Assembly: GCA_017556125.1 (NCBI GenBank)
Contig: JAFZCW010000047.1
Coordinates: forward strand, 1 to 36,450
Direction of reading: 5' to 3'
Origin: Clostridia bacterium
GTDB taxonomy: Bacteria; Bacillota_A; Clostridia; Christensenellales; CAG-138
Length of the DNA: 36,450 bases
Positions 1 to 36,450 of this stretch are shown here, in pieces. Made by a program: the position numbers and the translations under genes. Below the pieces are notes generated by a model. It was not told the origin of the DNA, ran no database searches, and saw only the letters and a list, made by a program, of their open reading frames with translations. Position 1 is the stretch's first letter. The number at the start of each line of letters is the position of its first letter.

Positions 1-580
1 GGAATTCCTGGTCCGTTCCGAAATAAGGACTGATGACGCTGTAAAACTTCTGCGCGCGGCTCTCGTCGGAAAAGCTGAACACGCAGTAAATGGAATCGGT
101 ATCGTCCGTAAAGGTAAACTGGATCCTGTAGGAAGTGTGCTGTCCCTGTTGGCCGGAACGCCTTCCCGCCCATCCTTCCTTTATTTCTCCGGAAAGAATA
201 TGGCCCGTTATGACGGTCAGGCCTGTTGCGTCGGACAGATCGTGTATCGGCGTTCCCTTCGTTTCACGGATCCTGCTTCCGTAAATCACGACGGATTCCT
301 TTTTCTCGGCGGTCTTTTCCGGTTTCGCAGCCACAGCCATCCCCTGTGCGGGACTCTGCGTCTCTTTCGCAGCGGGCGGAACATCGTCCTTCCTCTTCTT
401 CTCCACCACGACGTGCAGGTCCGGAAACAGTTTCCCGTATTTTTCAATCAGTTCCAGGGAATCAGAATCAGATATGTCGGCGTTTTCACGGCAGAACAGA
501 ACAAGCCTGTTCTGCGATCTCTGCAGAACAGCCTTTTCAATAAATGAAAAATGCCCTGTCTGTTCAGGAATGCCTTCCAT
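1..580 (-). CDS. polC: DNA polymerase III PolC-type, alpha subunit (5' part only)
   Basis: The first about 193 codons of a gene that runs off the left edge of the window. PolC is the replicative polymerase of low-GC Gram-positives, with built-in 3'-5' exonuclease. The visible part is the poorly conserved N-terminal region, a Lys/Glu/Ala-rich linker (about residues 65-100), and the start of the OB-fold domain (IYGSRIRETKG, then FTFTDDTDSIYCVFSF), which is typical of PolC ahead of the split exonuclease. The polymerase and exonuclease motifs are outside the window. The ATG at 580 lies 6 bases after the ispG stop, so this is the last visible gene of the pyrH operon; polC downstream of ispG/rseP/dxr is a standard Firmicute order. 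No clear ribosome site precedes the ATG, so the exact start is moderately certain. Confidence 0.85.
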   Translation of the reverse strand, partial: MEGIPEQTGHFSFIEKAVLQRSQNRLVLFCRENADISDSDSLELIEKYGKLFPDLHVVVEKKRKDDVPPAAKETQSPAQGMAVAAKPEKTAEKKESVVIYGSRIRETKGTPIHDLSDATGLTVITGHILSGEIKEGWAGRRSGQQGQHTSYRIQFTFTDDTDSIYCVFSFSDESRAQKFYSVISPYFGTDQEF

Positions 581-586
581 CGTATA

Positions 587-1642
587 TCAGTCTTTGCTCT
601 CGATCATGCGGTTCGCCTCGAGGATCATCTCGTCGATGATGCCCGGGACAGGTCCGCTTTTATACTTTATTCCCTTTTTAAAGATCAAGCCGTTTCCGTT
701 TCCGAAACAGATGCCGATATCCGCGTCCGCGGCTTCACCGGGTCCGTTCACGGCGCATCCCATCACTGCGACTTTCAGATATCCGCGGTGATGCAGAAGC
801 CTTTCATCGACATAACGCACTGCATCAAACAGATCGACACGCGTCCTTCCGCAGGTCGGACAGCTCACGATATCCACGTCGTCCCTCCTCAGATCAATCG
901 CAGCGAGAAGCTTCTGCGCCACGATCACTTCCCTGACGGGATCGTCTGTTAGCGAAACGCGGACCGTATCGCCGATTCCGTCCAGCAACAGCGTGCCGAT
1001 GCCGATCGAGGATTTGATGACGCCTGACTCGGGCTCGCCCGTCTCCGTGATGCCGACATGGAGCGGGTAGTCGACGATGCTGCTGATCATCCGGTAGGCT
1101 TCCACCGTATCCCGTACGGTGGAAGCTTTCAGCGAAAGAACGATATCCTCAAAACCTGCTTCTTCAAGTATCCTCACATGGCGAAGTGCGCTTTCCACCA
1201 TCGCTTTCGGCGAATGCGGGCCGTACCGTTCCTTCAGGTCCTTTTCGAGCGATCCGGCGTTCACGCCGATCCGGATCGGAATATGATGCATCCTGGCGCA
1301 TGAGACGAGCTCCTCCACCCTGTCCCTGCTGCCGATGTTACCGGGATTGAAACGGATCTTGTCGATCCCGTGTTCGATCGCGAGGATCGCGAGGCGGTAG
1401 TCAAAATGAATATCGCCCACAACCGGAATATGCACAGCGCGGCGGATCGTTTCGACAGCCTCCGCGCATTCTCTGTCATAGATCGTAAAACGGACGATAT
1501 CGCACCCGGCCTGTTCCAACTCCAGGATCTGCGCAACGGTGCGGTCCGTGTCCTTCGTGTCGGTGTTGGTCATCGACTGGATCAGGACCGGGTTACCGTT
1601 GCCGATCGTTCTGTTTCCTATCCGTACTTCTCTCGTTTTCAT
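587..1642 (-). CDS. ispG: 4-hydroxy-3-methylbut-2-en-1-yl diphosphate synthase
   Basis: IspG (GcpE) makes HMBPP from the cyclic diphosphate MEcPP in the MEP isoprenoid pathway, using a [4Fe-4S] cluster. The 351-residue product starts with the typical TIM-barrel half (TREVRIGNRTIGNGNPVLIQ; VVGDIHFDYRLA; IRFNPGNIG). The cluster-binding half has C261 and C264 in SCPTCGR and C296 in MGCAVNGPGE, with E303 as the fourth expected ligand. The C264-C296 distance of 32 equals that of the E. coli enzyme. Its ATG overlaps the rseP stop by 4 bases (ATGA), so translation is probably coupled. Dxr, two genes upstream, catalyses an earlier step of the same pathway. Confidence 0.97.
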   Translation of the reverse strand: MKTREVRIGNRTIGNGNPVLIQSMTNTDTKDTDRTVAQILELEQAGCDIVRFTIYDRECAEAVETIRRAVHIPVVGDIHFDYRLAILAIEHGIDKIRFNPGNIGSRDRVEELVSCARMHHIPIRIGVNAGSLEKDLKERYGPHSPKAMVESALRHVRILEEAGFEDIVLSLKASTVRDTVEAYRMISSIVDYPLHVGITETGEPESGVIKSSIGIGTLLLDGIGDTVRVSLTDDPVREVIVAQKLLAAIDLRRDDVDIVSCPTCGRTRVDLFDAVRYVDERLLHHRGYLKVAVMGCAVNGPGEAADADIGICFGNGNGLIFKKGIKYKSGPVPGIIDEMILEANRMIESKD

Positions 1643-2676
1643 TGCATCAGCGTCCCGTTGATCAGATTGGAGATATCGTTATAGGTCAAAAACAGGACCA
1701 GTCCGATCAGAAGGATGAATCCGATCAGATGGATGAGCCCTTCCTTGTTTCGGTCGATGGGCTTGCCTGAAACGGCCTCGACGACATACAGCAGGATCCT
1801 TCCTCCGTCAAGGGCGGGGATCGGAAGAAGGTTCATGATGCCCAAACTGATATTGATCAGGATGGACAGCTGAAGGATCATCTCGAATCCGTACCGTACC
1901 GCTTCGCTGATATACGCGATCGTGCCGATCGGACCCGCCACATCGCTGGACTGCGCCTTTCCAGACAGCAGCGTGCCGAAGAAAGCGAACGTCTGCCTGA
2001 TCACACTCCATACATAGGCAAAAGCCCCGGTTACCGATTTCAGAAACGTATACCGCACCTTGACAGGCGCAATGGAAACGCCGAGGAAATTCGATCCCTT
2101 TTCCTCACTGTAGATCCCGTTGATCGTTACCTGCTCCGTGTTCCCGTCCCTCTGTACCGTCAGATGGATGGAATCCTCTTTGCAGTCGGTGATCATTTCG
2201 AATACATCGTTAAAGAAAGTGACCTGTTTCCCGTCCACTGCGGTCACGATGTCAGACGTGCGAAGCGTCGAGGCAGCGGCAGGCGTATTCTCCATGATCT
2301 CCGCGATCTGGGGCATATAGTTTCCGTAAACGGAAAGCGTCGCGACAGACAGGATCAGCGCAAGCAGCAGATTCATGACAGGACCCGCCAGCACGACGAG
2401 GAACCGCTTCCAGACGGGATGGTCGTTGAATCCGTTTCCGGACCCTGTCTCGCTGTCCTCTCCGTAGAACTGGCACATGCCGCCGATGGGAAACGCCCTT
2501 ATCGCAAACAGTGTTCCGTTTTTCTCCTTGCCGAAAAGAACCGGACCCATGCCGACAGAAAAGCCGGTGATACGGAACTTCAGAAGACGTCCCACAAGAA
2601 AATGTCCCAGTTCATGGACCGTCACAAATATAGAAAGCACCAGAAGCGCTGCTAATACGGATAATATTCGAGTCAA
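1639..2676 (-). CDS. rseP: Site-2 intramembrane zinc metalloprotease, RseP/RasP family
   Basis: A 345-residue membrane protease of the M50 family that cuts transmembrane segments, as in regulated proteolysis of anti-sigma factors and clearance of leftover signal peptides. The first membrane helix contains the zinc motif H21-E22-L-G-H25. A single PDZ-like domain spans about residues 118-205. A later helix carries the conserved NLLPIPALDGG motif (282-292) with the third ligand D290. Hydrophobic segments lie at about 4-30, 93-118, 265-285 and 310-330. It sits between dxr and ispG with 4-base overlaps on both sides, the usual Firmicute location. The substrate cannot be read from the sequence. Confidence 0.95.
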   Translation of the reverse strand: MTRILSVLAALLVLSIFVTVHELGHFLVGRLLKFRITGFSVGMGPVLFGKEKNGTLFAIRAFPIGGMCQFYGEDSETGSGNGFNDHPVWKRFLVVLAGPVMNLLLALILSVATLSVYGNYMPQIAEIMENTPAAASTLRTSDIVTAVDGKQVTFFNDVFEMITDCKEDSIHLTVQRDGNTEQVTINGIYSEEKGSNFLGVSIAPVKVRYTFLKSVTGAFAYVWSVIRQTFAFFGTLLSGKAQSSDVAGPIGTIAYISEAVRYGFEMILQLSILINISLGIMNLLPIPALDGGRILLYVVEAVSGKPIDRNKEGLIHLIGFILLIGLVLFLTYNDISNLINGTLMQ

Positions 2677-3830
2677 TGATTATCTCCTTGCCGGGAAGCG
2701 ATAAATGCTTCCGCGAATTGACGCGCGATGCTGTCGCATTCGCATATGGACTGAAGTTCAGCCTGCGGAACGGGGATCTCATGCTGAAGCACGTCGTCCA
2801 CCGTATCATAAATATCCGTAAACAGGATCCTTCCCTGTACGAAAGCTGCGACCGCCGCTTCGTTCGCTGCATTATACGCGGTCGGATAACCTCCTCCGCG
2901 GCGGAGACATTCATACGCCATGCGGATGGCGGGATACCGGTCCGGATCCGCACGGAAAAAAGTCAATTGCGATATTTCGGCCAGATCAAGCGTCCGGCAG
3001 AGAGAAGACACCCTGTCCGGATAAGTCAGCGCGTACTGGATCGGCAGCCGCATATCCGGATTGCTCATGTTCGCGAACACGGTTCCGTCCTCATATTCGA
3101 CCATGGAATGTATGACCGACTGAGGATGGATCAGGACGTCGATCCTTTCTCCCGGGATATCGAACAGATAGGAAGCCTCCATGACTTCGAGGCCTTTGTT
3201 GAACAGCGTCGAGGAATCGATCGTGATCTTGCTTCCCATCGACCAGGTCGGATGGCTAAGCGCCTGGCTGACTGTCACGTTTTTCAGTTCCTCCCTGCTG
3301 AGGCGGAAGAACCGCCCCCCGGAAGCGGTCAGAATCAGACGGCGGATCTGTTCCTTCTTCTCGCCTTTCATGCACTGGAAGATGGCAGACTGCTCGCTGT
3401 CAACCGGAAGAATGGCGCCGCCGTGCTTGCAAAGCAGCTCAGAGATAAGCGGTTTCCCGCAGACGATGCTTTCCTTATTGGCCAGCGCGACGGTCTTTCC
3501 CTTTTTCAGAGATTCTGACAGAGGTTTCAGAGCGCTGAACCCGGAAATGCCGTTCACAATGATATCCGCGTCCTCCATGGAGGCTAGCGAACAGATGCCG
3601 TCGTCCCCCGGCAGGAACCGGCACGCGCATTCCGTCAGAACTTCATCGGGAAACACAGACGGTCCCGCCACAAATGCGGGACGGAAAGACCGGACCTGCT
3701 CTGCGAGCAGTTCCGTATGATGTTTTCCTGAAATACCGAGAAGCCGGAATCTTTCCGGATGGGATCCGATCACTTCGAGAGCCTGCGTACCGATCGAACC
3801 GGTACTGCCCAAAACAACAACGTTCTTCAT
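2673..3830 (-). CDS. dxr: 1-deoxy-D-xylulose 5-phosphate reductoisomerase
   Basis: Dxr turns DXP into MEP using NADPH and a divalent metal, the committed step of the MEP pathway. The 385-residue product begins MKNVVVLGSTGSIG, the NADPH-binding loop (residues 8-14). The frame stays open upstream to 3968, but that part overlaps cdsA and does not resemble the family, so the ATG at 3830, 11 bases after the cdsA stop, is the start. Expected metal ligands are D144, E146 and E215 (in DSSTLFNKGLE). The residue after E146, normally His (DSEH; His153 in E. coli), is Gln147 here. H193 (SHPTW) and the IHPQSVIHS loop are intact. The stop overlaps the rseP start by 4 bases. Confidence 0.96.
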   Translation of the reverse strand: MKNVVVLGSTGSIGTQALEVIGSHPERFRLLGISGKHHTELLAEQVRSFRPAFVAGPSVFPDEVLTECACRFLPGDDGICSLASMEDADIIVNGISGFSALKPLSESLKKGKTVALANKESIVCGKPLISELLCKHGGAILPVDSEQSAIFQCMKGEKKEQIRRLILTASGGRFFRLSREELKNVTVSQALSHPTWSMGSKITIDSSTLFNKGLEVMEASYLFDIPGERIDVLIHPQSVIHSMVEYEDGTVFANMSNPDMRLPIQYALTYPDRVSSLCRTLDLAEISQLTFFRADPDRYPAIRMAYECLRRGGGYPTAYNAANEAAVAAFVQGRILFTDIYDTVDDVLQHEIPVPQAELQSICECDSIARQFAEAFIASRQGDNH

Positions 3831-3841
3831 GGCAGACTCCG

Positions 3842-4651
3842 TCAGGATATTCCGAAGAGATGGAACAGAAGAAAAACGACCGGCGCACAGATCAGAATGC
3901 TGTCCAGTCTGTCGATCACGCCTCCGTGCTCCTTGAACAGTCCGGAGTAATCCTTCACCCCGGTCCATCGTTTATACAATGACGCGAACAGATCGCCGAA
4001 CATCCCGACAACGGCGCAGAGCGTGCTCACGATCAGGATCACATAATACGGAATGGATGTGTTTCTGGATGCGAAACGCACGAGGCAGATCACAACACCA
4101 GTCAGAATGCCTGCCGCGATGGCGGCGAAAGCTCCCTCCCACGTTTTGTTGGGACTCACGGCAGGAGAAAGCTTATGCTTTCCAAACGCGCGTCCGAAAA
4201 AGTAGGCTGCAGTATCCGAAATCATCGGGACAGCCAGCATCAGGATCTTGGCGATGCAGTTCGCGTCCTTCGAAAATGAATTTGCGGCAAGCGTGATGCA
4301 CACGAAATTCAGGATCGGATAAATATACAGAAACAGGGAGATCAGAACGTTGCCGGGCTCCTCGGGTCTCCTGATGACCAGAAGGACCATCGAGGAAATG
4401 TAGCAGGCGATGAAAAGCAGAAATGCGGACAGCGGCCCGGCATAGAAATAAACATACGGAAACAGGAACGAAAACACGTATGCCGGCACCGGAAACGGCC
4501 GGAAGGCACGGTGCAGGGAAGCGTGGGAAACCTCATAGGTCCCCGCGAAGGAAAACAGCGATATGACGATTATGGGATACAGTCCGTCAAAAGCGATCAC
4601 CGATATGAGCAGCGCCGCAAGCGGGATCCCGATCATGATTCTCGATTTCAT
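3842..4651 (-). CDS. cdsA: Phosphatidate cytidylyltransferase (CDP-diglyceride synthase)
   Basis: CdsA makes CDP-diacylglycerol from phosphatidate and CTP, the branch point for membrane phospholipids. The 269-residue protein is very hydrophobic with about seven or eight membrane segments. The family motifs are clear: SDTAAYFFGRAFGKHKL followed by SPNKTWEG in the middle, and the C-terminal signature with YKRWTGVKDYSGLFKEHGG then VIDRLDS (about residues 225-252), which holds the metal and substrate acidic residues. The ATG overlaps the uppS stop by 4 bases. The uppS-cdsA-dxr-rseP order is classic for Firmicutes and groups lipid carrier, phospholipid and isoprenoid synthesis. Confidence 0.96.
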   Translation of the reverse strand: MKSRIMIGIPLAALLISVIAFDGLYPIIVISLFSFAGTYEVSHASLHRAFRPFPVPAYVFSFLFPYVYFYAGPLSAFLLFIACYISSMVLLVIRRPEEPGNVLISLFLYIYPILNFVCITLAANSFSKDANCIAKILMLAVPMISDTAAYFFGRAFGKHKLSPAVSPNKTWEGAFAAIAAGILTGVVICLVRFASRNTSIPYYVILIVSTLCAVVGMFGDLFASLYKRWTGVKDYSGLFKEHGGVIDRLDSILICAPVVFLLFHLFGIS

Positions 4652-5379
4652 TGATTATCCAGCCCGCCGAATCTTCTCGATCTCTCAGAGAATATTTTCA
4701 GTGTTTCAATATACCGTTCCTGTGTAAAGTCCGGCCAGAAGGTCTTCGGGAACACGAACTCCGCGTACGAGATCTGATAGAGCAGGAAATTCGATACCCG
4801 TTCTTCCCCGCCCGTGCGGATCAGAAGGTCGACATCCGGAAGCCCGGCCGTGTAAAGATGCTTTTCAAAGTTTTCAGGCGTCACGCCGCCCGGATCCTCG
4901 GAAGCAAGCCTCGCCGCGCGGATGATCTCGTCCCTGCTCCCGTAGTTCATCGCGATGTTCAGTTTCAGACCGGTGTTTTCCTTCGTCCTCTGATTCGCGT
5001 TGCGGATCAGCCGGTCCACTTCCGCGGGGAATTTGGAAGTATCGCCCAGCGCGCGGATACAGACATTATTCTCGTTCAGCTCGTCAAATTCCTTGTTGAA
5101 GAATTCGACAAACAGCGAACAGAGCGACTCTATTTCAGTTTTCGGCCTTGCCCAGTTCTCCGTGGAAAACGCATACAGGCTCAGCGCGCGTATCCCGATA
5201 TCCGATGAGAACCGGATGATCTCCTTCAGCCGTGTCACGCCGGCGCGGTGACCGAGCGCGCGCGGAATTCCGCGCTGTTTTGCCCAGCGACCGTTTCCAT
5301 ACATGATGATGGCGACATGGGCCGGAATCGACTGTCTGTCCAGTCCGAATGCTTTGATCTGTTCGTCCGTGTATTTCAT
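4648..5379 (-). CDS. uppS: Isoprenyl (undecaprenyl) diphosphate synthase, UppS family, with an altered active-site Asp
   Basis: Cis-prenyltransferases extend farnesyl diphosphate with IPP to the C55 carrier used in peptidoglycan and teichoic acid synthesis. The 243-residue protein is full length: the HVAIIM-x-GNGRWAKQRG motif (21-37), the LSLYAFSTENWARP segment, RTGGEERVSNFLLYQISYAE, FWPDF, and the C-terminal SERSRRFGG. The residue inside the first motif is Tyr27 (codon TAT), where the family has an almost invariant Asp (IIMDGNGRW; Asp26 in E. coli) that positions Mg-diphosphate. One base change from GAT would explain it. The start is uncertain: the ATG at 5379 fits the family, but neither it nor the in-frame TTG at 5397 has a ribosome site, and a hairpin lies just upstream. 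It may be a weakly active or non-catalytic form, or a sequencing error. Confidence 0.92.
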   Translation of the reverse strand: MKYTDEQIKAFGLDRQSIPAHVAIIMYGNGRWAKQRGIPRALGHRAGVTRLKEIIRFSSDIGIRALSLYAFSTENWARPKTEIESLCSLFVEFFNKEFDELNENNVCIRALGDTSKFPAEVDRLIRNANQRTKENTGLKLNIAMNYGSRDEIIRAARLASEDPGGVTPENFEKHLYTAGLPDVDLLIRTGGEERVSNFLLYQISYAEFVFPKTFWPDFTQERYIETLKIFSERSRRFGGLDNQ

Positions 5380-5392
5380 GCAACTAAACCAA

Positions 5393-5418
5393 TGCAAGCA
5401 GAATGGCTACTGCTTGCA
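5393..5418 (-). promoter_or_regulatory. Perfect 9-bp hairpin between the 71-aa ORF and uppS
   Basis: On the minus strand, TGCAAGCAG and CTGCTTGCA form a perfect 9-bp stem with an 8-base loop. The stem spans the stop codon of the upstream small ORF, and its 3' arm ends 13 bases before the uppS ATG. The sequence after it (TTGGTTTAG) has only a poor U-tract, so it is a weak terminator at best. It could tune expression of the downstream genes or mark an RNA-processing site. The structure is seen in the sequence; the function is inferred. Confidence 0.55.
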
Positions 5419-5622
5419 CCTGTTATCATCTCTGACATCTGTAACGAATAAGGAATAAAGGACCTCAACGAGCCCGTCCTGCCCTTCTCTGACCGCAATG
5501 ATGCGGGCATCCGTACCTCCGGTGCCTTTGTTGCATCTGACTTCCTTCATGATGAAGCGGATCCCTTTCTCCCGGAGGATTCCGGTTCCGATATCCAGAG
5601 GCAGTCCAAGAAGCTCATCCAT
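5407..5622 (-). CDS. Conserved-looking 71-residue hypothetical protein between frr and uppS
   Basis: A 71-residue soluble protein with no signal or membrane segment. The N-terminal half ([20 protein letters not shown]) has the spacing of a PASTA-like repeat half (D-L-x-G-x8-L-x3-G). The second half is a likely beta-rich stretch (ARIIAVREG, LVEVLYSLFV). The ATG shares one base with the frr stop (TGATG), which strongly suggests translation coupled to frr. Reading-frame length, coupling and placement support a real gene. I recall similar short ORFs at this position in other Clostridia, but cannot name a family. Function unknown. Confidence 0.65.
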   Translation of the reverse strand: MDELLGLPLDIGTGILREKGIRFIMKEVRCNKGTGGTDARIIAVREGQDGLVEVLYSLFVTDVRDDNRCKQ

Positions 5623-6179
5623 CAGACAGACAGAATCTCCTTTTCCTTCTCTGACAGGATGCCGTCGATCTCCTTGATCTTTTCATCCGTCAGCTTCTGG
5701 ATCTTGTCTTCCAGCTGTTTCTGGTCGTCTTCGGTCAGCTGATTGTCCTTCTGCGCTTTTTTACTCTGCTCGTTCGCGTCGCGGCGGATGGAGCGGATCG
5801 CAACCTTGGATTCTTCGCCTTTTTTCTTGACAATCTTGACGAGTTCCTTGCGGCGTTCTTCATTCAGTTCCGGGAATACGAGCCGGATCACTCTGCCGTC
5901 ATTGGCCGGGTTGATACCGAGTTCGGACTTCTGGATCGCCTTTTCGATCGCAGGGATCGCCTTCTGATCCCAAACGGAGATGACAAGAAGACGCGGTTCC
6001 GGGGTACTGATATTGCCAAGCTGGTTGATCGGCGTCTGTGTGCCGTAATAATCGACCAACAGCCTGTCAAGAAGCTGCGGATTTGCTCTGCCGGCGCGGA
6101 GACCGCCGAGCTCCTGTTTCAAAACCGAGATGGTTTTATTCATTTTTTCTGAACTGTTGTCTAAAATCGGATGGTCCAT
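5622..6179 (-). CDS. frr: Ribosome recycling factor
   Basis: RRF splits post-termination ribosomes together with EF-G. The 185-residue product matches the family length and shows [19 protein letters not shown] near the N-terminus, the domain II segment ([20 protein letters not shown]), and the C-terminal helical arm from [20 protein letters not shown] onward. The frame is open to 6215, but the ATG at 6179 is chosen because [13 protein letters not shown] fits the family start and AGAAAGGCGG lies about 8 bases before it; the longer form would overlap pyrH. It follows pyrH by 22 bases, the conserved pyrH-frr pair. Confidence 0.97.
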
Positions 6180-6201
6180 GAAACATACCGCCTTTCTGAT
6201 A

Positions 6202-6891
6202 TTATTGGTCGTCAATGGTCGTCCCTATGGTAGGATCGTCCAGTATTTTTCGTATCTGCGAAAGCGCGAACACGCGAATCGGGATGTGCTGTTCCTTGCA
6301 CATGGTAATGGCCGTCAGATCGGTGGCGCGGAGATTTTCGCCGATCACACGGTCATAGCTCAGATGCGTATACCGTTCCGCGTCCGGATTCTCCTTCGGA
6401 TCGTCCGAATAGACCGCATCGACATTTTTCGCAAGAAGCAGGATGTCCGCCCCGATCTCCGCCGCCCTCAGCGATGCGCCGGTATCCGTCGAGAAGAACG
6501 GCGAGCCGGTCCCGCATGCAAAAATGACGACGGTGTTCGAATCCAGATAGCGCTTTGCGTCCCGCGAAGTGTACCGGTCGCAAAACACCGGCATCTCGAC
6601 TGCGGAAAGAACCCTGCACGGAACGCCTCTCTGCTCGATCTCATCCTGCAGCGCGAGCGCGTTGATCGCGGTCGAGAGCATGCCCATATGGTCCGCTCTG
6701 CTGCGTTCCATATGCTTGTTGCTGCGTCCGCGGAGAATGTTGCCGCCGCCGCACACGATGCCGATCTGGATGCCGAGATCATGGAGATAAACGATATCGT
6801 CCACCGTTTTCCGGATATGTTCCCTGCAAAGGACCTCATCCGGCGAGGAAAGCGCCTCACCGCTGATTTTCAGCAATACACGTTTATACAT
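6202..6891 (-). CDS. pyrH: Uridylate kinase
   Basis: PyrH is the bacterial UMP kinase of the amino-acid-kinase fold, producing UDP for RNA, DNA and cell-wall nucleotide pools. The 229-residue protein begins with the phosphate-binding [12 protein letters not shown]. It continues with [11 protein letters not shown], the [15 protein letters not shown] segment that contacts [23 protein letters not shown], and [15 protein letters not shown] near the nucleotide site. GAGGT lies just before the ATG, and a 17-spaced promoter is found 26 to 55 bases upstream. It is the first gene of the long operon running to polC. Confidence 0.97.
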
Positions 6892-6917
6892 ATCAACCTC
6901 ACCCCGAATCTTGTTCT

Positions 6918-6946
6918 ATTATAGCAAACGGAAAATCGACAGGCAA
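6918..6946 (-). promoter_or_regulatory. Promoter of the pyrH-frr-uppS-cdsA-dxr-rseP-ispG-polC operon
   Basis: On the minus strand, TTGCCT (6941-6946) and a perfect TATAAT (6918-6923) are separated by 17 bases, a good sigma-A type promoter. Transcription would start about 20 bases before the pyrH ATG. It lies just downstream of the tsf terminator region on the other side of the gap, so pyrH is separately driven from rpsB-tsf. Confidence 0.8.
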
Positions 6947-6965
6947 TATAATAGAAAACCGCATG

Positions 6966-6999
6966 AAAAAACTGGCGCAGAACACTTCTGCACCAGTTT
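6966..6999 (-). terminator. Rho-independent terminator of rpsB-tsf
   Basis: The minus-strand transcript forms a 14-bp stem (AAACTGGTGCAGAA with TTCTGCGCCAGTTT, one G-U pair) around a GTG loop, followed at once by a run of T. It begins 12 bases after the tsf stop. Confidence 0.9.
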
Positions 7000-7011
7000 C
7001 TCAAAACGGGT

Positions 7012-7893
7012 TTATGCTTTTGTCTGGTTCATGACTTCGTCAACGAAGTTGTCCTCGCGCTTCTGGAGGCCTTCGCCCATCTCGTATCTGGTGAAGGACT
7101 TGACGGTAAATGCACCGTTGATCATCTTACTGACAGTCGTTTCCTGATCCTTGACGAAGGACTGCTCCATCAGGCAGACCTCTTTGTAGTACTTCTCGAT
7201 CCTGCCGTTGACCATCTTGTCAATGATCGCAGCGGGCTTCGGCTTCGGCTCGTTCAGCGCCTGTGCGCGGAGGATCTCCTTCTCCTTCTCGACATCGTCC
7301 TGGTTGATGTCCGCTCTGGAGATGCAGGTCGGCTTTGCTGCCGCGATCTGCATGGCGATATCATGCAGCTTCTGCGGGTCGTCTCCGCCCTCTACGTCGA
7401 CGATGACACCGATCTTGCCGCCGAGGTGGACGTACGTATCGACGATGCCCTCGCTGCGGACGAATCTGCGGATGCTGATCTTTTCGCCGATCTTCGCAAC
7501 AGCATGGTTGAGAAGCATGTTCACGGTAACGGCAGGGTCACTTACGAGCGGCTGCTCGAGAAGCGTTTCAACGTCCGCGGGGTCGGTCAGCGCGATCTGC
7601 TTCGCGATGGTCGAAACGAAGTTCTTGAAATCGTCGGTCTTCGCAACAAAGTCTGTCTCGCAGTTGACTTCCACGATAACGCCAACGTGCCTGTCGTCGG
7701 AAACGTAGCTTCCCACTACGCCTTCAGCCGCGATGCGTCCGGCCTTCTTTGCCGCAGCCGCAAGACCTTTCTCGCGCAGATAATCGATCGCCTTTTCAGC
7801 GTCGCCGTCGCATTCGGTCAGAGCCTTTTTGCAATCCATCATACCGGCACCGGTACGCTCACGCAGTGCCATAACATCTTTCGCTGTAAACAT
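7012..7893 (-). CDS. tsf: Translation elongation factor Ts
   Basis: EF-Ts is the nucleotide exchange factor for EF-Tu. The 293-residue protein has the N-terminal UBA-like domain ([20 protein letters not shown], then [20 protein letters not shown]), the exchange motif [13 protein letters not shown] near residue 80 whose Asp-Phe pair contacts EF-Tu, and the two core subdomains. The C-terminal end ([20 protein letters not shown]) matches the family. GGAGG sits 8 bases before the ATG. It follows rpsB by 20 bases in the classic rpsB-tsf pair. Confidence 0.97.
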
Positions 7894-7913
7894 AAATCTT
7901 TCCTCCGGATCTG

Positions 7914-8645
7914 TTATTCTGCAGCGGCTTCTTCTGCCGGAGCTTCTTCGTCGTTCATCTGCTCGCCCTGATGACCTTCGATCACGGCGTCCGCGATCTT
8001 GCTGGCGATCAGTTTCACCGCACGGATGGCGTCATCGTTGCCGGGGATCGGATAATCAACTTCTTCGGGGTCGCAGTTCGTATCGATGATCGCAACGATC
8101 GGGATATGGAGCGTGCGCGCTTCCGCGATCGCGATATGCTCTTTCCTCGGGTCCACGACGAACAGCGCGCCGGGCAGCTTCTTCATTTCCTTGATGCCGC
8201 CGAGATTCTTCAGCAGTTTCTCATACTCGAGCTTCAGTTTGACGACTTCCTTCTTCGGGAGAAGATCGAACTCGCCGTTCTCCTCCATCGCCTCGATCTT
8301 GCGCATGCGGGCGATACGTTCCTGGATCGTCTTGAAGTTGGTCAGCATTCCGCCGAGCCAGCGCTGGTTGACATAGAACATGTCGCAGCGTTTTGCTTCC
8401 TGTTCGATGGATTCCTGCGCCTGCTTTTTCGTGCCGACAAAAAGAACCGTCTTGTTGTCAGCCGCGAGATCGCGGATAAAGGAATACGCTTCTTCGATTT
8501 TCTTTACGGTTTTAGAAAGATCGATGATGTAGATGCCGTTGCGCTCCGTGAAGATGTACTCTTTCATCTTCGGGTTCCAGCGGCGGGTCTGATGTCCGAA
8601 ATGGACACCTGCTTCCAAGAGCTGTTTCATAGAAATGACAGACAT
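7914..8645 (-). CDS. rpsB: 30S ribosomal protein S2
   Basis: S2 binds the 30S head-body junction and bridges to S1. The 243-residue protein starts [20 protein letters not shown], followed by [20 protein letters not shown]. It contains [38 protein letters not shown] and [20 protein letters not shown], all typical of S2. The C-terminus ends in an acidic Glu/Ala-rich tail, common in the family. GAGGAGG lies 9 bases before the ATG. A structured leader and strong promoter precede it. Confidence 0.98.
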
Positions 8646-8674
8646 GCTTATTAAACCTCCTCGTTCTAATCTTC

Positions 8675-8730
8675 CCGGTACGTCTTCTTTCAGGGAGACC
8701 TGACGGCACGAGCCCTGAAATCAATACCGG
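8675..8730 (-). promoter_or_regulatory. Structured rpsB leader RNA, possible S2 autoregulatory element
   Basis: Between the promoter and the rpsB ribosome site the minus-strand RNA can form an outer stem CCGGTA/TACCGG (8725-8730 with 8675-8680). This encloses an 8-bp stem TTTCAGGG/CCCTGAAA (8713-8720 with 8688-8695) with a 17-base loop. Ribosomal protein operons are commonly controlled by such leaders, so autoregulation by S2 is plausible. I cannot match it to a named RNA family by eye. Confidence 0.5.
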
Positions 8731-8748
8731 TGCAGTTTGCCAACGCCG

Positions 8749-8777
8749 ATTATATCATCAGCGATTTTCCAATGCAA
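8749..8777 (-). promoter_or_regulatory. Promoter of rpsB-tsf
   Basis: Minus-strand TTGCAT (8772-8777) and perfect TATAAT (8749-8754) with a 17-base spacer. Transcription would begin near 8742, giving a leader of roughly 95 bases before the rpsB start. The AT-rich stretch 8778-8813 before it holds a run of T after the DUF1292 stop, possibly a weak terminator for that gene. Confidence 0.82.
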
Positions 8778-8813
8778 GAAAAAAATAACAGAAAAAACGC
8801 CGAAATTTGCGGA

Positions 8814-9098
8814 TTATTCTTCCGTTTCGTCATCATCGAACTGCGCGTCGAACAGATCGAGGAATTCATCGAAGACTTCGTCCAGAAGAATGGGGTTGTC
8901 AATTGAAACGTACTGTTCCTCGCCGTCTTCCGTCACGATCTGAAGCAGCACGACTTCATCGTCCCCGACGTTTTCGATCTTCTCCATGGGCAGAAGCGCA
9001 GCGTAGCGGTTCCCCTCATAGTCGAAGGTCATGACAAGGTCGAAATCGACCTCTTTTCCGTTTTCATCCACCAGTGTGACGATATTGTTCTCTTCCAT
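8814..9098 (-). CDS. DUF1292 (YrzB-type) small acidic protein
   Basis: A 94-residue, very acidic protein with alternating beta-strand pattern (IVTLVDENGKEVDFDLVMTF, NRYAALLP, EVVLLQIVTEDGEEQYVSI) and an Asp/Glu-rich tail. This fits the DUF1292/YrzB family, found throughout Firmicutes right after ireB and ruvX (yrzL-yrrK-yrzB in Bacillus). It starts 2 bases after the ruvX stop. Molecular function is not established. No membrane segment or catalytic motif is visible. Confidence 0.9.
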   Translation of the reverse strand: MEENNIVTLVDENGKEVDFDLVMTFDYEGNRYAALLPMEKIENVGDDEVVLLQIVTEDGEEQYVSIDNPILLDEVFDEFLDLFDAQFDDDETEE

Positions 9099-9100
9099 GA

Positions 9101-9532
9101 TCAGACATACCTCCGGCTGTCCATATAGCCCTGCAGGATCACCACCGCGGCGATCTTGTCCACGACTTTTTTGCGTTTCTTTCTGCTGACGTCAGCCTCA
9201 AGAAGGATGCGTTCCGCCGTGACGGTCGTCAGTCTCTCGTCATAAAAATCGAATTCGCCGTCCCAGTGCTCAAGCAGCTTCCCGGCAAACGCCTTTACCT
9301 TCTCGGCCTGCGGTCCGTACGTCCCGTTCATATTCCGAGGCATGCCGAACACAAGCCTGACTGGCGCATATTTTTCCGCAACGGAAAGAAGATAGCGGAT
9401 GTCCCTCTCCTCGTCGTCCGTACGGGTATAGGTCTCGACCGGCTGCGCCGTGATGCCTAGAAGATCGCTTACGGCGATTCCGATCCTCCTGTCCCCTACG
9501 TCAAACGCGAGGAAACGCTGAAACTCCGTCAT
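9101..9532 (-). CDS. ruvX: Putative pre-16S rRNA nuclease / Holliday junction resolvase-like YqgF
   Basis: A 143-residue RNase H-fold protein of the YqgF/RuvX family, implicated in 16S rRNA 5'-end maturation. The first strand carries the catalytic Asp (FLAFDVGDRRIGIAVSD, D11). The other typical blocks are VFGMPRNMNGTYGPQAEKV, FYDERLTTVTAERILLEADV, and the last acidic site DKIAAVVILQGYMDS. The ATG overlaps the ireB stop by 4 bases, and DUF1292 follows 2 bases later, the usual Firmicute trio. Confidence 0.95.
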   Translation of the reverse strand: MTEFQRFLAFDVGDRRIGIAVSDLLGITAQPVETYTRTDDEERDIRYLLSVAEKYAPVRLVFGMPRNMNGTYGPQAEKVKAFAGKLLEHWDGEFDFYDERLTTVTAERILLEADVSRKKRKKVVDKIAAVVILQGYMDSRRYV

Positions 9533-9789
9533 CGTTTTTCTCCGTGCTGACGGACGTAATAGCGAAGGAGCTCTTCCAGCAGTTCGTCCCTGTCCATGCG
9601 GGAGATCAGGTATCTGCAGTTGTTGTAGCTTGAAATGTAGGTCGGATCGCCAGACAGAAGATACCCTACGATCTGATTGACGGGATCATATCCTTTTTCA
9701 AGCATAGAGTTGTAAACCATCATGATGATGTCACTGGCAGTCCGGTTATCCTTGGACGGATTGAACTGCTGCGTTTCGTCTCTGTACAT
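9529..9789 (-). CDS. ireB: IreB family regulatory phosphoprotein (DUF965)
   Basis: An 86-residue protein with the hallmark segment MLEKGYDPVNQIVGYLLSGD, followed by PTYISSYNNCRYLISRMDRD and ELLEELLRYYV. In Enterococcus IreB is phosphorylated by the PASTA kinase IreK and affects cephalosporin resistance. The start at 9789 is chosen because AAGGAGG lies 8 bases before this ATG. The frame is open up to 9846, but that part lies within the yajC terminator. N-terminal Thr residues (RDETQQF) are candidates for phosphorylation; this is inferred from the family. No promoter is obvious. Confidence 0.93.
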   Translation of the reverse strand: MYRDETQQFNPSKDNRTASDIIMMVYNSMLEKGYDPVNQIVGYLLSGDPTYISSYNNCRYLISRMDRDELLEELLRYYVRQHGEKR

Positions 9790-9831
9790 TCGAACGGCCT
9801 CCTTCCCTGTTTGTTCGGAAAATGAAAATGA

Positions 9832-9855
9832 CTCGATGCAAATCAATGCATCGAG
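9832..9855 (-). terminator. Terminator-like hairpin after yajC
   Basis: A perfect 9-bp stem (CTCGATGCA with TGCATCGAG, 6-base loop) starts 23 bases after the yajC stop. The minus-strand sequence after it, CATTTTCATTTTCC, is T-rich but interrupted, so termination may be partial and ireB could receive read-through transcription. Confidence 0.65.
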
Positions 9856-9877
9856 CCTGTTTTACAAGCGGATGCAG

Positions 9878-10210
9878 TTATTTGGATTCTTTCACGCCGT
9901 CTTCCAGCGTATTCTCCACGCCGGTATCCTCAACCTGAGAAATAGCACCCCGGGCGAAAACCAGTTTGACCTTGTCCGGTCCGACAGCGAGAACAACGAC
10001 TTCGTCCTTGATAGAGCTGATGGTTCCATAGATGCCGCCGATCGTTCTGACACGGTCGCCGGGTTTCAGGGAATCCAGCATCTGACGGATTTTTTTATCT
10101 TTTCTTCTCTGCGGGATGATCATAATGGCGAACATCGCCACGAGAGCAAGAATCAAAATTCCATATGAACCGAAGAAAGATCCTGCGCCATTTGCAACTG
10201 AAGCACTCAT
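9878..10210 (-). CDS. yajC: Preprotein translocase subunit YajC
   Basis: A 110-residue protein with one N-terminal membrane helix (about 15-34, YGILILALVAMFAIMIIP) followed by the family signature PQRRKDKKIRQMLDSLKPGD and RVRTIGGIYGTISSIKDEVV. YajC accompanies SecDF in the Sec machinery. Here it is transcribed alone from its own promoter; secDF is not in the window. The C-terminal tail is acidic. Confidence 0.95.
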   Translation of the reverse strand: MSASVANGAGSFFGSYGILILALVAMFAIMIIPQRRKDKKIRQMLDSLKPGDRVRTIGGIYGTISSIKDEVVVLAVGPDKVKLVFARGAISQVEDTGVENTLEDGVKESK

Positions 10211-10245
10211 GTATTCGTACCCTTCCTTACGTAAGATATATTGTC

Positions 10246-10274
10246 ATTGTAAAGGTTTCAGTATTTAACGTCAA
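10246..10274 (-). promoter_or_regulatory. Promoter of yajC
   Basis: Minus-strand TTGACG (10269-10274) and TACAAT (10246-10251) with exactly 17 bases between them. Transcription would start about 30 bases upstream of the yajC ATG; GGAAGGG lies before the start codon. Confidence 0.8.
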
Positions 10275-10276
10275 GT

Positions 10277-10306
10277 AAAAACACGGACGGCAGGACAGTC
10301 TGCCCG
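10277..10306 (-). terminator. Weak terminator candidate after the cysteine desulfurase gene
   Basis: Minus-strand GGCAG/CTGCC (5 bp, 6-base loop) is followed after eight bases by TTTTT. The stem is short and the T-run is displaced, so this is only a candidate; the T-run directly precedes the yajC -35 box. Confidence 0.3.
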
Positions 10307-10336
10307 GCATACAGTGTCAAAGATGAAACGAACACG

Positions 10337-11488
10337 TCAGATTGCAGCCTGTCTGACGAGAGGCGGAAGAACCTCGCAAACGCGGTCGATCTCCTCCGCG
10401 GTCGTAAACTCGGACAGGGAGAAACGGACCGAACTGTAAGCATCCTGACGGCTCAGCCCCATCGCGAGAAGCACATGCGAGGGTTCGGGGGAGCCCGCCG
10501 CGCACGCAGCGCCCGCCGACACGGCGATGCCGTTCATGTCCAGAAGGAGCAGCAGCGCTTTTCCGTCGACATCCCGGACCGTTACGTTGAGGATGTTGGG
10601 CAGGCTCTGCGCAAGATCCGTATTGAACGACGCACAGGAAACGGTTCCGGATATCGCATCCGCAAGCCTGTTCCGCAGGGACCTTACTCTGTCCATATGA
10701 TCCGAAAGACCGGCGCAGGCGCATTCCGCAGCCTTGCCGAATCCCGTCAGAGCAGGAACATTTTCCGTCCCGGGTCTCAAACCTTTCTCCTGCATTCCGC
10801 CGAACATCAGCGGCCGGATCCTTGTCGTATCGGAGCAGTACAGCGCTCCTGCGCCTTTCGGTCCGTGGATCTTATGGGAAGAAACGGAAATGAGATCCGC
10901 ATGAAACTCGTCCGCGCCAAGCGGGACGTGTCCGAAAGCCTGCACGGCGTCGGTATGGAACAGAACGCCGCGGTCCCGGCAGACCTTCCCGATCTCCGGG
11001 GCGGGCATCAGGTTTCCCGTCTCATTGTTTGCCGTCATCACCGTCACAAGGCCGGTATCGTGCGAGATCATTCTGAGCACGTCATCCGGATCGACTCTCC
11101 CGAAGCGGTCCGTTCTGACAAATCTCAACGTGATAAGCCCCTGAGTCTCTAAAGCGTTCAGCGTGTTCAGCACGGCATGGTGTTCCGTCCGGGCGGAAAT
11201 CACCTCCGGAGTGTTTCCCGTGCGCTGACGGTACGATAGCACCACGCTATGGATGGCGAGATTGTCGCTTTCCGTTCCGCCACCCGTGAAAAGAATATTC
11301 CCGGGACTGCACCGAAGCGCGTCCGCAAGACGGGTCCTTGCCGTATCGACATAATGTCGCGCGGCACGAGAAAAAGAGTGCACGCCGGAAGGATTCCCGT
11401 AATCCTGCATCAGGACGGGCATCATTTCGGCAAGCACTTCATCCCTTACCTTTGTCGTGGCGGCATTGTCCAGATAGACGGGACGCAT
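10337..11488 (-). CDS. Cysteine desulfurase, NifS/IscS-like
   Basis: A PLP enzyme that takes sulfur from cysteine as an enzyme-bound persulfide for Fe-S clusters or tRNA thiolation. The 383-residue protein starts VYLDNAATTKVRDEVL. It has GGTESDNLAI, H103 in ARTEHHAVL, NNETGN, D180 in HTDAVQAFG, the PLP lysine K206 in SSHKIHGPKG, and the catalytic Cys in SAGAACAAGSPEPSHVL (around 325). No IscU, ThiI or MnmA gene is adjacent, so the sulfur acceptor is unknown. It follows trxA by 16 bases, giving a sulfur/thiol theme with trxA and the RseC-like gene. Confidence 0.93.
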   Translation of the reverse strand: MRPVYLDNAATTKVRDEVLAEMMPVLMQDYGNPSGVHSFSRAARHYVDTARTRLADALRCSPGNILFTGGGTESDNLAIHSVVLSYRQRTGNTPEVISARTEHHAVLNTLNALETQGLITLRFVRTDRFGRVDPDDVLRMISHDTGLVTVMTANNETGNLMPAPEIGKVCRDRGVLFHTDAVQAFGHVPLGADEFHADLISVSSHKIHGPKGAGALYCSDTTRIRPLMFGGMQEKGLRPGTENVPALTGFGKAAECACAGLSDHMDRVRSLRNRLADAISGTVSCASFNTDLAQSLPNILNVTVRDVDGKALLLLLDMNGIAVSAGAACAAGSPEPSHVLLAMGLSRQDAYSSVRFSLSEFTTAEEIDRVCEVLPPLVRQAAI

Positions 11489-11504
11489 GGCGGCTGTCTT
11501 TCCG

Positions 11505-11825
11505 TCAGCTGTTCCGTCTGATCATCTGGACGATCCTGTCCTTCGGTACAGCGCCGATGATCTTATCCGCGACCTCACCGTTCTTAAAAAGAACGAACGC
11601 AGGAATGGAGGATACTCTGTATGACATGGCAAGAAGCGTGTTCTCGTCCACGTCCACTTTCGCGAACGTGACAGAATCTCCCATCTCTTCCGCGATCTCG
11701 TCAATGACCGGCGCCATCATCCTGCACGGTCCGCACCAGGTTGCCCAGAAATCCACCAGGACAAGCCCTTCTTTTTTGACTGCCGCGTCAAAAGTCTCAG
11801 AGGTCAGTTCCAGAATCTTACTCAT
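11505..11825 (-). CDS. trxA: Thioredoxin
   Basis: A 106-residue classical thioredoxin with the active site W30-C31-G-P-C34 in VDFWATWCGPCRMMAP, the cis-proline in SSIPAFVLF, and a C-terminal glycine segment (IIGAVPKDRI). It reduces protein disulfides in the cytoplasm, fed by thioredoxin reductase, which is not in the window. Its start overlaps the end of the RseC-like gene by 8 bases, so the two are likely co-translated. Confidence 0.96.
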   Translation of the reverse strand: MSKILELTSETFDAAVKKEGLVLVDFWATWCGPCRMMAPVIDEIAEEMGDSVTFAKVDVDENTLLAMSYRVSSIPAFVLFKNGEVADKIIGAVPKDRIVQMIRRNS

Positions 11826-12243
11826 GATCTTCTTCCTTTCGTTCCATAATTTCAGTCATCACAGGCTCAAAGCGGTCGGTACGCCCAACCTTCTTCTCCA
11901 CGGCGCGAAGCACGAAAAACGATACGGCGCAGAAGAGAATGCCGAGAAAGATCCCGGTCAGCTCCGAAAACTGAACGCCGATCAGGACGCCTGCGAGAAA
12001 AAGCGCGAGCGGTATCACATAAGCAAGGACGCTGGCAGTAACCAGCGACCTTCCGGACATCGATACGCGCACCAAATCGCCGACCTTTGCCCCAAGGCGG
12101 TTCTGAAGCTCGATCTTCATCATATCCCGCCCTGAAGCTTCGCAGGCGCCGCAGTGATCACACATCGTACCGCGTCTGAACTGTATGACGGCGTTCCCGT
12201 TGTTCAGGGATACGACCGTTCCCACATGGTCGTTGTTACTCAT
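11818..12243 (-). CDS. SoxR-reducing / RseC-MucC family membrane protein
   Basis: A 141-residue protein with an N-terminal beta-rich domain carrying three close cysteines (C28, C31, C34 in MCDHCGACEASG). Then comes a basic-hydrophobic domain (GDLVRVSM) and two membrane helices at about 67-88 and 93-112, ending in a charged tail. This is the RseC/MucC layout; in E. coli RseC and the Rsx complex help reduce SoxR. In Clostridia, relatives often sit near Rnf genes, but none is seen here. It overlaps aspS upstream by 8 bases and trxA downstream by 8 bases. Function in this organism is inferred as membrane-linked redox or Fe-S reduction. Confidence 0.85.
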   Translation of the reverse strand: MSNNDHVGTVVSLNNGNAVIQFRRGTMCDHCGACEASGRDMMKIELQNRLGAKVGDLVRVSMSGRSLVTASVLAYVIPLALFLAGVLIGVQFSELTGIFLGILFCAVSFFVLRAVEKKVGRTDRFEPVMTEIMERKEEDHE

Positions 12244-14023
12244 CCGTGCAGGCGATATGCAGTTCCTTCAGCTGCTTGGCGTCTACGGTATCCGGAGCGC
12301 CGGTCAGCGGGCAGGAAGCGTTCTGTACTTTCGGGAATGCGATCACGTCGCGGATGCTGTCCGTTCCGAGGATCAGCATTGCCAGCCTGTCGAGCCCGTA
12401 AGCCATGCCTCCGTGCGGCGGAGCACCGTATTTGAACGCATTGAGCAGGAATCCGAAACGAGCCTGCGCCTGCTCTTCCGTAAAACCAAGCGCCTTGAAC
12501 ATCCGTTTCTGCAGATCCTGAGAATGGATCCTGATGGATCCGCCGCCAAGCTCGACGCCGTTCAGAACGATGTCATACGCTTTTGCGCGCACCTCACCGG
12601 GCTGCGATTCAAGCTTGTCCAGATCTTCGTCTTTCGGACTGGTGAACGGATGATGCATCGCAACGTATCTTCCTTCCTCCTCGCTGTACTCAAGGAGCGG
12701 GAAATCGGTCACCCAGAGCAGGTTGTACTGACCGGGACGGATCAGACCGAGCTTCTGTGCAAGATGACAGCGGAGCGCACCGAGCGCAGCCTTCACGACG
12801 CTGACCTTGTCCGCGACGATGAACGCGATATCGTGCTTTTCGATGCCCGCCTTATCGAGAACGGACCGGAGTTGGGACTCCGTCATATGCTTCAGCGCCG
12901 GGGAATGGATGCCGTCGTCCTTGCTGCTGATCCACAGCAGCCCTTTCGCGTTATAGCCTTTCACGTATTCCGTCAGCGCGTCGATGTCCTTTCTTGACAG
13001 GGTATCCGCCGCACCTTTGGCAACGATGCATTCGATCGACCCCTTCGACTCGATCACGTTCCGGAAAACGGTGAACTCAGAATCTTTGAGAAGACCGGTG
13101 ATGTCGCACAGTTCCATTCCGAACCGGGTATCCGGCTTATCGGAACCGTATCTAGCCATCGCTTCCGAATACGGAAGTCTCGGGAGCGGCAGCTGTACGT
13201 CATAATCCAGTGTCTCCTTGAACAGTCTCTTGAGAAACCGCTCGTTGACCTCCATGACGTCGTCCTCCTCGACGAAAGACATCTCAAGGTCGATCTGCGT
13301 GAAGTCGGGCTGCCGGTCCGCGCGAAGGTCCTCATCGCGGAAACATCTCGCGATCTGCATATACCGGTCAAATCCGGAGAGCATCAGCAGCTGCTTGAAC
13401 AGCTGCGGGCTCTGCGGAAGCGCGTAGAAAGCTCCCGGATGCACACGGCTCGGAACGAGATAATCGCGGGCGCCTTCGGGGGTGCTCTTTGTCAGAATCG
13501 GGGTCTCGATCTCGAGAAAACCGTTCTCCGCGAAATAGTTCCGCGCAATATGCGCGATCCTGTGGCGCATGATGAAATTTCTCTGCATAACGGGACGTCT
13601 GAGATCCAGATAGCGGTATTTGAGGCGGAGCGCTTCGTTCGCGTTGCAGTCGTCTTCGATCTCGAAAGGCGTGGTCTCGCTCGCGCTCAGCATTTTGAAT
13701 TCCCTGACCAGGATCTCGATCTCACCGGTCTTCATGTTCGGGTTGACCATGTTGCCCGTGCGTTCGGAAACGATGCCCTTCACTGCGAGCACGTATTCCG
13801 TCCTGAAGGAGCCCGCTTTTTCATAGTCCGCTTCAGAAAGCGCGTTCTTGTCAAACACGATCTGAATCAGTCCGCTGCGGTCACGCAGCTGAATAAAGAT
13901 CAGGGAGCCCAGATTTCTGGTCACATTCACCCAGCCCATCAGAACGACTTCCTGCCCGGCATTTTCCTTTGAAAGCTCCGTGCAGTAGCAGGTTCTCTTC
14001 CAACCGTTCAATAGTTCACTCAT
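12236..14023 (-). CDS. aspS: Aspartate--tRNA ligase
   Basis: A 595-residue class IIb synthetase of the bacterial type. It has an N-terminal OB anticodon-binding domain (VVLMGWVNVTRNLGSLIFIQ; LRDRSGLIQIVFD), then motif 1, motif 2 at 228-243 (FRDEDLRADRQPDFTQ), the bacterial GAD insertion (about 290-420), and motif 3 near 543 (GLDRLAMLILG). The product charges tRNA-Asp; whether it also accepts tRNA-Asn cannot be told from this alone. The ATG overlaps the hisS stop by 4 bases. Confidence 0.97.
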   Translation of the reverse strand: MSELLNGWKRTCYCTELSKENAGQEVVLMGWVNVTRNLGSLIFIQLRDRSGLIQIVFDKNALSEADYEKAGSFRTEYVLAVKGIVSERTGNMVNPNMKTGEIEILVREFKMLSASETTPFEIEDDCNANEALRLKYRYLDLRRPVMQRNFIMRHRIAHIARNYFAENGFLEIETPILTKSTPEGARDYLVPSRVHPGAFYALPQSPQLFKQLLMLSGFDRYMQIARCFRDEDLRADRQPDFTQIDLEMSFVEEDDVMEVNERFLKRLFKETLDYDVQLPLPRLPYSEAMARYGSDKPDTRFGMELCDITGLLKDSEFTVFRNVIESKGSIECIVAKGAADTLSRKDIDALTEYVKGYNAKGLLWISSKDDGIHSPALKHMTESQLRSVLDKAGIEKHDIAFIVADKVSVVKAALGALRCHLAQKLGLIRPGQYNLLWVTDFPLLEYSEEEGRYVAMHHPFTSPKDEDLDKLESQPGEVRAKAYDIVLNGVELGGGSIRIHSQDLQKRMFKALGFTEEQAQARFGFLLNAFKYGAPPHGGMAYGLDRLAMLILGTDSIRDVIAFPKVQNASCPLTGAPDTVDAKQLKELHIACTDE

Positions 14024-15333
14024 TTTTCCTTTTCTCCATTCAAAATAAAGCTTGCGATGCTTTCGGCATCCAGGCTGATTTCCGTTTCTTCGCCCGAACG
14101 CATGTTCTTGATTCGCGCGTTTCCGGACGCAAGCTCGTCATCTCCGACAACGATGATATAGACGGCCTTGACTCTGTCCGCGTATTTCATCTGAGCCTTC
14201 AGGCTGCGGCCCACATGGTCAATATCGGCTTTGAGTCCCTTCGCTCTCAGTTCCCAGCAAAGTTCGAACACCCTGTCCTTTGATACGGTACCGGCGGACG
14301 CGATATAGAGATCGTAAAGCGGAGCAGAAGGAATCTCCGTCCCCGTTTCCTCCATCAGCATCAGAAGCCTTTCCATTCCGAGCCCGAACCCGATGCCCGC
14401 GCAGTCGGGGCCGCCGAGCTGACGGACAAGATCGTCATACCTTCCGCCTCCGCAGATTGCGATCTGCGGCGTCATATCCTCCGATACGACCTCAAAGACC
14501 GTTTTCGTGTAATAATCCAGCCCGCGGACCAGTTTCGGATCCAGTTCATACGAAACACCCATCAGGTCAAGGTAATGTCTGAGCGTTTCAAAATGCGTCC
14601 TGCAGGAATCGCAGAGGAAATCCGTAATGACAGGGGTATCTGTCAGGAGTGCCTGACATGAAGGAACCTTGCAGTCAAGGATCCGGAGAGGATTCGTTTC
14701 GAATCTGCTCCTGCAGGTCTCGCAGAGCCCGTCATACCTTTCCGCCAGATACGCGTGCAGCGCTTTGTGATACGCCGGCCTGCAGTGCGGGCATCCGATA
14801 CTGTTCAGCTTGACCTTCAGATTTCTGATGCCGATTGCGGACAGGAATTCAAGCACCAGTGAAATGCACTCCGCGTCCGCGGTGGGTTCCGGCGCGCCGA
14901 AAAACTCGACGCCGAACTGATGGTGCTCGCGCAGTCTTCCCGCCTGCGGCCGCTCGTAACGGAAAACGGGACTGTTCAGATAATAGATCTTCGTCGGCTG
15001 AAGTTCGCTGCAGAGACTGTGCTCGACGAACATCCGCACGATTCCAGCCGTTCCTTCCGGCTTCAGCGTGATGGATCTGCCGCCCTTGTCCTCGAACGTG
15101 TACATCTCTTTCTGAACGATATCCGTCGTGTCCCCCACGCCTCTCAGGAAAAGCTCGGTATGCTCGATAACGGGCGTACGGGCTTCCTGGATCCCGTATT
15201 TGGCGGCCAGCTTCCGGATCATGCTCTCAAGATACTGCCATCTGTAACTTTCGGAGGGCAGCACGTCTTTTGTTCCCTTTGGCGCTCTGTAATTCACGGA
15301 TTCCATCCTTTCCAGCGGATTAGCCTGTTTCAT
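14020..15333 (-). CDS. hisS: Histidine--tRNA ligase
   Basis: A 437-residue class IIa synthetase. Seen motifs: the N-terminal APKGTKDVLP, motif 2 with VFRYERPQAGRLREHHQFG, the histidine-specific LVRGLDYYTKTVFEV, GGGRYDDLVRQLGG, and FGLGMERLL as motif 3, followed by the C-terminal anticodon domain. Two Met codons (1 and 10) could start translation, and neither has a normal ribosome site; the first is kept because the promoter sits correctly for it. No T-box element is present. First gene of hisS-aspS-rseC-trxA-cysteine desulfurase. Confidence 0.96.
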   Translation of the reverse strand: MKQANPLERMESVNYRAPKGTKDVLPSESYRWQYLESMIRKLAAKYGIQEARTPVIEHTELFLRGVGDTTDIVQKEMYTFEDKGGRSITLKPEGTAGIVRMFVEHSLCSELQPTKIYYLNSPVFRYERPQAGRLREHHQFGVEFFGAPEPTADAECISLVLEFLSAIGIRNLKVKLNSIGCPHCRPAYHKALHAYLAERYDGLCETCRSRFETNPLRILDCKVPSCQALLTDTPVITDFLCDSCRTHFETLRHYLDLMGVSYELDPKLVRGLDYYTKTVFEVVSEDMTPQIAICGGGRYDDLVRQLGGPDCAGIGFGLGMERLLMLMEETGTEIPSAPLYDLYIASAGTVSKDRVFELCWELRAKGLKADIDHVGRSLKAQMKYADRVKAVYIIVVGDDELASGNARIKNMRSGEETEISLDAESIASFILNGEKEK

Positions 15334-15360
15334 GCCTGTAACACCGACAATTAACAGGCT
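15322..15360 (-). promoter_or_regulatory. hisS leader with two mutually exclusive helices around the start codon
   Basis: On the minus strand, leader segment AGCCTGTT (15353-15360) can pair with ACAGGC directly before the ATG (15334-15339, 6 bp). It can also pair with AACAGGCT in codons 2-4 (15322-15329, a perfect 8 bp). The two pairings exclude each other and flank the start codon differently. The complementarity is read directly; a regulatory role is inferred. Confidence 0.4.
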
Positions 15361-15375
15361 CTTTTCGAATTATTA

Positions 15376-15404
15376 ATTATACTTTCAATCGGGCCGTGCG
15401 TCAA
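15376..15404 (-). promoter_or_regulatory. Promoter of the hisS operon
   Basis: Minus-strand TTGACG (15399-15404) and perfect TATAAT (15376-15381), 17 bases apart. The -35 box overlaps the hemZ stop codon, so hisS has its own promoter even though hemZ is only about 70 bases upstream. Confidence 0.85.
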
Positions 15405-16855
15405 TTGAAAAGCATCTGTTTCTGTGCGTTCACCTGATCCAGCTTTCCCGCGTAAGTAGGAACGTCCTTCGGCTGAAAGATTCGCTCGATCCTGTTCTCA
15501 TCCCCGTAAACGCGTTTGGAAACGGCGCACGCGCCGTGCGACATGATCTGTGCGGTTTCCTCCATCATGTCGATATTGTAGACGCACAGCTTCCCCTGCT
15601 TTGCGTAGCCGATGTTTTCCAGATTCCCGCTCATGTATTTCTGACGGTACATGTAATAGGGCTGATATCCTTTCGCGGGAAGCGTTCCGGAACTGAGCTC
15701 GATCATGCAGGCGGTATCCCTCTCGTTCAGCGAGAAATCGGTCTGGAAAAGCAGCGCGGAACGCTTCAGAGCGAGGGAATGGACCGTTACGTCGTCCGGA
15801 TCCAGCGCAAGAACCCTGGTGAGGCTGTCGGAAAAGACAGAAAGATCCTCGCCCGGAAGGCCTGCGATCAGGTCCATGTTGATGCTGTCAAAACCTTCCT
15901 CCCTTGCCAGCCGGAAAGCGTCCTCGATCTGCTCCGGAGTATGGTTCCTGCCCATCCGTACGAGCGTGTCCGCGTTCATCGTCTGAGGATTGATCGAGAT
16001 CCTGGTAACGCCGTGCTCCTTCAGTATACGGAGCTTTTCAGCGGTGATCGTATCGGGCCTGCCCGACTCGACGGTATACTCGATACCGTGGATCGGATAG
16101 GCGCCCGCGACCGTAACAAGAAGCCTTTCGAGCTGCGCAGGTGACAATACGGTCGGCGTACCGCCTCCGATATAGACAGCGCGCACCTTCCTTCCGGTGT
16201 CGGATACGATCTTTCCTCCGAAACGGATATCCTTCTCCAGCACGTCCAGATAGTCATCCAGCTCTGCGCTGCCCTCCGGAAGAACGCGGGACGGAAAGGA
16301 ACAGTACCTGCATTTTGAAACGCAGAAAGGAATATTGACGTAAACGTCGATATCGCGGTCTGAAACGGAATCGATCACCGGCTTCTGAACGCGGTAGATC
16401 GTCTCCGAGAGCGTGATCTTTTCAGGACTGACATCATAGGTTTCCCGCAGGATGCGCCTCGCTTCTTCCGGGCCTCGCGTGTCGCAGAGCTCGCGGAAAA
16501 GTTTGGACGGCCTGACGCCGGTCAGCGATCCCCACGGCGTTTCTGTTTCGGAATTCGCCTTCAGAATGCGAAACACGGTGGATTTCAGGCAACGCTTGAT
16601 CAGCCGCTTCCGGACAAGTCTGTTCTCCGTGGAAGGCAGTTCCGCGGACTGTGAGAGCGTCCGTCCCTCCCATTCCGCCGTGACAGTGAAAAGCATGCCG
16701 GAAAGATCCAGGCCGTGACGGACTTTCAGCGTTCTGCAGTCCGGATCCGGTATTCCGTCCTGCTTTTCCCGGATGGTCTCCTTTCCGAAGAACAGGCGGA
16801 TTTCTTCAGATATGTCGTTATAGAATTGCGGAAGATCCGAATCGATCAGTATCAT
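15401..16855 (-). CDS. hemZ: Coproporphyrinogen III oxidase-like radical SAM protein HemZ
   Basis: A 484-residue HemN-like radical SAM protein. An N-terminal domain of about 165 residues, typical of the HemZ subgroup (TPWGSLTGVRPSKLF), precedes the radical SAM core. The core has C178, C182 and C185 (PFCVSKCRYCSF), the AVYIGGGTPTVLSP SAM-binding glycine motif, EYTVESGRPDTI, RISINPQTMN and MDLIAGLPGE. Family members are annotated as oxygen-independent coproporphyrinogen oxidases, but no other heme genes are nearby and HemZ function in many Clostridia is unproven. The ATG overlaps the upstream hydrolase stop by 4 bases. Confidence 0.9.
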   Translation of the reverse strand: MILIDSDLPQFYNDISEEIRLFFGKETIREKQDGIPDPDCRTLKVRHGLDLSGMLFTVTAEWEGRTLSQSAELPSTENRLVRKRLIKRCLKSTVFRILKANSETETPWGSLTGVRPSKLFRELCDTRGPEEARRILRETYDVSPEKITLSETIYRVQKPVIDSVSDRDIDVYVNIPFCVSKCRYCSFPSRVLPEGSAELDDYLDVLEKDIRFGGKIVSDTGRKVRAVYIGGGTPTVLSPAQLERLLVTVAGAYPIHGIEYTVESGRPDTITAEKLRILKEHGVTRISINPQTMNADTLVRMGRNHTPEQIEDAFRLAREEGFDSINMDLIAGLPGEDLSVFSDSLTRVLALDPDDVTVHSLALKRSALLFQTDFSLNERDTACMIELSSGTLPAKGYQPYYMYRQKYMSGNLENIGYAKQGKLCVYNIDMMEETAQIMSHGACAVSKRVYGDENRIERIFQPKDVPTYAGKLDQVNAQKQMLFN

Positions 16856-17484
16856 GACATGCTGTAAAGATAATAGGGATTGTGTTCCTGTTCGAACGAT
16901 TTTTCCGTTTCAGGACCGTGCCCCGGATAGATAACGGTCCCGTCGGGGATCGAGTCGAGCAGAGTTCGCACGGAGCGAAGAAGTACTGTTTCGTTTCCTC
17001 CCTCCAGATCGCTTCTTCCGACACTGCACTGAAATACGGTGTCGCCGGAAAAGACGACCTTAGATGGCGCAAACAGGAACGAAACGCTCCCCGGGGAATG
17101 ACCGGGCGTATGCAGGACCTCGAAGGAAAGACCGCAGAGCGACATAGGCCCTTCGCGCAGTATTTCGTATTCGCGAACCGGCTCGAAAGACCGCCCGAAC
17201 CAGGAGGCAAGACATGCTCTCGGATCGGAAAGCATGGGACCGTCGTCCGGATGGATATAGACCTTGCATCCCGGGTATCTGCGGAGCAGTCCTGGAACGC
17301 CGCCGATATGATCAAAATGGCCGTGCGTCAGCAGAATGGCGGCACAGTTAAGCCCGTTCTTTTCAAGACAACGTGTGACGGCTGCCTCCTCGCCGGGATC
17401 GATCACGATGCAATCCGGTCCCTCCGAACTCACGATATAGGTATTTACGGACAGCGGTCCGCACGGAAGAATCCTGATATCCAT
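16852..17484 (-). CDS. Metallo-beta-lactamase fold hydrolase, YcbL / glyoxalase II-like
   Basis: A 210-residue protein with the metal-binding motif T-H54-G-H56-F-D58-H59, a downstream His in LHTPGHSPGS, an Asp in VFSGDTVFQ, and the final His in YPGHGPET. This is the full binuclear metal set of the glyoxalase II-like branch. There is no C-terminal glyoxalase substrate-binding domain, which points to the short YcbL-type group acting on thioesters. It starts 2 bases after the dtd stop and overlaps hemZ by 4 bases. In Clostridia this relA-dtd-hydrolase-hemZ order is common. The physiological substrate is unknown. Confidence 0.88.
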   Translation of the reverse strand: MDIRILPCGPLSVNTYIVSSEGPDCIVIDPGEEAAVTRCLEKNGLNCAAILLTHGHFDHIGGVPGLLRRYPGCKVYIHPDDGPMLSDPRACLASWFGRSFEPVREYEILREGPMSLCGLSFEVLHTPGHSPGSVSFLFAPSKVVFSGDTVFQCSVGRSDLEGGNETVLLRSVRTLLDSIPDGTVIYPGHGPETEKSFEQEHNPYYLYSMS

Positions 17485-17486
17485 AT

Positions 17487-17921
17487 TCAGATCTCCAGCA
17501 GAATGGTAAAAGGTCCGTCATTGACGGAGGATATCTCCATACACGCCCCGAACACGCCGCATTCCGTCGGCACATACCTGCGGAATTCAGCGAGAGCCGA
17601 CTTATAGAGGGGTTCCGCAGTTTCAGATGGAGCCGCCTTGATATAGCTCGGACGCCGTCCGCGGGTAGCGTCCGCGTACAGTGTGAACTGCGATACAAGC
17701 AGAACTTTTCCTTTTACGTCAAGAACGGAAAGGTTCGGGACGCCGTTTTCATCGTCAAAAATGCGTAGATGGGCAACTTTATCCGCCATTTTGGCAGCTT
17801 CCTGCTCCGTGTCCGTACCGGTGATGCCCAGATAAACAAGAAGGCCGTGTTCGATGGAAGAGACGGTCTCCTTTTCAACCGTGACGGATGCCTCCGTCAC
17901 TCTCTGTATGACTGCTTTCAT
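17487..17921 (-). CDS. dtd: D-aminoacyl-tRNA deacylase
   Basis: Dtd removes D-amino acids (and glycine mischarged on tRNA-Ala) from tRNA. The 144-residue product begins MKAVIQRVTEASVTVE and carries the signature SQFTLYADATRGRRPSY and, near the C-terminus, the Gly-cisPro motif in NDGPFT. The frame is open to 17960 but overlaps relA; the ATG at 17921, 7 bases after the relA stop with AGG 6 bases before it, fits the family exactly. Confidence 0.95.
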   Translation of the reverse strand: MKAVIQRVTEASVTVEKETVSSIEHGLLVYLGITGTDTEQEAAKMADKVAHLRIFDDENGVPNLSVLDVKGKVLLVSQFTLYADATRGRRPSYIKAAPSETAEPLYKSALAEFRRYVPTECGVFGACMEISSVNDGPFTILLEI

Positions 17922-17928
17922 ATCAAAC

Positions 17929-20115
17929 CTATTTGTACTGACGGTAAACGTCGTACACACATTTCAGTTTTTTGAGATTCGTGATAACGGTCTCCATCTG
18001 CGATGAATTCTTGACTTCGAAAGACATTTCCACCACAAATTTGCTGCCGTCGTGCATCGGGCGTCCGTTGATACCGACGATATTGATATCAAGGCCAGAA
18101 AGCAGCGCCGAGATCTCGAGGAGCGTGCCGGGACGGTTATCCGCATGGATCTGAAGCGCGGCCTCAAAGGAGGACTCGGTGTTGACCGCCCATTCAACGT
18201 CGATCAGCCGGTCGGAATCCTGCGTCAGCGAGGCAATGTTGGGACAGTCTTTCTTGTGGACGGATACGCCCCTTCCGCGCGTGATGTATCCGATGATCGG
18301 GTCTCCCGGAAGCGGGTTGCAGCAGTTCCCGAAACGGACCGCCATGCCTGGATCGCCGTAAACGATGATGCCGTTCGTAGCGGTCGTCTTCGTTCCTCTT
18401 CCGCTCTGCGTCTTCGGGGTTTTGGGAGGAGCGGCCTTCTTTTTCAGCCTGACGGCCTGTTCGATCAGTTTATGGAGCGCCTGGACGGAGGTGATCCCGC
18501 CAAATCCGATCGAGGCGTAATAATCGTCCAGCGAGGACATATTGAGCCGTTCCAGAACAGGCTCGTAGATATCCGGATGCAGCAGTTCCGCAAGGTCCTG
18601 GTTCGCCCGTTTCGCGGAGTCCTCAAGCATCTCCCGTCCCCGGACGATGTTCTCCTCGCGGTTCTCCTTCTTGAACCACTGCTTGATCCTGTTCCTGGCC
18701 GACTGCGTCTTGACGATCTTCAGCCAGTCACGGCTCGGCCCCTGCTGCGATTTGGACGTGATGATCTCGACCATGTCATTCGTCTTGAGCTTGTAGTCAA
18801 GCTTGACGATGGAGCCGTTGACCTTTGCGCGCGTGCAGTGATGTCCGATATTCGTATGGATCCGGTAAGCAAAATCCAGAACCGTAGAACCCTTCGGGAG
18901 ATCGAAGATCTCTCCCTTCGGTGAAAGCACGAACACGTACTCTCCCAGGAAGTCCTTCAGGATGCTTTCAACGAACTCGTTGCTGTTTTCGGTCGTGTCT
19001 TTCGTTTCCAGCACCTGCCGGATCCAGCTCGTTTTCCGGTCAAGATCGCTCTGGACGTTCCGTCCTTCCTTGTACATCCAGTGCGCGGCGATACCGTACT
19101 CAGCCGTGCGGTGCATCTCGACCGTACGGATCTGCACCTCGAACGGAATGCCGTTGGCGCCAAGAAGCGTGGTATGGAGGGAACGGTACATGTTCGGCTT
19201 CGGCGTGGCGATATAATCCTTGAATCGGCCCGGGAACGGTTTCCAGTTCGCATGGAGGACGCCGAGCGTTGCGTAACAGTCGTTTACGGTATCGACGATG
19301 ACACGGATGGCGATCAGATCATAGATCTCGTTGATCGTGCAGTTCTGGCGCTGCAGCTTTCTGTATACGCTGTACAGATGTTTCGGCCTGCCGTTGATCG
19401 TTCCGTTGATACCCGCGTCCATAAGCTTTTCGGAGATCTGCTCCATCGTCGTGTTGAGCAGGATCTCGCGCTCGCGCTTCTGTTCGTTGAACGCTTCCTT
19501 CGTCGCGCGGAACTCCTCCGGGTACAGGTACATGAACGAAAGATCTTCCAGTTCCCCCTTGATGGCGCCCATGCCGAAGCGGTGCGCAAGCGGCGCGTAG
19601 ACCTCCAGCGTTTCCTTCGAGACACGCATCTGCTTTTCGCGGCTGCAGTAGGAAAGGGTCCGCATATTGTGAAGCCTGTCGGCAAGCTTGATGATCACGA
19701 CTCGGACGTCGGAAGCGATGGAAAGGAACAGTTTCCGGAGATTTTCGACCTGTTCCTGCTTTTTGGTGACATAGTCGTTTTTCGCCGTTTTTGTCAGCTT
19801 CGTAACGCCGTCGACAAGCATGGCGACGTCATGTCCGAATTCCTGCTCAATAACATCTGTCGTTACGTCCTTGCAGTCTTCCACACAGTCATGGAGAAGC
19901 GCGGCAATGATGCTTTCCGCGTCCATGCCGAGATCCAGAACGATCTTTGCGACCTCAAACGGGTGCGTGATATACGGCTCACCCGATTCGCGCAGCTGTC
20001 CATCGTGATGAGAGATCGAAAAACCGATCGCTTTCTGAAACAGTTCCGTCTGCTCGGGAGAGTAGTATTCGGAAAACTTATCGCAAAGCTGTTTTTTGAA
20101 CTGGTCGATATTCAT
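17929..20115 (-). CDS. relA: Bifunctional (p)ppGpp synthetase/hydrolase, Rel/SpoT family
   Basis: A 728-residue long RSH enzyme that makes and degrades the stringent-response alarmone. The HD hydrolase domain has H51, H75-D76 and E79-D80 (LLHDCVED). The synthetase domain has GRFKDYIATPKPNMYRSLHT; the R-x-K-D form is that of bifunctional Rel enzymes rather than synthetase-only RelA. Next are a TGS domain (about 390-450, VFVLSPKGEIFDLPKGSTVL), a zinc-finger region (FGNCCNPLPGD) and a C-terminal ACT domain (about 650-728). The ATG has no ribosome site and lies only 12 bases from a strong terminator-type hairpin, which hints at regulated read-through from recJ-apt. Confidence 0.96.
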   Translation of the reverse strand: MNIDQFKKQLCDKFSEYYSPEQTELFQKAIGFSISHHDGQLRESGEPYITHPFEVAKIVLDLGMDAESIIAALLHDCVEDCKDVTTDVIEQEFGHDVAMLVDGVTKLTKTAKNDYVTKKQEQVENLRKLFLSIASDVRVVIIKLADRLHNMRTLSYCSREKQMRVSKETLEVYAPLAHRFGMGAIKGELEDLSFMYLYPEEFRATKEAFNEQKREREILLNTTMEQISEKLMDAGINGTINGRPKHLYSVYRKLQRQNCTINEIYDLIAIRVIVDTVNDCYATLGVLHANWKPFPGRFKDYIATPKPNMYRSLHTTLLGANGIPFEVQIRTVEMHRTAEYGIAAHWMYKEGRNVQSDLDRKTSWIRQVLETKDTTENSNEFVESILKDFLGEYVFVLSPKGEIFDLPKGSTVLDFAYRIHTNIGHHCTRAKVNGSIVKLDYKLKTNDMVEIITSKSQQGPSRDWLKIVKTQSARNRIKQWFKKENREENIVRGREMLEDSAKRANQDLAELLHPDIYEPVLERLNMSSLDDYYASIGFGGITSVQALHKLIEQAVRLKKKAAPPKTPKTQSGRGTKTTATNGIIVYGDPGMAVRFGNCCNPLPGDPIIGYITRGRGVSVHKKDCPNIASLTQDSDRLIDVEWAVNTESSFEAALQIHADNRPGTLLEISALLSGLDINIVGINGRPMHDGSKFVVEMSFEVKNSSQMETVITNLKKLKCVYDVYRQYK

Positions 20116-20123
20116 GGCAGGGT

Positions 20124-20155
20124 TTCAAAAAAATCAACGGAAAGCCGTTGATTTT
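20124..20155 (-). terminator. Strong intrinsic terminator between apt and relA
   Basis: The minus strand forms a 10-bp stem (AAATCAACGG/CCGTTGATTT, 4-base loop) followed directly by a long T-run. It lies after the apt stop, but its end is about 10 bases from the relA ATG, leaving no room for a separate promoter. It may therefore act as an attenuator for relA as well as the apt terminator. Confidence 0.85.
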
Positions 20156-20176
20156 CTGTTCGGGTTTCAATATTGA

Positions 20177-20692
20177 TCAGTACTGAATGATAGACTGGAC
20201 GTCGTAGTCCTTCAGCAGTCCTCTTCCGTCAAATTCGGAAGAAAGTTCGATGGCAAATCGCAGCGCAACGACATTTCCTCCCGCCTGCTCGATCAGTTTC
20301 GCGGTCGCAAGAGCGGTTCCGCCGGTAGCGAGCAGGTCGTCCACGATCACCACGTTCTGTCCCGGCTGAATCGCATCTTCATGGATCTCGAGGGAATCCG
20401 AACCGTATTCCAGGCCGTAATCGAACTTCATCGTCTTGCACGGAAGCTTGCCGGGTTTGCGCGCGAGCACAAAACCTGCGCCAATCGCGTAGGCTAGCGC
20501 GGAACCGATGACAAAGCCTCTGGCTTCCGGTCCTACAACGAGGTCTACCTTGATGCCGTCAAGGCTTTTCACGATCTCATCGATCAGGCAGTGATAGCCG
20601 TCCTTATCCTTGAGAAGCGTGGTGATGTCCCGGAAGAGCACGCCTTCGATCGGGAAATTGGGGATACTTCTGATTTTTTCTTTAAGATCCAT
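20177..20692 (-). CDS. apt: Adenine phosphoribosyltransferase
   Basis: Apt salvages adenine to AMP using PRPP. The 171-residue product shows IPNFPIEGVLFRDITTLL, GPEARGFVIGSALA, RKPGKLPCKT, and the PRPP-binding signature VVIVDDLLATGGTALA. The open frame extends to 20842 but overlaps recJ; the ATG at 20692 has GGAGG 6 bases before it and lies 2 bases after the recJ stop. The recJ-apt-relA order matches that of Bacillus and many Clostridia. Confidence 0.97.
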   Translation of the reverse strand: MDLKEKIRSIPNFPIEGVLFRDITTLLKDKDGYHCLIDEIVKSLDGIKVDLVVGPEARGFVIGSALAYAIGAGFVLARKPGKLPCKTMKFDYGLEYGSDSLEIHEDAIQPGQNVVIVDDLLATGGTALATAKLIEQAGGNVVALRFAIELSSEFDGRGLLKDYDVQSIIQY

Positions 20693-20694
20693 TT

Positions 20695-22764
20695 TCAACC
20701 TCCATAATATCTTGACTGAAAATCGGAAACCGACCGGAAAACTCCGCTTTCCGAGAGCTGCCTTCGCGGCGCATCGTTCCGGAGAAGCAGAATTCCGCGT
20801 CCGGGATCCGGTTCGAGAAATCCAAGTTCCGAAAAGACGCATACGCCGAACAGGACACTCGGATCATGAAGATCGTCCAGTCCGATCCCTCCTGTTTTTC
20901 TGATCCTTCCGGCAACGGACGCGTAAACCGCCCTCAGAAAAACGGGATCGCAGCAGATGACGGGACTTTCCCTGTCAGCGCATATGTCAAGAAAACTGTT
21001 TTTAATTATAGCATAGTCACATCCGTTATGGCACAATAATTCCTTCTTAATTTTAGACAGATACTCCGCATCCGGCCCCGCTGCGGAAGGTTCATAGAGA
21101 TTCCCAGCAGCAAGCAGAGCCTCAGGGGTTTCGACGCCGCGGAAAGAGTTGATCTGAAGACGGACAAGAAAATCACCGAACTGCGCGGAACGGTAACTTT
21201 CAGCCTCTTCCCCTGCCTGGAATGCGACCGTGCGGATCGAATCCCGCCCTTCAGAAAGCACCATATCCAGATGCACGCCGTTTCTGCCGATCTGACGTAC
21301 GCCGCCGACCGACGCATGCGAAATCTTGAACACCGGCGCCGGATTTCCCTCGCCGAACGGGGCGAGTGTTATGATCTCCTTTGCAAACTTCAGCGTGAGA
21401 TCCTGGATACGGAGTTCATAATCATAGTAAAAACGTTTTCCGCCGTCCGATTTATAATGATCGGCAAGGTATCTCTCGTATGCTTTTTTGAACTCCGCAA
21501 AACGCTCGGGAGCCACCGCGAGCCCAACCGCTCTTGCATGCCCGCCGAAGCGGAGAAAAAAGTCGGTGAAAGGCAGCAGGGACTCGTAAAGAGGGATTTC
21601 CGGAACGGATCTTCCCGAACCGGAGCAGGTGCCGTTCATATCTGTAAAGATTACGGCAGGCTTCCCGTACTTTTCAACGAGTTTCGAAGCGGCGATCCCC
21701 AGTACCCCCGGGTTCCATCCCGGATGGTATATCACCACGGCGGGCTTTCCGTATTCGTCCGCGTAATCCGACTCGATCGTGCGGAAAATCTCCTCTTCCG
21801 CGTTTTTCCTGTTTCGGTTCTCCTGTTCGATCTCCGAAGCCAGCCGGCTTGTTTCAAAGGGATCCGTTCCGGTCAGAAGCCTGACGATCCGTGACGCATC
21901 CCCCATCCTCCCGGCAGCGTTCAGCCTCGGCGCGATTACATAGGAAACACAGGTATAATCGGGCTGATTCTGGTATCCGCTTTCATCAAGCAGAGCGGAC
22001 AAACCGCTGTTCTCCCTTATCTGAGGCATCCCTAGCTGTACGATCATGCGGTTTTCATCCTGAAGGGATACGATGTCCGCCAGCGTCGCGACCGCGGCAA
22101 GCGCAATATACTCTCCGCCGAGAGGTTTCCCGTGTAAAGCGCACGCCAGTTTGTACGCGATCCCAGCGCCGCAGAGATTCGGATCCGGATAAGATGAATC
22201 CTCCCTGGACGCCGCTACGACGGCGCAGCAGTCCGGGAGTTCCCCGTTCTGTATATGGTGATCCGTAACGATCACGTCCGTTCCACGTTCCGTGCAGAAA
22301 CGGACTTCCTCAGGCGCCGTGATCCCTGTGTCTACCGTGATGATGAGATCCGCACCTTTTTCGATCAAGTTCTCAAGCGTATGGATATGGAGTCCGTATC
22401 CGTCCCTGTGACGGCTCGGTATGAAATAACCGGGCGACGCCCCCATCTTTCGGAGCTGTTTGATGAGAATAGCCGTGGCGCAGGTCCCGTCCGCGTCATA
22501 ATCGCCGTAAACGATGATGTTCTCGCCTTTTTCCACCGCCTGACGGATCCTTCTGACCGCTTTCCCCATGTCCGGGAGAAGAGCTGGATCGTAAAGATCC
22601 TCAAATGACGGGTTCAGAAACCGGTCATACTGTTCCCGCGTGGTGATCCCCCTGTCAAAAAGAAGACGCAGGGTAAGCGGTTCAAGATTCTGAAGGCCGC
22701 AGGGTACCGGTCCACCGGGAAACTCCGTATCGGGATGCAGCGGAATAAACTTCTGTCTTGGCAT
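20695..22764 (-). CDS. recJ: Single-stranded-DNA-specific exonuclease RecJ
   Basis: A 689-residue 5'-3' ssDNA exonuclease for recombination and repair. DHH-superfamily motifs: D88-Y-D90-ADG, ITVDTGI around 145, D168-H169-H170 in VTDHHIQNG, LADIVSLQDENR, and APRLNAAGRMGDA. The DHHA1 domain has RFGGHARAVGLAV, and an OB-fold region follows (about 450-570). The last roughly 120 residues, with FSELGFLEPD, resemble the Firmicute RecJ C-terminal domain (PF10141 type). The ATG at 22764 has GGAGG 6 bases before it. A perfect 13-bp hairpin stands right before that ribosome site. Confidence 0.95.
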   Translation of the reverse strand: MPRQKFIPLHPDTEFPGGPVPCGLQNLEPLTLRLLFDRGITTREQYDRFLNPSFEDLYDPALLPDMGKAVRRIRQAVEKGENIIVYGDYDADGTCATAILIKQLRKMGASPGYFIPSRHRDGYGLHIHTLENLIEKGADLIITVDTGITAPEEVRFCTERGTDVIVTDHHIQNGELPDCCAVVAASREDSSYPDPNLCGAGIAYKLACALHGKPLGGEYIALAAVATLADIVSLQDENRMIVQLGMPQIRENSGLSALLDESGYQNQPDYTCVSYVIAPRLNAAGRMGDASRIVRLLTGTDPFETSRLASEIEQENRNRKNAEEEIFRTIESDYADEYGKPAVVIYHPGWNPGVLGIAASKLVEKYGKPAVIFTDMNGTCSGSGRSVPEIPLYESLLPFTDFFLRFGGHARAVGLAVAPERFAEFKKAYERYLADHYKSDGGKRFYYDYELRIQDLTLKFAKEIITLAPFGEGNPAPVFKISHASVGGVRQIGRNGVHLDMVLSEGRDSIRTVAFQAGEEAESYRSAQFGDFLVRLQINSFRGVETPEALLAAGNLYEPSAAGPDAEYLSKIKKELLCHNGCDYAIIKNSFLDICADRESPVICCDPVFLRAVYASVAGRIRKTGGIGLDDLHDPSVLFGVCVFSELGFLEPDPGRGILLLRNDAPRRQLSESGVFRSVSDFQSRYYGG

Positions 22765-22775
22765 TCCGTTCCTCC

Positions 22776-22812
22776 AAAATGCAAGAAAGGCCTCGTCGAA
22801 GGCCTTTCTTGC
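22776..22812 (-). terminator. 13-bp hairpin between ackA and recJ
   Basis: GCAAGAAAGGCCT and AGGCCTTTCTTGC form a perfect 13-bp stem with a 6-base loop, 13 bases after the ackA stop. The minus-strand tail is ATTTT and then the recJ ribosome site GGAGG. It probably ends pta-ackA transcription, but its position also makes it a possible attenuator or processing site for recJ. Confidence 0.8.
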
Positions 22813-22825
22813 TGAATGTTTCCAA

Positions 22826-24037
22826 TCAGAGCGCAAGCGCTGCCGTGTCGTGCGCGATCGTCATTTCTTCGTCCGTCGGGATGACATAAACGTGAACCTT
22901 GCTGTCCGGAGCGGAGATCTCGACTTCTTCGCCGCGCGGGCAGGTCTCATTGTAGTCGAAATCGGCCTTGACGCCCAGATAGTCCAGGTTCTCCAGGATC
23001 ATCCTGCGCATGTTTCTGTCGTTCTCGCCGACACCCGCGGTGAACACGATCGCGTCTACGCCGTTCAGGACCGCCGCATAAGCGCCGATGTACTGCTTGA
23101 CCTTGTAGGCAAACATATCGAGCGCAAGCGCCGCTTTTTCATTTCCTGCCTTCTTCGCTGCGTCCAGATCGCGGAAATCGCTGGATACGCCGGAAATGCC
23201 GAGCATGCCACTCTTCTTGTTCATATAGGTATCCATCTCTGCGGGAGTCAGATGCCGTTTTTCCATGATGAACGGAACGATAGCGGGATCGATGCTGCCG
23301 CAGCGGGTGCCCATCGGAGGTCCCTCCAAAGGCGTGAGGCCCATGGAAGTATCCACACATTTGCCCCCCTTCGAGCAGGAGACGCTCGATCCGTTGCCGA
23401 GATGGCAGGTAATGACTCTGGCCTCTTCCTTCGGAATGCCGCTCTTCTTCAGCCATTCGATGGCGCGGCCGGTCACGTATCTGTGCGATGTTCCATGGAA
23501 ACCGTATCTCCTGACCTTGAACTCCTCATAATCCGCATACGGCGTGCCGTACATATACGCCTTCGGCTCCATCGCCTGGCCCCATGCAGTATCGAAAACT
23601 GCGACCATGGGCACACCGGGCATGACGGCCATGCAGCCGCGGATCCCCATCAGGTTGGCGGGATTGTGGAGCGGTCCAAGCGGGATGCACTCCTCGATCG
23701 CCTCCAGAACCTTGTCGTCCACAAGGACCGGCTCCGAATACTTCTCGCCGCCGTGGAGGACTCGATGCCCGACAGCCGCGATAGAAGACATGTCCTTGAT
23801 CACGCCGACTTCTTTATCCGCGAGAATATCCAGCACAAGAGTGATCGCGTCCTCATGGTTGCGCATATCCTGCTGTTTTTCGACTTTCTCGCCGCCGGCG
23901 GGGCTGTAGGTCAGCTGGGAACCGGGGATGCCGATCCTTTCGCAGATGCCTTTCGCGATAACGGACTCCGTATCGATATCGATCAGCTGATATTTCAGAG
24001 AGGAACTGCCGGCATTGATAACCAAAATATACGTCAT
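22826..24037 (-). CDS. ackA: Acetate kinase
   Basis: AckA converts acetyl phosphate and ADP to acetate and ATP, the energy-yielding end of acetate fermentation. The 403-residue protein has N7 in INAGSSSLKY, R92 in GHRVLHGG, D149 in AVFDTA, H181 in RRYGFHGTSH, R245 in GTR, and TAGVGEND near the end. All catalytic positions known from the Methanosarcina enzyme are kept. Two flanks deviate: DTAWGQAM instead of the usual DTAFHQTM, and GTRCGSIDPA instead of GTRSGDxDPA. It follows pta by 15 bases. Confidence 0.97.
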   Translation of the reverse strand: MTYILVINAGSSSLKYQLIDIDTESVIAKGICERIGIPGSQLTYSPAGGEKVEKQQDMRNHEDAITLVLDILADKEVGVIKDMSSIAAVGHRVLHGGEKYSEPVLVDDKVLEAIEECIPLGPLHNPANLMGIRGCMAVMPGVPMVAVFDTAWGQAMEPKAYMYGTPYADYEEFKVRRYGFHGTSHRYVTGRAIEWLKKSGIPKEEARVITCHLGNGSSVSCSKGGKCVDTSMGLTPLEGPPMGTRCGSIDPAIVPFIMEKRHLTPAEMDTYMNKKSGMLGISGVSSDFRDLDAAKKAGNEKAALALDMFAYKVKQYIGAYAAVLNGVDAIVFTAGVGENDRNMRRMILENLDYLGVKADFDYNETCPRGEEVEISAPDSKVHVYVIPTDEEMTIAHDTAALAL

Positions 24038-24052
24038 AGTGTGTGTCTCCTT

Positions 24053-25051
24053 TTAAGATTTCTGCGCCTGAACGGCTGTAATTGCGACTACGGATACGAT
24101 GTCTTCCACGCTGCATCCTCTGGAAAGATCGTTGATCGGCGCCTTGAAGCCCTGGCAGATCGGGCCGATGGCTTCCGCACCGGCGAGACGCTGGACCAGT
24201 TTGTAACCGATATTGCCCGCCTGAAGATCCGGGAAGATCAGGACATTCGCGTGTCCCGCCACCGTGCTGCCCGGCGATTTCAGCTTGCCGACCTTTTCAA
24301 CAAGCGCGGCATCTGCCTGAAGTTCTCCGTCCACTTCAAGTTCGGGAGCAAGCTCATGCACAAGCGCGGTCGCCTGAACGACTTTATCGACCAGTTCGTG
24401 CTTGGCGCTGCCCTTGGTCGAGAAGGAAAGCATCGCAACTTTCGGCGTCATGTTGCAGAGGACCTTTGCCGTATCCGCCGTGGATACCGCGATCGCCGCA
24501 AGCTGCTCCGCCGTCGGGCAGGGATTGACCGCGCAGTCACCGAAGACCATAAGTCCGTCCGCGCCGTAATTCTTGTTCGGAAGTTCCATAATAAAGCAGC
24601 TGGACACGACCGAGATCCCGGGCGCCATCTTGACGATCTGAAGGCCGGGGCGGAGCGTGTCACCGGTGGTGCTGATCGCGCCTGCGACCATGCCGTCAGC
24701 CTTCCCGTCCTTGATCATCATGCCTGCGTAGAACAGCGAACTGCTGATCATGGAGCGCGCCTTTTCGGGGGTGACGCCCTTCGCTTTTCTCAGTTCATAG
24801 AACTCGTCGACATATCTATCAAAATCAGCGCTGGCCAGATAGTCCAGAATTTCGACTTTGCTGAGATCAACGCCGTTAGCGTCAGCCACCTTCTGTATTT
24901 CTTCCGGTTTGCCGAGAAGGATCACATGCGCGATGCCCTGCTCCGCGATCAGCTGGGAAGCGCACACCGTACGCTCCTCTGTTCCTTCCGGAAGAACAAT
25001 CCGTTTCAGGTCGGATTTTGCTTTTTCCTTGATCAGGTCCATTAATGCCAT
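24053..25051 (-). CDS. pta: Phosphate acetyltransferase
   Basis: A 332-residue short-form Pta (no N-terminal DRTGG part), which moves acetyl groups between CoA and phosphate. Motifs include RIVLPEGTEERT at the start, DGMVAGAISTTGDTLRPGLQ in the middle, VFGDCAVNPCPTAEQLA, and the C-terminal NVLIFPDLQAGNIGYKLVQR. GGAGG lies shortly before the ATG. It forms the fermentation pair pta-ackA, divergent from tmcAL, whose substrate is acetate. Confidence 0.97.
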   Translation of the reverse strand: MALMDLIKEKAKSDLKRIVLPEGTEERTVCASQLIAEQGIAHVILLGKPEEIQKVADANGVDLSKVEILDYLASADFDRYVDEFYELRKAKGVTPEKARSMISSSLFYAGMMIKDGKADGMVAGAISTTGDTLRPGLQIVKMAPGISVVSSCFIMELPNKNYGADGLMVFGDCAVNPCPTAEQLAAIAVSTADTAKVLCNMTPKVAMLSFSTKGSAKHELVDKVVQATALVHELAPELEVDGELQADAALVEKVGKLKSPGSTVAGHANVLIFPDLQAGNIGYKLVQRLAGAEAIGPICQGFKAPINDLSRGCSVEDIVSVVAITAVQAQKS

Positions 25052-25083
25052 TCCAGTATTCCTCCATACTTTGAGATACTATG

Positions 25084-25092
25084 ATTATAGCA
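25084..25092 (-). promoter_or_regulatory. Extended -10 promoter of pta-ackA
   Basis: Minus-strand TGCTATAAT: a perfect TATAAT at 25084-25089 preceded by TG at the extended -10 position. No convincing -35 box is seen at 16-18 bases. It faces away from the tmcAL promoter within a 84-base divergent gap. Confidence 0.65.
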
Positions 25093-25106
25093 TATACGGA
25101 AAATAA

Positions 25107-25115
25107 TGGTATACT
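25107..25115 (+). promoter_or_regulatory. Extended -10 promoter of tmcAL
   Basis: TGGTATACT: TATACT at 25110-25115 with TG in the extended -10 position and no clear -35 box. The predicted start is about 15 bases before the tmcAL ATG, near AAAGGGA. Confidence 0.6.
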
Positions 25116-25135
25116 GAAACAAAGGGACATTCATT

Positions 25136-26371
25136 ATGAAAATCGTCGGAATCATAGCAGAATACAACCCGCTTCACAACGGTCATGTCTATCACATTGA
25201 ACAGGCGAAGAAGCTTTCGGAAGCCGACAAGTGTATTGTCGTCATGTCCGGTAATTTCGTCCAGCGCGGCGAACCTGCGGTAGCGGACAAATTCCAGCGG
25301 GCGGAATGGGCCATACGCGCTGGCGCAGACCTTGTGATCGAGCTTCCGTCGGTCTATGCCATATCCAGTGCGGAGCGGTTCGCTCTGGGCGGTATCCGCA
25401 CGCTGATTTCGACAGGCATCGTCACGCATCTATCCTTCGGATGCGAGGAACCGGATATCAGCCGTCTTCTGAAAATGACCGATATGCTGGCTTTTGAGAC
25501 CCCTGAATTCAAGGAAAGCCTTCATTACCATCTGAAACAGGGAAAATCCTATCCCAGGGCACGGTATGACGCGCTGTTCGACCTCGGCGTTCCGGAAGAG
25601 GATCTGGAAATCATCGACAAACCGAACAACATCCTGGCGATCGAATATCTCCGGGCCCTGAAGCTTTATGCGCCGGACATCGTTCCGGTGCCCGTGGCAA
25701 GGGATTCCTGCACCTACGATCAGGAAACGCTGTCCGGATATCTGTCGAGCGCCACCGCTATCCGGCTGGCTCTTTCGGAAAACCGTGAGGAAGTTCTCGG
25801 CACGATGCCGTTCTTTGTCGGCGGAAAACTCTTCTATGATGAGGACTATCCCGTCTCCATGCAGAACTTTGAAAAGATGATCCTGTACAGGCTGCGCATG
25901 ATGCACCCGGAAGACGTCGCGAAGCTTCCCGACGTTTCGGAAGGATTCGAAAATCTCATCTGCGATTCTGTCAGAAACGCCTGCACGCTGGATGACCTGC
26001 TGGACAAAATCAAGAGCAAGCGCTATACCCTGTCGCGTTGCAGACGTATCCTCATCTCCGCGCTGCTGAATATCACAAAGAACGATCTGATCCACTCCAT
26101 CCAGAACAAAGCGTCGGATTATATCCACGTCCTCGCGGTCAATCAAGATAGCCAGAACCTGATTTCCGCTATGCGCAAGTACGGTTACGCACCCGTGCTG
26201 ATGAAAAAAAAGGACCAGTACTACTGCAATGAAATGGTCCAGAGAAATGTCAAGGCGGACAGCCTTTCGACCGACCTTTATGCCATAGCGACAGGCGCTG
26301 AGGTCCGCAGGGACTATCAGGGTCCGCTCTTTATCAGCGTTTCATCCCTGAATCCGGAAGATGCATTCTGA
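25136..26371 (+). CDS. tmcAL: tRNA(Met) cytidine acetate ligase (YlbM family)
   Basis: A 411-residue nucleotidyltransferase-fold enzyme. In B. subtilis TmcAL activates acetate with ATP and acetylates C34 of elongator tRNA-Met. Seen: the N-terminal GIIAEYNPLHNGHVYHI, with H14 and H17 as the HIGH-like pair, VVMSGNFVQRGEPAVADKF, GADLVIELP, and further on SSATAIRLAL. The C-terminal half is helical. AAAGGGA precedes the ATG. It lies back to back with pta-ackA, so an acetate link between the genes is possible but not shown. Confidence 0.92.
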   Translation: MKIVGIIAEYNPLHNGHVYHIEQAKKLSEADKCIVVMSGNFVQRGEPAVADKFQRAEWAIRAGADLVIELPSVYAISSAERFALGGIRTLISTGIVTHLSFGCEEPDISRLLKMTDMLAFETPEFKESLHYHLKQGKSYPRARYDALFDLGVPEEDLEIIDKPNNILAIEYLRALKLYAPDIVPVPVARDSCTYDQETLSGYLSSATAIRLALSENREEVLGTMPFFVGGKLFYDEDYPVSMQNFEKMILYRLRMMHPEDVAKLPDVSEGFENLICDSVRNACTLDDLLDKIKSKRYTLSRCRRILISALLNITKNDLIHSIQNKASDYIHVLAVNQDSQNLISAMRKYGYAPVLMKKKDQYYCNEMVQRNVKADSLSTDLYAIATGAEVRRDYQGPLFISVSSLNPEDAF

Positions 26372-26405
26372 TTTATCAAAATGCGTCATTGAAATATGAT
26401 GATGA

Positions 26406-26430
26406 AAAAGGCACCGGATCCGGTGCCTTT
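26406..26430. terminator. Bidirectional terminator between tmcAL and the coaD-linked gene
   Basis: A perfect 12-bp palindrome arm (AAAGGCACCG around GATC) lies 35 bases after the tmcAL stop. On the minus strand it continues into TTTTTC, a proper terminator for the rsmD-coaD operon. On the plus strand the tail is TTTCGTTC, weaker but usable. Confidence 0.85.
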
Positions 26431-26440
26431 CGTTCATTAT

Positions 26441-27382
26441 TTATTTGCGGGGTTTACGGATTTTCCGCTTCGGGGGTTCGTCCTCGAAATCGTCATCCTC
26501 TTCATCCTCGTCTTCATCATATTCTTCAACTTCGAACATGCGCTGGAAGAAGTTCTTTTTCTTCGGCTTCACTTCTTCTTCCTCTTCATCGTCAAAGGAG
26601 AACGCTTCCTCTTCGCGGACACGCTTACGGTCCGCTCTCGGAGCATAGTCAGGTTTGGGAGCGGGAGCGCTCTGTTCCTCCGCATACGCCTGATACTCGT
26701 TCCTGTCGAACAGAACGGTATCCTGGGTCGGAACGCTTTCCTGCGCCGCCGGTGCCGGCCTGTATTCCTCGGCTTTTCTTGCGCGGACGTAAGTCTCATT
26801 GAAATTCCGTTCCGGCGCCGTCTCCAGATCCGGCTGCGGTACCTCCGGTTCGTCAGAGAGCTCAGCCCTGTTTTCGGCGATCATCCTGTGATACTCGCTC
26901 AGATAATTCTGAAGGTCGAGAAGGATGCCCTCGGCATAATTCTTCGCGCCGTTATAGATGGCGTTCGCGTTTGTCTCGGCTTCCTGAGAGATTTCGTTCG
27001 CGCGGCTGAGCGCCTCCCTGTAGATCTCGGACTCGCTGACGCGCTGTTCATATTCCGTCTGGGCCTGCCTGTAGATGCTTTCCGCGTTGTTCTGTGCCTG
27101 CTGGAGGATCTGATCCGCTTCCTGCTGGGATTCGGCAATGATATCATCCGCTTTTTCCTTGGCGTCTCTGATCGTGTTCTCCGCTTCCGCTATAATGCCG
27201 GTCGCTCTCCTGATATCCTCGGGGATCGTCACCTTCAGGTCGTCCAGAAGATCAAAAAGCCTGTCGATTTCCACGACGCGCCTGTTCCCCTGTCCCGCGA
27301 ATTTTGTTTTCGGACTGTCTTCCAGTTCGTCCTCAATCCTGGAGATGATGCTGTAGATCTTCATTGTCTGTGCACTGCTCAT
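26441..27382 (-). CDS. Coiled-coil protein following coaD, with charged C-terminal tail
   Basis: A 313-residue protein in three parts: an N-terminal domain (KIYSIISRIEDELEDSPKTK, then RRVVEIDRLFDLLDDL, about 7-55); a long coiled coil rich in Glu, Ala, Gln (about 58-165); and a low-complexity tail (170-313) with Pro-rich, poly-acidic and basic patches (KPKKKNFFQRMF). The first two parts resemble a clostridial family that sits next to coaD and is often loosely annotated as ATPase or ATP-synthase-b-like; there is no nucleotide-binding motif. No membrane helix or signal peptide is visible. The ATG overlaps the coaD stop by 4 bases, with GAGAGG upstream. Function unknown; a scaffold or division-linked DivIVA-like role is speculation. 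Confidence 0.75.
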   Translation of the reverse strand: MSSAQTMKIYSIISRIEDELEDSPKTKFAGQGNRRVVEIDRLFDLLDDLKVTIPEDIRRATGIIAEAENTIRDAKEKADDIIAESQQEADQILQQAQNNAESIYRQAQTEYEQRVSESEIYREALSRANEISQEAETNANAIYNGAKNYAEGILLDLQNYLSEYHRMIAENRAELSDEPEVPQPDLETAPERNFNETYVRARKAEEYRPAPAAQESVPTQDTVLFDRNEYQAYAEEQSAPAPKPDYAPRADRKRVREEEAFSFDDEEEEEVKPKKKNFFQRMFEVEEYDEDEDEEDDDFEDEPPKRKIRKPRK

Positions 27383-27867
27383 TTTTTACTCAACCTCTCT
27401 GTAATAATTTGTAAAATGCAATCGGGGACAAGTCCCTTGATGTCTGCTCCTAAACTGACAACTTCCTTGATCGTGCTGGAACTCAGGAAAGAATGCGCCG
27501 GGGATGACATAAAGTACACCGTCTTGATATCCGGGGCAAGGTGATGATTCATCGCGTCGATCTGGAACTCATACTCGAAATCCGTAATAGCACGGAGGCC
27601 CCTGATCAGATATCCGGCTTCGATCTTTCTTGCGTAATCCACGAGAAGACCGTCGAACTGATCTCCAATCACATTCTTCAGGCCGTACTCCTTTATCACG
27701 GTGTTGATCATATCCACACGCTCTTCCGGTGAAAAGACGGGATTCTTTGACGTATTGTTCAGGACGCCGACGTACACCCTGTCAAAAAGTCCCGCAGCGT
27801 TCATCAGGACATCCAGATGTCCGATCGTGAACGGATCAAAACTTCCGGGATAAACGCAGATTTTCAT
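27379..27867 (-). CDS. coaD: Pantetheine-phosphate adenylyltransferase
   Basis: CoaD joins ATP and 4'-phosphopantetheine in CoA synthesis. The 162-residue protein starts MKICVYPGSFDPFTIGHLDV, with the T-x-G-H nucleotide motif at 14-17. It has YLIRGLRAITDFEYEFQ, the family substrate loop, and SSSTIKEV near the C-terminus. Both its ends overlap neighbours by 4 bases (rsmD and the coiled-coil gene). The rsmD-coaD pair is standard in bacteria. Confidence 0.97.
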   Translation of the reverse strand: MKICVYPGSFDPFTIGHLDVLMNAAGLFDRVYVGVLNNTSKNPVFSPEERVDMINTVIKEYGLKNVIGDQFDGLLVDYARKIEAGYLIRGLRAITDFEYEFQIDAMNHHLAPDIKTVYFMSSPAHSFLSSSTIKEVVSLGADIKGLVPDCILQIITERLSKK

Positions 27868-28421
27868 TCGTTGCTCCTTTTCAGAAGAGAGTAGCTGGAT
27901 GCGCCGTATCTTTTCGTTTTCTCTATGTCGTACATCCCGGGAACAGCCTCCGGAACGTCGCCCGAGGCATGCTCCACAAATACTGAGCCTCCCGGTCCGA
28001 CGAGGCCTTCAGAAAAGACGAGACCTGCTGCCTCCGATGCGAGACCCGTGCGGAACGGCGCGTCGATAAACACGAAATCGAATCTGTCGCCGCGTCCGGC
28101 AAGGAACCGGACCGCCTCCCGGAAATCCTTCTGCATGATCTCCACATTATCCGAAAGTCCCGTGACCTTCGTATTCCGGCGGATACAGGCGACCGCTTCT
28201 GCGGAACTGTCATTCAGAACCGCTATCCGCGCGCCTCTGGATGCCGCTTCCAGCCCGATATTTCCGGATCCGGAAAACAGATCCAGGACAGCCGCGTCCT
28301 CCAGCTCGAACTGGATGCTCCCGAAAAGCGCCTCCTTGACACGGTCCAGAGTCGGACGCGTTTCAAGGCCGGCAGGTGCAGTCAGGACCTTACCTTTCGC
28401 TTTTCCCGTGATGATACGCAT
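27864..28421 (-). CDS. rsmD: 16S rRNA (guanine(966)-N(2))-methyltransferase RsmD family
   Basis: A 185-residue SAM-dependent methyltransferase. Seen: MRIITGKAKGKVLTAP at the N-terminus, the RPTLDRVKEALF segment, motif I in VLDLFSGSGNIGLEAASRGA, and the catalytic block IDAPFRTG (120-123 = D-A-P-F). In the family this block is normally D/N-P-P-Y/F, so the first Pro is Ala here (codon GCG). The rest is intact. Its promoter lies so close that the mRNA leader would be about 8 bases, and no ribosome site is seen. Confidence 0.93.
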   Translation of the reverse strand: MRIITGKAKGKVLTAPAGLETRPTLDRVKEALFGSIQFELEDAAVLDLFSGSGNIGLEAASRGARIAVLNDSSAEAVACIRRNTKVTGLSDNVEIMQKDFREAVRFLAGRGDRFDFVFIDAPFRTGLASEAAGLVFSEGLVGPGGSVFVEHASGDVPEAVPGMYDIEKTKRYGASSYSLLKRSNE

Positions 28422-28435
28422 AATTCAACTTGTTG

Positions 28436-28465
28436 ATTATATCATTCTTGCAATCCATCATACAA
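28436..28465 (-). promoter_or_regulatory. Promoter of rsmD-coaD
   Basis: Minus-strand TTGTAT (28460-28465) and perfect TATAAT (28436-28441) with an 18-base spacer. It interleaves with the plus-strand alr promoter, whose TTGCAA box at 28448 overlaps this spacer, so the two polymerases could interfere. Confidence 0.7.
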
Positions 28466-28475
28466 GATGTATACT
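28448..28475 (+). promoter_or_regulatory. Candidate promoter of alr
   Basis: Plus-strand TTGCAA (28448-28453) and TATACT (28470-28475), 16 bases apart, giving a leader of about 75 bases. A second TATACT-like box lies near 28517 without a clear -35. The stretch 28476-28556 is AT-rich with no other structure seen. Confidence 0.55.
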
Positions 28476-28556
28476 AATATCTGACTTTTTTATTATATAT
28501 TGTTCAAGAGTGTATTATACTGATAAGGAACAAAAACTGAATTCAAAGGCCCGCTC

Positions 28557-29669
28557 ATGAGACCAACTTTTGCTGAAGTCAATCTGAACAACATTCTTCA
28601 TAATATAGAAGTCCTCCGGACGCATATCCCGGATGGAACGAAATTTCTTGCCGTCATAAAGGCCAATGCATACGGTCACGGGCTGGTGGATACCGCGCTT
28701 TATCTCGAGGATCACGTGGACTACTTCGGCGTTGCGATCACCGAGGAGGGCATCCGTCTGCGCAGGGCGGGAATCAAAAAGCCGATCCTGATCCTCGGCG
28801 CAACCCTTCCGGACGAGTTTTCCTCCGTCGTCGCGTATGATCTGCGGCCAGCGGTCGCCGCGAAGGACAGTCTCGCCGCGCTGAACGAGGAAGCCGCCAG
28901 GCAGGATAAAAACTGCGGATTTCACTTCAAAATCGACACCGGCATGAACCGCATCGGTTTTGTCGATCTTCAGGATTTCCGTGAGGCGCTGGATATGCTC
29001 CCCGCTCTCTCCTCATTGAGATTCGACGGCATGTTCACCCATTTCGCAGTTTCCGAGATCCCTGATCCGTCTTTTACGGCTCAGCAGGCGTCCCGTTTCG
29101 AGCAGTTTGTCCGTGAAGCGCATGAACGCGGATACCGTCCTATCGTTCACGCGGCCAACAGCGGCGCGATTTTCTATCACCCTTCCGTCCACTATGACAT
29201 GGTGCGCGGCGGAATCTCCATATACGGATACAGCCCCCGCGGTACCATGGAGATCGTCCCGGAACTGTCTCCCGCACTCACCTGGAAGACGCATGTATCG
29301 TTCGTCAAGGAAATCCATCCCGGCGATTCGGTCAGCTACGGACGCAGATATATCGCCGAAAAAGACCGGAGGATCGCCACGTTACCCGTCGGATACGGAG
29401 ACGGTTACAAAAGGTGCCTCTCGGGAAAGGCCAGCGTCCTGATCAACGGAAAAAGAGCCCCGCTGATCGGCACCATCTGCATGGATCAGATGATGTGCGA
29501 TATCACGGAACTCGGAGATGTTTCCGTCGGTGACGAGGTCGTCCTTCTCGGAAGGCAGGGCGAAGAGTATATTTCCGCGGACGAACTTGCGGATCTTGCC
29601 GGTACGATCAGCTATGAAATTCTTCTGAGCATCAACAGCCGCGTACCCAGAGTTTTCATCGGTTCCTGA
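28557..29669 (+). CDS. alr: Alanine racemase
   Basis: Alr converts L- to D-alanine for peptidoglycan. The 370-residue PLP enzyme has K35 in AVIKANAYGHG, KIDTGMNRIGF, HAANSGA, DMVRGGISIYGY, the second catalytic base Tyr in VSYGRRYIAE, and the C-terminal beta domain with PVGYGDGYKR and ICMDQMMCD. AAAGG lies 7-8 bases before the ATG. Its stop codon directly abuts the stop of the convergent nnr gene, with no spacer or terminator between. Confidence 0.96.
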   Translation: MRPTFAEVNLNNILHNIEVLRTHIPDGTKFLAVIKANAYGHGLVDTALYLEDHVDYFGVAITEEGIRLRRAGIKKPILILGATLPDEFSSVVAYDLRPAVAAKDSLAALNEEAARQDKNCGFHFKIDTGMNRIGFVDLQDFREALDMLPALSSLRFDGMFTHFAVSEIPDPSFTAQQASRFEQFVREAHERGYRPIVHAANSGAIFYHPSVHYDMVRGGISIYGYSPRGTMEIVPELSPALTWKTHVSFVKEIHPGDSVSYGRRYIAEKDRRIATLPVGYGDGYKRCLSGKASVLINGKRAPLIGTICMDQMMCDITELGDVSVGDEVVLLGRQGEEYISADELADLAGTISYEILLSINSRVPRVFIGS

Positions 29670-31178
29670 TTAAAAATCAAAGTGTTTTTCCAATGTTTCA
29701 CGCACCGCGGATATCACGTCCCCGGCTATCATCGCGCGCGCTTTCAGCATTTCCAGCGCTGTTTCAGCAGAAGCGCCAAGCAGATACGCACCGGCGGACG
29801 CAGCATGAAACGGCTCCAGTTTCAGCGCCAGAAGAGCCGTAATAATGCCGCTCAGCACATCCCCGCTTCCGCCTTTAGCCAGTCCCGGGTTTCCTGTCGT
29901 GTTCAGAACGCATGTTGTCCCGTTGCTGATGCAGGAAGTCGCGCCCTTCAGAACGGTCACGCAGTGAAAGCGTCCGGAAAAATCCATCGCCGTCCCGACA
30001 TAATCCGACTGGATATCGGAAACGCTCTTTCCAGTCAGCCTCGACATTTCGCCGACATGCGGCGTGATCACTACGCCGCCGTGAAAGAGTTTCAGCAGTT
30101 CCCTGTTCATGGATACGCAGTTCAGCGCATCCGCGTCCAGAACACAGGGAACGCCAGATCTCAGGATATCCGCCAGCAGTTCCGGATCGGCTATCGTTCC
30201 CATGCCCGGGCCGGCGCATATGACATCCTTGTCTCGGATCAGATCTTTTGCCGCGCTGCAGCACTCATAGCTCCAGGAATCTTCTCCCGTGCCCCCCAGC
30301 GGAACGGAAATCGCTTCTGGAAGCGCGGAAAACTGGCTTTTCAAAGCATACGGGATGGCGCAGTACGTCAGGCCGGCACCGGTCCTCAGCGCCGCAGCGG
30401 AACACATCAGCGCTGCTCCGGAATAATTCCTGCTCCCGGCAAGAATGAGCGCCCTGCCGTTCTTTCCTTTATAATCATCCGGCATCTGTTCGGGGATCCA
30501 TGCGCGGATATCGCTTTTCTCCAAAGTATAAAGGGATGTCTCCGGGTTCGGATATCTGCCGTCTATCGAAACCGTGATGACTTTCCCCGCGAAGGATCTT
30601 CCCGGATGCAGAAGGAGTCCCGGTTTCAGATACTGCAGAGTAACGGTTTCGTCCGCACGGACCGCGCAGCCCATGACACGACCGTTTTCCCCGTTGATCC
30701 CGGAGGGAATGTCGATGGAAACGACATGCGCTCCGGAACAGTTGACCGCGTCGATCACGTCAGGATAAGTTCCGCTAAGCTCCCGGCTGAGCCCCGTTCC
30801 GAACAGTGCATCAATGATGACCGTCCCCGGGCAGGATAAAGCCTGTCCGCGGAAGGGTTCCATCACGCATCCGCTCGCTTCAGCATCCTCAAACGCGTTC
30901 AGGGCATCTCCCGAAAGGCGGTCCGACATCAGAACGCCTTTCACATTGCATCCGGATTCGTGGAGCATTCTGAGCATGCAAAGCCCGTCGCCGCCGTTAT
31001 TCCCCTTTCCGCATACGACAACGACCGGCCTTTCGTACAGGTCCGGAATCAGCCCGACGACCGCTTCCAGCGCAGCGGAGGCGGCATTTTTCATCAGCGA
31101 ATAGCCGGCGATGATGCCTCCGTCGATCATATAGGAATCCATTTGCCGCATCTGCTCAGGCGTGTACAGTCCGATCAT
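29670..31178 (-). CDS. nnr: Bifunctional NAD(P)H-hydrate epimerase / ADP-dependent dehydratase
   Basis: A 502-residue fusion that repairs hydrated NADH and NADPH. The N-terminal YjeF domain (about 1-215) has VVVVCGKGNNGGDGLCMLR, IIDALFGTGLSRELSG and VSIDIPSGINGENG. The C-terminal ribokinase-like dehydratase domain has LILAGSRNYSGAALM, CAGPGMGT, VLDADALN, VITPHVGEMSRLTG, and the terminal motif GLAKGGSGDVLSGIITAL with the catalytic Asp. The ATG overlaps the recX stop by 4 bases. Confidence 0.95.
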   Translation of the reverse strand: MIGLYTPEQMRQMDSYMIDGGIIAGYSLMKNAASAALEAVVGLIPDLYERPVVVVCGKGNNGGDGLCMLRMLHESGCNVKGVLMSDRLSGDALNAFEDAEASGCVMEPFRGQALSCPGTVIIDALFGTGLSRELSGTYPDVIDAVNCSGAHVVSIDIPSGINGENGRVMGCAVRADETVTLQYLKPGLLLHPGRSFAGKVITVSIDGRYPNPETSLYTLEKSDIRAWIPEQMPDDYKGKNGRALILAGSRNYSGAALMCSAAALRTGAGLTYCAIPYALKSQFSALPEAISVPLGGTGEDSWSYECCSAAKDLIRDKDVICAGPGMGTIADPELLADILRSGVPCVLDADALNCVSMNRELLKLFHGGVVITPHVGEMSRLTGKSVSDIQSDYVGTAMDFSGRFHCVTVLKGATSCISNGTTCVLNTTGNPGLAKGGSGDVLSGIITALLALKLEPFHAASAGAYLLGASAETALEMLKARAMIAGDVISAVRETLEKHFDF

Positions 31179-31690
31179 TCCGTATACTCCTCATCCATGC
31201 TGTCCGAGACGTCCCCGTCTTCACCTGTCATATCCTTCAGCGCCTCACGGATCACACCATAGGGAAATCCTTTAGCGGCCATCTTGGAAGCCGCTCTTCT
31301 CCACCGTTCCTCCGGCGGATATTTCGCGACTTTTTTCTTCACTTCCGCAGCCAGTTTCAGCGCTGCGTCTAGCTCCATCCCGCCGTCGAACTCCGAAAGC
31401 GTCTCTTCCGCAGTCTGTTTTCCGATCTTGTGGCGGATCAGAACAGACCTCATTTCCATCCGGCTGAGGGGCTTCATCGTCGTCTTTGAACGAAGAAGGT
31501 TTCTGGCAAAAGCGCTGTCATCCAGCAACCGGAGCTCTTCAAGACGCGAGAGAACGGAACCGATCTCCTCCGGTTCATACTGTTTCTTCTGAAGGTATTC
31601 CCGCATCTCGCCGACCGATCTGTCCCGGATCCCGAGATAGAAAAGAGCTGCGTCCATTGCCGATTTTTTAGGTGAAGATTTCTTTTCCAT
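31175..31690 (-). CDS. recX: Regulatory protein RecX
   Basis: RecX modulates RecA filaments. The 171-residue protein is made of repeated three-helix units: ALFYLGIRDRSVGEMREYLQ, LSRLEELRLLDDSAFARNLL, the MEMRSVLIRHKIGKQTAEE segment, and RWRRAASKMAAKGFPYGVIR. It ends in an acidic tail. No ribosome site is visible before the ATG at 31690. RecA itself is not in the window. The 131 bases up to the vanW-like start hold no convincing promoter on the minus strand. Confidence 0.88.
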   Translation of the reverse strand: MEKKSSPKKSAMDAALFYLGIRDRSVGEMREYLQKKQYEPEEIGSVLSRLEELRLLDDSAFARNLLRSKTTMKPLSRMEMRSVLIRHKIGKQTAEETLSEFDGGMELDAALKLAAEVKKKVAKYPPEERWRRAASKMAAKGFPYGVIREALKDMTGEDGDVSDSMDEEYTE

Positions 31691-31821
31691 TTCTGTAATA
31701 TAACATACCCTCGGATCTATTAGAAACTGGAATGAACAAATTGTAACAAAAATGAAAACCGCCCTAACGGCTCCGTGATTTGTTGCATAATAATCATATA
31801 TCTTTTATGAACGGTGTAACG

Positions 31822-33525
31822 ATGAGAAATAAATCAGCTGATTCCAATCAATCATCCGGATCCTCCCCTTCCTTTGACGAGGAGTTCGATCTGCTGCCTT
31901 CCCGCAGAAAAACGGGAACCTCCAAAAAAGCCATTGTGATCGTATGTGTATGCATTGCCGCAGTCCTGCTTGCGATGGCTGCCTATTTTATCGCGGAGCA
32001 GAAGCGCATTTCAGAGGAAAAAGCCGCGATCGCGCTTGCCGAAGCGGAGGAACTGAGGCGTCAGGAAGAGGAACGCCGCGTCCGTTACGAAACGATCATG
32101 AGCGGAAAAACCGTTCCGGAAGGCGTTACGATCAGCGGGAAAGACCTGAGCGGTCTTTCGGAATCGGAAGCCATGTCCGCCCTGCGTCCGGTCATCGAGG
32201 CATATACGCCCGGCATCCAGGTCAATGCGGTCTTTGAGGGAACGTCCTCCCCGATCGACCTGTCGAAGGTCGCCTACACCAATGACGCGGCAGCGCTGAT
32301 CAAACAGGCGATCAAGGAACCGCAGTCCGATTCCATCGATGCCGCGCTCGCCGCTGCCGACAAAATCGCCGCCGAAGGAAGAAGCTATGAAATCACCTTC
32401 ACACCGACGGAAGCATCCGTCCGGAGCATTGTTTCTTCGCTTGCAGGGCAGATCAATCATGCGGGCTCCGGCATCACCATCACCGATATTGACAGGGAAG
32501 CCCACACGATCGAAACCTCCGGTTCCACGAGGCAGGTCACCGTACGTGAGGACGAGCTGTACGGCATGATCCTCAACGCCATCACGGCCAAAACGAGCCA
32601 GAGCATCCAGATTCCCTGCAACATCAAGGAAACCGCTTCCGCGGAATACATCTCCGTACAGTTCGACACCAGTTTCAAGGGCAGTTCCAGCAGCCGTGTT
32701 TTCAATATCCAGAAGGGCGCAGATCTGATCAACGGAACAAAACTCGCTCCCGGGGAAACGTTCTCCACAAACGACACGCTCGGCGTCAGAACGCTCTCAA
32801 GAGGCTGGAAGGAAGCGAACGCGTACGTATCTGGAACGACTGAGATCCAGGCCGGCGGCGGCGTCTGCCAGCTTTCCTCAACGCTTTACAACACTGCTGT
32901 CATGGCTGATCTCAAAATCGTTTCCCGGAGAAACCACTCCATGCCGGTGTCTTACATCGACAAGGGGCTTGACGCGACGATCAACTCCATCGGGAACATG
33001 ATCGATTTCATGTTCAGCAACAATACCGACAACGATATCGTGATCTTCAGCTGGACGGAAGGCAAGAACGTATATTTCAAGATCTACCGCACGGAATTCG
33101 ATACGGACGAATATGACGAGATCCGCCTGACCGCGGAAAAGATCGAGACGCTTTATCCGGACGGCGAAATGGAGGTCACGTTGGACCCGACGCTGGAACC
33201 GGGAACCGAAGTGATCGACGTCGCCACGCAGAACGGCGCCATCTACCAGTCCTACAAGCAGTACTATAAAGACGGCAAGCTTGTCCGCACGGAAAAGCTG
33301 GCGCTCTCCACCTACAAGGCATTCAATGGTTCCAAGCGTGTCGGACCGGATCCCGTATACATCGATCCCGGCACAGGCGAAGTGGTCAATACCCCGGATC
33401 CGACCGTACCGGTTATCACCGACAATCCGCCGGATATCACCCCGGAGCCGGTCTACATCGACCCGGATCCGACGGACGACCCGTCAGATGGCGTTATCAC
33501 ATATACGGAAAATCCCGAACCGTAA
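31822..33525 (+). CDS. VanW-family exported or membrane-anchored protein
   Basis: About 567 residues with a short cytoplasmic head, one membrane helix (about 35-60, AIVIVCVCIAAVLLAMAAYF), a charged helix, and a peptidoglycan-binding-4-like region. The VanW domain follows (SRVFNIQKGADLINGT; GGGVCQLSSTLYNTAV; RRNHSMPVSYI), then a G5-like segment (EVIDVATQNGAIYQSYKQYY) and a Pro/Asp-rich tail with two PVYIDP copies. The start is uncertain: ATG codons at 31807 and 31822 are both possible; the latter has a weak GGTG before it. VanW domains occur in cell-wall proteins of Firmicutes, but the function is unknown, and this is not by itself evidence of vancomycin resistance. Confidence 0.85.
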   Translation: MRNKSADSNQSSGSSPSFDEEFDLLPSRRKTGTSKKAIVIVCVCIAAVLLAMAAYFIAEQKRISEEKAAIALAEAEELRRQEEERRVRYETIMSGKTVPEGVTISGKDLSGLSESEAMSALRPVIEAYTPGIQVNAVFEGTSSPIDLSKVAYTNDAAALIKQAIKEPQSDSIDAALAAADKIAAEGRSYEITFTPTEASVRSIVSSLAGQINHAGSGITITDIDREAHTIETSGSTRQVTVREDELYGMILNAITAKTSQSIQIPCNIKETASAEYISVQFDTSFKGSSSSRVFNIQKGADLINGTKLAPGETFSTNDTLGVRTLSRGWKEANAYVSGTTEIQAGGGVCQLSSTLYNTAVMADLKIVSRRNHSMPVSYIDKGLDATINSIGNMIDFMFSNNTDNDIVIFSWTEGKNVYFKIYRTEFDTDEYDEIRLTAEKIETLYPDGEMEVTLDPTLEPGTEVIDVATQNGAIYQSYKQYYKDGKLVRTEKLALSTYKAFNGSKRVGPDPVYIDPGTGEVVNTPDPTVPVITDNPPDITPEPVYIDPDPTDDPSDGVITYTENPEP

Positions 33526-33541
33526 ATAACATATGAAAGAA

Positions 33542-33567
33542 ATAGCCGACCTTTACGGGTCGGCTAT
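33542..33567. terminator. Bidirectional terminator after the vanW-like gene and the Cys-rich gene
   Basis: ATAGCCGACC and GGTCGGCTAT form a 10-bp stem with a 6-base loop. The minus-strand tail TTTCTTTC and plus-strand tail ATTCATTC are both moderate, so it likely serves the two convergent genes on either side. Confidence 0.75.
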
Positions 33568-33569
33568 AT

Positions 33570-33770
33570 TCATTCGTCCGCGTTTTCGTTTCCATCCGCT
33601 TGGGTCCTAAGCAAAAACAGCTGTTTCAATTCTTCAACGCTTTTTACGGAAGTCCTGTTTCCCATACAGGCGGAACAGGTGTTGAAACAGTTCGGACAGA
33701 CACACATGCTCTCAACGCCTTTTTCGCTCTGGACCATATACTCGCCGCAAACCTGACAGCTGCACCTCAT
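33570..33770 (-). CDS. 66-residue cysteine-rich (zinc-ribbon-like) protein coupled to yqeB
   Basis: A small soluble protein with eight cysteines in its first 35 residues: C3, C5, C8 (CSCQVCG) and C23, C25, C28, C32, C35 (MCVCPNCFNTCSAC). A helical segment (SVEELKQLFLL) and an acidic tail follow. The pattern suggests two metal sites (zinc or Fe-S). The ATG overlaps the yqeB stop by 4 bases, so it is translationally coupled and likely works with yqeB. I do not recognise a named family. Confidence 0.72.
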   Translation of the reverse strand: MRCSCQVCGEYMVQSEKGVESMCVCPNCFNTCSACMGNRTSVKSVEELKQLFLLRTQADGNENADE

Positions 33771-34558
33771 CTTTTAAACTCCGACAGATGGAGAAGCGCG
33801 ACAACAACCGACGCGCCCATACATAATGCCTTATCCGAGATCGTATAGCAGTTTACGACAGCGCCCCTCGGATCGACATCCCCGCTTTTCATTCCTTCAT
33901 ATACTGCCGTTCCCGTAGGCAGGATTCCCCTGAGTACGCCTGCGATGGAAGCGGTCAGCGGCACTCCGTCGACATAAGCGCAGATATCACCCGCGTTCAC
34001 CAGATCTCCGATCTGCTTGACCTGCTGAAACGTTCCGGAAGCCGGCGCCCGCAGAATGCGTTCGATGGAAAAACCGGCGATCACGCCCGGAATTCCCGTG
34101 TTCGGTTTGGCGGAGCCTTCATAGTAGATCCTTCCCATCGTATGACCCCGCATCGTTTCGATTACAGCGTGACAGTCAACGCCTGCGCAGAATCCGGGAC
34201 CGAGCGCGATCACGACAGGCGCGTCATGGATCGTCGTACCCAGGTTTTCCTTTCCGAGTATCGCGTCAACAACGGCGTCCGCATGATACTCGCCGTTGCA
34301 GGCAGCCTCAGGATCCACAATAACAGGGATCATGCCTTCTTCAAAAACATGCTCCGCCTCTGAAACGCGGTCAATCCGCACGGCTGTTACGCCTTCAACC
34401 GTCGTCCTTCCGTTTACGATCGCTTCGGAAAAACAGACGGTACGCCGGATCGACGTCGGTTTTTCCACGTCGGTCATCAGCACGCGGAATCCGGCCTGAT
34501 GCAGCTGAAACGCAACGCCGGACGCGATATCACCGGCACCTTTTACAAGTATCTTCAT
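33767..34558 (-). CDS. yqeB: EF2563/YqeB family protein of the selenium-dependent molybdenum hydroxylase system
   Basis: A 263-residue protein with an N-terminal nucleotide-binding-like start (MKILVKGAGDIASGVAFQL, then FRVLMTDVEKPTSIRRTVCF). Later come ADAVVDAILGKENLGT, ALGPGFCAGVDCHAVIET, and a biotinyl-like domain (ILRAPASGTFQQVKQIGDLV; DICAYVDG). This matches the EF2563 family described with selenium-dependent molybdenum hydroxylases. The ATG at 34558 is chosen for family fit; it lies within the last 29 bases of yqeC, in another frame. No hydroxylase, selD or molybdopterin gene is in the window. Confidence 0.87.
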   Translation of the reverse strand: MKILVKGAGDIASGVAFQLHQAGFRVLMTDVEKPTSIRRTVCFSEAIVNGRTTVEGVTAVRIDRVSEAEHVFEEGMIPVIVDPEAACNGEYHADAVVDAILGKENLGTTIHDAPVVIALGPGFCAGVDCHAVIETMRGHTMGRIYYEGSAKPNTGIPGVIAGFSIERILRAPASGTFQQVKQIGDLVNAGDICAYVDGVPLTASIAGVLRGILPTGTAVYEGMKSGDVDPRGAVVNCYTISDKALCMGASVVVALLHLSEFKR

Positions 34559-35282
34559 GATAGAATCTTTCCTTCCAAACAGAGGACACAGCGCAGGAAT
34601 CCACGACGCTGCCGTCCAGAGATCGAATGATATCCATGCCGAGCCGCACCAGTTCATCCGTATCGGCTTTGTTCAGGATGACGGAGTATTTCATGGCGGG
34701 CAGAACGTTCTTCCGCAAAGCTTCCGGAGACTCCGCCAGGATCTTATAGTACGCGGGTCCGATCCTGTCTTCAGCGCCGATCCGCAGATCGCCATGCGCC
34801 AGTTCGTAACGGAACAGACACTCCTCCGCCCTCTTTCCGCACGCGTCCAGACCCATTACCGCGATCACATGGGCATTACATTCAGGGATGACCGGCTCAT
34901 GGGATGCTGGCAGTTTCAGCGGCAGTTTTTTGGCTCCGTCCGCCTCGATCAGAAGATAATCGCAGTACCTTCCGATCAGCGCAAAATCCGAATCCGGGAG
35001 CGAGATTTTTCCGTCGTCAGCGGGTTTGCCGATGCATACGGTCCGCCCGTTATCCAATAGCGCGGACACCGCATCGGCGTCAAAATCATCCAGTACAGGC
35101 ATATTATCCGGCCGGAACATGTGCGTAGAAGTCGTAATAATGATCCTTCCACCGCGGGCAGACAGTTCTTCCGCGAACCGGAACAGAAGAGACGTCTTTC
35201 CCCCGCCGCCGACAAAGGAAACCACACCCTTTTCAGGAAGTATACAGTCCGTTATGTTTTTTTCGGCCAGAACAGGCATCAT
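34530..35282 (-). CDS. yqeC: YqeC family putative selenium-cofactor biosynthesis NTPase
   Basis: A 250-residue protein with a P-loop near the N-terminus (GVVSFVGGGGKTSLLFRFAE), a Thr-Ser-Thr block (IIITTSTHMF), YLLIEADGAKKLPLK, and VILNKADTDE, as in the YqeC family paired with YqeB. The system is proposed to make a labile selenium cofactor for molybdenum hydroxylases. AAGGAG lies 5 bases before the ATG at 35282. It is the first gene of yqeC-yqeB-Cys-rich ORF, with a near-consensus promoter. Confidence 0.87.
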   Translation of the reverse strand: MMPVLAEKNITDCILPEKGVVSFVGGGGKTSLLFRFAEELSARGGRIIITTSTHMFRPDNMPVLDDFDADAVSALLDNGRTVCIGKPADDGKISLPDSDFALIGRYCDYLLIEADGAKKLPLKLPASHEPVIPECNAHVIAVMGLDACGKRAEECLFRYELAHGDLRIGAEDRIGPAYYKILAESPEALRKNVLPAMKYSVILNKADTDELVRLGMDIIRSLDGSVVDSCAVSSVWKERFYHEDTCKRCR

Positions 35283-35298
35283 TCGTTCTCCTTAAGCG

Positions 35299-35327
35299 AG
35301 AATAGCACTCGCCTCCCTTAATGTCAA
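35299..35327 (-). promoter_or_regulatory. Promoter of yqeC with inverted repeat over the -10 box
   Basis: Minus-strand TTGACA (35322-35327, perfect) and TATTCT (35299-35304), spacer 17. GCGAG and CTCGC flank TGCTATT, placing a 5-bp inverted repeat right on the -10 region, a possible operator. The leader is about 20 bases, ending in the yqeC ribosome site. Confidence 0.8.
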
Positions 35328-35354
35328 TCTGGCGGCTGGGAGTCTCCGCCAACG
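35328..35354 (-). promoter_or_regulatory. GC-rich inverted repeat upstream of the yqeC promoter
   Basis: TGGCGG and CCGCCA (6 bp arms, 10 bases between) lie a few bases upstream of the yqeC -35 box. It may be a binding site for a regulator or a remnant hairpin; no T-run follows. Confidence 0.35.
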
Positions 35355-35363
35355 TCCGGATAT

Positions 35364-35396
35364 AAAAAGATATGCACTTGATCCCAAATGCATATC
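35364..35396 (-). terminator. Terminator of the XRE-desulfoferrodoxin gene
   Basis: A 12-bp stem (GATATGCATTTG with CAAGTGCATATC, one G-U pair, 4-base loop) is followed on the minus strand by TTTTTAT. It lies 26 bases after the stop codon. Confidence 0.9.
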
Positions 35397-35421
35397 CGTT
35401 CGCTCTTCGTTATCAGTCCCG

Positions 35422-36015
35422 TCACCGTTTTACGGCTTCCGTTCGGAACAGACCGTGATGATTGCAGTAAGCGTAGATCCATTTCACCCTTCCTCTTTTG
35501 AACCTCGCCTCCGGGGCTCCTTCCGGATACAGTTTGATGAGCTGGATCCCGTTGTCACAAACGGCCGCCAGAAAAGAGATGGAATGCTGTTTTGTCATCG
35601 GATGCGGTATCTCCACAAAGAATTCATCCGCGTCAGCGGTCACTCTGATCTCGTGTTCCGGATCCGCGTCCTCAATCTGAAGCGGCGGAAGCGTGATTCC
35701 GCAGCAGCTGATGAGCGCTCTCCCGGTTGAATGGATCACATTCCCGCATACCGGGCATACATAAAAATGAGTCCGGAGCATATTGGCAGACCTGTTATCG
35801 TTCCGGATCCCCTCGCCGTTGAACAGTTCCATAACGGTGATGCCGAGTGCGGAGGCAAGAGGTTCCAGCAGCATGATATCCGGAAGTCCTTTCCCCGTCT
35901 CCCATTTGCTGACCGTTTTCGCGCTGACATACAGTTTTGACGCAAGTTCCTCCTGCGTCATATTCCGGTCTTCGCGCAGTCTCCGGATGGCATTTCCCGT
36001 CACATACCGGTCCAT
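35422..36015 (-). CDS. XRE-type transcription regulator fused to a desulfoferrodoxin-like domain
   Basis: A 197-residue fusion. Residues 5-65 are an XRE/Cro helix-turn-helix (IRRLREDRNMTQEELASKLY, then VSAKTVSKWETGKGLPD). Residues 84-110 match the desulforedoxin knuckle with C87-x2-C90 and C104-C105. Residues 115-192 match the superoxide reductase core with H121, H138 (PHPM), H144, and C184/H187 in YCNHHGLF, the expected four-His one-Cys iron site. The Glu-Lys before the first His in active enzymes (EKH) is Pro119-Glu120 here. AAGGAG lies 8 bases before the ATG. A superoxide- or redox-sensing repressor is the likeliest reading; its targets are unknown. Confidence 0.88.
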   Translation of the reverse strand: MDRYVTGNAIRRLREDRNMTQEELASKLYVSAKTVSKWETGKGLPDIMLLEPLASALGITVMELFNGEGIRNDNRSANMLRTHFYVCPVCGNVIHSTGRALISCCGITLPPLQIEDADPEHEIRVTADADEFFVEIPHPMTKQHSISFLAAVCDNGIQLIKLYPEGAPEARFKRGRVKWIYAYCNHHGLFRTEAVKR

Positions 36016-36041
36016 TTCTCTCAGCTCCTTTATGCTTCATC

Positions 36042-36054
36042 TGAATCAGATTCA
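36042..36054 (-). promoter_or_regulatory. Palindromic operator candidate at the XRE gene start site
   Basis: TGAATCTGATTCA is a perfect 13-base palindrome, and the overlapping ATCTGATTCAGAT is a second one. They sit immediately downstream of the -10 box, where RNA synthesis should start. This suits autorepression by the XRE protein. Confidence 0.6.
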
Positions 36055-36083
36055 TCATACCCGCTATCCGGTCTTGGAATCAA
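36054..36083 (-). promoter_or_regulatory. Promoter of the XRE-desulfoferrodoxin gene
   Basis: Minus-strand TTGATT (36078-36083) and TATGAT (36054-36059), spacer 18. The remaining gap up to the tRNA terminator (36084-36123) shows no other feature. Confidence 0.65.
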
Positions 36084-36123
36084 TCTACGCTGCATAGAGT
36101 AAACGGGTTTCAAACTTGATACA

Positions 36124-36159
36124 AAAGAAAAATGCAGAACCTGAACGATTCTGCATTTT
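36124..36159 (-). terminator. Terminator of the tRNA cluster
   Basis: An 11-bp stem AAAATGCAGAA/TTCTGCATTTT with a 9-base loop, followed on the minus strand by TTCTTTTG. It lies 5 bases after the tRNA-Lys CCA end. Confidence 0.88.
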
Positions 36160-36164
36160 CCGGA

Positions 36165-36240
36165 TGGTGCACCCTCAGGGGCTCGAACCCTGGACACCCT
36201 GATTAAGAGTCAGGTGCTCTACCAACTGAGCTAAGGGTGC
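36165..36240 (-). tRNA. tRNA-Lys(CTT)
   Basis: A complete cloverleaf with acceptor GCACCCT/AGGGTGC, D-arm AGCTCAGTTGGTAGAGC, anticodon stem CCTGA/TCAGG with loop CTCTTAA (anticodon CTT), T-arm GGTTCGAGCC, discriminator A, and an encoded CCA end. Its 5' end directly touches the CCA of the next tRNA. Confidence 0.96.
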
Positions 36241-36314
36241 TGGAGCAGGTAACGGGACTCGAACCCGTGACCTCAGCTTGGAAGGCTAATGTGTTACCAC
36301 TACACTATACCTGC
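36241..36314 (-). tRNA. tRNA-Gly(TCC)
   Basis: Acceptor GCAGGTA with TACCTGC, D-arm with AGTGGTAAC, anticodon loop CTTCCAA (anticodon TCC), T-arm GGGTTCGAGTCCC, discriminator T, and an encoded CCA. There is no spacer to tRNA-Lys and only 5 bases to the next tRNA. Confidence 0.96.
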
Positions 36315-36319
36315 ATATC

Positions 36320-36395
36320 TGGAGCGGGAAACGGGGCTCGAACCCGCCACCTCAGCCTTGGCAAGGCTGCGCTCTACCAAATGAGCTATTCCCGC
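36320..36395 (-). tRNA. tRNA-Gly(GCC)
   Basis: Acceptor GCGGGAA/TTCCCGC, D-arm AGCTCATTTGGTAGAGC, anticodon stem CAGCC/GGCTG with loop TTGCCAA (anticodon GCC), T-arm GGGTTCGAGCCCC, discriminator T, and an encoded CCA. The 29-base gap to the next tRNA holds a small hairpin. Confidence 0.96.
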
Positions 36396-36397
36396 AA

Positions 36398-36415
36398 GCT
36401 GCATATACATGCAGC
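36398..36415 (-). promoter_or_regulatory. Short hairpin between two tRNA genes
   Basis: GCTGCAT and ATGCAGC form a 7-bp stem with a 4-base loop on the minus strand. No T-run follows, so it is more likely an RNA-processing spacer than a terminator. Confidence 0.4.
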
Positions 36416-36424
36416 ATTGAATTC

Positions 36425-36450
36425 TGGTACCCCCTCAGGGATTCGAACCC
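36425..36450 (-). tRNA. Partial tRNA (3' end only), isotype undetermined
   Basis: The T-arm start (GGGTTCGAATCCC), acceptor 3' strand AGGGGGT, discriminator A and CCA end are present; the rest lies beyond the right edge. The anticodon is not visible, so the isotype cannot be called. Confidence 0.85.

Follow-up and report, generated by a model that had tools for sequence, protein, structure and literature searches.

Our analysis suggests that the fused gene described here, which lies in a 36,450-nucleotide stretch of a Clostridia contig (the window), probably encodes a one-component iron-based redox autoregulator of the HTH-Dx-SOR class, with a nearly self-only regulon. In the proposed mechanism a dimer would bind a palindrome that abuts the –35 element of its own promoter and is centred around –43 to –44 relative to the predicted start site. 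The target would be the gene for the protein itself, which is mostly monocistronic; a minority of relatives may place a second gene under this operator, for a flavoprotein with a CX2CX2CX7C motif. Sensing would fall to the desulfoferrodoxin-fold domain, which keeps both iron sites, through either the redox state or the occupancy of the iron, and a change in the state of the iron would alter DNA binding and set expression of the protein itself. At the level of sequence this reading is carried by the architecture of the protein, the conservation of its iron ligands, the loss of the catalytic Glu-Lys pair, the coexisting normal enzyme, and the operator with its tie to the gene; from these we infer that the window protein binds the operator, binds iron and senses.

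The gene is real (Table 1), and the fusion of an XRE helix-turn-helix with desulfoferrodoxin, first noticed in the bare sequence, is confirmed. Its product joins the DNA-binding domain to a complete desulfoferrodoxin fold in which nine of nine iron ligands are present, and the host is a gut-type anaerobe. The original prediction had placed a helix-turn-helix at the N-terminus, where domain search indeed finds HTH_3, and had listed nine ligands, all of which align with those of solved enzymes; it hinged on the C-terminal part folding like desulfoferrodoxin, and that fold was found complete. The protein thus has what defines the HTH-Dx-SOR class in SORGOdb, namely the N-terminal HTH and a Dx module with its CXXC and CC metal residues, all four aligned, together with the four His and one Cys of the SOR iron site (Pfam Desulfoferrodox, above cut-off). 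It lacks the Glu-Lys that directly precedes the first His ligand in Dx-SOR enzymes. P119-E120 stand there instead, as had been predicted and as the alignment with the enzymes bears out, and the NCBIfam equivalog model for Dx-SOR, TIGR00320, scores 43.1 bits against a cut-off of 146.9.

Table 1. Observed and predicted features of the fused gene and its surroundings in the window
Feature	Positions	Strand	Basis
HTH-Dx-SOR gene, 197 aa	35422–36015	–	Sequence and homology searches
HTH_3 DNA-binding domain, residues 10–63	35827–35988	–	Domain search and fold
Desulforedoxin-type site, residues 84–106, C87/C90/C104/C105	35698–35766	–	Domain match below cut-off; ligand columns; fold
Superoxide-reductase-type iron domain, residues 118–193, H121/H138/H144/C184/H187	35437–35664	–	Domain match, alignment, fold
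Pro119-Glu120 codons, at the place of the catalytic Glu-Lys	35656–35661	–	Sequence and alignment
Putative ribosome-binding site AAAGGAG	36025–36031	–	Read from sequence
–10 hexamer TATGAT	36054–36059	–	Promoter scan and column conservation in 67 aligned sites
–35 hexamer TTGATT, 18 bases from –10	36078–36083	–	Promoter scan and conservation
Predicted operator palindrome CTATGCAGCGTAG, 11/12 to CTACGC-GCGTAG	36085–36097	–	Conserved motif
Intrinsic-terminator-like site 3′ of the gene	35368–35397	–	Terminator scan (2 found versus 1.0 expected in shuffles)
Terminator-like site between upstream tRNA genes and the gene's promoter	36127–36161	–	tRNA and terminator scans

The loss of Glu-Lys pointed out by the original prediction is real but not special to the window protein: judging from the sequences compared, it is a mark of the fused family. 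We aligned 120 homologues, listed among at least 8000 matches that may include proteins similar only in the HTH, with 80 loci and two solved enzymes. C87, C90, C104, H121, H138, H144 and C184 are invariant in all 200 fused sequences (120 homologues and 80 loci), position 105 is Cys in 186 of them (His in 12, Asn in 2), and at position 187 there are 181 His, 18 Asp and 1 Ser. The catalytic Lys position holds Lys in none of the 120 homologues listed and in 4 of the 80 loci, and the catalytic Glu position holds Glu in 51 of the 120 listed and in 37 loci; the complete Glu-Lys-His occurs in 3 of the 80 fused loci (L070, L074 and L080). The stretch from C105 to H121 counts 16 residues in 198 of the 200 fused sequences versus 19 in the two solved enzymes. 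Further marks of the fused clade are Lys/Arg142 (200 of 200), Lys161 (199), Arg171 (197) and Glu131 (199), at which the enzymes align with other residues. The database search for the two-domain architecture and the alignment of residues 119–121, both proposed beforehand, thus return an architecture that is already known and a pair that is lost clade-wide.

One clade, with 14 of the 80 loci, changes C105 to His or Asn together with H187 to Asp or Ser (L036, L041, L047, L049, L054, L056, L065, L071, L074, L075, L076, L077, L078 and L080), so that its ligand set differs at both iron sites, with the type of operator unchanged. We rejected this covariation as independent evidence, since all 14 non-Cys105 rows belong to that single clade. 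By eye, the alignment of the divergent fused members L187 and L188 seems to show loss of the first His ligand, H121, too.

Normal enzymes coexist with the fused protein. Among the 30 genomes reached through fused-gene loci, 22 also encode unfused superoxide reductases (24 proteins), and each of the 24 keeps Glu-Lys-His; in the other eight none was detected besides the fused gene, many of the 30 being draft genomes. When the phylum was sampled evenly, eight of 149 genomes contained a clear fused member, with a ninth (G167) split, and seven of the eight carried a separate enzyme as well. For the prevalence we used a profile built from the fused-domain alignment (A3), because the Pfam Desulfoferrodox model misses many fused members. 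A tree built from 81 fused domains and 25 separate ones places the fused set in one clade with support of 100/100. Together, the comparison with the 24 enzymes, the 149-genome sample and the tree say that the fused branch, among those sampled, arose once and lost the catalytic pair, while its iron sites remained under selection.

Upstream of the fused genes a 13-base palindrome, CTACGCWGCGTAG, is recurrent, some 60 to 80 bases ahead of the start codon. Of the upstream regions from the 80 loci and the window, two were too short to use; among the remaining 79, 54 match at least 10 of its 12 fixed bases, versus 0.25 in dinucleotide shuffles, and 73 at least 9, versus 3.35. In 67 aligned sites TTG comes immediately after the palindrome and TA...T about 20 bases further, and none of the other nearby positions is as strongly conserved. 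The conserved layout is that of a sigma-70 promoter whose –35 abuts the predicted operator. The motif holds in 24 loci that were not used in its definition (28 fetched, two repeats and two without the N-terminus dropped), although some are closely related to loci used before: 14 carry at least 10 of 12 bases and 21 at least 9, versus 0 and 0.95 in shuffles, and none of the 24 proteins has Glu-Lys. The motif is absent from the divergent fused members L186, L188, L189 and L266. A palindrome abutting the –35 of the gene's own promoter is a new finding for the HTH-Dx-SOR class, and the window gene has at its own promoter the palindromic operator, a predicted site, that marks an autoregulator.

The DNA target had been expected at 36042–36083; the predicted operator adjoins that interval instead. 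A perfect inverted repeat inside it, TGAATCAGATTCA at 36042–36054, overlaps the –10 and was rejected as operator, as it is not kept in the closest relative (L001). The promoter scan of the window gave 3 hits versus 1.0 in shuffles, a total not above shuffles. A predicted operator centred there could serve an activator, as with lambda CI, or a repressor that occludes the –35; the weak –35, with TTG followed by unconserved bases, leans slightly to activation.

A terminator-like site lies within 110 bases after the gene in 42 of the 80 loci, versus 5.4 in mononucleotide shuffles; in the window itself the scan total (2 versus 1.0) is not above shuffles. The upstream genes in the window are tRNA-Lys, tRNA-Gly and tRNA-Gly. 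An operon with yqeC/yqeB (34530–35282 and 33767–34657) was rejected: the arrangement is common only to L001 as far as seen, and a terminator-like site intervenes, with a separate promoter-like site. No neighbouring family recurs in more than 11 of 81 regions by crude ORF clustering, and one ORF cluster of 17 loci consists, in the examples listed, of antisense ORFs of the fused gene itself. Elsewhere in the window, a 382-residue ORF at 26396–27541 on the plus strand, with no Pfam match at 0.001, lies beside a gene of the HIGH nucleotidyl transferase family.

The full operator–promoter pattern, CTACNNNNCGTAGRTTG-18 to 22-TANNNT, was searched in 394 genomes of one order, 72 of which hold the fused gene by the profile A3 search. 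It occurs at 23 distinct sites in 21 genomes, and among the matches listed there was none for the reversed pattern. All 21 genomes are among the 72 gene holders; the 322 that lack the gene have no site (p = 2e–17 if the genomes were independent, which they are not). The tie between site and gene is therefore to be read as strong, the figure not as exact. The exact pattern is strict, with no match in 51 of the 72 gene-holding genomes, and a match in only 21 of 72 implies that operator sites are often degenerate. Going by position, 20 of the 23 sites are the fused gene's own promoter. Of the other three, one precedes an HTH frame that stops after 45 residues, a decayed copy (L298); the site in L292 precedes a 37-residue remnant of an HTH, behind which comes a flavoprotein gene; and the last stands directly before a flavoprotein gene (L300). 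In L007 a further operator lies ahead of a truncated, decayed copy.

Relaxed searches point the same way. With up to two mismatches the 30 genomes yield 27 sites, of which the coordinates show 26 to be own promoters. Up to three mismatches give 75 sites versus 54 for the reversed pattern; minus the 26 own promoters and two palindrome duplicates, 47 remain, with no excess. Among 20 gene-holding genomes own sites were found in 16, next to nine other sites, five of them inside ORFs; 20 genomes without the gene gave three sites, all inside ORFs, and the reversed control gave 6 and 2 in the two sets. The best non-own matches of the flank scan were rejected as own sites with a misplaced start, plus the decayed-copy site of L007. 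Control of the separate SOR was rejected, the motif being at background upstream of the 24 separate SOR genes, and so was control of rubrerythrin (background at the loci of 30 rubrerythrin matches). A nearly self-only regulon is the best reading of these predicted sites. Three related genomes (G007, G314 and G368) share a second operator-like site, TCTACGCTGYGTAGGTCG, which is accompanied by a TATAA-like box and lies some 2.3 kb upstream of the fused gene; no recognisable gene follows it (L279, L280, L281 and L291), and it might belong to a small RNA or to a decayed copy.

The flavoproteins met at these sites belong to Pfam FMN_red. The fused gene is directly followed by a gene of this family in L024 (start/stop overlap), L066 (7 bases), L035 (∼140 bases) and L187 (∼20 bases), and C-x2-C-x2-C-x7-C is found in six of six copies (these four, L292 and L300). 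Such repeated adjacency is unlikely by chance, because genomes have only 1–10 genes of the family (ten genomes counted). The link concerns a minority: three of the 80 loci, L187 and the two operator-only cases. In the part of the source that we draw on, CX2CX2CX5-7C is the motif of iron-sulfur flavoproteins, whose levels reportedly rise in an amoeba exposed to oxidative or nitrosative stress (PMC3164229). A flavin-reductase-like gene, recognised by eye, is located 3′ of the fused gene in L059 (6754–7326), past a terminator-like stretch.

The ligands are kept, the whole clade has lost the pair, 22 of 30 genomes also encode a Glu-Lys enzyme and the operator is dedicated; the iron domain of this DNA-binding protein is therefore unlikely to be the cell's main superoxide reductase, and to that extent the original prediction is supported by inference. 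Loss of Glu-Lys alone is no proof of an inactive enzyme, and a working superoxide reductase lacking the conserved Glu has reportedly been described. Loss of the Lys should slow, not abolish, the reaction with superoxide, and a slower reaction is acceptable in a sensor. More tentatively, a superoxide-reductase fold may here have turned into a transcription-factor sensor, whose non-haem His4Cys iron would, with the catalytic Lys gone, directly read superoxide, peroxide or NO, in a self-only circuit to which some genomes add an iron-sulfur-type flavoprotein. Such a sensor, if real, would be distinct from the redox-sensing regulators OxyR, SoxR and PerR.

An almost self-only regulon is unusual for a sensor and equally suits a self-controlled enzyme or scavenger, which is the main rival. 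The protein would then be a slower superoxide reductase or a scavenger of superoxide or NO, and the HTH would merely set its own amount, which explains why nearly the sole operator in each genome is that of its own promoter. The nine retained ligands, the monocistronic arrangement and, in some genomes, a possible electron-donor flavoprotein alongside fit this as well, and neither Lys nor Glu is absolutely required for superoxide reduction. Yet 22 of 30 genomes already have the normal Glu-Lys enzyme, and for a conserved catalyst it would be odd to lose the E-K positions and the three-residue-longer loop across the clade and, in one clade, to change C105 and H187 too; we consider this explanation rather unlikely. 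The domain might also be a metal sensor, reporting by its loaded or empty state the availability of iron (or zinc) and not reactive oxygen. Conserved ligands around an unconserved reactive pocket, and the ligand swaps in 14 of 80 loci, could be expected of one, but no iron-uptake gene lies under the operator among the 23 sites, and the flavoprotein motif, tied to stress-raised iron-sulfur flavoproteins in the portion consulted of PMC3164229, suits a redox role, which makes a metal sensor quite improbable. That another regulator binds the palindrome and HTH-Dx-SOR is just a target is very hard to believe: the position of the motif is open to an activator or repressor of any family, but not one of the 322 genomes that lack the gene has the site, which accompanies even decayed copies of it, and a separate regulator would be expected to have further targets.

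If the iron-based autoregulator is the right reading, the operator, the near self-only regulon, the clade-wide loss of the pair and the recurrent flavoprotein make a concrete hypothesis with a defined DNA probe, and a protein class that was known but unexplained becomes directly testable as an iron-based redox switch. With the gene in 72 of 394 genomes sampled from one order of anaerobes, a working answer would extend to many bacteria of the gut and rumen. One cultured, non-pathogenic species that carries the gene is Eubacterium ruminantium (L054).

The class is already known by name since 2011, and its sequences are abundant. It was named in SORGOdb, where 19 of 325 curated SORs are assigned to it (Lucchetti-Miganeh 2011, PMC3116461); the passages of that paper seen give it no function or operator and make no comment on Glu-Lys. 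A search of open-licence papers found no function, operator or regulon for HTH-Dx-SOR. TrtA of Treponema denticola and FA519 of Filifactor alocis were considered as the same protein and rejected as different ones, going by the excerpts at hand. TrtA likewise belongs to the XRE regulators, comes from an anaerobe and has a link to oxygen stress, but it has 104 residues and, in the sections seen, no desulfoferrodoxin domain is reported for it (PMC12724145). The window protein shares with the SORGOdb class, as the consulted part of its description has it, the N-terminal HTH before a Dx-SOR module, and differs in the Dx spacing, x13 versus x15 (PMC3116461). With Dx-SOR, or desulfoferrodoxin (1dfx, 2ji1; TIGR00320), it has the fold and the iron ligands in common, but it lacks the Glu-Lys loop, is three residues shorter before the first His and has the HTH added. 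Compared with XRE/HTH_3 autoregulators such as P22 c2 and lambda CI, what sets it apart is a putative sensor domain of the desulfoferrodoxin fold.
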